In this document: positions 1 to 64,000 of the stretch, in pieces | Numbering within the stretch: the stretch's first letter is position 1 | Layout of the letters: the number at the start of each line of letters is the position of its first letter | Source: Imbricaverruca yamaguchii | Taxonomy: Eukaryota; Arthropoda; Thecostraca; Neoverrucidae | Assembly: GCA_034440575.1 (NCBI GenBank) | Contig: JAOTOL010001642.1 | Coordinates: 1,674,001-1,738,000 of the forward strand | Reading direction: 5' to 3' | DNA: 64,000 nt | Notes under the pieces: generated by a model | Database searches by the model: none | Told to the model about the DNA's origin: nothing | What the model saw: only the letters and a program-made list of their open reading frames with translations | Program-made: the position numbers and the translations under genes

Positions 1-3046
<3,046 letters not shown>

Positions 3047-3990
3047 TCATAGCAGAATACAACAGGGCGAGCAGCAAATCAGTCCGGCTCTGGCGGTGTC
3101 AGACAGGTGCCTCTGCAGGTGCCGACCGGAGATCGCCACGCGAAGCCGCAGCAGCTCGGGTGGCAATGCTTTGCACAGCAGTGGTGCTCTGCAGTCGAAT
3201 CGCCTCTTCCCCATGTCAGTGCGGGACAGGGGGACACACAGGTGATGGTCCTGACGGACGATCTGGTCGCGAGTCTCCGCCACGGTGGTGAGACCATGCG
3301 CCGGTGATTCCGGCTTTACATAATGGCACACCTTGTGCGCGAGGTACGGGGTGTGGTGCCTGGCTGGGTTTTCTGAACTGAGCCAGCCCAGTCGCCTCAG
3401 CAGATCAGAAACATGGTCTTGCATTTTGCGACCGAAAACTACTCTTGCTGAGTAGCTCACACTTTTTAAAGTTGAGATAGGTTCGTTTTGGCATGTACCG
3501 CTACTGTATACAAAAATACAGTAGCGCATCCATGAAAAGAACAAGGCAATGACCAGAGCGGATATGACAGCAGATGAAAGGTGTCCGCCGGGTGACGGGG
3601 ATGAAACCGTGCTGAATTGGAGAGGGGAGGTGGTTTTCTGATAAATAATTGTATAGCTGCTGGTAGACGGCACGCTCTGTAAGTTTTGGCAACGACTGGG
3701 ACGACGGAGATCGGATGGAAATTGGAAGGGCTAAGGGAATCATCGGATGTGCAGGTGGGATTAACGAGGGAGTACTTTCTGGAATCAGGAACATCGGACT
3801 GGGTAACGCTAGAATTGACCAAATGTGGGATCATCACATCTATCGAGTCAAAGCACACCCTGAACATGTGGATGTTGATGCCGTCCTCGCCGCAGGCCGG
3901 CGAGCCGTTCATCCCGAATACGACGTCGCTCAGCTCAGATGGCGACAATGACATCAGGGTGAACGCGCAGACACCAACACGCGACAAACG
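3047..3990 (-). pseudogene. Decayed LINE reverse-transcriptase fragment (L2/CR1-like)
   Basis: Read on the minus strand, the higher-coordinate part encodes the region before and at the start of a non-LTR reverse transcriptase: GEDGINIHMF, then HPISVVPVVAKTYERAV, then SPIQHGFIPV. This matches the family pattern of a DGI motif, YRPISLLPVLSK and QHGFRPG. A frameshift separates the first two blocks from the third. The lower-coordinate part (about 3430-3050) resembles the C-terminal tail common to L2/CR1 elements: HVSDLLRRLGWLSSE, then RFDCRAPLLCKALPPELLR and a final RHL block. The palm region with the catalytic FADD motif is missing between them, so this is an internally deleted, frameshifted relic. 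Clade assignment rests on the tail and is tentative. Confidence 0.7.
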
Positions 3991-6448
3991 GCAGAAAATA
4001 TTCGGAGTCGCTGCCGTACCTCGTCAGCCACGCGCAGGACCACGCTGACAAAAAATCCGTTAAGGTCACCAGCTGTCGCGTCGGGTAGCTTACGAATGGC
4101 CTGCTTTCTGTCGACGAATGACCCGGTATGGCTCTACAATGACATCCGCGGCTGGTGTCCATAGTCAGCCAGCGCACCACGGCGGCGACACATTAAAGCT
4201 TTCGTTCCATCCGATACAGCCTGGGTTCGTGGTTGTGACAGTCATGATGGGAGCATGGATGCCAACTATTGGTAAAAAGATGGCTATGAAACAGTCCCAC
4301 CTGAGCGTGATAGAGGGAGAATTCAAACAGAACTCCAGTCAGCCAGAGCAAAATCATGACGCAAAACATTCGAATCTGCACGGCGGAAGCATCGGGAGTG
4401 ATCAATGGCTTCGTTCTGTCTATATCTAGGCATATCTACGGAAGCACGGAACATTTATGCGGTCTAAGGTTACACAATGTTGTATGGCGTGCTTCACATT
4501 GACACGGCAGTTTATAATAACCACGTCAAGAAGAGCATCAGTCGAATAGGTGGTCGAGGTCACGCACTGAGATAGCGAATAATCCGAAATACAACCAGAT
4601 AGCGCTCGCTGGCCTGGGTCGGAATATGGCTTACGCCAGTCACAGTTCTAATCTCCGCAAATAAAAAGTTTGGACCTGTGATAGTCCACACTCATGGCTC
4701 GCTGGGCAGAACGGTGCGAACCACTGCGGGAATTGGAGCCGTCAGGCCGGAGACAAGAGTCGGCTAGAGGATGTGCGTGACATAGCCGCCGGGCAGAAGT
4801 TTGCGAACCACTGAGGGACGGTCAGTCTCGAAGCCGTCGCTCCACCTGACAAGTGACATTAGCTCATTTTCGGCGGAAACTTGCTCCAAGGTCTCGCAGG
4901 TCTAGCAGGAAGATAAAGCGAACATGTGTAGAGTAATGGTGAGTTCAAAGTAGCAGCGACAAGCGATCGTAATTCTGGCAGATTAACGCCTTTGCAGGAC
5001 AAAAAAAAAGATCAAATAGTTAAAAATAATTACTTCATTGATGCTAAACTTCATTCATAAACTTCATTAATTTCAAACCCAACTTCATTCATTCACTTCA
5101 TTCATTGATACTTCACGCTTATGAATATAAAGCGGATACTTTCGTCACTCTCACACCGCTAAAGCAACAAAGCATTGCCATCACAACTCATGAATAGTAA
5201 TCGTGCATGAAATAATTGATTCCATCTGGAATAAATTATTTAAACACCCGTCTGTTGTCGCTGTGAAGGCGCCTGTTGCAACACAACCAGCAGATCACAT
5301 GCGCCATAAACACCCGTCTGTTCCTAACTTGGAATATATAGGAAGGTTCACTTTTCTTGAGGATGTTACATCAATTTATATAATGCGATAAAATATATAA
5401 TGGAATAAACATAAGGGAATATAACTTATCTACGAAGTAATTAAAGTAAGAATGGAAACATACTAGAGGATGTAATATGAAGGTATGCTTACTCCGCTTC
5501 GAGGGTATAAGTACTATGGTGCATGGTATAAATTTTGTGGAAAACGTACGCACATATAAACCATTAAACCCCATGAGAAGTAGCTAAGGTAGGACTCCGA
5601 AAAACAGGTGGAGTAGCTAGCACCGAACATAATAATACGTACATAACACAGTGTTTTCCACTAACAGCCGATGGACATTTTCTGGGCCGAAGTCATGTGA
5701 GGACGTCACGTAGTCTCATGGATTTCTACCCGTTAGGGGCATGCACCGATCAGCACATCCGAAGCCTAATGCTGATGTTCAAAAGGTAATTCCTTGAATT
5801 CAAATGTTTGAATAGCCGTTAGTCGCATAAGTGTAAAGTGCTTTACTGAACATTGGCACATAAATGCCAACATTGCTGCAATATTAAGATGACAGGAGTT
5901 GTACACTTCAACCTCACTTCGACTAAGCTTCAGCCTCTTGCGCTGCCGTGCATTCGGACTGGAGGCAGCAGGCATATAATTTTGCTCCTTTTCATGTCAT
6001 ATATTTTCTTTTGGACCATTTATTTTCACATTGCGGTAATTGCACACCATCACCTTTGCGCCTGAATCATCCTGCAGGCATGGGCCTGCAGGGCGATGCC
6101 CTGGGATGGACACAATGCAAATATGCATTTGAAAATTGTATAATTATATACCAGGTTGACACATTTTAGACACAACGGCCACCTGCGTGTCACTTGGACC
6201 TCCTGCTCAGTGTGATGCGGCTCGAAGCTCGGAATGAAGGGCATCATCGCGTACTATTCGCAGATGGAAGGAGGCCTGCTACTGCAACCGGCTTCGCACG
6301 TCGCAGCTACGGTCGCACGAGGGGGAGGGGAGGGGGGGCTTGTCGCGGTCGCAGTTTGTCATCACTGACAGCGCGTATCGTTCCACTTAGTGGCGGCGAT
6401 CTCTCGCTTGTGTCACATCAGGCTCCAACAAACTCCGGTCTCTTTTGG
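3991..6448. other. Noncoding stretch, nothing recognised
   Basis: No protein signature or RNA gene was recognised. Sequence just above 3990 may still belong to the decayed LINE, but no domain is readable. At 5035-5110 there are short direct repeats of the form ACTTCATTCATT. A G-rich tract lies near 6320-6345. The gap is consistent with intron or intergenic DNA. Confidence 0.45.
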
Positions 6449-6910
6449 TCAGCATTTTCCGCGAATCACTGGGCTTGCCTCGCAACGAATGGCCTGTCTT
6501 GCAACGGACGGCCTGTCTTGTAACGGACGGCCTGCCTTGTAACGAACTGCCCCTGTAGCGCTGAAGCTGATGCCTCGCAGGTGAGCCATAAGCTGACTCG
6601 ACGTAAACAGACCGTCAAGGAAGATACGGTGATGGGTGGCGTTTTCTATGGCTTCCGCAATTTGCATGACAAATCGGCTTCCCAGCGGGACGAAAAAGCC
6701 GCTGCCGACTTTCCTGCCGCAATGCAACTCAAAGGGGCAGAAGCCGACGCCCCCGCATAGCGACCGCATCTCTCAGCCGAATCGGGCAGGCTTTCCTTTC
6801 ATAACCTGCTCGAGTGAGCTGCTGCCGAAGAGATTCGAGAGCACTTCATCGATCGCCAATTCCTCCCTGACAACGCCAAACTCTTGAAAGTTACTGTTGA
6901 GCGCGGTTAC
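6449..6910 (-). pseudogene. piggyBac-type transposase fragment
   Basis: Minus-strand translation gives a stretch starting FQEFGVVREELAIDEVL. It is followed by GSSSLEQVMKGKPARFG, an in-frame stop, then ELHCGRKVGSG, and finally HRIFLDGLFTSSQLMAHLR with SATGAVR. This order matches piggyBac (DDE_Tnp_1_7) transposases: LSIDE, KGRSSLKQYMPKKP, the VYTGK block, then the YFDNYFTS segment and RGTVR. The second aspartate of the DNYFTS block is read here as DGLFTS. The usual family length is about 550-600 residues; only about 150 are visible, with an internal stop, so this is a dead relic. About three degenerate 21-bp repeats follow at 6476-6545. Confidence 0.75.
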
Positions 6911-7093
6911 CAAGGGACGCACTTTGACCCTGTGATCGCCCGACTCGCCGTGTATTTTCGCCGTTCTGGAAATGCGGTTTTCTTTTCACTTTTGGCCTCT
7001 TGATTTCGCAGTATGTGTTGAGTGATGCTGCTCCACGAACCACGTCTACCCCCAGGTCACTGTCGCCCGGCCAGCAGTGGCGCTCACTGAGGA

Positions 7094-7142
7094 GCTGCCG
7101 GTACTCATGGTGCAGCGACACTGCACCATGGGTACCGGCAGC
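7094..7142. other. 22-bp hairpin with 5-nt loop
   Basis: The arm at 7094-7115 is complementary to 7121-7142 over all 22 positions with a single G:U-type mismatch, leaving a loop of 5 nt. Complementarity stops sharply at both ends. The short loop makes a canonical microRNA precursor unlikely. No flanking element was recognised. Confidence 0.8.
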
Positions 7143-10100
7143 AGGTTGACGACATGAGGGGAGCAACCCAGGGGAGCAGGCTAACGCCGTATTTATCCAC
7201 GCAAGTGCTCCGCAAGATTACAACGTGATTACCGACGCTCTACCCAGGAGGACATTATGCCATAGGCGGAGAGCCGGAGAGAGAAAGCGAATACGTCTCT
7301 GTTCTCCATTACATCCACCGGTAATGGCAGAGGGCATACTTCTGCCGGCACACCATATAGTCCAGTCAGCTTCTGCCGACGGGCAATAAATGGACAAAGA
7401 TACAAGTGGTGGAAAATAATGAGTTAGGACGAGAAAATATGGAGATGAGCTGAGAGTCAAGATCGGTCCGATATGTATGGGAATGACAGACATCGGAACA
7501 CGAGACAAGACAAGAGGAGGGTTGCATGCTGCTTAAGCTTATGCTTGCGACTCAATATGCTTACAGGGATTTGGTCCGATTGGGTGGGTGGTGAAAGGGA
7601 GGAACGGGAGAACAATTTTCGTCTAAAGATGTGAGGAGGGATGACAGGTGAAAAGTGGAGAATCTTTGAGGAGTAAACCTGTCGGCAGCACCAAAACACA
7701 TCCTCATAGAAATCGGCGGGTCCGTGAATTTCATTGATACTTTCATTTTAGAAGACAGCTTATGAGTTCCCACCGAGAAGAGGGCCGTGGAGGGCTGAGG
7801 AAGCTGACCTGATACAGAGCGTGGGAGTTCCCTTCCCCAGCAGAGAAGAGACATTCCCCAGAAGCGACCGTGAAACTGCGTGGCTTCGAACCAAATCTGG
7901 CATGGGTGAGCGGAGCTGGCCGTCTCCTCCGAATCTGGCATGGATGATCGGTGCTCGCAGTTTCCTCCGAATCTGGCATGGGTTGGCGGAGCTGGCAGTT
8001 GCCCGCACTGTGCTCTGGCACTTTGGCATCGCTGCGGCTCACTCTGATTGGCTGAGGTCGCTGCTGCCGGCTGCGCCAGCTCGATCGCGGCAGAAGCGGA
8101 CGCCGACGCGGTCGAGCCGTGTTTTTGCCCGCCGGCGGCGCATCAGACATGGCGAACGAGCCCGATAATCCAGTCGAGTGCCGTCCGGCTCGCTGCCGCC
8201 CTTCGGGGCGCCGTCGGTCCGCGGCGACGTCCCGGCAATGGGATCAGTTCGTTCCGCCGGGCCTGACTTCCGGCGATTTGTGTTCCTCGTGGCAGAGAAC
8301 TCCTATGCTAGAACGGATCGTCTCCTGTGGACCAGCCGATGTTGCACAACAGAGTGAGGCGATGAATGATAGCAACGGACGCAATTATCCAGCCGTAATA
8401 TGTGGCCCGCTAATCCCTTGTCGCTTTTGTGTCCTTCAGTCTCCCTTGGTAGAAATGCATCGGCTTAAGCAATCATCAAGAGTTTATTGGTTTGTCTGCT
8501 AGACAACAGCGTGACATTCTGCCATGGAGGCGACAGTGCATGCCCAATTACCCTTAACATACATTGTAGTTTCTCCGGGCACACACGCGCCACCGATTTT
8601 TGTGACGGTTTCAGCAGTGAGATGGGTCACAAAGACCAACTCTTCGTCAGCCGCGATATAATTTCTGGTTCACATGGGAATACTGTCATTCGATTGTGCA
8701 GCATTGACGTCATCGAGGAGAGCGGAACCTATGGCGTTCAGGGGCGCTGTGCCGTCTCCTTTAAGCGGCACAATTTAGCATGCGCTTCTTGGCTTGGGTT
8801 GCAAAGATGACTTCAAATGTGGCTTGCCATGCATGCTTGGCTGTCGATATCATGCTGAAACCTTCAGGATTTCATGTAGGAACGGATGTCGCCTAGTGAA
8901 GAATCGGTTCACATAATGCTGAGATACAGTCTTAGTGTGTGGTGTTGTGGATCAAATCTAATATTGTCCTTCCTCGAGGACTGTTCTATAGACACATCAT
9001 GCGGACACCGACGAAATCGTTTTTGTGACGCGATTCATTACCATGGTAACTACGTCGTTCAGTACTTCGTACAGTGTGGGCTCGTTTAGAAAGCTTCTGT
9101 CGTAGCGATTGGATGTCGTGGCAAGGGATAGATAGCATGCATGCAATAGACGCAATGGCTTGCAAAATAGTTTGGTACAAAACATTACTCAAAGCAGACC
9201 CAATCGCCCCATTGAACTAGTAAAGAACAGGTAATCACATATTAAAAGTTCAAACATGATAATGATTGCAACAATACTCTTACATCCATACTGAAATGGT
9301 GTTCGTGTTCGACAGTTTGTATTGGATAACTGCTTCGCGGTAGCTTCACGAGAGTAAATAACTCAACGCATAGCCGGGAGGTGTAACTCGAAGACTCACC
9401 GGAGCACATCAATTCATGAGCGCCCTAGTTTACGTTACCTTTACTTCATCTTCTTCTTTCGGGGGAGTAGAAACAAGAACAAAAAAAAAAACGAAGGAGC
9501 CCTCAAGTTGTGGCACCTTGATCACTTCGTTGGTATTTTAGCACCACATAGATCAATGTTGATCAATAAACAGCTTTGTCCAGCTCCAAAACTACAAAAT
9601 ATTTATTTCACAGCCACAGATTTCAGCACAAGTTTTTGGCTAAATAAGACCCCGCTTTCTAAATTACTGGGCTGAAAATGAACTAAGCTAGACTGTTAAG
9701 TAAGCTATCTAGAATCTAAGATATACTATTTTTGAAGAAGTAACTAGACTATTCGTCCATGCGCATAGTACCTTCCCTTTATAGGCTTAGCCCAGATGTG
9801 TCCCTGTGGCTCTCATTAAACCTGAACACTACGCCTATATGAATCGAAAGGGTGGAAATTGATTTAGTGGGATTCTGTTCGACTGCATGAAATAAGTTAA
9901 GCCTGTTTACCAGTACAAAACACCTCACTTACTTTTTCAGGCAGTTTTAGTTGGACACCTTTTAAACCTTTGCTTTGTTTATCTGGATCACCAACTTAAT
10001 AAGAAGAACCGTGACAGTGCTCCACCAAACATGCCCAGATCTAGCGGCGTTGGTAACTGGGCAAGCTATGGCAGCGGGCGTAACGTCTGCTCGGTAGTTA

Positions 10101-10758
10101 CCGGTGTAGGTACTGCCAGATGATGCCAGATATTGCTCACGCCACCTTTATCCAGGCATGTAGGTGATGTCGAGCATCGGAGTATCACATCTGCCTTTCC
10201 ATGATGCTACCGGTTCGAAATTAGCTATGGCTGTTCCAAAAGTATATCACTAAAGTTAGTTATTAGGGCTTTAGGGCGCATCGACTACATTGGTCATGTA
10301 GCGCCCATATCTCACTAAACATGCCATACTAAATGGGTCCTGAAAAGTTGGTGCAAACTTGACAATTGCTTTTAGTTTCATCGGGTCCGCTCAACGCCAA
10401 TGTTTTCAAACGCCCTGATGAGTTAAGCAAGAAGTAAGGGAAGGACGTTGGATGGGAATACACTTCCTGCAGAACTACAGTGCGGAAAGCACCGGTTCGG
10501 ACATATCATTTGCCAGTTCTCATTGCGTGGAAAAACTGCATCATTTGAGCTCGATCGGCAATGTACATGTGCACCGCCATGCACTAACAACCCATCGCTC
10601 GTTCACCATTTTCGATCCATGCGAGCACCCGCAGAGTGGGCTGAAGGATACCGATCAGAAGTCGTCTCGACACCGACAGCGTCCGGACGATCGGCGCCGT
10701 TCCCTTGGCTGGTGACCTTTGGACCGCGCCGCCGCTGACCTTTGCTCTGCGCCCGCAG
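7143..10758. other. Intron or flanking DNA before unc-13 C2A exon
   Basis: No exon supported. A 39-bp unit occurs three times at about 7891-8003. A CpG-rich patch at 8020-8280 contains an ATTGG box near 8049. The preceding C2A exon of unc-13 would have to end in phase 0 and was looked for here by its conserved WEQDF and WIPL patterns; it was not found, so it probably lies upstream of the window. The 8.8-10.4 kb part is AT-rich and featureless. Confidence 0.45.
7891..8003 (+). repeat. 39-bp tandem repeat, 3 copies
   Basis: Three imperfect copies of a 39-bp unit that begins with AATCTGGCATGG. Divergence is about 20-30 percent. No function is apparent. Confidence 0.8.
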
Positions 10759-10882
10759 GAGGGTCTGGGCCAGTGGTACCCGCTGGACTCTGAACTTGTC
10801 ATGAACAACGGAGAAGTGGTGGGCACGCGTGAGTTCACCGGCGACAATGTCCTGCTCGACTGTCGCTTCGAGGTGCCGTTCG
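10759..10882 (+). CDS. unc-13: unc-13 exon, C-terminal part of C2A domain
   Basis: A 124-bp exon encoding the last beta strands of the UNC-13/Munc13 C2A domain and the start of the following linker: EGLGQWYPLDSELVMNNG, EVVGT, then VLLDCRFEVPF. The family pattern at this place is EEGPGEW-LDSE-, VCGT and LLD-RFELPFD, so the match is specific. UNC-13 is a presynaptic active-zone protein that primes vesicles by opening syntaxin; its C2A domain binds RIM. The acceptor is CTCTGCGCCCGCAG just before 10759 and the donor is G|GTGAGT at 10883. The exon starts in phase 0 and ends in phase 1, leaving a G that joins AC of the exon at 14608 to make the expected aspartate of the FELPFD block. Upstream C2A exons are not in view. 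Confidence 0.85.
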
Positions 10883-11124
10883 GTGAGTGCACGACTCTTA
10901 TAGGGCAAGGGTTGGCGAACGTGAACTTGCTTTCTCACGCCGTGTTTTGACCATAAAACCCGATTGACTGTCAGGTATGAGATCGAGGGAGTGGACAGAT
11001 TATGAAAAATGTATGTATGCACGCAAAATATGTTCCAAATGAAGGAAATGTGCTCTTATATGCACAATTTGTACGTAGTCTCAGGACATGTAAAAATAAG
11101 ATATATATGGACATATTGTGATTT
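10883..11124. other. unc-13 intron, short featureless part
   Basis: Starts with the consensus donor GTGAGT. Otherwise AT-rich with no recognised element. Confidence 0.5.
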
Positions 11125-11480
11125 AATACGTACGTAATGACACGAGTCGTCAGGTGCTTGCAATGTCAAGAGGCAAATATGAATGTAGTGTACACTGGCG
11201 AGACCAAACGCGGCGTCAGGGAGCGATTCAACGAACAACTAGGACACGCCAAAAACAAGACCTCAAGCACACCATTAGAAGACCACACACACCACGGTCA
11301 TATGAGAACATTCATAAGCACATATTGGTATAAAGGTATGGATTGTACATGTAAAGGCGTTGCCGAGCAAAAATAGTCGAATCGTTGGAGATCGGCAATC
11401 GTAAGCCAACGCATGACACCAAGACATCCTCATGTACCCTGTTGCCATCGATTTCATGCCACACTACACTCCTAGCACCG
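11125..11480 (+). pseudogene. Penelope-like element fragment, GIY-YIG endonuclease
   Basis: Plus-strand translation from 11137 gives VVRCLQCQEANMNVVYTGE followed by TKRGVRERFNEQL and a histidine-rich HTHHGH block. This matches the C-terminal GIY-YIG endonuclease of Penelope-like retroelements: a Cys-x-x-Cys pair, then (V)YIGET-R, (K)-R--EH. Here the YIG core reads YTG. After 11376 the frame shifts and the next frame reads IVESLEIGNRKPTHDT, matching the family's ESLEI--RKPT block. The reverse transcriptase part is absent. It is a 5'-truncated, frameshifted copy within an unc-13 intron. Confidence 0.75.
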
Positions 11481-12544
11481 GACAAAGATTGATAGACACC
11501 AGGAGCACAGGCTACTGATCATATCACAACGCATAGCTATACACTGAACGCGTTCGTCGTAACCGATGACTACGGCGCCGCGTAGTGGTGTAGATATAAT
11601 TTGACCTTATAAATGTTTCCTGTTTCTTGTTAATTCGTTAGAGTGTCAGCACCCTATCATATCCATTGTATTCGTATCATGTCGTGTCATATCAATCTGA
11701 TTCCACTGGCTGTGAGATTGTTACTTTGTAAAGTGCAAACTAAAGACTAACGACACGTTCCGTGTCATTTTGTAAGTGTTTTCTCTCAGCTTCATTCTGT
11801 CACTGTTGACAGAGACACGTCGTCGAAATATACAATTGTAGGCCTAGTTTATCTCTTTCAGTTATAATGAGCACAAGGTGAACATTTCTACTGACAATAT
11901 CATTCACAATCCTCAGTGTAGTGTTGCATAATCTCCACTCACATTTTAGCTGCTTACAACAGTCGTTAATGGGGCAATATTCGCCCCATGATTCTTCGTT
12001 AGCGACAAGTCTCAGCATTTTCTGTCTCCCGTAATTTCGACAACTACTTTGCGCCCCTGAAAACCTTTCTGAAAATTATCTTTAAAGTACATGGGACTTT
12101 CGCGTCGAAACACGGCGCCAGGTGGAAAATTCACGTTGCCAACCGCCCTCCCCGCCTGTGTGAGCGGCCATCGTGAGTGGTAGTCTGCAGCTGCTCGCTG
12201 TCTACCGTCGCCTCTCGCCTCTGTGAGAAGCGAGAGGCGACGGTAGACAGCGCCGAGCCAAATAGAGTGACACAGCGACGGCTGTCAGGGCGGCTGAATT
12301 TTGACGTCCCGCCACCAGACAGGCAGACCCTCCGCCATGTTTCTTCACAGTGATATCGGCTGCTTCTCGGATGTCATGCAGTCGGTTGAACCTTGCCGAT
12401 TTGGCGAAGAAGGTATGTCATAAGGTGCCTGAATCGAACGTTTGATTATCACAGAATACGTTTGTGTCTTTTCTTCTTAGCATATTAATATTTATTTAAT
12501 TTAAATATATAATTCTAAGTCAACATACGTTATATAATTTCTTA
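11481..12544. other. unc-13 intron with one long hairpin
   Basis: No coding signal was recognised. The only structured part is the hairpin at 12196-12252. AT-rich sequence at 12480-12540 precedes the 32-bp array. Confidence 0.5.
12196..12252. other. Perfect 23-bp inverted repeat, 11-nt loop
   Basis: Positions 12196-12218 are perfectly complementary to 12230-12252, with an 11-nt loop that can add three more pairs. The arms are GC-rich. With a helix of at least 23 bp and a small loop it resembles a small-RNA precursor in shape, but no family was recognised. A GCTC/GAGC pair outside a 3-nt bulge extends the base slightly. Confidence 0.85.
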
Positions 12545-13282
12545 TCGGCGTGTCGGCAGTATTGTTGTTATGTAGTGCTGTGTACCGACAGTATTGCTGC
12601 TGTGTAGTGCTGCGTGTCGGCGGTATTACTGCTGTGTAGTGCTGCGCGTCGGCGGTATTGCTGTCGTGTAGTGCTGTGTTCCGACAGTATTGCTGTCGTG
12701 TAGTGCTGCGTGTCGGCGGTATTGCTGTCGTGTAGTGCTGTGTACCGACAGTATTGCTGCTGTGTAGTGCTGCGTATCGGCGGTATTGCTGTCGTGTAGT
12801 GCTGTGTACCGACAGTATTGCTGCTGTGTAGTGCTGCGTATCGGCGGTATTACTGCTGTGTAGTGCTGCGCGTCGGTGGTATTGCTGTCGTGTAGTGCTG
12901 CGTGTCGGCGGTATTGCTGTTGTGTAGTGCTATGTACCGACAATATTGCTGTCGTGTAGTGCTGTGTACCAACAGTATTGCTGTCGTGTAGTGCTGCGTG
13001 TCGGCGGTATTGCTGTCGTGTAGTGCTGCGTGTCGGTGGTATTGCTGTCGTGTAGTGCTGCGTGTCGGTGGTATTGCTGTCGTGTAGTGCTGCGTGTCGG
13101 CGGTATTGCTGTCGTGTAGTGCTGTGTACCGACAGTATTGCTGTCGTGTAGTGCTGCGTGTCGGCGGTATTGCTGTCGTGTAGTGCTGCGTGTCGGTGGT
13201 ATTGCTGTCGTGTAGTGTTGCTTGTCAGCAGCATTGCTGTCGTGTAGTGCTGCGTGTCGGCGGTATTGTTGTCGTATAGTGC
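12545..13282 (+). repeat. 32-bp minisatellite, about 23 copies
   Basis: The unit is built from TATTGCTGTCGTGTAGTGC plus a GTGTCGGCG-like tail. Copies alternate between two main variants (tail GTGTCGGCGG or GTACCGACAG). Because 32 is not a multiple of three, a continuous antisense open frame cycles through a 32-residue period over 96 bp; the minus-strand frames of 243 and 204 codons across it are repeat artefacts. Each unit contains a weak TGTCGTGTAG acceptor-like string, but no confirmed exon follows. Confidence 0.95.
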
Positions 13283-13869
13283 TGGGTGTGGGCTGCACTG
13301 AGTCACACACAGAGTCGCAGAGGCTGCGCGAGTCTTTGGAGCTGCTTTGCAAGACATCCCAGTGTGTCGTGTGCAAGTTCACCTGCGCAAACTGCGAGAG
13401 AGTAGCCGATGACAGCCGAGACGCCCGGCTACGCCATGACGAGGTCTTGGGAACACGCTTCCCAGCTCTAGTTGACACATTGCCACGACATTTGGCGACG
13501 AGGGGCCTATCCAGTCTCCGACCGCTGCAGAAGAGAGCGAGCATTGTGCGCTATGTGCCCCCGCTGATGCAGTTTATGCTCGCGGACTGCGGTATCGGCT
13601 CGACGGCTTCAGATCACCCTCCGGACAGAAATGCGTGACCTTGGCCTGGGCAACGGCACCAGTGGGAGCGTTTCCATCGGTCATGGCCGTCACCGGTGGA
13701 TGGCACCAGCACCGACGACACCAGCGGGACGACAGCACGCTCCCATTCGCCACGAGCGAAGAAGACGCGGTGTCACCGGCCCGGCGACGTTTTCAGCTGG
13801 ATTGATGAGGATTTGGTCGGATGTGCGTCACACGCAATGTAGATTTCCTGCCATCTAGATTGAATCGGC
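13283..13869 (+). other. Unassigned open region with two CxxC pairs
   Basis: A plus-strand open frame runs out of the 32-bp array to 13638. Its unique part reads SLELLCKTSQCVVCKFTCANC, ending in two Cys-x-x-Cys pairs. No family was recognised, and since exons 10759-10882 and 14608-14742 join cleanly this region is not needed in unc-13. It may be a pseudo-exon, a relic of another element, or chance. Confidence 0.25.
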
Positions 13870-14607
13870 CTTCTTTGAGTGCGTTCCAGACGGATGGCGA
13901 TTCCCCCGAGTGCATTTAAGACTTGGTGGAGATCCTGTCGGCTGTGTTTCGGACGTGCACATTATCTCTCTATTCTAAGCTTGATGAAGATTCTCTCGGC
14001 TGTGCATGTTAGAGGTTATCTTGGTTGTGACAAGGTGGAGATTCAGCGACTGCTTAAATCGTGACAGTGGCTCTTCTGATACATTTCAGACAGCATGCAT
14101 CCTTTCCACTTCATTTCACGGGCGACAAAATTCATCCCAGATATATTGCCACATCCTGAATATTCTCCTCAGTGCATTCAAGACGTGATGATTCTCCCGG
14201 CTATACTTTAAACATTATGAGGATGCTTCCTTTCTGTGCTCCAGGCATTATGAAAACTCCCTCTTACTGTGCTTCAGACATGATAAAGATCCGCTCTTGC
14301 TGTGCTTCAGACAGGATAAAGATTCACTCTTGCTGTGCTTCAGACAGGATAAAGATTCGCTCTTGCTGTGCTTCAGACATGATAAAGACTCCCTCTTGCT
14401 GTGCTTCAGACATGATAAAGACTACTTCTTGCTGTGCTTCAGACATGATAAAGACTCCCTCTTGCTGTGCTTCAGACATGATAAAGACTCCCTCTTGCTG
14501 TGCTTCAGACATGATAAAGACTCCCTCTTGCTGTGCTTCAGACATGATAAAGACTCCCTCTCGCTGTGCTTCAGACAGGATAAAGACTCCCTCTTGCTGT
14601 GCTTCAG
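13870..14607 (+). repeat. 33-bp array of repeated 3' splice sites
   Basis: The core (14212-14607) consists of 33-bp units with the order CTCTTGCTGTGCTTCAG then ACATGATAAAGACTCC. Each unit is a pyrimidine-rich tract, CAG, and a copy of the first bases of the exon that starts at 14608 (ACATGATGG). CAG ends fall at 14244, 14277, 14310, 14343, 14376, 14409, 14442, 14475, 14508, 14541, 14574 and 14607, exactly 33 bp apart. Copies near the exon are nearly identical, while copies upstream towards 13870 are progressively degenerate. The frame of the exon is open through the core, encoding an 11-residue repeat (CCASDMIKTPS). Confidence 0.93.
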
Positions 14608-14742
14608 ACATGATGGAGTGCGACGCGGGGGAGCTGCAGAGAAAGCTGGAGATGCTGAACTCTGCGATGTCGTCGGAGAGCGTGCCGCCAGGCCAGGGCG
14701 GCGGCGCGGGCGGCACCCGGCACCTCCAGCTGCAGCAGATAT
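14608..14742 (+). CDS. unc-13: unc-13 exon, helical linker after C2A
   Basis: A 135-bp exon. The G left by exon 10759-10882 plus AC gives aspartate, followed by MMECDAGELQRKLEMLNSAM and then a Gly-rich stretch ending near RHLQLQQI. UNC-13 proteins carry an acidic, helical ELQRKLE-LN-xM segment just after the FELPFD block, so both content and position fit. The acceptor is TGCTGTGCTTCAG and is the last of twelve equivalent acceptors in the upstream array; use of an earlier one would add 11 residues per unit without breaking the frame. The proposed donor is AT|GTACGC at 14743, which is weak but gives the phase 1 end needed for exon 32333-32627. The exon end is less certain than its start. Confidence 0.78.
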
Positions 14743-15847
14743 GTACGCCCAACCACGACACACACAGTTAGGGCTTACACTTCTAGTCGTTCTCCTCTCT
14801 GGTTGGTTGCTGTCGTTTCGTTCTGTCCCGCAGTCACTCTGGCCGTCGCCGCCTGCTCCGCTGTGGCATTCGAGCCGGCCCTCGAGCCGCCTGCGCACTG
14901 TTCGGCTGGTGTCCTACACAATGCGGACTGTGTATGCCGTGGCTTGTGCAGCTTGGTGTCACAGAGCACACACTGGCGAACTAATGGGCTGGCGAATTGT
15001 CATGCAGTGCGGACCACCGGCACTGTCAGCTGTAAGAGGGCTTTTGCGTCTAGTCTTCGCCATCCGGAGGGTGGGTAGCACAGCAATTGGTTATATTGCA
15101 ACCAGTGAAGGCCGGTGCGCGTTGATGACGTCGTCATTTGACGTCATTCATGATGCGTTCGAGGTACATTTTCTGTACGCATTTTTTCATGGGTGGGTGG
15201 GGAGATGCAATCCAAAATATTGCCACAATTTTACGGATTTTTTTATGACATATTTGTTGCTTTTTCGCTGAATTAGTAAGCTTCTTCCATGTTTTACCGA
15301 GTTAATTTGCTCGGATGATTAATATTCATTTTTTATATTTTTTTCTGAACAAGTTGGGTCATTACTGGCACTCTTCAGGTCAAACAAACATGATGAACAC
15401 GAGATGACGTCTCTCAAAATAACATGCTTTGTATGGCATTTGTGCGACCTAAATGTGAATTTGTGCGACCTAAATGTGAATTTGTAAAAATGACAAGTGT
15501 GGGGATCCTCCGGATGGAAAAGCTGCTAAAATGAACTGAATAAAGAATGACTTCGCTGTAAGCAAACTTGTGCGAATTGCACCTGCGTGCCCGAATAATG
15601 CCAGTGGTCTGCCTGTGACACCAGGATGAACTAAGATGTACATTGCAATGGTTTTGCTCCTCATGGAATCCAGTCATTTGATGGACTACATCCCGTTCTT
15701 GTGCTGCCTTCATATGCTAACATTTTTGCTGACTGCATTTTTTTACTGTTTGTAAATGGCTGCAGATCTAGATGACATGTGTGCATGACCCCAACTTATG
15801 CAAACGCTTACGAAATTGTCGCATCATGAAACTGGTATGGTGCCTAA
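14743..15847. other. unc-13 intron
   Basis: No exon was seen. A TGACGTCA octamer lies at 15139-15146 next to a near copy at 15126. A 24-bp unit (TTTGTGCGACCTAAATGTGAA) is present twice at about 15438-15485. The 15.2-15.9 kb part is AT-rich. Confidence 0.5.
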
Positions 15848-15880
15848 GTTATAAAATCATAAAGTCATAAAGTGTTAAGG
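15848..15880 (-). repeat. CR1 3'-terminal octamer repeats
   Basis: On the plus strand the sequence reads ATAAAATCATAAAGTCATAAAG, i.e. two to three copies of an 8-bp unit, directly where the LINE's 3' UTR ends. Tandem octamers are the usual 3' terminus for this clade and serve in target-primed reverse transcription. Confidence 0.65.
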
Positions 15881-16136
15881 CTTAATAAGGGCCACAAGGG
15901 CCCATCTGGGTCAAGCCTGTCTAGAAGATATTAGAAAGTACATGTTCACACCTATCAATTCCAAACCCATGCAATCCCTCCACCTGTGCCACCACAGCCA
16001 ATCTCATCAGCATGACATCGCAAAGGAAGTTGCCAAATCCACTGCCAGGTACACCCCACATAGTACAACATAATACTAGCATAATGTTATACCCTATATA
16101 GCTAGTGAAAATACTCAATATCCCATGCATCACAAG

Positions 16137-18854
16137 TTAGAATTCAAAAACAACATTTTCCTGTCTAAAAAAATTATCCACCCTACTTTTAAAGACATTC
16201 AATGAGGGACTCCCCACTGCATCAGCAGGCAGCCTATTCCATTGGTCAACAACCCTTTGACTGAAGACCTGTTGTCGTTTAACTGTCCTGCACCTCATTT
16301 TGTCTAACCTGAATTGATGACCCCTATGGGATACTCTAAACTGCAGAGCATCATTCAAATTGACCTGATCTAGCCCTCTAACAATTTTGTACATTTCAAT
16401 CATGTCTCCCCTTAATCTCCTATACTTGAGTGAGTACATATCTAATGCATTAAGCCTTTCTCCATATTCTAAGTTACTTAATCCACTGACGAGTCTAGTG
16501 GCTTTGCGCTGGACTCTTTCTAACATATCTATATCCTTTTCTAGGTAGGGGCTCCATGCCTGTACAGAGTACTCCAAGTGGGGCCGCACATATGCTAAGT
16601 ACAGCTTTTTCATGACTTCCCTGCTCTTATATTTCACACTTCTATTAATGAGTCCCAGCATTCTGAGTGCCCTATTTCTAGCTGAGATACATTGTTTTTC
16701 TGCTTTAAGGTCTTTTGAGACCAACACACCTAAGTCCCTTTCCTCTTCAATAACATCCAGTTCCCTCCCTCCCATTTTATAATTGAATGTCTCGCCTGCA
16801 GACCCTATATGCATAACCTTACACTTGTCATAGTTGAAAGTCATCTGCCATTGATCAGCCCACTCTTTTAGGTCGTCCAAATCTAGTTGAATATTACTAG
16901 ATTGATCTCTGCTGTTAGCCACTCCTACCAGCTTGATGTCATCAGCAAATTTGAACACTCTATTCCTCAGCCCTACTTCAATGTTGTTCACAAAGATGAT
17001 AAAGAGGAGGGGCCCTAGAACAGAGCCCTGTGGCACTCCACTCAGAACATCTTTCCAACCAGATTTACATCCATTCAATACTACCCTTTGTTTCCTTCCC
17101 TGCAACCATGCTTCAATCCAATGTAGAACTTTTCCTACAATCCCATGTTGTTGTAATCGATGAATTAACCTTTCATGTGGAACTTTATCAAAAGCTTTGC
17201 TAAAGTCCAAGTACACAACATCCATCCTGCTTTCATTGTCTACTTCTTTGGTAACATACTCAATGAACTCCAATAGGTTAGTTAAACAAGACCTTTGAGA
17301 TCGAAATCCATGTTGAGTATCCCTTAAAAGGTTGTGCCTATCAAGATGAATCTGAACATTCTGTTTAACCAGCTTTTCTAGTACTTTGCAAACTAATGAG
17401 GTCAAACTGACTGGCCTGTAGTTTCCTACACTCTTCCTATTTCCCTTTTTGAAAATTGGTACTACACTTGCATTTCTCCAATCTTCAGGTACTTCTGAAT
17501 ACTCCATAGATCGCCTGAAAATGATACATAGGGGAGTTGCTAAAGCTTTAGCACACTCTACTAAGATCCTAGCATATATTTCATCTGGTCCGGAAGCTTT
17601 ATTAGGTTTTATATTCTGCAACTGCTTCTCTACGGCTTCTGTAGTTATTGTAAGATCCTCCAGCATATCACCTGCCATGGCATGGCCTACAGATGTTCCT
17701 ATTGTACCAGAATTATCTTTAGTGAAGACTGATGAGAATTGCTTGCTTAGGGATTCCACAATGTCGCAATCATCAACCACTATTTCCCCATCTACCTCCA
17801 GTGGTCCTACACTACACTTTTTAGCCTTAAATTTATAGAAGCTAAAGAATCTCTTAGCATTACCTGCTGAACATTCTCGAGCAAAGTTGATTTCAGCAAG
17901 TCTTTTAGATGCTCTAACACACCTCCTAACTTTATTTCTAGCTATTCTATATGATTCTAGGTTTAACCCAGAGTTAGTATCTTTTAGTTTCTTGAATGCT
18001 TGTTTCTTTGAGTCCAGTAATTGCTTAACTTCCCTAGTCAGCCACGAAGGGTGCTTAACCCTGTTTGATCTAATTTGCCTGCTGGGAATGAACCTATCCT
18101 GACCCTGAAATAGCTTATCTTTTATCATTGTCCACATTTCATAAGCATCTAAGCCATTCAATATGACTTCCCAATTAATTTCACTTAGGAAGCTCCTGAA
18201 CTCACTGTAATTCCATTTTGTAAAATTCGGAATCAATGTTCTGTTGGTTGCTACCCTTCCAACATATAATGAGAAGCGTATAATGTTGTGATCACTATTA
18301 CCAAAGGTCTCTCCTACGTTAACATTTTGCACAAAATTTTCCTCATTAGTAAGCACTAGATCTAATATTTTATTTTCCCTTGTAGGCTCGTGTATCATTT
18401 GAAAGAAGAAATTGTCCTCAAAACAAGCCATGAAACATCTTTCTGATTTGCTTACACCTATTGTTTTGTTTCCCAATCCTGCTATGTTGAAATCCCCCAA
18501 CAAAATAGTTCTCTCCTGTACTCTCCTACTTATCTCTTCCTGCATCAGCCTGTCAGTGTTTTCATTCTGGTCTGGAGGTCTATAGAATGCCCCAATCCTA
18601 AATTTTGTTCCATTCTTCAGAATTATATCTAACCACAAAGATTCTACTCCTGCACTATGTACTCCATCCTCTATGGAATGACATTTCATTACTTGCCTAA
18701 CATACAAGAGAATGCCACCTCCTATCCTTGCCTCTCTTTGATAGGGATGCATGTTGTAGCCTGTCAATTCAAATTCTTGCAAGTTGTCTCCAAACATGCT
18801 TTCGTTAACCCATGCTTCTGTTATGCACACCAAATCTAGCTGTTCAGACAACAT
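16137..18854 (-). CDS. LINE ORF2: endonuclease and reverse transcriptase
   Basis: 905 codons from the first in-frame ATG. The frame stays open upstream to an in-frame TGA at 19011-19013, and the extension encodes the expected endonuclease start (FYVNARSVRNKIGELH), so the real product probably begins upstream of this ATG. The APE-like endonuclease occupies roughly residues 1-200, with the catalytic GDFNI and SDHNIIRFSL motifs. The reverse transcriptase follows from about residue 400, with YRPVSLTS, QHGFRSQRS, DFSKAFDKVPHERL, GVPQGSVLGPLLF and the catalytic FADD. The C-terminal tail has RPHLEYSVQAWSP and a final LNVFKSRVDNFF-like block. No internal stop or frameshift was found, so this copy inserted recently in evolutionary terms. 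It would nick DNA and copy the element RNA at the target. Confidence 0.92.
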   Translation of the reverse strand: MLSEQLDLVCITEAWVNESMFGDNLQEFELTGYNMHPYQREARIGGGILLYVRQVMKCHSIEDGVHSAGVESLWLDIILKNGTKFRIGAFYRPPDQNENTDRLMQEEISRRVQERTILLGDFNIAGLGNKTIGVSKSERCFMACFEDNFFFQMIHEPTRENKILDLVLTNEENFVQNVNVGETFGNSDHNIIRFSLYVGRVATNRTLIPNFTKWNYSEFRSFLSEINWEVILNGLDAYEMWTMIKDKLFQGQDRFIPSRQIRSNRVKHPSWLTREVKQLLDSKKQAFKKLKDTNSGLNLESYRIARNKVRRCVRASKRLAEINFARECSAGNAKRFFSFYKFKAKKCSVGPLEVDGEIVVDDCDIVESLSKQFSSVFTKDNSGTIGTSVGHAMAGDMLEDLTITTEAVEKQLQNIKPNKASGPDEIYARILVECAKALATPLCIIFRRSMEYSEVPEDWRNASVVPIFKKGNRKSVGNYRPVSLTSLVCKVLEKLVKQNVQIHLDRHNLLRDTQHGFRSQRSCLTNLLEFIEYVTKEVDNESRMDVVYLDFSKAFDKVPHERLIHRLQQHGIVGKVLHWIEAWLQGRKQRVVLNGCKSGWKDVLSGVPQGSVLGPLLFIIFVNNIEVGLRNRVFKFADDIKLVGVANSRDQSSNIQLDLDDLKEWADQWQMTFNYDKCKVMHIGSAGETFNYKMGGRELDVIEEERDLGVLVSKDLKAEKQCISARNRALRMLGLINRSVKYKSREVMKKLYLAYVRPHLEYSVQAWSPYLEKDIDMLERVQRKATRLVSGLSNLEYGERLNALDMYSLKYRRLRGDMIEMYKIVRGLDQVNLNDALQFRVSHRGHQFRLDKMRCRTVKRQQVFSQRVVDQWNRLPADAVGSPSLNVFKSRVDNFFRQENVVFEF

Positions 18855-18979
18855 ATATGCATGCAGTTCCCCAATTTTGTTCCTAACACTTCTGGCATTG
18901 ACATAAAAACATGATAAATTATTCCTTCCATTGCTTGCTATGCTTCTCTCTTTATCAGCTACATCCCCCCATGTCCTGC

Positions 18980-19855
18980 CTAGTTTCCCTGTTTCCTGTT
19001 GAGAGCCTCCTCATACCTATTGCTGAGCAATTCCACTCCTCTCTTGCTCAGATGTAATCCATCTAAAGCAAACATCTCCGTCCTCCCCCAAAACTCCCCC
19101 ACAAATCCAAGAACTGCACCCCAAGCTCCTTACAAATGTTGGCCACCCTGGTATTGAGCCCAATGGCCCTCGAATACCACTCCATGCTTGCATGGACCAT
19201 AGGGAGGATGGATGTCACCACTCCTCTTTTCCTACTTCCTGCTAAACTACCTATCAAAGCCCTATAGGCTTTCATCGTTTCCTCTGTATTATTTTTTCCT
19301 ACATCGTTAACTCCAACCTGCACAATTACCGTTGCACCCTCTCCACTTCCCCTCATTACTCCCTCCAGCCTATCCCTAACATCTTTCACCTGCGCTCCCG
19401 GGTAGCAAACACGCATCCGTCTGCTGGGGTTCTTGCTACAAAATGTTCGATCCATGTACCGAACCCTGGAATCCCCCTATGACTAAAACCTCTCTCTCTC
19501 CATCTCTATCTTCAGCCATCTGGTCATCCCCACCTCCGTCCCTCTCATCATTACCTTCCCTCTCCTCCAGTGCATCAAACCTATTTTTAATTGGGACGCC
19601 CATGTCCACCTTCCTTAGCGCCAGTCGGGTGCTATGGCGCCTTGCCACCTTCCAACTGCCACCATCCCGGACCAAGCCATCCGAACACCCATCAGTCCTC
19701 CGCTCGGGCACCCGAGTTGCCTGGCTGGCACCTCCCATGATGGGTCCCGCCACCAAACACTTCAAGCGCTCCACCTCCCCCGTTAACATATCTAACCTCT
19801 TACTCAAGTCCCCAATGATTCCCACACACTTACAATTCCCACAGTCTCCTTCCAT
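18980..19855 (-). pseudogene. LINE ORF1: coiled-coil/SGNH esterase, two frameshifts
   Basis: The first segment (19855-19436) begins MEGDCGNCKCVGIIGDLSKR with a predicted coiled-coil stretch and acidic linker, then runs up to the VLVIG strand that precedes the catalytic serine block. One surplus base in a run of five C (plus strand, near 19481-19485) throws the frame there. The second segment (19455-19063) carries the SGNH core, including IVQVGVNDVGKNN, the block III asparagine motif. It reaches a premature stop beside a second indel in a G-rich run near 19090. The neighbouring frame continues with DGLHLSKRGVELL, the block V Asp-x-x-His motif, to a stop near 18980. SGNH-type ORF1 is typical of CR1/L2 elements. 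Here all parts remain recognisable but in three frames. Confidence 0.82.
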
Positions 19856-20392
19856 TTTTGTTGTTGTTTTTTTCTTTCTACTCTTAGTACTAAGTCTAGT
19901 TACTGTAAGCTTGTAAGCCTACAAGTATCTACTGTAATATATCTACAGTAATACAGTAATATAGCCTATAAGTATCTACAATACACTATAATCCCGTATA
20001 ATTACACTAGATATGAAGATACCTACTGTAATTTATGCCCACTATTTTAGTCCTAAAATCTATCTTAAACTTACACACCAATTTGACACAAACTTATTCA
20101 CTACAGAAGCCTACACTATAGAATTATACACTCTAGAATTACACACTACAGAGCTCACACCACACAAATATACACCACTGAATCAAACACTGTAGTACCC
20201 GTCCACAACACCCAACAATCCTGCAGTTACACTAGGATATGAAGATATACCTAGTGTAATGCTATGCCTACTATCTTAGTCTTAAAATCTATCTTAAACT
20301 TAAGCACCAAATTGACACAGCCAACACCCTTAGAACTTAACAAAATGGCGCTGGGCAGCCTCCCTGGGTTAATATAGCCTAATTTGCTGGTC
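19856..20392 (-). repeat. LINE 5' UTR with two about 225-bp monomers
   Basis: Two related blocks share long identities such as TACACTAGATATGAAGATA-like sequence (at 20003 and 20228) and AAATCTATCTTAAACTTA (near 20056 and 20285). A duplicated 5' UTR unit is reminiscent of promoter monomers of some LINEs; promoter activity is inferred only. The upper boundary near 20392 is where the similarity to LINE-like GC-rich sequence gives way to AT-rich intron. Confidence 0.6.
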
Positions 20393-21535
20393 AAAAATAC
20401 TTATTTGATAAAAACTGTTGAAATATACGCTCAGAAGCAACCGCTAAATATCTATACACAATTTATCCCAGTACACCGTCCTTTTCCGCAACACTTAGCT
20501 CGTATGTAGTAGCCCCACCAAACACGTGTTTCCTCCTCAACGCCTGGCGGCAGACTGAATGAAGTTCATATGAAGTTAATATGAAGTTCGTATACCACAG
20601 CATAGCCGAGGTGATTAGCGTCCAATGAAGCTTTCGGGCCAAGTGTCGTTCGTGTTTATTAATTGTGCTGCTCATGAATATCACACGAGCTATATAATTA
20701 TGTGCAACTGGACAACTTTGGTGCCATCAGCTGTTCATGCCCCAATATGGGCGCTCTGTAAATGCTGCATAATAGCTAGTGAAATCATTTGAAGTGCACA
20801 AACAACATTGAACTGAAATATTCAGATATCGACTGCTCAGGGTTGAATGACAATTAGACTTGGCACTTGACATTGTGTCTCGTTCCAGGCCATTATTTGT
20901 CGTCTGTGTCCTTGACATTCTGTCAGTTATCTGCTGCCTGTGTCCTTGACACTTTGTCAATCGTCTGACGTCTGTGTTCTTGGCACTTTGTCTTTGTCAG
21001 CTGTCATCCATGGCCTTCCGGGCGCTGTCTGCTGCCTCTATCAACCATTTGTCGTTTGTTCTACCTTGTTTGTTGTCAGCCACCCGATATCCACCATCCG
21101 TTGTCCGTTTTTCGCTCTTGCTGTGCGCCATCCTGCATTTGTGTTCTGTTATTTGACGAAAGTGCACGTGTACTATGCCAAGACTATGGGGATCCCTGGG
21201 CTATGGGGGAAGTTGCACTATTTTCCTGGTACTTTGCACTACTTCCTGGTACCTGGTACTGGTTATTATTTGTGTCCGTAGAGCAATGTCTTGTACTTCT
21301 ATCAACTAAAACGTATAACCTATTGCAAGTCCAAGGCCACTAAATATCCTAGGTGTTCACAAAGGTCGAACAAGTCACTAAAAACCACCAAAGTTCACCA
21401 AAGGTTGCCCACGGCCACTAATGAGTGAACCATATATTTCCTGCACCGAAGTAAACTTTGGCCTTCGTTGTATATCCATTCCTCAAATATTGCCATCCCT
21501 ATCCATTGATACCGTATGGATGTCGATCTTAGTCT
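20393..21535. other. unc-13 intron, nothing recognised
   Basis: No exon, RNA or transposon protein was seen. Between 20870 and 21000 there are loose repeats of the form GTCTGTGTCCTTGACA, about 30-50 bp apart. A TGTCGTTTGT-rich stretch follows to 21170. Confidence 0.45.
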
Positions 21536-21656
21536 GTGTGTGCGCGGGTGCGCGTAGGTGTGCGTGTGCGTGTGCGTGTGCATGTGCGTGCGCGTGTGCG
21601 TGTGCGTTTGCGTGTGCGTATGCGTGAGCTTGCACGTGTGCATGCACGCGCACGCA
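21536..21656. repeat. (GTGTGC)n microsatellite
   Basis: Alternating purine-pyrimidine tract of GTGCGT/GTGTGC units. Such tracts can adopt Z-DNA, but that is inference. Confidence 0.9.
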
Positions 21657-21970
21657 TACCACATTGGAGGCGATTATTGGTTAATGGCTCAGACTGAGAT
21701 TTGATATCGGCCACCAGTACAGCCGGCACCGCATACATGACCTGACGTCACACACCTAAGTGAATATTGGACGACACACTCATTGTGAATATACTCGTGC
21801 GCACAACTTTTCCGACTACTGACACTAAGTGCTGGGCTCCGATATCGTTGATATCGGCTTATGTTCAGTGTGGACGCGTTTGGCGGCGCTACATCATGTT
21901 TACTCAGCGTAGGACGAACCGGCTGATATCCGAATGAGCAGCAGTGTGACACTGCACGCATATCACGCCA

Positions 21971-22655
21971 CACTAAGGTGCAGTCTGACGCTGGCCGCTT
22001 GCCAAGCCTGTCACGTCAGTATGAAGTGCAGTCTGTCACGTCAGTATGAGGTGCAGTCTGTCACGTCAGTATAAAGTGCAGTCTGACGCTGGCCGCTTGC
22101 GAAGCCTGTCACGTCAGTATAAAGTGCAGTCTGACGCTGGCCGCTTGCCAAGCCTGTCACGTCAGTATGAAGTGCAGTCTGTCACGTCAGTATGAGGTGC
22201 AGTCTGTCACGTCAGTATGAGGTGCAGTCTGTCACGTCAGTATAAAGTACAGTCTGATGCTGGCCGCTTGCCAAGCCTGTCACGTCAGTATGAAGTACAG
22301 TCTGTCACGTCAGTATGAGGTGCAGTCTGTCACGTCAGTATAAAGTACAGTCTGATGCTGGCCGCTTGCCAAGCCTGTCACGTCAGTATGAAGTGCAGTC
22401 TGACGCTGGCCGCTTGCCAAGCCTGTCACGTCAGTATGAAGTGCAGTCTGACGCTGGCCGCTTGTCAAGCCTGTCACGTCAGTATGAAGTGCAGTCTGTC
22501 ACGTCAGTATGAGGTGCAGTCTGTCACGTCAGTATGAGGTGCAGCCTGTCACGTCAGTATGAAGTGCAGCCTGTCACGTCAGTATGAGGTGCAGTCTGTC
22601 ACGTCAGTATGAGGTGCAGTCTAACCCTGACCGCTTGTCAAGCCTGCCACCCCAG
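21971..22655 (+). repeat. Compound 25/48-bp minisatellite
   Basis: Two interleaved units. The short one (25 bp) is GTGCAGTCTGTCACGTCAG followed by TATGAG. The long one (48 bp) inserts GACGCTGGCCGCTTGCCAAG before the GTCACGTCAG part. At the downstream end the pattern CCGCTTGTCAAGCCTGCCACCCCAG is an acceptor-like sequence with a branch-point-like CTAACCCTGAC just before it. No downstream exon that would keep the unc-13 frame was found. Confidence 0.92.
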
Positions 22656-24321
22656 GTTATTGCGCCGCTTGTCTCGGCTGGTGATTAACATTGGGTTTCG
22701 AGCCAAGCTGCCGACAGTCTCTGGCGATGCTTTTTCCACTAGATGACTGTGGTGCTGTCAGATGAGGACCAAATAAGGCTGTGGTCTCGCCGTCTCTGAG
22801 AGGGCTTCAACTCCGCCGAGTACTCTAGGTATCTCCGTAAAGAAAACTATCGGAAAGCCTCCTATAAATGCCACGGTACGATGGCCATTTCCCAAATAGG
22901 CCAAACATGAGTCTTCACTCGAGATTGGTCGAGGAGCGATGAATATTGATGGCGTAGAGGGAAAGGAAAAGTGCTAGTGGCACTTCCATGTACGGACAAT
23001 TCTGTCTTTGAAACTGCAGTACTAATTACCCGGAAAATATGAACATCAACGTCCCTCACATCAGACAATTCTGCCTGTGCTCACTTGTATGTGTAGATGG
23101 GGTGGGGGTGGGGGTGGGATGCATCCGGGTGACGCTCGAACATCGCATGGGGAGAGTTGAAACCAGTTCAATTAGCAGTCGAGGGTTCAAGCTAGGCGAA
23201 GTTAGCGGCTGGTGTTGTTGAAGCCAGGTGACGTCAGCAGTTGAGGACTGAGGCTGGATGACGTCAGCAGGGCGCTCCAGCACGTGTAAGCTGGAGCCGT
23301 TTCGGGCAGAAGTTGCCGCTGGACTTGACACTCCCGGCGCATCCCTGCGCTAAGAGCGCCGGCATCCAACGACAGCATCTCATCCATTTGGACGCGTCGA
23401 AGGTCGCGTCGGTGCCAGTGCACCTGCGTGCGGGCGAAATGTCGATACGTGACACCCGTGATGTGTGTGTGGGAGAGGGGGTGGGGGTGGGGGTGGGGGT
23501 GGGGCGGGCGCGTGGGGGCAGCTGTGGCCGCCCGGTGTCGGGACGCCACAGCCGTGGCAACTGTGGCAACAACACGGCTCTGTGCGGCGACACAGCGTGC
23601 ACACCCACATGGCGCTGCAGGCGGCGTTCGCCACACAAGTGCCACACTAGGAGCGCTTCGGAAAACAACCTCCTCTGAAATTGCCAGATGGTTCGAACAC
23701 ACGCAAGAAAGCGTGCCACACTGCTTCTGTATCAGTTCTTGTGACCACGCGATCTCCATTTAGGCAAGCGAATCGGTGAGGGAAGCAACGTAGAGAAACG
23801 CCTCCTCAAAAGAACTTCCTATTTCACGCGCAGTTAAAAACCATTTAGACAGAGTACAAGTCTTCACAAAAGTCATCGCCGACTCGGAGTACTAGATAAG
23901 CTTCGCCGGCAGTTGGGACGGAGGGGGAGGGGTCGCTGAGCATCCATAATCTGAAAGATCAAAAGCCTGCCGAAGTCTACCAGAAGCCTGCCGATCGTCA
24001 GACAAGCCGAATATATCAAAACATCATTGGCTAAGAACCCCAGGCAGAACGTGATGAATGTCATTAGCGTCCAAACCTAGGGTCAGAAATGATATTGAAC
24101 GTTGCTATGCAATCACGCCCATCTAAAGGGATTGTTCCATCTAAAGGGACTGTTCATAGCCAGGGTAAAATGTCTCTGTCTACCAAGGAAGTATGAGAAG
24201 TATAAAATAATCATGCAAATGTACAACCCATGCAAAAATAAACGCGGATGGACAAACAGGCGAATAGACCCCGATGCATGCATACAAATACGTGCATATA
24301 CACATACAGACGGGCAGCCAA
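22656..24321. other. unc-13 intron with G-rich tracts and paired CRE sites
   Basis: No exon supported. Two TGACGTCA octamers lie exactly 30 bp apart at 23229 and 23259 in a loose 30-bp duplication. G-rich runs occur at 23098-23118 and 23470-23505 (repeated GGGGGT), with potential for quadruplex on the plus strand. Confidence 0.5.
23470..23512 (+). other. G-quadruplex-prone (GGGGGT)n tract
   Basis: Five or more runs of at least three G separated by single T or short spacers, matching the G4 folding pattern. A similar shorter tract sits at 23098-23118. Folding is not shown by sequence alone. Confidence 0.7.
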
Positions 24322-24330
24322 ACACACACA

Positions 24331-24399
<69 letters not shown>

Positions 24400-24413
24400 A
24401 CACACACATACAG
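24322..24413. repeat. (CA)n microsatellite
   Basis: About 45 CA dinucleotides with few interruptions. Open frames with TH or CV repeats across it are artefacts. Confidence 0.97.
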
Positions 24414-25659
24414 CCTACCGGACTCGGACTGCCAAGTGCTCACCATCTTCCGATCTTGAACATTATTAAGGGCCACTTCAAATTAACATATCACTGGATG
24501 GAGCTGGCAATGCCTTATATAAAAGCATACTCTTTGGAAACCTGCTGGGAGATGGTGCCATTTGGCAGCATAGGTCGCACAATTATGACTTCCAAATGTC
24601 GGATACATTTGGGGACCCTGGATACCTCTTGGAAAGCTTCGCTGTTCTGAAGGCATTTTTATCCTTGACGTACAATTTTGCGATTCTTTTATTATTGCTA
24701 AGTGCAAATTACTGTTCATTGGACGATCATTTAATCTCAAGAAGACATGCAAAACTTTGCCCATACCTTGAGCAACTGAACTAGTCATAGACCATGAGTC
24801 GGTTAAGGTAGTATTTTATATTCCATGGTAGATGCGTGCGTTGTTTCAAGCCAATGCAATGCGAAGAAACCTGCAGAGGTGGGATCTAAATATATAGGAT
24901 CCGCGACTGCGTGACCTCAACCGTCCAGTTCCGCCAGGGGGCAGGTGCACCGGCCGCTGATTGGTCCTCGCACGTGACGTCATCGGGCCTGGCCGCCACG
25001 CTGATCCGTCGACGGATTCAGGATGAGACTAGAATAAATTTGCGAAGCGTGTGTGAGGCGTAGGACGGGTCACTTTGTTGCCGCATATCCTACAAAATAT
25101 AACAGAAGCTAACTAATAATTCAACCTCAGACCAGATCTAGTATATTAACCAAAATGTATCACCATAAGTTGTCAGTTTACAACATGCTATAAATCAGAC
25201 AAGTTTGAAATACATCACCTGATCTTTAAGAAACTAGGAAGCACAAATGTGTTGAAAGCTTTATTTCTTTGAAATAATCCAGCGTAGTAGTCTGTCATAA
25301 ACAGGTCGCACTTTTTCACATGTATATAAATTGACGTAGGAAATGCTTTCCAAGTCTCAGACTCTTTTAGCCATTCGGTTCTCTTGACTGGAGGAACAAA
25401 GAGGTTTGGATAGGGGGGATAATGACCCTGGTGCTTGCGCGCGTTTTTCTATCAGGAATGTCCGAATGCTTGCTGGAATACATTTATGAATGTCCAAACA
25501 AGCAAAGCTTCTTGGCAAAACTCCAGACCCGATCCCGGAATTCCTGTCCGGCGGCAGAATTTCGGCCGCGAGGTTAACGTGCCGTCAATGCACCGACACG
25601 ACCCTCACATTGCCTTGCCCCCGGCCTTATCGGCCCAGTTGCCAACTGACCTCTCTCAG
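24414..25659. other. unc-13 intron
   Basis: No exon supported. The only notable part is a GC-rich stretch at 24900-25020 with a CCAAT-type ATTGG, an E-box and a CRE, described separately. Confidence 0.45.
24959..24984. promoter_or_regulatory. ATTGG, E-box and CRE cluster
   Basis: Within 26 bp there is ATTGG (inverted CCAAT), CACGTG at 24971-24976 and TGACGTCA at 24975-24982, the last two overlapping by two bases. The surrounding 120 bp is GC-rich. The cluster looks like a compact promoter or enhancer core, but no transcription start or exon is evident next to it. Confidence 0.4.
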
Positions 25660-25768
25660 CCGGGTGCTAAATGGGAGCTCGTGGAGCGCCCCGAACACCA
25701 TTTTGCCATCACAGAGTGGACCAATGCAATCCGGCGCTTTTATGATCTGAGCTGTCGGGGCGGCAAAG
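25660..25768 (+). CDS. Candidate exon of unknown identity
   Basis: A 109-bp segment between an acceptor-like CAACTGACCTCTCTCAG and a donor-like AAAG|GTATAT. It encodes PGAKWELVERPEHHFAITEW followed by TNAIRRFYDLSCRGG, which reads like protein and sits in a frame open from 25435. I do not recognise the family. The phases (0 in, 1 out) do not fit an exon inserted between the unc-13 exons at 14608 and 32333 (which need 1 in, 1 out). It could belong to a nested gene, a decayed element, or be chance. Confidence 0.25.
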
Positions 25769-28700
25769 GTATATATAAGTGCAATATATTGTAAATCAAT
25801 TTACTGAATCACTTATAATGCAATCATGTTGCGAAAGGTGGTCATTGTTCACAGCAAATATGATTCCACAGACATGCTATTTTGATAGGTTAAATCCGAA
25901 ACTCTGCCGGAGAGGCTTTACGAAAAAGAAGTATACATGTTAATCATAGCTTGTTGGCTACACCCTGCCTCCAGCAGTGAATGACGATTTTTTAAAGACA
26001 ATCGTAATGCGACAGAATAGCTTATTCTACCCAATGTACCAATTTGACCAATACAGCCCAGATCCTCTTGGCTGAACTGCCGGCTAGCCTTCCCAGGCTA
26101 AACAACGAAAGCCTTGCGAAACGGTACTATATGCGCCACCATATATAAGACTGACGGGTCAAACACTGTGCATGCAGCTCTCTGAATTATGCGAATAACA
26201 GTAGCGGTAATCAAATGGCTACTAATAATAATGCTAATATCAATTAGAATAGTGGTAATCATACCAATAATGCAAATAATGATATGAATACAGGTAAGAA
26301 TAGTCATGACAATAATAGTGAGAATATAAAATGATTAGTTATTATTAACCGCATTAGTACCATTATTCACACCATCATCGTAAACAACAATAAGAATGAA
26401 AGATAACGAACAATGGCGCGCCGGAAATATCGCAAGTTTCGTTGCGATATTTATGAAATATCGCGTGAATGTTTATGAATATTCATATTCATAAATATTC
26501 ATACATTTATGAAGGAGGAATCGGGCCAGGCTTGCTTTCTCGCTAAAAATGCAGCAACATTTTTTTGAAAACATTCCAGAGTCCACTTCCACTTACTTCC
26601 CTGCTTTTCTTTTTCACTGTTCTTGCTACTTCGTTTTGCTAGTTTCAGTCTAAAAATAAAATAAAAAATAAAAAGGAAAAGGAAAGAGTGAAAAGGAATA
26701 GCAGGTCATTGAGAAACAGGCATTCCAAAAATTTCCTTGTTGAATTCCTGGGATTAAAATTGGAAGAATCCTTGTTGAATGCCCGAAGACCAGCCAGATC
26801 CGAACCCTCTCTACAATTATATTTGCAACATGTTGAAAACTCTGTGCCAATGCCGCGCCCATACGCTTGCTTTACTATGGCACAAATACATACATATGTC
26901 TCTTGTGGAATTTTATATTATTTAATTGTTTTGTTCACTATTCGTATTCTCCAGGGGCGGTAGAAAATGCAGACTTTCCTAACAGCCTGGCCAGTCGCTC
27001 ACAGTGCGAAATAAGTCTATCGTCGGTAGGCATATGTCGTCGCGAACGACGGCTCCATGCCCAACAGCTGTATTGCTTTTGTGTTGTGCGTCGGGGCGAC
27101 TGCCAATACAGCATCCTGGCCCTCTATCTCCTCGTGATAGCAATATTGTGGGTGATGGGGGAAACGCGAGCAGCATGTCGATGCATGTAACAGCTGTCAC
27201 TTTGCGTTCCGATGATGGCGATCATGATGGTGGTGGTGGTGGTGGTAGCGATCATGATGGTGGTGGCGGTGGTGGTAGTGGTGCTTGGTTTCCTTTACGA
27301 TGCATCCGACTGCTGGGTCATATAGCGTCGGCAACTACCCACACCGGTTGCTCGCAGCTGGACTCGGTAATAGCGCCGGTCGTGGATGCGTTCCGGTGTT
27401 CTTGCTCCTGGGCAAAATGCATGGAATGTCCCGACCCCCACCGCTGCGGCGCCACCGCCGGCTGGTCCAATCGGCCCGGACGGCCGCCACGTGTCGCGCG
27501 TGACTACTGCGCGCCGCCACCGCCTCGGCGACGTCACGCGCCAGCCGCTGTGACGTCACACGTCCGGTCGCCACCGACGGCGTGTGTCGTGACCGGCGGG
27601 CGCTAAAATTAGACGCGGCGCCGCTGACGGTCCCCACGGCCCGACCGACGTGTAATTGCGCCGGTGGCGCCCGGCCGACCGTCCACGTGTGGCACAAGGT
27701 GGACAGGGGCACTGCCGCGGCGGGGGCCGGAGCATATTAAAGCACGGGGGCCTTCCCTGTGAGTGGGCGCACGTCGCACTGCCGCCACGTTGGCGCCGCA
27801 TGGCGACTGGCTGTCGCCGTACCTGGGCCACACTACTGCCACACTACCGCCACACCGCCATTCAGAGGCGCAGTCAAGGCAAGGGGAAGGGGCGGCGACC
27901 CACATTGACCAAATAAATACACCAGATCAAGTAAGACTTTTGGGGATTTACACCACACAAAACAAGACATTTTCGGCGCGCATCGCGCGTCTTAAGAGGT
28001 ATGCATGTTTTGGATCTTCCATTGGGTTGGAGCCGCTCTCAGGAAATCCTTAGTTGCGCCCTTGTTGCCGGTGCATGCTACCTCGACACTCAGGTCTTAA
28101 CTCCTTACCTTTCCATTCCACATCACTGTACATTGTCGGAGCTGAGGCAGGCCAAGATCTCCCTTGAACTTGCTTTTTAAAAGCTGAAGTCGCTCCTGAG
28201 TGCAGTGAAGTGAATGCAGTGCACCGCGTCCCCCATCTCAACAACTTTATTTCGGCCAAGGGCGTTCTCTGAGTGGAAAATGCGCCCATGCGAAATACTC
28301 GGATTACGCCCTTCCTCCCATCCTTGCGCAACAAATTTTCAGCAGAAGGCGGTCTTTCGGTAAAATGACGCCCTCTCAAAATCGCGCCTCCTTCACGTGG
28401 GCGGAACTCGATCAATCAGTGATGCAGGATATGTAAATTATCCTGAATAATCGGTAATTGAACCACTATGACGTAGTACCGTGCACGATTATGTATTGCC
28501 GGACATCATGAAGTAATACCGGACGCAGTTATATACTAAAGAATACCACACTAGCGTGAGCAACCTGTGATTCTGATGAGTCAGCCATGCTTGGCACTGT
28601 CAAAACACCTTGGAACAGCCGGAACCATACATTGATATACTTATTGTACTTTAACGTAAATTTAGATATCACCACAAACGAAACCACAGTAAAGGTTCAA

Positions 28701-29347
28701 TCACTTCAAAATGTAAAATTTCAAACCTTAATAACATATTATTATTTGTCAAAGACAGACCTTCCTCCCACACGTCCAAGGATCAAGCGGAACGGATTAC
28801 GAGCGCGACGGTGTTTACGAATATACTTGGGCATAACTCGTCAGGTTGCCAATGTGGAGAAATTCTGGCATCGTGTGCTAACTGCCCCTCTGCACCGAAC
28901 GAATCTCCCCCGCCTCATCTGTAAATACCCCGAGAAAATTATCTCCTCTTCCAGCCGGACCCATTATTTTCTCATCGAGGTGAATCCATGCACAATGGAT
29001 GAGAATGCTCAAAGATTGATCGAAGCGCCCTGAAGCCCATATTTACAACGGAACCCACTCACGGTAAAACATTGTTGCAGGTTGGTTACCCGCGCTGACT
29101 AGAAAACCGCCCAGATATCAAGTTTTCTTCAACGTATAATGCATGGAATAAACTTACATGCTTGCTTGCTTGGAATGCATCCTGTTGCATACTATGATTT
29201 AATACGAATGCAATTAAACAAACACATAGGTAAAAGCACCGACGTGTCTTTCTTGTGGAGAGATGTGCCTAATCCATCGACTAGATGCATCAATTTCGTT
29301 GCAAGGACCTGTCGCCTGCTTGCACTACCGGGATCATGTGTCACCAG
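25769..29347. other. unc-13 intron
   Basis: No exon supported. The part at 26200-26340 is a degenerate AAT-rich tract. At 26431-26512 are AT-rich palindromes, including GCGATATTTATGAAATATCGC-type pairing. A (GGT)n tract lies at 27223-27281. The segment 27400-27870 is strongly CpG-rich, with a TGACGTCA at 27551-27558. Confidence 0.45.
27223..27281 (+). repeat. (GGT)n tract
   Basis: Two blocks of GGTGGTGGT flanking GATCATGATGGTGG. Purely low complexity. Confidence 0.85.
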
Positions 29348-29512
29348 CGTTGAAAGAACTAGGACGGCACAAATTGGAGGACTTCATATCCGAGGAAGAT
29401 GCTCAATCAGTTTTCAAAACCATGAATAATTTCACTGGTTCAGAACTCATTCGCGGCCAACTGAACCGTCGCTCAACTGTGTCGCAACGGAGCACCAGGG
29501 CCACGGCTAACG
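29348..29512 (+). CDS. Candidate cassette exon, symmetric phase 1
   Basis: A 165-bp segment in a long open frame encoding LKELGRHKLEDFISEEDAQS, then VFKTMNNFTGSELIRGQ and NRRSTVSQRSTRATAN. The downstream end has a good donor, AACG|GTGAGC at 29513. The upstream acceptor GTGTCACCAG at 29347 is moderate, and the frame is also open upstream to 29263, so the start could lie earlier. With the chosen start both ends are phase 1, which would let it be inserted between the unc-13 exons at 14608 and 32333 without a frameshift. The amphipathic, charged composition looks coding, but I do not recognise it in known UNC-13 proteins; it may belong to a nested gene. Confidence 0.35.
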
Positions 29513-29524
29513 GTGAGCTCTAGG

Positions 29525-29600
29525 TTATTTCGTTATTATTATTATTTATTATCATTATTACTATTATATTATTATTATTATTATATTATTATATATAGTT
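29525..29600. repeat. (ATT)n microsatellite
   Basis: Interrupted ATT/TTA trinucleotide run ending in a short TATATA tract. Confidence 0.9.
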
Positions 29601-31354
29601 ATTCCGATGCCGCACATAATTCGCAAACCGATTCTTCATACCGGGAGTTAGCTGGACGTGGACCAATCTGACTCCAGGTGTGGTGAACTCAGGTGGATAA
29701 AATGTCTTCAGACGGAGGCTTTCGCTCACGCTACGCATGTCCGAGCCCTAACTTCTGGCCTCCGGAAGATCGCTTACATCAACACTGTAATGCCACTCGT
29801 TATCGTGCAAGCTCGTGATGATGACTTGTGCTGCACATTAGTGCACTACTGTAACGGAAACTTAAAAAAAACCTACTCGGGAGGATCGAAATACAATGAA
29901 TAATGTTCCGAAAACTTGCAAATATTTCCTCTTTTGCAACCATCGTGGTTTAAAACCAGAAGTATTTTTTTTAAGGCAAGCATAATACCACCAGGCGGCA
30001 ACCGAGGCTTGCCTGATTTGGTGCCAAGGAAACCAAATGTGCACCTGATTTAATATCCAGTGAAAAGCATTAACTGGCCGGCTGAACTACGCAGGAGAAT
30101 ACATGATTTCCAACAGGTATAGCACCCTTTGCGAATGATTGCGTGTATGTAGGTAGGGAGGGGGAGGACACTGAGTTCACTGATGTATAAATACGGCTAT
30201 CGGATTACTGAAGGCTCTCGCTGCGTTGCTCGAGGAAATATGTGTTCCCTTAGTCGGAAGGCCGGAAAGCAGGACGTGCTCTGGACATCCCATACTAAAC
30301 TTTTAGGACACAGCCAAACACTTGGGTGAGTGGGGAAGTATTTTTATTCCTTGATGAAATTGCCAACGGGCATATTTCATTCATGAGCGAAGTCGTCACG
30401 ATAAAATTAAATCAACTTTTCCGACGTCAGCAATGCCAACTGACTGCAAGCTGGCTGACCGCAAGCCACGCCAGCAGTGTGCACCGGGACCAACGGTGGG
30501 AGGGCCGGCTCAGTGACGAAGCACGGAATTACTCGGGTGGGGGAATTAATGGAGACGCCAAGTTGGGCCCGATTCGTTGGCGTCATCAAGAATCTTTCTC
30601 GACAGGCTGATGGAGGTGCCGATTTAAGACCGTTTCAATATTTTATGTTTCGAAGGATGAGGTGCTGATTCATAGGTGTCAGCAAGGAGTGTTATGTGTG
30701 TTGAGGTGCTGATTTCTCGATGTCATGGAGGATTTTAAGGATGGTGGAGGTGCGGGTTCAGCTACGTTACCAGGAAACTGTGCTGAAGTAGGAAACGAGG
30801 GATGTAAGTGGTGGATCCAGGGACACTTCCAGATGCTGCAGGTGGCATTTCGAAATTTTGTTTGACGGATTAGGAGTGACCGACTTAGAAGGCACCATCG
30901 GGGATTTGCATCGGAGTAGTGATGGCAGTGTCGATTCAGGTCGGTTTCAAAGATTTTGTGTGACGAGGGATGAGATGTCGATTCACGGGCTTAACCAGAG
31001 GTTGTCTCGAATGTGTGATGAAGGTTCCTCCACACACTACGTCATATTAATGCACGGCGCCATATTGGTTAGTCTACAAACTCACAATGAATTGGCAGCT
31101 CACTCACAATACATAGATACATTGCAATGAGTCTATTTATTGAATGTCAACCAATAATGGCTCTAATTATGGGTCTCAGCCAATGCATTGGTTGAGAGAT
31201 AAAATTTATTGTAACATATATTCCAGCGAAACTACTCATTTTACGTTCTTTACCTCCTTTTACATGCCTAACGTCACTCCTACATCCATTAACCCTCGCC
31301 ATCTTCATGTGTCTTTTCCCGCACCCTTCATGTTTTCAGCTAACAGTAAAAAAA
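29601..31354. other. unc-13 intron, nothing recognised
   Basis: No exon or transposon protein was recognised. Between 30600 and 31010 are loose GGAGGTGC/GATTC repeats (for example GGAGGTGCCGATT, GGAGGTGCGGGTT) suggesting an old degenerate tandem array. Confidence 0.4.
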
Positions 31355-31870
31355 AAACGTCGGCGGCAACGTGCCGAAATTTGCCATACCTTTTCTCACA
31401 TCAATTTATAATGATGTGTTAAAATTTGGCCAAAATTTTGAGGCAGGTCATCCACGGCCAAGGAGTTAGTCAAGGTCAAATGAGATAACCTCCAAGAAGT
31501 TCAAACAGTCCTCACGCCTTAACGGGCAATTATATTTGAATGATGCTTCAACGTATACCTATTTTGAAGGACACAACAAAACGAATCGGAGGAATTTTGG
31601 AATTTTTGAGTTTTTATGACTTACTTGCTTCGCATATTTGTTCAGGAGTGCTAAAATCGAAGAGTCTGCCTAAAGAAAACACTCTGTGTGAGGCTAAGCA
31701 TACTTCAAACAACATTCATCGGTGCCCTTTACCGACCCAAAAGAATCAGAAATGGAAAGGTAATTTTTTTCTTCAAATTTGAACGGGCAAAAAACTGTTG
31801 TGCGGGAAAACATTTTGTGACCATGATCTTCCTCCTTTTCTGATTCCAAAGAAGTTCCTATGCACAGCCA
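31355..31870 (+). repeat. Diverged copy of the 39.3-kb TIR element
   Basis: Shares several ordered blocks with 39385-39900: CCAAATTT-GCATACCTTTT-like, AAGGAGTTAGTCAAGGTCA, AAGTTCAA-CAGTCCTCACGC, and near the end CTTTTCTGATTCCAAAGAAG. Overall similarity is low to moderate with many indels. Terminal inverted repeats were not found here, so it is a fragment. Confidence 0.65.
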
Positions 31871-32332
31871 CACATCCAGCGACGACCACCTATGTACAGA
31901 CACACCTACAGCGGCGGCCACCTACGTACGGACACACCTTCAGCGACAGCCATCTACGGCTAGTCCCCTCTCCAGAAAATCCGTTACTTAGAAGTTATAC
32001 CCGGGTCATCATACTTTAACCATGTACATATTGTGGCGGACTGCCCAACTGCATGCTTATCGTAGCGTGGCGCAACACTGTTGTGTTTTGGTTGTGCACT
32101 CGCCATTCTGGCCGTTGATCTTCGTCATATCAACGGTGATCTCTACTTCCTGTATCTCTTACCACTGCCTCTTTAACTGGATGTGTGACTTCTTAACCTT
32201 GAATATACACTGGCACATACACAGCGATTCGCATTCCAACCGTTGACCGCTGGCTGGCTTCGGATTGTCCTCAGTCCATGACCGGCGATCGTGAGCCATT
32301 GACCGGCACCCACCTGCGCACCCTTGCCGCAG
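31871..32332. other. unc-13 intron end
   Basis: No exon before 32333. Two 33-34-bp related units (ACCACCTATGTACAGACACAC and GCCACCTACGTACGGACACAC) lie at 31880-31945. Just before the acceptor there are three loose copies of a TTGACCGG-like word. Confidence 0.45.
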
Positions 32333-32627
32333 CTGGCGTCTCAGAGGACAGCGACTACACCAGCGACATCGGCTTCCCAGTCGGCCAGAACCCCAACTCG
32401 TCGGCGTCGCAGTACCTGGGCGCGGCCAACAACCTGAGTGTCGCCCAGGGATACTCTCCCCATCAGCTGTCGCCCGGCTACGGCGTGCGCGCCTACCAGA
32501 ACGCCCTGTCGCCCGGCTACCCAAATGCCGGTTACCCCGGCCACCAAGAGGTGTCGCCAAGAGCGGACTGGCCCGAGGACGGGCTCTTCTACAACAGTCG
32601 GCCAAACGGGATGGCGGCCTCGACCAG
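32333..32627 (+). CDS. unc-13: unc-13 exon, EDSDYTSD linker
   Basis: A 295-bp exon. After two bases completing a split codon it encodes GVSEDSDYTSDIGFPVGQ, then NPNSSASQ and a Tyr/Pro-rich stretch with SPGYGVRAY and SPGYPNAGY repeats, ending FYNSRPNGMAAST. UNC-13 proteins carry a conserved EDSDYTSD-xxPVGQ-PNSSASQF segment in the disordered linker between C2A and C1, so the match is specific. The acceptor is CACCCTTGCCGCAG and the donor CAG|GTGGGT at 32628. Phase 1 at the start matches the end of exon 14608-14742. The exon ends in phase 2. The linker's exact role is not known from sequence. Confidence 0.87.
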
Positions 32628-32887
32628 GTGGGTGGGCTCCCGGGCTGTTTCGCGCCATGCTCCGTGACTATATTCACTTCCCACACACCGATACGGATAT
32701 AACAGGGCGGCGGTACACGAGAAGATCCCAACGGGTTAGTTGAAGGAGGCAGCATAAAAGTCGCAAAAGAATCACGTGGCCCTAATATCGCGCCCAACTG
32801 GCAACTTAACGGCTTGTTTCGTCACACAGTCGGTGCGTGACGCTTCGTGGTTCAGTGCATGCGTATTAATGTTCGGCTGGGCATTAA
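32628..32887. other. unc-13 intron start
   Basis: Begins with donor GTGGGT; otherwise nothing recognised. Confidence 0.5.
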
Positions 32888-33144
32888 TTAGGCATTGCGT
32901 GAAAATAAATATCCGACCTTCAATATGCCAGGAGGTGCTGAGTTTACATCAAAAGTAACGTTAGGGATTATACTATATTACTCAACGTTTCGGCCAGGGG
33001 CCATCATCAGGAGCATCATCATCCTGATGGCCCCTGGCCGAAATGTTTAGTAATATAGTATAATCCCTAGCGTTACTTTTTTATGTAAACTCAGCACCTC
33101 TTGGTATATTGAAGGTCGGATACTTCTTTTAACGCAATGTCTAA
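32888..33144. repeat. 257-bp foldback (inverted repeat)
   Basis: Two arms of about 120 bp are inverted copies with roughly 90 percent identity. Examples are ATCCGACCTTCAATATGCCA on the left against its complement at 33101-33122, and GGATTATACTATATTACT with its complement near 33045-33065. The centre is a CATCATCAGGAGCATCATCA-type spacer. Both arms end in a GGCCAGGGGCC stem flanked by TTTCGGCC, so on the minus strand the left arm reads CTGATGATGGCCCCTGGCC followed by GAAAC. The whole can form one long hairpin. It could be a foldback/MITE element or a tail-to-tail pair of short retroelement ends. Confidence 0.9.
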
Positions 33145-33913
33145 AACCCAGGAGCACTTAAGAGCCATTCCTCGTTGTATTAATTAGGCATATATATTTC
33201 AATTTTACCGTCAAAAATCGAGATACGATATACATGTCCGCGGCCAACATGTTTATGCAGTTGCATAATGCGGATCTTGTTGTTTGTAATGATAAACGAC
33301 CCAGCACAAGCCAGAACCTGAAGGGAATTGGTGGCATGTGCACCTTATATGCCGTGCACCTATAGCATGCAATTAACATGGGAAATGAAGGTTTTGCTAC
33401 AATGGAACATAGTATACTTAGGATGGAAATAATCTTCTTATGATGTGCTGTTTTCAACTAATATGTCTTGATTTGAGCACATTGTGCTGGGTTGTATACC
33501 CTAGTAAGCCATACGAGGCACCGTGCAGAGGCATGCTGAGACAATAAGCAAACCGTTTCTTTCTAGCCTACGTTCTAATTGAATATCAATTTATGGCTCG
33601 CTACCATTTAGGGTTAATCCAGCATGCCTAGATGAATTGCTTCGGATGGGATGAAGTTCTCCTATTTGGCCAATTTTCTTGTAGACCGACATAGAGTTAA
33701 AATATCGATCATCAGTTAATTACGTTTAGTTGAGTGCATGATGTCCTCAGTAGTAACATTTGGACTAATGTTACTGCTCAATGATAGTTAGGACTTAAGA
33801 AAATTACAATAATGCATCTGGCTTCGAGCATTCCGGAGGGGGAGGAGCTCCATTTTTCATCTCCGTGCATCCGCCAGTCACCGCAGGTCCTGCAGTGATA
33901 CCCTGCTCAGACA
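33145..33913. other. unc-13 intron, AT-rich, nothing recognised
   Basis: No exon, RNA or repeat was recognised. Confidence 0.45.
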
Positions 33914-33965
33914 GGGGCGGGGATGGCCGAGTGGTTGAAGGCGGTGAGCGCTGGATACTTGCACT
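33914..33965 (+). mobile_element. tRNA-like SINE head fragment
   Basis: GGGATGGCCGAGTGGTTGAA is a Ser/Leu-tRNA-like 5' end with an A-box (TGGCCGAGTGG). The same head appears at 56021-56092 on the minus strand, so it is a repeat rather than a tRNA gene. No good B-box is found at the proper distance. Confidence 0.5.
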
Positions 33966-34104
33966 CTCTATGGCACCGATAGCGCAGCTGATGAATGCGG
34001 CACACGGGCGGCTCGACCTGTCACCACCGCGCCAGCGGGCTGCCTCACCGACTGGCCGGTCCCAGATGGAGTGGTCTCGCCATCTGATCGATGCCCACGG
34101 CTGT

Positions 34105-34449
34105 CTCACGTGGAGTGCCCGTCCCCAGCCCGCAGGGACACCACGGACGGACCGGCACTGGCCCTGCCGCCGACTCACGTGGAGTGCCCGTCCCCAGCCC
34201 GCAGGGACACCACGGACGGACCGGCACCGGCCCCGCCGCCGACTCACGTGGAGTCCCCGTCCCCAGCCCGCAGGGACACCACGGACGGACCGGCACCGGC
34301 CCCGCCGCCGACTCACGTGGAGTGCCCGTCCCCAGCCCGCAGGGACACCACGGACGGACCGGCACCGGCCCCGCCGCCGACTCACGTGGAGTGCCCGTCC
34401 CCAGCCCGCAGGGACACCACGGACGGACCGGCACCGGCCCCGCCGCCAC
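34105..34449 (+). repeat. 69-bp array of repeated 3' splice sites, 5 copies
   Basis: Five 69-bp copies beginning CTCACGTGGAGTGCCCGTCC, each followed by CCAGCCCGCAG, an acceptor-like sequence, and GGACACCACGGAC. CAG ends fall at 34135, 34204, 34273, 34342 and 34411. The unit is 23 codons and all three plus-strand frames stay open through the array. After the last copy unique sequence leads to a strong donor, ACG|GTGAGT at 34467. The upstream copy is slightly diverged (ACTGGCCCTG), the others nearly identical. Confidence 0.95.
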
Positions 34450-34466
34450 ACCCTTCACCCGCAACG
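34412..34466 (+). CDS. unc-13: Candidate unc-13 linker exon, minimal form
   Basis: From the last array acceptor to the GTGAGT donor is 55 bp. Taken in phase 2 to follow exon 32333-32627 it encodes RDTTDGPAPAPPPHPSPAT, ending in phase 0. Using the upstream acceptors of the array would add 23 residues per unit in the same open frame. The low-complexity Pro/Ala composition suits the disordered linker, but there is no conserved motif; the case rests on the strong donor, the acceptor and the compatible phases. It could instead be intronic. Confidence 0.4.
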
Positions 34467-35682
34467 GTGAGTCACTGTAGGTCACCACAACGATAAGGTA
34501 TGAACGATCGCCGCGATCGTGTGCTGCGACTTCTCACAGCAGTTATGAGTCACAGTCCGCCATCAGAGCGATAAGTTGGAGCCGCCTACCACCGTGCTCG
34601 TTAGTTAGAGATAAGGGATGAGTTGCAGCCGCCTGCCGTGGTGGTGAGCTAGAGGTAAGCGATGAGTTGCAGCCGCCTACTGTGGTGGTGAGTTACAGTC
34701 ATCATTTGCGGTGACGAGCCGGCTAGTGCAGCGGTAGGAAGAGCAATGATCACAGCTATTCGTTGGGGCGATGTGCTCGTTGAAGCAAGCCACTTTGTCC
34801 CAACTGGCGTTCAATTGAACTTGCAGTCACTTTCTGTGGTTCGTGGGTGAAATAGAGCGGCAGTGCTGGCATCACTGTGCGTCTTCATTCTACGTCTGGC
34901 TGCCTCAAATATGTGTGAGAACACTTCATTCTTCTTGAATTTAGCAAAGCTGTCCAGAAAGCCGCTCCACGGAAGAGTTGCATGTGTCATACACAGACAT
35001 TTGGTATGAAATGTTACCAGCCTACTGCTGCTGCTTGAACAACCGCGGCATATTGTGTCGCAGTGATGTACGCAGTATAGTGGTGTGGGTCGCTTCCGGA
35101 CGTTGAACCTCGTACATTCGAATCGAACACACATTTTCCTGCCCCTGAATAAACACGAAGGTATTCGGAATGATTAAACACTTTAACTTAACTTGAGCTT
35201 ACCACTTTGCTTTGACCTAAGCACAGTACTTACGTCCAGAAAGTGGTAATGCTGTCTGGGCTATTTGCGTGTTCGGCTTAGCTCGAATTACGCCGCGCGC
35301 CCGTTATGCAGTGACGTGCTTGGAAGTTCAATGTCCATGGGGCGGGCGTCTCAACCGTTTAACTTTGATCTTATTAAGGTGAAGTACACAACAGAATACT
35401 TCTACTTTGACTCCAAGATAAAACATTACGCTTCCAATTTTGCACACATCGATGTAAAATTGGGTACATGATAGACAAATGGAATACGAATTGTTCCGAA
35501 TGGCATCGCGAACATCTTCTTGAAGCAAATATCCAAATACAACGGATGTTAGCTGTGTGAATTTGGCTGAGATGGGTTTCTGCAGCGGTATTCGTGAAGC
35601 CCAATGGCTTCACGAATGTGTTGATTGGAATCATGGAATCAGACATGGAATGTGTTCATTGGAATCCACCTCATTTGCCCCA
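34467..35682. other. Intron with short loose repeats
   Basis: At 34570-34700 there are three loose copies of a GAGTTGCAGCCGCCTACC-type unit of about 50 bp. A 12-bp hairpin lies at 35590-35617. No exon was seen. Confidence 0.45.
35590..35617. other. 12-bp perfect hairpin, CAAT loop
   Basis: ATTCGTGAAGCC and its exact complement are separated by CAAT. There is no downstream T run and no obvious context for a terminator or RNA. Confidence 0.75.
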
Positions 35683-36398
35683 GTCGCTGCTGGTGACCCT
35701 GGACACCCTCCTCGTCCACCGTGACTCGTGGATATCCTGACGGTGTCTGCCTGACCTGCCCTAGTCACTGATGGTGGTCCTGCACACCCTCCTCGTCATC
35801 TGTGGCTCGTGGGTAACCTGACGGTGTCCGCCTGACCTGCCCTAGTCACTGATGGTGGTCCTGCACACCCTCCTCGTCCACCGTGACTCGTGGATATCCT
35901 GACGGTGTCTGCCTCACCTGCCCTAGTCGCTGCTGGTGACCCTGCACACCCTCCTCGTCCACTGTGACTCGTGGATATCCTGACGGTGTCCGCCTGACCT
36001 GCCCTAGTCGCTGCTGGTGACCCTGCACACCCTCCTCGTCCACTGTGGCTCGTGGATATCCTGACGGTGTCCGCCTGACCTGCCCTAGTCGCTGCTGGTG
36101 ACCCTGCACACCCTCCTCGCCCACCGTGACTCGTGGATATCCTGACGGTGTCTGCCTCACCTGCCATAGTCGCTGCTGGTGACCCTGCACACCCTCCTCG
36201 TCCACTGTGGCTCGTGGAAAACCTGATGGTATCCGCCTGACCTGCACTAGTCGCTGCTGGTGACCCTGCACACCCTCCTCGTCCACTGTGGCTCGTGGAA
36301 AACCTGACGGTGTCCGCCTGACCTGCACTAGTCGCTGCTGGTGGCGCCGCACACCCCGCCCGTGCCCTACGGCCCGCCGGATGACCCGCTGGTGTCCG
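35683..36398 (+). repeat. 81-bp array of repeated acceptor-plus-exon segment
   Basis: Units of exactly 81 bp, each with CCTGACCTGCCCTAG followed by TCGCTGCTGGTGACCCTGC. AG ends fall at 35683, 35764, 35845, 35926, 36007, 36088, 36169, 36250 and 36331. The sequence after the last TAG (36332 onward) aligns with the repeat unit over most of its length but differs at many positions in a way that keeps a protein-like frame open, whereas the internal units carry a stop (TCC TGA) in that frame. Long minus-strand open frames over the array are artefacts of the 27-codon period. Confidence 0.95.
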
Positions 36399-36423
36399 GC
36401 CGAGTTTCGCGATACGCGAGGCC
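36332..36423 (+). CDS. unc-13: Candidate unc-13 linker exon downstream of 81-bp array
   Basis: After GACCTGCACTAG the sequence encodes SLLVAPHTPPVPYGPPDDP followed by LVSGRVSRYAR. It starts in phase 0, which matches the end of the candidate exon at 34412-34466. The proposed donor is GCC|GTGACT at 36424 (phase 2), before an in-frame TGA. This donor is weak, and phase 2 would not join directly to exon 49759, so another exon is required. The Pro-rich content fits the linker; no conserved motif proves it. Confidence 0.38.
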
Positions 36424-36761
36424 GTGACTTGACGGAATGGCTCGCACACGGTCGCTTCGGGCGCGCCATGACTCAGCGACACGCGGGGCTGCGCCAGACA
36501 AACGACCATCTGCAGACGGCTGCGCAGTGTGTCTGCGGCTGCGATGTCGGACACGGGCGCTCCTGGGCAGGGCGTGCTGACCGACGAGTCCACTGCCGTG
36601 AAGTCCTTCTCGCAGATTGGAGGATGTTGGGCGAAGACGTCAAGAGACCTGCGGCGACGTTGAAAGATCTCGCCAATATGAAAGATGTGCGACTATGTCC
36701 AAGTGTGAGACTAGACATTGCTGGCAATGATTTCATGGTGTGCATGTTTGAAATCAGGGTC
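36424..36761. other. Intron, GC-rich then mixed
   Basis: No recognised feature before the SINE-like element. Confidence 0.4.
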
Positions 36762-36840
36762 CGCGGAGGCTCAATCGGTAGGGAGTTGGACTCTTGGTCG
36801 TAAGATCTTCGGTTTGAATTCCACAACCGGCGGGATTACC
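36762..36840 (+). mobile_element. tRNA-like SINE head
   Basis: GGCTCAATCGGTAGGGAGTT resembles an A-box region, and GGTTTGAATTCC about 40 bp later resembles a B-box (GGTTCGANTCC). The acceptor stem does not pair well, so this is a tRNA-derived SINE or decayed tRNA rather than a functional gene. Confidence 0.55.
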
Positions 36841-37384
36841 GAGTCCACCCGCCACTAACCGGCGTGAGAGGTTAGTGATGCTATATGACCCAGCAGTCGA
36901 ATGCGTCGCAAAAGAAGCAAAGTACCTACCTTCCTACCACATAAGAAATATAAGCTGATGAAAGTGGTAGAGCTACCACTTCCATCAGAACTTCAATTTC
37001 ACTGCAATAACAACTATGCTACTGCAGTGAAATTACGTGAAATTCCAGGGGAGCTGGCTCATGAAGTCAACATTCTGACATGTCAAAGATAAAGACAAAG
37101 TCAAAGCCTCTATTAAGTTTAGCCTTCCACATGAAGTTTAGAGTGTCAGGTCCTTTATTGAATCTGACACCAGCATTCTTCATGAAGCAACCTGTGGAGA
37201 AAAGCAACAGTGATGAGTAGATCAGTAGTTCATGCCTAAATAAGCTAGAACTTGCACGATCAGCAGTGGTCGCGCACGCCGAGGAATCGTTGATGGGATG
37301 TCTGCTCCTCCCACCACTAGCGGAACAACGAAGCAACTCACTGGGTGGCCGGCTTAGAATTATACTGCTCGCAGACGGTCACTA

Positions 37385-37575
37385 CTGGTGATCAGTAGCG
37401 TCAGGAGTCGCCCTCCTACCGAGCAGGGCCGACCTCAGCCGACGGAGGTGGTCACTACGTACTGGCGGTCAGCAGCACCAGGGGCCGCCCTCCTACCGAG
37501 CAGGGCCGACCTCAGCCGACGGCGGCGAATGGCGGTCAGCATCACCAAGTGTCGCTCTCCTGCCGAGCAGAGCCG
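37385..37575 (+). repeat. About 80-bp tandem repeat, 3 copies
   Basis: Three copies containing CCTACCGAGCAGGGCCGACC followed by TCAGCCGAC. Spacing is about 83 then 73 bp, and the third copy is diverged. The last copy is followed by TGTTCTACTCAG, acceptor-like, and an open frame encoding STPQAGADEDAGPPSY. This resembles the exon-adjacent arrays nearby, but no donor or homology supports an exon. Confidence 0.75.
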
Positions 37576-39330
37576 AGCTCAGCCGACTGTTCTACTCAGC
37601 CACGGCCAGGCGGGCCTGGTCCACACCCCAGGCCGGCGCCGATGAGGACGCTGGCCCACCGTCATACGCTACACCAGGGTTCCACAACCACACAATGGCT
37701 GGAGTGTATATTCGAGGCGTAGGGGTATTAATTCCAAGCAACAGTCATGTGTGCTGGAGTGAACGCCAAACACACAGAGGAGTGTTGTGGCCATCAGCGG
37801 CTAGGGTGGCAGAGGACACTCATCATGGCCACTGCGGTACACCATCTGGTCCTGTTTCGTCACGTCCGTCTTGGCCACTGCGGTACGCCACGTCGTGCTG
37901 TTTCGCCACGCCCGTCTTACGCTCACGACGATCCGACCGTGATCGGCATCCACTCCTGTAGCGTCACGGGGCAGTTCAGCCGCCAGGCCCCACCGCTCGT
38001 GCAGCCGTGCAGCGAGCTGTGGAGTTGCACGATCCGCCACGGCACCCTTCCACTCTCCCTGTCCCTGTCCCTGCCCCTGGCCATGTCCCTGTCCCTTAAG
38101 CTTTCTCTTTCCATGTTCTTGCCTCTTACCCTGCTCTTGACCTTTCCCCTGTCCATGTCCAAGTCCCTTGCTCTTCCTCTGCCCCTACACATACCATGTC
38201 CCTGCTCCTATCCATACCCTGTCCCTCCCCCGGCCCCTACACCTGCCCTGTCCCTTGATCTTGAGCTTGAGTGTGATGGGTCTCAGAGATGAGTTCGATG
38301 CGCCAATAGGTAGGGCGTCACACTCATCAGCTGTCTCCATCTCAAGATGACTGTCGATGCATGATAGATTAGGGTAGATGTGGTTGTTCACTGTGTGAAT
38401 CGCGGCAACGATTATTATGCATTGTCATATTCCTAAGGATAGTATGCTTAGCCTGGTTTCAATGCGTGAAGGAAGCCACTGGGAAACCGCCAGAAACAGA
38501 AAATGGACGGTGCTGTCATATGCTTGAAAATAGTTATCAAGTCATGATGTATGGACATTAACTTCCGTTTACTCCATTAGCGTATTCAACTGCAGTACCA
38601 ACTTCCATTTGGGCTAACAACACAAGAATACATTTGGGAATAAATAGTACGCATTCCGTCTCATCTTGAATAGCAGGAGTGTCGTTTGCTCATTTGTTTT
38701 TCGTGTCACTTTCCGGTGAAGCACTTTGCAACTTCGCATTGATCGTGACTCACGACGCCTCCGGGCATGTGTGCTGGGCGCAAACTCGACCTCGTGTCTT
38801 GCACAGGCCTATTCTCTGTGTTTGGCATCAGACTCCGCCGTGTGTGAGGCACACACAGTACCATGGGTTTGGCACGAGTCTTTATAGAGTATCGGGCACG
38901 ACGTTGGACGGCGCGCTCGACACGATATTAGATGGTGTGTCTGACACGTGATTCAGCAGACGTCCGGAGCCTGGTGTGATAGGCCATGTACATCGCACTG
39001 GATTATATTCCGTAGGTCGGATACATAGAGAAAATAACGCTGAATATGGAAAAGAAAAGAAATGTAATACTACGTGCCCCATATGTATGCGTGAAGACAT
39101 GCCCGTGCGCATACTCACGTATAAATCCACCCTTTTGCAGAGTTCCTTGTTTGCTGAAGTGCGTTTTTCGTTACATATCCGGTTGGCGCATTGAATTGTA
39201 GTGGCGCGGATTGAATCATATTCTGAAGACGTCAGCCGCGAATACTCTGCTGAGCTGGCCGGTATTGTTCGACACCGGATAGATTGCGCTTCCGGCTCTT
39301 TTTTAAATTAAATCCGGCACTGCATTATTA
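37576..39330. other. Intron with CT-rich low-complexity tract
   Basis: At 38045-38245 is a CCCTGTCC/CTTCC-rich tract of short repeats. At 38830-38945 GGCACGA and CGACACGA words recur. No exon or transposon protein was recognised. Confidence 0.45.
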
Positions 39331-40143
39331 ATCCGTCCCGTCTCGGGGGGGGTCTTCAACCGCCTCCCCAGGTTTTTCGCGGATAGCGGACGAACAGCGC
39401 GGCGACAACGCGCCCAAATTTTGCATGCCTTTTCCAAAATCAATTTGACATGCTGATTCAAAATTTTTAGGTCACGTCATTTAGAATCAAGGAGTTAGTC
39501 AAGTTCATGTGAGGTCATCTCCAAAAAAGTTCAACCAGTCGTCACGCTTTAACATATACAGATATTCCAATGCAACTTTCAGCGTTTGCTCATCTTTATG
39601 GATGCAACAAAACGTACGAGTTGAATTTTTCATTTTCTTTTCGTTTTTGACTACACATAAATTTTGCGTATTTGCCAAATTGCAGTTCAAATACAGGATT
39701 CTAGCTAAAGTAAGCATTTTTTATTGGGGCAAGTTGACTTCCAACAACGTTTCTCGGTCTGCTCTATCCATTGGAAAGGAAATTAATGAAAACTTGAATA
39801 CTGAAAATTTTGAAATTATAAAAAATAAAATTTGTATTTTGTGGGGGAATCATAGCTCTGATCGATTTGGCTGCCCTTTTCTCATTCCAAATAAATTCTA
39901 TTTTTCATATATCCCCCAAAATGAACTCCCTAGAGTCAAAAATATAATGAAAGTCGTGAAAAGTCGTGAAAATCTAGCCCTCCTGGTGACGTCACTTTTG
40001 GGGAAACTTTTTTTGGAGGGTGGACCCGGACCCTACTCATCGAGCGCTTTTCGATGACACCTCTTTCGTTTTCGTGCGATGCTTAGTTTGGATTTTAGAG
40101 GGGGGGGGTTCTTCAACCGCCCTCCACCCGAGACGGGTTGGGA
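39331..40143. mobile_element. Nonautonomous DNA element with 11-bp TIRs
   Basis: Perfect 11-bp terminal inverted repeats: CCCGTCTCGGG at 39337-39347 and CCCGAGACGGG at 40127-40137. Just inside each end lies a G-run followed by TCTTCAACCGCC and a C-rich run in the same orientation. The interior is AT-rich with no transposase. A diverged copy of the interior lies at 31355-31870, supporting a dispersed family. The exact outer boundaries and the target-site duplication were not resolved. Confidence 0.72.
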
Positions 40144-40959
40144 GGATTTGACCGGAAAGACGTCGCGGGTTAAAACGAAATCCGTGAATACCTCCGCTGA
40201 GTGGGTGGGGCAGGGCAGTTGGGCAGTTGGCATTTCCGGGGCGTCCGGACAGGCGACTGGGTGACGACGGCGCCCCTCCTGCCACACACCGATGCCACTG
40301 TCGCGGATCTCTGCCTACCAAGGCGCATCGGCCGCCATCACATCCGCACCACATGCAACCATCGTACGACACGGTGCACCATGGAGCCACGTGCCCTGGT
40401 GCGGCGAGCCAGGCACCAGCGTCTGTTTCGGGTCAGACAGTGCTGTGGTCCGAGTGCCGTGCTTCGCAGGCAGGCTGTCGAACCACCCTTCGTCCGTGCT
40501 AGCCACTCTTCGGCTGCGTTTATTCGGTTCCTTCATTCAATTCAATTTTAATATAGTCAGGTAAATAAATCCCATGTGAAGGATAGGTTAGTTTGCGCCC
40601 TGTATTTGGACTGAACGAAGACCTTTGCCACGGTAAGCGAATATGGTAATATAGGATTCCTGGTATATAGTAGCTGGTTATTATATACCAGTTATAGTTA
40701 GCAATTTTATATGTTAATTATAGGTTAATACATAATACTGGCATATGGTTGCCGGTACAATTGTACGATATGATACGAGACGACGAATGTGGTAATACAT
40801 GGCATATACGAATACAGTACTGCGAACACCTCATTTGCCTTTTATGACAATACAAGTTGTTTTTAGGCATTAGGAGTAGTATGAGTAGTATAAGCTTTGA
40901 CACTCAAACCTCTCAAATGGATGCAAAAACTCAAATATACGACATCCTCTCCACCGCAT
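40144..40959. other. Intron, nothing recognised
   Basis: GC-rich to about 40510, then AT-rich. No exon or RNA was recognised; similar TATACCAG/TATAGTTA words recur at 40660-40740. Confidence 0.4.
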
Positions 40960-41905
40960 AATATCCCAATGGGTGTACCTCAGGGTTCAATTTTTGGACC
41001 ACTGCTATGAAATGTATACGTTATCGATCTCTGCAACGGTTCCAATTTGGCAAGTTTTGCTTATTTGCAGATGATATTGCCTTAACCATTACAGCTCTGC
41101 TTTTGAGAACTAACTCACCAATAGATGAGTTAGTTCCCAAAGGTCGCAGTATAGCTCCATGCCAACAGATTATCTATAAATGCTGAAAATACCGGATATC
41201 AGATATTTTCGAGAAAGACATTTGGCGCCCTCATTATCAAAATATATAGTTTTGAATAGCGAAGCACAGTTGAGTAAAATATCTAGGTGTATTTATTTAT
41301 GAACATCAGGCATGGGTAAGCCATGTCAATACCAATTCTTGAAAATGAGTAGAAACATTATAATTATGGGAAAATGTAGGTGCTTTTTGTTGATTTGTGA
41401 ATTGCTTCTTCTGTATAATTATTTAAGTATACCATACATAAATTACCGTGCTGTAGTCTGGGGAAGAAATTACCACACCGGACTTCATATGATCATTCAG
41501 TTGCTGAAACGTGTTGTCAAGATATCGAAAAAGAGCCATATTTACATCCAACAAATTAATAGCTTGTCAATTTTGCCATTCTCAAGTTGCTGGGCAGAAT
41601 GAATGAACAATGTCTTCATGTCTTGCTAGGATGTTTTAAACAATCATTACCAGCACCTCTTTCTGAGATGTTTAAATTGCACCACCAGGGCAGCCTCAAA
41701 GTTAGGTAACACATTCATGCACCCTTTTCTGCCATCAATTTCAGGATGTATTCATCATCATTTACTGCACCAGAGCCCTGGAGTAAAACAATCTGCTCTC
41801 ATTTCCGCAGGTCTAAAAATTTACCTAGAAATAATGCCATTTGAAGAAAAAAAAATGCTTGACGAATATATTAATAGAAAATATCAATTTCTGCAATGAA
41901 TGTCA
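40960..41905 (+). pseudogene. LINE reverse-transcriptase 3' half, decayed
   Basis: Starts with PMGVPQGSIFGPLL followed by a stop; after a frameshift the next frame reads LFADDIALTI, the catalytic motif. Then YLGVFIYEHQAWVSHVN, a hydrophobic block, RAVVWGRNYH and KRVVKIS follow, matching the thumb and C-terminal order of jockey/CR1-type LINEs (K-LGV-ID--L-W--H, --LVWG, --QK-A-RII). The frame breaks again near 41605. It ends with MLDEYINRKYQFL and a stop. The 5' half of the element is missing. A short inverted repeat sits at 41102-41140. Confidence 0.78.
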
Positions 41906-43359
41906 GTGACAGTGATGAGCCAGACATGCTTATCTTTTGTTTTATCCTGTTCCTTTCTTTTTATATGTCCTGCTTTTCTCTTTTTCACGATATTCTTGAT
42001 TGTATTAGTAGTTTATAAGAGAAAAAGGGATTAGGGATTAGATAGCATCAAACTCCCCATTAACAACCAAGCACAGTCTCTCCTGGAGACCTCGAAGAAG
42101 CTACAAGCTTCGCTATTCGACTCAGAGGGCTTCAAATTTGATAAAATATGATGGCGATATTCGTCCAGCAAGAGACACAAGCGACGTATGGTGTGAATAC
42201 CCTGATTTGCTCTACCATGACCTACTTCTCATCCCTACAGCTTAACGTAATTAGGTCATACGGGTTTGGAAATGTGCCAACCTATAAATAGCATTAACAA
42301 ACAAAAATATGCCGAGCATTGTACAGCGCATCATCACTTCCAATTTATCTATTTATGCAATATATACGATATAATTGTGTATCACGATGCTTGTGTTGTA
42401 ATCTATCTTGCACCCTATTTCGACGGAAATTCAGAACGACTGCTCAGCCCTCCTCCTTCCTTCGTCCTTTTTATCTGGTTTGTAGGCACATGATCTCTCG
42501 GAGTGATTATCACGAAATTTGCTGATTTTTCCTGACAATCTGTTTACGTAAGGTGGCTTTTTTTACATAGTGTTCGGTCCGGGGTGATTAGAAAAAGAAG
42601 TTTCAGGGGCATGCTCGGAAAATATTCAGTTCTTGTCACCTCTTAGCTTGCTTCGCTTTTATCCTCAATCTCTTCGAAATCACTTGGCCATTTTTCGAAC
42701 TTGGCAACCAATATTGAATAACAGTGGCTATATGACCTGGGAGTTTGCAGTCCGCATTCTTGGGAGGAGAAAGGAAGATAATTGCCTTCCTTCGTCTGAT
42801 TCCGTCACCTGATACGATAAATTGCCGGAAGATTCGTGGCACCTGTTCATGTCACAAAACCTGTTTGTGAGTCAAGTGCGTATGGCAAGAATCGTTGAAT
42901 TCGGGATTCTTTTGCCATACAATTAAGCAATTAGGACATTTGACACACATTTAGAAGATTTAGAACTAGTTTCTTCTGGTCACAGGCGGCTCCAGGAGAG
43001 TTGCTTGGGTTTTGATGAAATGCATCAATTTCGATATCTTAACGGACCTTCGGTCAAGTACGTCGGTCGTAATTCTTACAGAAAGCATCTTTATGTGCTC
43101 ACATTGATGTATGTCGGATTGGGTCGGGTCGAGCCGGGTCGAGTATGGTCTGGTCAGGTTGGTCACTTGAATGCTTGCTTTTACATAGAAGCAGATTCGC
43201 TCGTGTATCCTTCATAGTTATAAGGCAGTATAACACCGTGCTGCGCAGCTCCGATCTCTTCAGATGTGAATATTTCTTGATCTTGATCTTGATCTTGAAG
43301 ATATTGAACTTGATCCTGGGCATATTCAGTTCATCTTGCGGCATTTAACACGAGATGTA
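41906..43359. other. Intron, AT-rich, nothing recognised
   Basis: No supported exon. A GGGTCG-rich short repeat occurs at 43115-43160 and a TTGATC repeat at 43277-43300. Confidence 0.4.
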
Positions 43360-43537
<178 letters not shown>

Positions 43538-46500
43538 CGAAATTGTATGATGCATGACCCAACACAACGGATGCTTTAGACCTTTTGATGCTTTAGTATT
43601 CGATCTCACCCTGTCGCTTCATATTTTATCGCATAAAAATTTGCAGTAAAACAAGAGAAGCGATGCTCATATTCACCTCCACAAATACTACGAGGTGAAA
43701 AACATAACCCGGTAAACACATCAAAGTTCACAGACATCACCCCATATCATATTGTGTATTTGAAGCAGTAGCGGAGCCAACATCTTGTACGTACAAACAC
43801 GTTGTTCTATGAGAATGAAGCTGCATGTCCATGCTTAATCCGTGATTCCATGGTATTCATGGCACAGTCGTGAACCTCTGAAAAACACTGTGAGCAGGCC
43901 AAGCGGGCCAGGTTGACTGTGTCGTTCAAGTAATCGAAGTCGAAACTTTTCGAAGTTCGGCTTTGTGCGCGATCAAATAAGCCAGTGAATCAGACGTATG
44001 ATTGGTGCCATAGTTGCACAATATCGGCCGAATTAGCATTGCAGATAGCGTGTACAAATTTACGATTGGGCAAATACCAAGAGGCGAGGCCTTCGCCAAC
44101 AGTGCTCATAGTTGTCTAGAGTGTAGCTTCAGAGCGCAACTACTGCTGCCATTCGTCAACAAGTCATAGTACGACGCAAATTCTTCGAATCCGCCGCGTT
44201 TCCTAACACCCTTATTCAAAAGTTCTGCTATGCTTAATCTCGTGAACAGCAATCGAAGAGAACTGGTAAATTGCTGTTGTCATCATATCCTTTCAGAGAC
44301 GGATCATGTCAATAATCTCTTCATAGCCTGTGCAGCATGATGTGCCTTCAAATGATCAAAATGCTGGAAGAGCTAAGGCGAAAACGTTGGCACACCTGAT
44401 GTCTGAGCTCCGAAGTTCAATGTGGAACCTGGTAGTTGCTGCGCATGGTTACCACGTCATTGCCCTGGCATGGGCAGGTATTGGTGACGGAAATGAAAGT
44501 ACAGCTAGTTACCTCCACCCATCATTCTATACGTGCTAACGAATCGTAGTCCGATAAGGACAATGTGTAGTCTGGTACGTATGGGCCAGAAATCAACGTT
44601 GATGAAAAAGACCATTAAGCTTTCTAGCTGCGCCAGCTTAGCAAAACTTTACAATAGATAACCGTATCGCAGGCGCTGCCATCTGTCAACCGTTTTTCAG
44701 CTTTCCCTCTACACGCGAAATCTCGTCTAGGGATGCTTTGCAAAGGTCTTGAAATTTGTTCAATGTAAGATGATTTTGGATTTGTGTTCCTGCTCCGAAA
44801 AGTTGCTGAATCCGTTCGACCACACCGTCTTATTTCTTCAAGAACCACCGAAGGTTATGTTCGTTGATATGCAGTTGGCAAACAAATCAATCAACGGACT
44901 TTTCTGCCAGCTCGCACAGGCGAAAAATATTTTCACTCCGTCTGTGTCAGCAATGGCATCGTCACAGTCTAAAACGGCTCCTTCCTCTTCAAACTCGCAC
45001 GACGTTTTAAGCAAGCAGATATTGCAAACGCTAAGCTGACCAGAATATTGAGTTCAGGAAGATTGAGGAGTAAAGTGGCTCATGATCCTCCATAACTCGG
45101 CGATCACTATGCCTCATGCTTCTCTTGGCTTATGGCACCTGCGCTTCGAGATGATGTGAGGCCCTTCCTGCCATCGAGATAGAGCGCCGGGAAACCATTT
45201 TGGCGTAATCGATCCCTCTCTCCTTGCCTTGTCATCTCGAATCCTGTGTCTAGTGCTCAATCCGTATTTTGGTCTGCCACAAGCGTTTTGTTTTGCGGTA
45301 TAATGCGCCGAAGTCGTGGTAAACTCCGCAACACATAGCTGAGGCTGCCCGGTAAGATAATCCATTCTTGTCAGCAGCGAGCTCAGAATTTCTCAGGTCC
45401 TTGAGCATCTTGAGGTCCTCCAGGATATCTTGAGTAGATGTAGTGATTCCTGAGCTGCTTGCTGTTCAGGATGTCTCGGATAATGCGGCTAACTGTGATG
45501 GAAAGCTTAATAACTCTGGCCAGGGTTCAGACGATGGGGTGAAGTCAGGAAATGTGGATTCAGCGCCTGGCCACCATGTCTGCCGGTGCAACCTTCATCT
45601 TCACGGTTCGTGTGATGTACCTGCCAGTGCAGTCTTCATCTTCGCGGCTCCGCCTAGTGGCCATGATCTAACTCCTGGAAGACTCATGGCAATCAATTCG
45701 ATCTAGCAACATTGTCCTGCTAATTAGCGGATTCTGAAACAAATATAACTCCGTCGCTACACTTTCCGTTCTGGACATTTGCAACCCGAGAGCACTCGTG
45801 CATTGGCGATGTTCAAGGTCGAAAAAGCTGCGATGAAATACTTTTTTATGTGACTGATTCAGGCTATTCACGGTCCTTGGGCATTTCTTAGTTCTTTTAG
45901 GTCTAGTGGGTCGAGTGTTTCTTCAGGTGTGGGTATAGTTTGGTGAACTGACCACGCGAAAAGTTAAAACATACTCAACTGATGTCATTATGTGGAAAAA
46001 GGTGTCACCGTGAATTCTGAAGCGGAATGACAAGAAGAATATCCTCCAGGAATAACCTTTTACGCGGATACCAATAACACAGCTTTGACAAACTGGTGTA
46101 AGCAAACATTTTTAACCAATTTTAATTTCTGTCATAGCAGCGTTGTTTTCTCATTCGTGTACACCAGCCTATATTTGTCCGTAACAATTGATGAAGTATG
46201 GTTATACCATCAACTTGCCGTTAATGGCATCATGAAGGTTATACCATATGCTATGATTATACAGTACCATCATCAGTTATCATGCTGCTATAATACAGTT
46301 ATGATACCATCAGCTGCACAATATGAGGCTCACGGAGCCCCGGGAATCCCTGACCAATTATCTAACGCCAATTTTTATTATCTCTCTGGAAACTATCTGG
46401 AACCGATACGGCATTGATTTCTTCCAGAGCCATGCTTCCGTATATTAAGAATAGAGCAATCTTTATTTATGCACGTTATGGTATAGGTACAGTATATAGC

Positions 46501-46663
46501 ATATTATAGTATAGTTGGGCGCAATATGGCAATGGTTGTCGACGCGCCTAAAGCCCAAATAACTAACTAGTTGTCTATAGTACTCGTATATTATAGTCAT
46601 CATGCCTAAATAGCTCAATTCGAGATTTGGGACGAAACTAGCACATAACATGTGAATATCTCC
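43538..46663. other. Intron, no recognised gene
   Basis: An open frame at 44749-45039 (EPPKVMFVDMQLANKS, then INGLFCQLAQ) looks mildly protein-like and could be a transposon relic, but no family was recognised. Between 46190 and 46330 there are loose ATACCATCA words. No splice-supported exon was found. Confidence 0.35.
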
Positions 46664-46741
46664 ACCCCGATAGCTCAGTTGTTTAGAGGCGCTGGCCTGC
46701 ATTGGCTTCATCTGTCCTGGAAAGACAGAGTCCAGATCGCT
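46664..46741 (+). mobile_element. tRNA-like SINE head, degenerate
   Basis: CCCGATAGCTCAGTTGTTTA resembles a tRNA 5' end with A-box; AGAGTCCAGATCG about 45 bp later is a poor B-box. Stems are incomplete. Confidence 0.4.
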
Positions 46742-47929
46742 TTGCGCGCTTGCATAGCTCCCAGCTGGGAGGAATAGCTGGTAACGCGCTCGATGAGGTC
46801 AACGATGCAGCAAGGCTGCGGCCATGTCGGTAAATTGGCAGCACGTTAAACTCTCGATAAAATTTTTACTGTAGGGCTTGCATTTCCAGATAGGGTGATG
46901 CGATTAGAGTTAACGCATCAAGGACTGCATGGCATGAGACGATCCGTGAAGTCACTTCAACAAGCATTCAAAAATAGATTTTGATCACAAAAATGGCATC
47001 AAGTTGTTTGATTTGATGAAATAATATCGGGCCTCTCGAGTACGTTTTGTTTGTCATTGCAGTTATGGGCGGATCTAAGAGGAAGGGCCACAGGAAACAT
47101 GGCTCACAAAGGGCCGGTTTATACCCAAAGTTTGTACAAAAATGGAATTTGTTCGAGATCTAAAGAAAATATATGACATAAATGTTGCCTTAAGAGGACC
47201 CGATGAATGAGAGCTGTTCAGGTCTGAAGAGCTTTTCCAAATCAGATATTTAGTATGTTGCCCGCCGCCAACCGGTCCGGACGCCTGAATCCGCCCCGCA
47301 TGCGCTTGGAGACACGTTTTGAATCCTCTTAGTTTGCATGGGACACGCATTAACATACGACACCCTCGTATTTGAATCTAGTCAGTTCATTCGTACCTGA
47401 ACAGTACCCTATCGAATGGCCGAAATAGTCTGCAAAATCATATCTGCATCATGACAATTCTTAACGTCGGCATCGGAGACACTCTGACGACACCAGAGAC
47501 GTTACTGGCATCACTGGGCTAACACTGCACAACCCCCGGCAGGCTTAACATACTATCCGAGCGGGCGGTCGACTGGCGACCAAGTAAGCTTGATTTTTCG
47601 GTTTTCGTTGATTAACCGTTGAAAGGCTTAAATCCATCATGACGTATGTGGCTGTAGGCAGTGTGTTCAGCTTTCTATGCGATCGGACACCGGCAGATCA
47701 CATCGTGTATGCCGGTCGACAGCAAACACTGCAAACCGCGGGAACCAGCAGACGGCTGCGATTTGGGCAGCACGTACACTGCCGATTCATGGCTCGTGCT
47801 CCGCCTCCTCCTCCCTGTCCCGTGCAGTAACCTGACACCGGCTGAGTTAGGCCGGCAGTGCCAGCTATGTATGCCACTCAGCAGCCAGGGCTCCGTTTGA
47901 GGGACCAACTGGAGCACGAGCAATTGTAG
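46742..47929. other. Intron, nothing recognised
   Basis: No exon or repeat supported. Confidence 0.4.
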
Positions 47930-48600
47930 CGCTGTGACAGTCCGGCTGCCGGCCGGCCGATATTGGCCGATGACGTTGAGTGGCGACGCGTGACGCCAGC
48001 TCTCGGCGCGTGATGACACGCCGACCGGCGGACCGGATGCCGGCGCCGCAGATAATGGCTCCGCCGAGAACCTGAGCCGGACTGATGCTCTGAAATCGAC
48101 CCCAGTCGGACGGCAGTGCACGCTTGCACCAGCGTCCATTGCCCACACAGTGCACGCCCGCTCCGAGTGGTTCTCAAATCGCGGCCAATAGTGGACGTCC
48201 GATGGGGCGCGCGCCGCCGCCGCCCCGGGGCGGGGCGGGGCGGGGGCGTTAGTCAGCTGAAAGAGCCGGGTCTCCCGGACGTGGACGTCGCGCCATGACG
48301 TCATGGCGCGGCCAGCCGGCCCTGCCCAATCCGGGTTGGCCGCCGGCCGGTGACCTGGGAACGCTTTTATCGGTACCTGATAAACTCGTTACGAGCGGCC
48401 GCGGCGAGCCGTCGCGTCGCACCGCCGGTCCAGCCGCCTTTTTTTTGTGGCGCCGCGACCACAATGGCCGGTAATTGGAGGGCCAAGTGTCCATTACGAG
48501 GCGGCCACCGCCGACTGTGCCGCGTTACTGGACAGTGCTCGAGGCCCGCGGGGGGAGGGGGCGGAGCCCGCGGCCAGTCGGCCGTCACCCAACGGCACAC
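47930..48600 (+). promoter_or_regulatory. CpG-rich promoter-like region
   Basis: The region is strongly GC- and CpG-rich compared with its surroundings. In order it holds CCAAT at 48184-48188, a run of overlapping GC boxes (GGGGCGGGG) at 48228-48246, and a perfect 22-bp palindrome at 48289-48310 centred on TGACGTCA. That arrangement is typical of TATA-less promoters. The next supported exon on the plus strand is 49759-49924, so an alternative start for a shorter unc-13 isoform is possible. Munc13/unc-13 genes are known to have isoforms with different N-termini; the promoter call here is inference. Confidence 0.45.
48289..48310. promoter_or_regulatory. 22-bp palindrome with consensus CRE
   Basis: A perfect inverted repeat, CGCGCCATGAC and its complement, with the cAMP-response element TGACGTCA at the centre (48296-48303). 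CREB/ATF dimers bind this octamer. Two ATG triplets, one per strand, are created by the palindrome. Confidence 0.7.
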
Positions 48601-48615
48601 GGTGCCAACACTGCT

Positions 48616-48792
48616 CTCCCTTCCATCTCCATCTCCATCTCCATCTCCATCTCCATCTCCATCTCCATCTCCATCTCCATCTCCATCTCCATCTCCATCT
48701 CCATCTCCATCTCCATCTCCATCTCCATCTCCATCTCCATCTCCATCTCCATCTCCATCTCCATCTCCATCTCCATCTCCATCTCCATCTCT
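48616..48792 (+). repeat. (CCATCT)n hexanucleotide microsatellite
   Basis: About 29 perfect copies, followed by CTCTCT and CACACA tracts to 48845. Highly homogeneous, so probably length-variable. Frames reading SPSPSP, HLHLHL, ISISIS or MEMEME are artefacts. Confidence 0.98.
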
Positions 48793-48845
48793 CTCTATCT
48801 CTCTCCTCTCTCTCCTCTCTCTCCTCTCTCTCTCACACACACACA

Positions 48846-49389
48846 TACCCCGCCGACGAGCGCCGCATCCGTGGAGCAACACTTAGCGAACAGCTGGCGA
48901 GAGCAGCACTTCACGTCAGATGCTGCTGTGCTCAACTCTTCACAAGAACACATGCGGCGTGACTGATTCGTTTGAATTTATTACTGGTAAATTCAAACCG
49001 GTTGTTCACCGCCACATAATCGGTGAACACCCGGATACGTTTTTATCATTGTCATTTGGGGGAGGCGGGTTGCATGCTATTAATGGCTCAGTTTGCCATT
49101 TTTCGACGCAACTTCTACTGTATTGAGCCATCCGATGGTTAGCGATACGGGCGCTCTTTTTCAATCTGCTCACTTCTCTTGGAAGCATGGCATGACCTGA
49201 CCTTGCTGAACGCATTCCGAACTGACCTAAACTCACGTGAGCTTTTGCCGAATTGTACTGGGACCAGGTGGACCTGAGATCATGTGAACTAACATGCTCT
49301 GACTTGACTAGTCCTGACCTGACTTGTTGAATGTGAATCGCCACAACAGACCAACCAGGCTGGCCCACAGTGCCATGACCGATCATTCT
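48846..49389. other. Intron, nothing recognised
   Basis: No exon. TGACCTGA words begin to appear after 49190, leading into the array. Confidence 0.45.
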
Positions 49390-49758
49390 ATAGCGCCGCT
49401 TCGCCTTCTTGTCGTGCTCGAGCTGACCTGCCCTGACCTGATCCGTGCGTCGCCGCAGTTTCGAACTAACGCCATTTCCGGAACAGCCCCGCTCGGGAAT
49501 AGCGCCACCTCGTGCCAGAGCGGACCTGACCTGACCTGTACGTCGCCGCAGTAGCGCAGAATAGCGCCGTTTAGTGCCCGAGCTAACCTGACCTGACCTG
49601 ACCTATAGGTCTTCGCACTATCGAAAAGTACCACCGCTTCGTGCCCGAGCTGACCTGACCTGGCGTGCTTGTCGCCAATGTATCGGATAATTGCGTCGTC
49701 AAGCGCCCGAGCTGACCTGACGCGACCTGACCTGACCTGACCCGTACATGCCCCGCAG
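49390..49758 (+). repeat. About 93-bp degenerate array of 3' splice site region
   Basis: About five diverged units, each with CGTGCCCGAGCTGACCTGACC and in three cases followed by a GTCGCCGCAG or CCCCGCAG acceptor. AG ends are at 49458, 49551 (93 bp apart) and the true exon acceptor 49758; two intervening units have lost the AG. The TGACC pentamer recurs in runs within the units, so on the minus strand AGGTCA hexamers repeat every 5 bp. The final unit is the splice acceptor of exon 49759-49924. Confidence 0.75.
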
Positions 49759-49924
49759 TGTCGGAGACGGGCCGCCGCCACAGTCTGGAGCGACAGACCA
49801 CGCTGTACGAGGAGCAGCCGACGGAGGACGAGTGCTACGGCGGCGGCTGGCCGGCCGACCGGCAGAGGTACTATTACCACGACCCGTACAGACTCGAGTC
49901 AGGTGCCCACTTTCCGGCCATCAG
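49759..49924 (+). CDS. unc-13: unc-13 exon, RRHSLERQTTLYEE linker
   Basis: A 166-bp exon. After two bases completing a codon it encodes SETGRRHSLERQTTLYEEQ, then PTEDECYGGGWPADRQR and YYYHDPYRLESGAHFPAI. UNC-13 proteins from invertebrates have an RR-SL-RQ-TLYEE-like segment in the linker ahead of the C1 domain; that assignment is by memory of the family pattern and by gene order. The acceptor is CATGCCCCGCAG and the donor CAG|GTGAGC at 49925, both strong. It starts in phase 1 and ends in phase 2, so at least one exon with a phase 1 end must lie between it and 32627 or 36423. Confidence 0.72.
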
Positions 49925-52900
49925 GTGAGCGGCCGGCCGCCGGCCGGCGCAGCATGCGCAGTGTCAGCCGAGCTGCCTCGGCCTCTCTGTTAGCACAGGC
50001 GCTGCGCCCGCTCCTCTTCGTCGGCCAGGTGATATCGCTCTCTGCATCTCTATCCACACGTATGTAGAAGCACATGCACTTGCACATACACATACAAATA
50101 CACTGAAACTTACACTTACACGTACACTTACACTTACACTTACGCTTGCACACATGCACATGCACATACACATACGTACACCCCTAGCACAAACGGCCCC
50201 TCTTTCTCTCTCTCTCTCTCGCTCTGTGTCATACACACACAGACACATACGCAGATGTACCCCTGCTCGGCGATGACCGTTGGCATGACGTCCCTCCCCT
50301 CTCACGTAGCCATCGTCGAGTGTGCTTTGCAGCGCGGGCGACCCTGCCGTGTGTGTGTGTGTGTCTGTCTTGTGCTGGGGTTGTGCGTCCAGCGGCGTCA
50401 GGCCGCCGGCCTGTGTACACCGTCCACCTGTGGCACATGTAGTCTGCACACGTACATGTACGCCACGCTGGTCGCGGCAGCTCGTCGGTGCTATCTGACT
50501 GGCATTTCTTCCGATGTGCATTGGTGTGCTGGTGATGCGAGGTCGTTACGCTCACTTGGAGAACTTGCACGCACTTTTTGTGACGTGTCAGTGTTGTTTT
50601 GGTGTACCACTCACTGTATATGCATTTGTTCACGGCGACACTACTCTTGTCATTCACAAGCAACCAATTTTAGCGGAAACTTTAGACCCACTGAACGGCC
50701 AGCAAAAGGGTGCGAGTCGGGCGGAAGGACAGATTGCATGTGGTGGTAATGGCAGCTCTTCAGTCATCACTAATGCATTGACATCCATTGCACGATATTG
50801 ATGTACCGGATGGCGAACAAACTGTCTGCTATTTGAAGCGGCTGCTCTTTATAAAAAATAGTCCCTATAATGTTCGACGAAATGGAATACTTGGTGTAAT
50901 AGTGTTGATATTTATTGTTCACTGGTCCGACATCATTATCCTGACATCATTGTCCTGATGTGCTTACGAGACTGACTATATTTATCTTCTGAAATGACAT
51001 TAACAAACTTCACACTTGCGCATTCACTCCCGACCGATAGCAAGGCAAACAAGGATTTGGAAATCTTTCTGACTGACTTCGTTTGATCTGATCAAGGTCA
51101 CCAGGGTCGTGGAAATTTTACATGATCATTCTGACTACTTTCACGAAAACGTTGTTAACGGGACTTGCATTCATGCGATAATTATCCAACGCTGGGTACA
51201 AATGAGCCGACGGGGCTGGCGGTCGGCTTCTATTTGACTGAGACGAACGGTTGCCTGGCGCGGGCTTGGCGGGAGCTGGCAATATGAGCCGGCCAAACAT
51301 ATGATCGACGGGGTAGTTCAATCACGGCTATATTGCGCAGAGAGGCCAACTTTTTTGTTAGTCGGTGAACGTCGCGGGCGATGTCTGTCGGGCGTCACCT
51401 GACAGGCGGTCCGACGGGCTTAAGTGAGGCGAGATGAGTTGAGACGAGTCTTGGCGGCAGAACTGCGCAGAACTGATGCGACGCGGCGCGGCGTGGGCGG
51501 TTAGTTTTAATGCAAGTCGCGTAGGTCAACCAGGATGCATGTACGCAGTCGGTCTGATGTCGAGAACTGCACTCAATTTGCACGTCGTGCAAGCGTGTTT
51601 TCATCGTGTAAGGCGGATTGACAGCCTGGGTGTGGTGTCTGGAGTTGACTTACTCTGAGCTCTACTGTCATGCGGGGTTATGGAAGTGGCGAACGGGAGA
51701 TGTTTTCTCTCTCATTTCTTTTTCGTGGAGCTTGTGAACCGGTACATCTTAAGGTAATGCGGTGACTTGATTACGCATTTTCCCACACCTTGTGGACAAT
51801 AATAAGCCTCATTGGGATCGAATTTGCTCTAAGGAAGCGAAGTAGAAGGCTTGCGATTTTCTGCGTTTTCGCTAGCATCACGTTGCGTTGCGGATTGGTA
51901 TGCACGCGTGACATTCCTTTGCGTACAAGGTATGTGTAGCGAGTGTCGGTTTATTGCCCCTAAGCTCATTGTATTTTAAGATTCTAATCAAGCACACATG
52001 CAATATTTCAGGCTAGCTTCTAGGTGATAGCTATATACCAAAATTATGAACTTGCGGTATAAAGAGCAGATATGATGAAATAATGCCATGTTCAAATGGC
52101 ACTATCGAACTTTGTGTAATTAGGGTCATCTTTGACCATAGCCGAGACTAGCATATTGTCAAAAAACCAAGCATGAGCAAGAAGACAAAGTCATTGCATT
52201 GCCGTGGTCTGCCATAGTTACACTTTTGCTTCCCCCGCACGTCTATCATGATAATATGAACGACCCTATACTCTTCTCATATTTTCCATGACATTTGGAT
52301 ATCTCGCAATGAGTGATGACTGATGATACGTGCTGTACAGAGAACCTGATGTGCGTGCGTGCTTTGTGACTATTAGAAATGGAGAATATTGGTCCAGCGC
52401 ACATACCTAGGGAACTACACGTAATAGCCTCACCAATGTGTGTGATGGTTGCCAACATTGTGATGCCTGATCTATCGCGCAAAGTGGTGCATGCCGCATC
52501 AAGTCCTCTTATCCAACTGGATATTCACAATTGTCTTTAAACATAGGAAGTAAGACAGCATACATTCAAAGTTCACTCCGGATTTCCTGTAGGCCATTCT
52601 TGAGCCTGGCCTTTGTGCGTATTAACCAAGTGCACACTAAGACGCACAAATAACGTTTGTGAAAATCAGGGGTACGTCCAGGGCATGTGGTGCAACGGAA
52701 CTCAGACGGGGACTTGGCGCTATCGTCGGAATAATACAGGTGAATAACATCGCAATTGACGTTGTTGCACGCAACCTTTGAGATCTCTCAGTCAATGTGG
52801 TGGCCAATGGAAATTGCGAAGCCAAAACTTAATCCTTGAAAATAATCATCGTGATCTCCATGTGACTCCACAAAAATACATTTTCGTGGTTCATTGGCGA

Positions 52901-53629
52901 GAGCTGGGATTAAGTAAAGCATCCCACCCGATATCTGCCCATTACCGCGCTGCTGGTCTATTGTGCATTGAGTGCAATATTCATCCAGAACAATGTGCTA
53001 ATTGAAGTTACTTGCTCTCATATCCTTCCTTCCGCTACTGGCGCTTTCCGATGTGCCACTCTGTACAGGTCGTACCGCTTCGGATATACTGCTCCGTTCA
53101 GAAGATATTTAATGCATTACTTTTTGCTATCACAGCTATCTAATCCTGTGTCCCACTATATTGCGCCACTCATATGAGATACCAAGATGAGGGAAAAACA
53201 CTGACGATTTGACCCTCGATTGCTCATTGATGGGATGCTCTTATTCTCGGTCCTCAAATGACGTCAATGGGCTATAGTCACATCTTTAAACTAAACAAAG
53301 GAATATGGTATTGATATTAATGGCGGGCAGTCGGTAATACCCACACTGTTCTCTGAGGGAATAATTTTCACAATAATGACACCGTATTCTTCAGATTCCA
53401 AGGCAGTTCACCGGTTCTTCAGGCAATCTGAGAGGCCCGTTGGCTGTGTTGCCCATGTTTTTGTTAGCCGAGCAACCGGGTGTCGACGCGGGGCTTTCCG
53501 CTAAGCTAGCCAACTGTACGGTTGGGTTGGGATTAACGCCGACGCTCGGCGGCCACAAAAGCCGGCCGTACATCATGACTGCAGGTCTTCGACCCGCCGT
53601 GCTCAATGGCTCCACCGCGGTCCACACTA
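49925..53629. other. Intron after exon 49759
   Basis: Holds ACTTAC/CACATA short repeats at 50060-50175 and a CTCTCT run at 50205-50225. A TGACGTCA lies at 53259. No exon or transposon protein was found. Confidence 0.45.
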
Positions 53630-53950
53630 GCACACCACACCGCGTGGCTTGGCACTCCCACACCACACCGCGCGGTTTGGCACTGCCACACCACACCAGG
53701 TGGCTTCGTACTGGCACACCACAACTGGCACATCTCGCCGCGTGGTTTGGCACTGCCACACCACACCAGGTGGCTTCGTACTGGCACACCACAACTGGCA
53801 CATCTCGCCGCGTGGTTTGGCACTGGCACACCACACCAGGTGGCTTCGTACTGGCACACCACAACTGGCACATCTCACCGCGTGGTTTGGCACTGGCACA
53901 CCACACCGTGTGGTTTGGTACTGGCACACCACACCGTGTGGCTTGGCACT
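53630..53950 (+). repeat. 70-bp compound tandem repeat
   Basis: Nested repeats of TGGCACACCACACC and GTGGTTTGGCACTG, with a 70-bp higher-order unit present about three times and shorter 30-36-bp units at both ends. Open frames on both strands are artefacts. Confidence 0.92.
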
Positions 53951-56020
53951 GTCACGCTATCGCTTTCTGACCAAGCCCGGAGCAAGCCATTTTCACCTAA
54001 CACACACAATTTGTTCATTTGTTCCATATGTGTCTCACGCTTATCATAAATGTGTAAAAAAGGAAAGGCCGACATAGCGATGACAGAAGTGAGACAGAGT
54101 TAGAGCATGTGTTGCACAATTCCCGCGACAAAGGCACTTGCTACCGATACTAACATGTCTGTAAGTAAGGAACGGTTTCATTGGCGTATCCAGGCATCAG
54201 GACGACAAGCGCATGATGAAAATATAATAATGCCTAAATTGGGGTTTGCTGCATTCCGCAAACTCCATGGTATATAGCGTGCCTGGTTTCCAACTTTACG
54301 CCATGAAAATGCCACTCGCCACAGCTGCACGACAGACCATAGCTGTCAGTTTGTTAAGTGCTCCCATTACATATCTCACCAATCAGGTGTATGAAGGCGG
54401 CTGCTGGGACGACAACAACGCATATTTCGAGATTGTCCCCCAAAAGGATCCTGTCTGGAATCGTCACTGCCCAGCGATTTACTTAGCAAACATAAATCGG
54501 TTGCTGCTTTGGTACCGGTTGCATTATTTGGCATCTTATTTTCACGCATATAAACTTGAAACCCTCCAATATTTCTGCAAAAATGTACCTCCGATTTTAT
54601 GAATTATAAAGTATGTAAAAGCGAAATGAGCAGCCACCCATCCAATGCCAAATTCTCGTGCCCGAAAACATCGAACACGTCAGTGGCAGAAACATTGAAC
54701 CCTAACTGCTTGTTTTCCTTCATGCCCTGCTTCCTTCCTGCCTAACTCTAGCAGGAACAGTTAAATTTCAGGAACCTCTCTCTGGAGCTGCCCCGAATGA
54801 GGGTAGGATTTATTCCTTGACATATATTTTTGTGAGATATACATTTATTTGGTAATATGTATCATGCATGTTAGTATATTCATCCGCAGTTATGTTCCAA
54901 AATATTCGGTACGTGCAATGTACAATTCAGTAACATTCACAAAACTACGCCGGAAATTGGCATCCGGCTTCCGAGCCCTGACGCAGCCTGCTCGGAAATG
55001 TCACGCGGAAAACACCAGCACGGTGAGACGGAGCCCACATCATTCCTCCCTCACATACAGACGGGAAGCCGTCACATTGGCAGGAATTTCCCGCCAGGCG
55101 TTAGCCACGCTGCTTGCCCGGCCGATGTGTTATGTCACCGGGTTGTCTCGAACACAGCGTTCGCACTGCGACCCTTCACTGCGACTCCGTCACTGCCCGC
55201 CCAGCCATCCCCGGGAGACTCTCTCTCTACTCCACCGAAAGGTTGCCGGGTCAAGAGTCACCGGATCGTGATGGGACGGCTATCAAGTCTCCGACAGCTT
55301 TCTGACAGCCACGGTGCACACTTTGATGTCCAACGCATCGCCCGGCGGCGATCCATGTCCCAGGACATGGAGGTCAATCAACTCGGGATAAACGAAATGG
55401 CGCCAGCGCGGTCTTCTTCAAATCTCTCCGCTCTAGCCTATCATCTAAGAATCATCAGATCAGAATGATCGCATCGTTTCACACCATGGCAGAATGCATC
55501 AGATCTTGGATCGCGGCGGCGAAGGTTTTCCTCTGTAATTGCACCACCATGCACTGCGGCGTGCTCTGCACACCACTTCCAGCCAATGGCGAAAGCGTGC
55601 ACACTGGTCAGGAGTTCGATTAGTTCACTAAATAAGCTCACCACAGTATTTTTATCTTTTTGGTGGCGTGTGCCGCATTCCACACTGGGGATGCCTGTTG
55701 CCGATACTGCAACACACATGCAGGAGGCATTCGGTTGCAGTGCGGCTCGGCTCAGCTGGCTGCACCACCATCGATACTCATGACTCAGGACCGAGTGTCA
55801 TGGACGTGCCTCTGACTTGAATTTACTTCTCCGAGCATTGAACAGCCGAGTGTGCCATGTAAATGTTCTGCCAGTTCTGCCGCCGTTGTACACAGAATGT
55901 TTAGTATGAACCTTGTTTGTTTATTGGTTGGTTCACGACACACTTTATGCACATTCACGGCTAATCGCGCCGCCCACACTGTTTCGCCGGTGGGCCGCGG
56001 GATTGGGAAATGTCATGAGT
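53951..56020. other. Intron, weak coding-like patch
   Basis: At 55190-55370 an acceptor-like CACTGCCCGCCCAG is followed by an open frame (PSPGDSLSTPPKGCRVKSH). No donor, phase or homology argument supports it as an exon. Nothing else was recognised. Confidence 0.3.
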
Positions 56021-56092
56021 GGCGTTAGAGTCGAACCCGGGACCTTTGGTACCCATAGCCCGACACCTTAACCACTCGGCCATCCCCGCCCC
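56021..56092 (-). mobile_element. tRNA-like SINE head (Ser/Leu type)
   Basis: Minus strand reads GGGGATGGCCGAGTGGTTAA with A-box, then GGGTTCGACTC as B-box about 45 bp later. Only four acceptor-stem pairs form (GGCG with CGCC), so a working tRNA is unlikely. The 5' part recurs at 33914-33965. Confidence 0.6.
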
Positions 56093-56324
56093 GTTTAGTA
56101 TGAACCTGTAGCCGCCGCAGCGCAGTATCAGTATCTGCGAGTCCATAACCACTTGGGAGAAAGCGACGAAAGCCACTGCATTTCCCCGTGCATAATAGTC
56201 TGGAAGCACGTGGACACCGAAAACTGCGTAGTTGTGTCCATGACTATTTGCGTTCGTCCGGACGATTAGTCGATTAGTCCGGGCGGTCAGTGACGTCAAG
56301 CATTCCGCTGACGTGTTGCGGCCG

Positions 56325-56725
56325 CTGCTGACTGGTGGGGGCTGAACTGGGGAGGGGTGACACCTGAAGTTGGGCAGACTGGTGGGGGCTGAGCTGGGGA
56401 GGGGTGACACCTGAAGTTAGGCTGACTGGTGGGGGCTGAGCTGGGGAGGGGTGACACCTGAAGTTGGGCTGACTGGTGGGGCTGAACTGGGGGGGGGTGA
56501 CACCTGAAGTTGGGCTGACTGGTGGGGGCTGAGCTGGGGAGGGGGTGACACCTGAATTTGGGCTGACTGGTGGGGGGCTGAACTGGGGAGGGTGACACCT
56601 GAAGTTGGGCTAACTGGTGGGGCTGAACTGGGGAGGGGGTGACACCTGAGGCGGGGCCGGTTGGTGGGGGCTGGGTTGGGCTGGGCTGGGGAGGGGTGAC
56701 ACCTGAAGCGGCTGTCGACTGGTGG
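56325..56725 (-). repeat. 48-bp G-rich minisatellite, about 8 copies
   Basis: Unit GGGGTGACACCTGAAGTTGG plus GCTGACTGGTGGGGGCTGAG-like sequence, 46-49 bp with small indels in the G runs. On the minus strand it gives Pro-rich open frames (QLQVSP-type), which are artefacts. Confidence 0.95.
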
Positions 56726-57617
56726 GGCTGGGCTGGGGGAGGACACATGTGTGCTGTGACGGCCTCAAGAGCATGCCCTTGGCATGCAGCACTTGTAATG
56801 GATCGATCGGCTCTAAGCATAGTCGGAACATGCAGGAAAACCGACGCTACCAAGTGCTGAGCGAACTACAGTTGACGGCCTAGCCACAGATAGCGCTCTA
56901 GTGATCTTCACCGCGCAAAGGTAACATTGTCATCTTTAGGCTAACGTACTCCATGTTGTCTAATAGATTTGTATTCATGGCTGTCTGACGAGGTAATCTT
57001 GTTTTTGATCAGGTGTAGTGTGTGTTGAAAGAGTTGCCCTCCTTGAAACGCTTCCTGACGTGCACCCGGTCGGAAATTGAAGCGAATAAAGACCAATGAC
57101 CACTGAACAGTGCCGTGCTCATCCGATTTTCACTGCTGGAACGTATGGACAAAAGTTTACGAGCCCGAAACTGTTGTCGGCCGAGAACATGCATAGTCAT
57201 GTTAAACATTGCCTGTATCCAGCAATCCGAACCTTGTATCCAGCCTATCACCCTGTGAGGAACGGCTAATACACTTTTGCATTTTGCGGCACTACTTCTT
57301 TTTAAAGCATATACAATTTGGAGCCCGGAGGCGTAATTGGTGATGGGGAGGGGGAGGAGAGGAGCGAACTGTAGTCCTACTGATCGACCTGATCGCGCTA
57401 TTACGAGCATTATGCAGCAATATTGTGATTTGCCTGAATGTGCCTATTGATTATTGGTGCATACGATGTTAGTAATATTCCAGCAAATGTTCCTATCAAA
57501 CATGTTAGATGGCAACCAACGATCCGACCACCACTCCAGTCGTCTGGTACTTCATACTCAGAAGGGCAGGGATCGGCAAACATTTCAGCTGGCTCATATA
57601 TATTGTAACATCTCAGC
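56726..57617. other. Intron, nothing recognised
   Basis: No exon or repeat recognised. Confidence 0.4.
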
Positions 57618-57690
57618 ATTGGCAGGATTCGAATCTGGGTCTCTGGATAAGAGTTATGCTATCTTTCCATACTCGCTGCCCAGGACATGA
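57618..57690 (-). mobile_element. tRNA-like SINE head
   Basis: Minus strand reads GGCAGCGAGTATGGAAAGAT as an A-box-like part and AGATTCGAATCCTGCC as a good B-box and acceptor side. GGCAG at the start pairs with CTGCC at the end, so it may be a young tRNA-derived copy; the A-box is weak. Confidence 0.5.
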
Positions 57691-58011
57691 ATGAACCGCA
57701 TTTATGAGTATATTTTTTTCGAATACATAGACACTGTTTCCGGAGGGTGGGTAGCCATATCGAGCTGACGTGAATGCTTGTCTTATTGGTAGAATGATTG
57801 GCCAGACATATATGCCAATTATTTGTTCTAGCGTATATTGATCCAGACTTTAAGCCAATCATGATCAAAGAAGTGGTGCAAAAATCCAAGACCACTTATT
57901 CCATCAGCAAGACAAACATGAACACCAGCCCGATATGACTGCCGGTGTTCCAAAAAAGGAACATCGGCAGATCTATATAACGAACACTTCAAACATAACA
58001 CTATTTGCCAC

Positions 58012-58082
58012 CCCGTGTAGCGCAGCTGGTAGGACATCGGATTTCCCAACCAGAAACATGGTTTCGAATGCCGCCAACGCCA
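58012..58082 (+). mobile_element. tRNA-like SINE head
   Basis: GTGTAGCGCAGCTGGTAGGAC matches an A-box region, and ATGGTTTCGAATGCC a B-box about 35 bp later. The anticodon stem does not form well. It reads as a tRNA-derived repeat. Confidence 0.55.
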
Positions 58083-59514
58083 GAATGTTCCGGCATGCAC
58101 GACTCAGCGGAAATGCTGACTAATCGATGTGCTTCCGGGGGCATGGCACCTGGTGATTGAAGAAGCAGCTGGTAGAAACTCTGTCTTCCATCCAGAACAC
58201 CTGAAAGTGGGCGATAGTAGCCGCATAAATGGTCGAAGCGAATTCACAAATTGTGCATTGTATTCACAATCACAATACGTGCATTGCAAACACAAATTGA
58301 CTAAAACACTTCACAGGGGCATTGATTAGAATATTACTAAGTGCTGGGATTTTGATTATAAGGAAAATACCGCTCGCTGTGCTCTGTATAGATGGCCACA
58401 GCGGGCGGCCGAACGGAAACTCTAGTTCGTGTTTCGGAGGAACGATCATTCTAAATTACTCTTGAGCAATTTTCCACGCAATTGGGAACATAACCGCGAT
58501 GCTTTGGGCAGCATCGTAGCCATGCAGGATCTGGAAGCTTGATCCAAAGCTCAAACTGCGATATTTTGGGCAGCACTGTTGCCACGCAGGGCCCGGGAGC
58601 TTGACCCGAAGCTCACATCCCCCACCAAAGCGGGCAGTCCACGTAACCGAATCAGTGTAGCGGTGTTGAACGGAACATGGCTCTTGCCCTATTCAATCGA
58701 ACCATATGTTTATCACTCCCTGCTATGGGTTGAATCGACAAGCTTTTCTGCCCGAGAGTAATGCGAATGGTTGCTTCCATGGTGTCATTTTGCAGGCCAT
58801 CATCTCTGGTAACTGAACGCACAGGCGCATTTTGTAACCACACTTTCATCAGGTCTCATTTATATATTTTATTACCTCATAGGGCGTTCAATGGTATTAT
58901 TGACTTCTGCATCTGACGGATTGCTTTGTCACTCCTGCAAAATTGAGATGAACCAAAGATGTCGATATATCCTTCTAGTATATAACGGTTTTACCAATGT
59001 CCTTTTTGCTGTTAATTCGTTGTTAACATACTCATTAGCTGCATATTGTTTGCATTGTTAACTTGACTGGTCCCATATGCCAAATTGTGACACATTGTGG
59101 CCATTCACTGTATTATTCCTGGTGCGATTTCCCGAATTCAGTTAATAGTTGAAATGTGAATTATTGTATAGATGCATAATCCTTGCTCATTGCTTGGAGC
59201 AATCCTCTAATATCATTATACAACATATGAATTTATTTGAGTTGCGCCTACTTCAGACCAAATATGTATTATTGTGCGATTTCTTCCTTAGCTTCATCCT
59301 TTCGCTAGTTCTACTTAATTATTCATCTGGTTGCGTTATCAGGCTATTTGTATGCCCGCTTCGCAGTCGTCATAATGCGGCCCGTAAATCGTTCCAGGAA
59401 TTAAAACTGGGTTGGCTGAATACTTCGGTTCAACAATATCCAACGTGAACAAGTCTGTCATAAGACTGGTACCAGTTTACGATTCAAACAAACAAACAAT
59501 CGGTTGGATCATGC
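58083..59514. other. Intron, nothing recognised
   Basis: At 58490-58620 two loose copies of a GGGCAGCA-CGT--CCACGCAGG-type unit of about 68 bp occur. Otherwise featureless and AT-rich. Confidence 0.4.
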
Positions 59515-59750
59515 CACGGTCTTGCGTTCCCCGATGCCGATCATTCTGTCATGCCACGGATTTACGTCCTTCGCTGCCCTTCATTACGTCATGCCACGGA
59601 TCTAAGTGCCTCGCTGCCGATCATTACGTCATGCTACGGATTTACGTCCTTCGCTGCCGATCATTACGTCATGCCACGGGCCTACGTGCCCCGCCGCCGA
59701 TCATTGCGTCATGCCACGGACTTGCGTGCCTCGCCGCCGACCAGCTCACC
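59515..59750 (+). repeat. 40-bp minisatellite, about 6 copies
   Basis: Unit TCATTACGTCATGCCACGGA followed by TTTACGTCCTTCGCTGCCGA. ACGTCA half-CRE words recur at each copy. Confidence 0.93.
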
Positions 59751-60477
59751 AGCTCCCCGACAGTGTGGTGGGGGATTCTGCGCTGATCGGGTGAAGTGGC
59801 GTAGCTTTCGTAGCGCCGTAAATTGAATGGTTGAATTGGTGTAACTTGCGTAACGGCGTAAATTGGACGGTTGCGTGGCGTTAGCTGAGTGGAAGACCTG
59901 CGAGACAGAACGGACCCTGGCGCACTGTGTAGCCCATGCCATTGTTCTTAATGATAAGTTCCACGGTGCGGCCCGTGCACGACACTCGGCGGACGAACCC
60001 AATTTCGGCAACAATGTACCCAATTAGTGCTGAAGCGGATTAGCTGTTCAGGCGCATATGCCGACATAGGAGACGCCGCTATAAAATGTGGCTTCTCTGC
60101 CACCCATCTGGAATATAGCTCTGCCGAAATCCATTGCACCTGTTTCCGAAGAAGATTTCCGCCGGTAAATATTCGCTTTCGCTGTCGAAATTGAACAAAA
60201 TACCGCGATGACTAACACCACAGTGACATGTTACTCAGAATTGCCAGCTGGGGCAGGCGCACAGGCTTTCTGTTCGCAATTATCTCCGCTGCTGTACGTG
60301 CAGTCAGAGCCTCGTGCCTTCGCCGTGCAGCTCTCTGAATGGCGCCCTGCACGGATCCATCGCAGCTGGTGATACCGGCAGCGACGTTCAAGGGCGACCT
60401 GACCTGCCACAGCTGGCCGAAATCGATAAACGCGATCGAAGCCGATCCGTTTGGATGACAGGCGGGATTCTGCACGA

Positions 60478-60775
60478 GGCTGCGCGGTCGGTGAATAACA
60501 AGCGCCACAGTGCTGCTCGACCGGTAAATGACAGACACCATAGTGGTGCTCGGCCGGTGAATGACATACGGTGCTGCTCGATCGGTGAATAACAGACACC
60601 ACGGTGGTGCTCGGCCGGTGAATGACAGGCACCACGGGGCTGCGCGGTCGGTGAATGGCAGGCACGGGACCGCGCGGTCGGTGAATTACAGACACTGTGC
60701 TGTGCGGTCGGTGAACGACAGACACCACGGGGCTGTGCGGTCGGCGAATGACAGAGACGGGACCGCGCGGTCGCT
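60478..60775 (+). repeat. 30-36-bp minisatellite
   Basis: Units of GCTCGGCCGGTGAATGACAG followed by variable CACCACGGGGCTGC; about nine copies of 30, 33 or 36 bp. Each unit length is a multiple of three, so the frames are continuous (ARSVNDRHHG-type repeats). No splice or family evidence for coding. Confidence 0.9.
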
Positions 60776-60964
60776 CCACGTCGCGACTCACGTGTTGGAG
60801 GCGATCACGACTGCCAATCACAGTCGCAGCGTCCGGCGCACAGGTGCTGCTGGCCGGCTGCCGCGCCATTCTGCCAGGGCCGGCAGAAGGTCGTGTCGGT
60901 CCGGACACCTCCCACTGTGCGTGGTCACCAGTCGTGCGCAGTCGTCCGGTAGGGAACGTGTGTA

Positions 60965-61195
60965 AGCGGCGCCCGTCAGGGTGTTGGTGAGGGCCGCCCG
61001 TCAGGGTGTTGGTGAGAGATCACCTGTCAGGGGTGTTGGTGAGGGCCGCCCGTCAGGGGTGTTGGTGAGAGATCACCTGTCAGGGGTGTTGGTGAAGGTC
61101 ACCCGTCAGGGGGTGTTGGTGAGGGCCGCCCGTCAGGGGTGTTGGTGAGGGATCACTTGTCAGGGGTGTTGGTGAGGGTCGCCCATCAGTATTGC
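60965..61195 (+). repeat. 26-29-bp minisatellite, about 8 copies
   Basis: Unit GTCAGGGGTGTTGGTGAG followed by GGCCGCCC or AGATCACCT. Copies differ in the G run and alternate between two tails. Confidence 0.93.
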
Positions 61196-61251
61196 TATTT
61201 AGGGGTTCTGTAAGGGAGCCTTGGCGAAGGGAGCCCTCGCGACACGGGTGC

Positions 61252-61302
61252 TCGTGGTGGTGGTGGTGGTGGTAGTGGTGGTGGTGGTGGTTGTGGTGGA
61301 AG
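61252..61302 (+). repeat. (GGT)n microsatellite
   Basis: About 16 GGT triplets with two interruptions. Confidence 0.9.
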
Positions 61303-61756
61303 TGATGGGGTGGGGGATCTGTTAGGGAGCGATCGTGAGAGGCAGTCCGTGGTCTTCAGTGGGGACCGATCATGGGAGGCTGTCTGCCAGAACTCGGTCA
61401 CGGGAAACATAATGTCATATATATATATATATGTACATAACTAGCATTGACGTCCACGCAAACACTCCTTTATGAATAAAAGCATTTGCATTCGCATAAG
61501 CTGGATGGTGAAAACGGCATACATGTATGCCACTCGTACTATACTTTATATCTTGTAAACATCAATATATCCATAGCTACGCATTTTGCCCTAGACCTTA
61601 CGTCGCGACCGCGAACAAAAATTCACATAGATTATGCCGTTTCTACAGCTTATGCGACTGTTTACCTCCTTTCCAGAGTGTAAATATATTTCAGTGCGAA
61701 AATGCATGCCGGCAGACGTACACCCACTTCTACGCGCACACGCACAAGCACACACA

Positions 61757-61791
61757 CATACACACACGTATACCACACATATGAACATATT

Positions 61792-61865
<74 letters not shown>

Positions 61866-61912
61866 TACATACATATATATACATATATATACATATATAC
61901 ATATATTTCTTT
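61757..61912. repeat. (CA)n and (TA)n microsatellite
   Basis: ACACACATAC run followed by a TA run of over 60 bp and TATACATA units. Confidence 0.95.
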
Positions 61913-62029
61913 ATGACAACAACAAAAAGTGTTTAATTCCAGTCCCTTTCTCAAATCTAGAGGTAAGTGAGTCGATGCTGACATTTCGAACGTGAGAGCT
62001 AGATCAATTAAACCCAACTGCCTAAGTTG

Positions 62030-62617
62030 ATCCTATTGTGGCCCTGTCTGTTGTGAAGCCAGACATAAATCGCTGCTCGCATGTTCATTATCCAGGCAAT
62101 GTAGTTAGTTGCTGTTCCTCTGAGGCCAATTTAGCACAATTTCTCACGATTTCTTCATCACGCAATTACCAAGACCTCCGACAAGATCTTCCACCTCTCA
62201 CAAAATTACGAGAGCACAGGACGCAGCGAACAGCTGGCAGAGAAGACGCAGCGAAGCCGGTCACCACCAAGGCTTCGACGCCACAGGCGCAGCGGAACGG
62301 CCATTGCCACGAGCAACACAAAAAGCCGGGCGGTGCCGCAGGCGTGCTGTCCAAGCCGCGCCAACGCCAACTGCTTCATAGCCCAACCAGAAGCCTCGAG
62401 ACCAGCCTGCCACTACTTCGACTTCAACCCTTTACTTCTAGCCCCGCTCTGCACTTTCGTCTTCCAGTCTACTCTACACCTCTCAGCTCGACTCCAGTTT
62501 GGTCCGGCGGTGCCGCCAACCCTCCCCCCACATACCGCCGACATCTGTATTCTGTAACCGTGTACACCTATCTGTCCTAACCCAACGCCGAACCCACAAC
62601 CCTCTACAACACCAGAC
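62030..62617 (+). other. Possible LINE 5' UTR
   Basis: C-rich, A-poor sequence directly before the gag-like ORF1. An open frame runs through (62038-62580) but has no domain; the region is most simply read as the untranslated leader of the element that follows. Confidence 0.35.
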
Positions 62618-63806
62618 ATGAACTCAGACACACTGGACACACCGACGGGCGACTTCTACCTCTGCCGCCGGGATGACGGGGAGCCAATAGGCTCCCTTGA
62701 CCCCTGGACGGTGGAGGAGGAGATCACCCGTCGGACACGACAGCCACTCCACGCACACCAGATACGCTCAGGAGCACTCCTAATACAATCATACACCTTC
62801 AGCCACGCAGACATCTTGACACACATCACTGACATCACCGGAATATCTGTCACCATAACACCGGCCGCACATCTCAACAGCTCTCAAGGCATGATCTACG
62901 CACGGGAGGTGGCCTGGATGACGAAGGAGGAACTGGCTATCCGATTTAGGAGCCAGGGAATCTCCTCCGTCTAGAGGCCACCTGCGCCAGCACACAAAGA
63001 AAACCCACACACACTCATATTGACGTTCAACACCAGACAGCCACCAACACACGTTAAAGCCGGCTACATTAGGTACAAGGTCACGCCACGAGCACCCCTC
63101 CCCCGACGCTATCGGTACTGCCAGCGGTACGGACACTCGAGGGGGTGCCATGATACAACACCCACCTGCGCAAATTACACAGGACCACACGACATGAGCA
63201 CGTGCACCTCCAGTACACAACTCTGCGTCGGCTGCGGCGGGAACCACGCCTCCCAGGACAGGGCCTGCCCTCGGTGGGCGAAGTAGAAGGAGATTCTCCG
63301 TCTCGTCCACCTTGAGGGCTGGGCCCTGCCGCGGGCAAGGTCGTGGGTCAACAACCAGCAGTCGACGCAAACTTTACAACATCACAGCACATCCATACAC
63401 TCGACACAGACACAAACATCACATACGAGCCCATTACCAACCAAAGAATCTCAGACAGATCCAGCAACCATAATCAGGCCTCAACCCACAACAACAAAAC
63501 AAAACAAACCCCCGACACCACTCACCCACCCATTCAACACATGAACCGCCCCCAGTGCCACAACGAGGATCAAGAAACACATCGCCAGTCCCAGGACCAT
63601 CAGGACCACCAGAACCATTACTGACACCATTCGCAGTGCGCAAAAACCTGCGCGTCCATTTCGAAACCTACACAGACTCAAACGACGACAACAGCTCCGA
63701 AAACACAGTCACTACCCACGCACCCAAAACAAGAGCAAACCACAAACCAAACACCACCGCTACCAACAACAAAAAACGCATCCGCGCCAAATCCTCGCGA
63801 CACTAG
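62618..63806 (+). pseudogene. LINE ORF1, gag-like with zinc knuckles, broken
   Basis: The first segment (62618-62974) begins MNSDTLDTPTGDFYLCRR and includes RSGALLIQSYTF and an LNSSQGMIYAREV block, the pattern of the RRM-like domain in jockey/I-type gag proteins. A TAG ends it at 62972-62974. The same frame continues with LILTFNTRQPPTHVKAGYIR, then three zinc-knuckle regions. In the first two a cysteine is replaced by tyrosine (YRYCQRYGH; CANYTGPH); the third is intact (CVGCGGNH----DRAC). A second TAG at 63284-63286 precedes the usual KEILRL helix. A +1 shift leads to the Pro-rich tail (VPGPSGPPEP) ending at 63806. A-rich sequence follows to the window end; ORF2 is not in view. Confidence 0.8.
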
Positions 63807-64000
63807 CCAATATCCTAACACCCCCGATTACCCAATCTCTCCCCAAGACTGCCCATGATGTGTTTATATAAAAATAGAAGAAAGTACCAAACAAAAGAAA
63901 TAATAGAGAAGAAAATAAAAAAATGACAAAAGAAAGAAAGAAAAAACAAAACAAAAAACAAAGAAAAAAGACAAAAAATCGAAACCATTGCATACCAACT
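63807..64000. other. A-rich sequence after LINE ORF1
   Basis: From 63870 the plus strand is very A-rich (AAAGAAAG, AAAACAAAAC). It could be an ORF1-ORF2 spacer or an element's 3' tail; the window ends too soon to tell. Confidence 0.5.

Follow-up and report, generated by a model that had tools for sequence, protein, structure and literature searches.

Directly upstream of an exon of the unc-13 gene of the barnacle Imbricaverruca yamaguchii lies a tandem array of 33-bp units, which holds twelve candidate acceptors in a single reading frame and which has the anatomy of a mirage minisatellite. We think it probable that, with this mirage-type minisatellite in place, most mRNA joins exon E1 to position 14608, the upstream copies being redundant or used at a low level. 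The analysis covered a stretch of 64,000 nucleotides, called the window below, in which the relevant features are:

10759..10882, plus strand: unc-13 exon E1, end of the C2A domain; donor TTCG/gtgagt, phase 1.
13869..14244, plus strand: older 33-bp units in decay, most of them varying in length, of which the final one (14212-14244) closes with the outermost acceptor.
14242..14244, plus strand: outermost in-frame acceptor, with the top score of the twelve (human 3' splice-site matrix).
14245..14607, plus strand: 33-bp array of 11 in-register units, each with a copy of the exon start (ACATGATAAAG), a pyrimidine-rich stretch and CAG.
14605..14607, plus strand: innermost acceptor, predicted to give the conserved barnacle protein; without TNAY 18-40 nt upstream.
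14608..14742, plus strand: unc-13 exon E2, 135 nt; both ends are of phase 1, so that it can be skipped in frame.
32333..32627, plus strand: unc-13 exon E3, with Pollicipes and Amphibalanus matches; its 3' end is placed from the donor sequence only.
From 49759, plus strand: unc-13 exon E4; acceptor at 49758.

The four exons E1 to E4 are N-terminal exons of unc-13, all on the plus strand. E1 matches the C2A domain of Munc13-1 in the PDB (2cjs, phmmer, E 1.4e-7) and is 83% identical to Pollicipes over 42 amino acids. The best match found for E1, E2 and E3 together is a UNC-13-like protein from Pollicipes pollicipes (P0072), with 138 of 188 columns identical (73%), and these two matches bear out the assignment of the exon at 14608 to unc-13 in the initial annotation. 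E2 encodes an extension that follows C2A, beginning DMMECDAGELQRKLEMLN... where Pollicipes has DMMDCDAGELQRKLEVLN, and its donor was positioned by the homology of QQ(I/T)SGVSED. A C2A match followed by a conserved downstream extension is thus what is found here, as expected of a UNC-13/Munc13 protein, and the Pollicipes relative also aligned to 2cjs. In these Pollicipes alignments 2cjt, which is C2A only, stops three residues before the junction between E1 and E2, while 2cjs, the complex with RIM, runs on through the E2 portion. The model from Amphibalanus amphitrite (P0070) matches E1 and E3, which it joins directly, E2 being absent. Searches of the window by tblastn with six homologues (five arthropod, some full length, and Pollicipes) at E 0.01 gave only E1-E4, and with mammalian Munc13-1 E1 was the only convincing match. 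The C1, C2B and MUN domains are presumably encoded in the rest of the gene, beyond the window.

The array is found by TRF at 14230-14614, with a period of 33, 11.7 copies, 92% matches and a score of 635. Its CAGs end at 14244, 14277 and so on every 33 bp to 14607, so that the CAG at 14244 and the 11 units after it give twelve in-frame acceptors; the array, the number and spacing of the acceptors, and the make-up of the unit (pyrimidine tract, CAG and exon-start copy) are therefore as the initial annotation had described them. CAG is present in 12/12, there are 14-15 pyrimidines in the 20 positions of each array acceptor, and the exon-start copy matches the exon at 9 of 11 bases. All twelve acceptors keep the frame of E2 open into ECDAGELQRKLEMLN, and this frame stays open as far back as 14160. 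Three units (starting at 14311, 14344 and 14575) contain CAGACAG, providing additional out-of-frame acceptors at 14314, 14347 and 14578, from each of which a stop is met immediately. The T to G change at unit position 4 removes a TGAT motif and at the same time creates this second acceptor 4 nt on, with a frameshift into a stop. Elsewhere in the window the 33-bp unit was not found, save for a 15-base match at 21112 with an E value of 0.33.

Comparison of the unit with the exon gives 9/11 matches in the first bases (7 exact) followed by 3/22, which is about chance; the unit consequently consists of 22 intronic nt from before the junction and 11 exonic nt from after it. E2 of Pollicipes starts with the same residues D-M-M, and since methionine has one codon, ATGATG is probably older than the array, and the unit is then likely to have been derived from the exon, provided that Pollicipes is without the array. 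In the E1/E2 numbering, 22 nt from the end of intron 1 together with 11 nt from the start of exon 2 would thus have been duplicated in tandem, and the duplicated unit would then have been expanded and homogenised into twelve acceptor-like cassettes of identical phase. We regard this mechanism for the origin of the array as well supported.

Arrays of similar anatomy have been described in amphioxus as mirages, which are tandem duplications across the 3' end of an intron and the 5' part of an exon, with Adh3 and the globins as the cases treated in PMC3087553. According to the same source many mirage copies hold splice signals usable as cryptic sites, and the clusters are unstable in length; it also reports no apparent interference with regular splicing, and an RT-PCR result that suggested normal splicing (PMC3087553). 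The barnacle array resembles the BflGb6 and Adh3 mirages as described there in that a minisatellite spans an intron-exon boundary. In the globin gene BflGb6 each unit repeats the 3' end of the intron with the 5' part of the exon, and many units hold AG signals; the units are given as 150-160 bp, with 6 copies in one haplotype and 3 in another, compared with 33 bp, a multiple of 3, in the barnacle. In the barnacle the repeat likewise crosses the intron-exon boundary, with a part of the exon in each unit and splice signals in the copies; it differs in having 11 full units plus decayed ones, twelve acceptors all in one frame, and a crustacean host. Several close in-frame AGs can also add residues at tandem sites of the NAGNAG type, where AGs spaced 3 nt apart are served by a single branch point and a single pyrimidine tract, whereas in the barnacle each AG has its own tract, the AGs are 33 nt apart, and the CAGACAG pairs are out of frame. 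No description of an array of tandem acceptors, whether in unc-13 or in a barnacle, was found in the literature as covered by titles and abstracts, which was partial and scarcely targeted at barnacles.

The initial annotation stated that copies near the exon are alike and those further away decayed, and identities to the consensus agree, with the consensus itself derived from the near units. Six of the seven units nearest the exon have identities of 0.97-1.0 and the other has 0.94; further out the values are 0.91-0.94 for the next three, 0.85, 0.74, and then 0.42-0.71 for 11 blocks reaching to 13869. Between neighbouring units, starting from 14212, they are 0.70, 0.76 and then 0.91-1.0. The distant blocks are recognisable as repeats, as 13850-14228 gives a wraparound alignment score of 56, whereas 200 dinucleotide shuffles average 19.9 and reach at most 36. 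These 11 decayed blocks are 27-43 bases long, except for a first block of 21 bases, and because of this variation the spacing is even only from 14212 on. The further proposal that the array grows outward from the splice junction fits the gradient, but so does ordinary minisatellite turnover: in an amphioxus array, as PMC3087553 describes it, units are homogenised within the cluster while the boundary unit is left out and so escapes homogenisation.

The strengths of the competing acceptors were compared using a human 3' splice-site matrix. On this scale the score is 10.5 for 14244 and lies at 6.3-6.9 for the other eleven, with 6.9 at 14607, while the acceptors of E1, E3 and E4 score 8.2, 5.4 and 4.0; eleven array acceptors are therefore within the range of the other three acceptors of the gene and 14244 is above it. 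For 1040 intronic AGs the 95th percentile is 5.9 and the 99th is 9.0 with the same matrix. A branch-point-like TNAY occurs 27 nt upstream of 9/12 acceptors, with TTAT at 14244, and is absent at 14343, 14376 and 14607, which are the ends of the units with T to G at position 4. TGAC stands 18-38 nt upstream of every one of the other three acceptors of the gene (E1, E3 and E4). Simple scanning would not favour 14607, because TNAY is missing there and 14244 scores best, and here lies the chief difficulty for the reading that most mRNA uses 14607.

The initial annotation also pointed to the open frame. This holds for all twelve acceptors, but it carries little weight: when the 33-nt unit is shuffled (5000 trials) a given frame is open in 59% of cases and at least one of the three frames in 96%, and the real unit has a second open frame as well, so that openness is hardly evidence of coding. 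Relative to the consensus the 11 units show 13 distinct changes, 3 synonymous and 10 nonsynonymous, compared with 23% synonymous expected with transitions weighted 2:1 (P of at least 3, 0.62), in what is a small sample. Purifying selection on the repeat peptide, which would support a coding cassette but is not strictly required by one, is thus not seen (3/13 synonymous), and a selected repeat peptide was rejected as unsupported by counts so near to chance, for 13 changes. The half of the unit with the pyrimidines and CAG holds 2/13 changes, giving P 0.015 if this half is treated as fixed. Constraint on these splice signals was likewise rejected, as P becomes 0.16 when the half is freely chosen, and it was picked after the data had been seen; the same free-half test on four other arrays in the window gave P of 0.50, 1.00, 0.75 and 0.94. 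There is no good evidence for selection on either the repeat peptide or the splice signal in this small sample.

In the UNC-13 of Pollicipes there is no insert at the E1/E2 junction, so that acceptor 14607 would give the conserved protein. Among 73 database proteins, 61 match E1, 69 match E2 and 60 match both. Of the 60, which are not independent cases because they are database proteins, at least partly gene predictions, and many are from related species, 37 have zero residues between the two matches, 22 have an excess of 7 to 566 residues, and one lacks 4. The 22 comprise 21 arthropods and 1 mollusc; ten insect rows share one type of insert of exactly 30 residues (e.g. GKCDPPTGWKALLTSETAMKLRASRPTCGS), and the inserts of 500 and 566 residues are from Scylla (P0009) and Oratosquilla (P0003) respectively. 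Two species have models of both kinds: Osmia lignaria without (P0025) and with (P0052) the 30-residue insert, and Scylla paramamosain without (P0002) and with (P0009) the long one. Judged from these protein models, the junction appears to be a recurrent insertion point that is alternatively spliced in some arthropods, which makes additional 11-residue blocks plausible in the barnacle. The insect, Scylla and Oratosquilla inserts occupy the same junction, from the C2A exon to an exon of the (D)LEETEAQELQRKLE type, but have other sequences, whereas the barnacle residues would come from the acceptor's own repeats. The repeat peptide, used as three copies in BLASTP with E up to 1, matched none of the 73 proteins, and eight arthropod inserts (six insect, Scylla and Oratosquilla) had no convincing match on the plus strand of the intron at 10883-14607, the best being 15 residues at 40% with E 0.047 against this short subject.

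Minisatellites are abundant in the window: those of period 10 or more make up 9.9% of it, in 29 arrays that after merging measure at least 40 bp, and 12.7% of positions have one covering them or within 50 bp upstream. The intron that holds the 33-bp array also contains a 32-bp minisatellite of about 23 copies at 12548-13293. At this density at least one of four acceptors would have a minisatellite by chance with P 0.42 and at least two of four with P 0.08, so that an array near an acceptor is unsurprising; tandem copies were identified at 2/4 acceptors in the window. Compared with 1500 random positions, 2.5% are as repetitive as the E2 acceptor, 7.8% as E4, 26% as E1 and 37% as E3, by what is a weak statistic. 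On the minus strand, 16140-19010 is an open frame of 957 codons, the visible start of which resembles, by eye, a non-LTR retrotransposon protein.

The region 49425-49770 holds the E4 acceptor (49758) and, upstream of it, copies of branch-like CTGAC repeats, CCGCAG and exon-like bases, with 12 CTGAC in 49500-49758. Two older copies of the acceptor end at 49458 and 49551, with 82% identity over 39-40 nt including the CAG; both are a multiple of 3 from 49758 and then run into in-frame stops. We read the E4 copies as a putative second mirage in the same gene, older and decayed, and mirage formation may accordingly be recurrent.

We therefore rank silent or low-level use of the array first and regulated length variation second. 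The first is favoured by the array with its shared frame, the homology of unit and exon (9/11, then 3/22), the lack of an insert in Pollicipes, the neutral pattern of unit changes, the decayed copies, the amphioxus precedent, the minisatellite-rich window, the second case at E4, and the absence of the repeat peptide from the 73 proteins. Most mRNA would then have E1 spliced directly to 14608, matching the Pollicipes model, and the upstream copies would be redundant, or low-level alternative acceptors that add harmless 11-residue blocks to the linker after C2A; changes in copy number would be tolerated, 33 being divisible by 3 and inserts being accepted at this junction in many arthropods. The Pollicipes protein need not predict the barnacle product, since it is a database model and Pollicipes may have no array. 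Regulated use of several acceptors, a possibility raised in the initial annotation, would place between 0 and 11 additional blocks ahead of the RIM-facing segment, after C2A, and would thereby tune C2A dimerisation and RIM binding; we consider it rather unlikely. According to PMC6389284, release in C. elegans is inhibited by homodimers of C2A, and RIM lifts this inhibition. All 12 of 12 acceptors being in phase would suit such a cassette, as would the junction inserts of 7 to 566 residues in 22/60 homologues, the paired models of Osmia lignaria and Scylla paramamosain, and the scarcity of changes in the pyrimidine/CAG half as given; this last point is weakened by the free-half result and the choice of half after the event, and the repeat peptide shows no constraint in its 13 changes.

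That 14244 or another distal acceptor might be the main site, so that the protein would constitutively carry up to 121 extra residues, seems to us distinctly unlikely. The acceptor at 14244 has the higher score (10.5 against 6.9 at 14607), TTAT 27 nt upstream, and the position of first strong AG from the 5' side of the array; but the scores come from a human matrix, the Pollicipes database protein is without an insert, and the exon would grow from 135 to 498 nt. We consider it quite improbable that competition among acceptors lowers the use of E2, which would then often be skipped, joining E1 to E3 in frame. Skipping would be consistent with phase 1 at both ends of E2, with the Amphibalanus amphitrite model, and with the donor of E2, AT/gtacgc, which is far from the usual consensus; the Amphibalanus model, however, may simply have missed E2, that species may be without the array, and the Pollicipes model includes E2. 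Tandem arrays are prone to mis-assembly and the copy number may be wrong, but an artefact of assembly is extremely improbable, as the units differ and decay gradually and the flanking exons are in order.

A more far-reaching idea, which we put forward as a speculation that is unlikely to be right as a whole, is that the array acts as a splicing dial. Its length in each animal would set how many 11-residue spacers the spliceosome can add between C2A and the RIM-facing segment, release probability would depend on a fast-mutating, frame-neutral repeat, and mirages may generally supply new 3' splice sites in barnacles. The anatomy itself is known; what sets the array apart from the amphioxus mirages is the 33-bp frame-neutral unit, the many in-phase copies and the crustacean host, so that boundary-spanning minisatellites are extended from amphioxus to a barnacle. 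Among arthropods the protein already varies at the junction that the array occupies, and the array provides a natural experiment on 3' splice-site choice, with twelve similar serial acceptors that differ by few, known bases before one exon of a synaptic gene.
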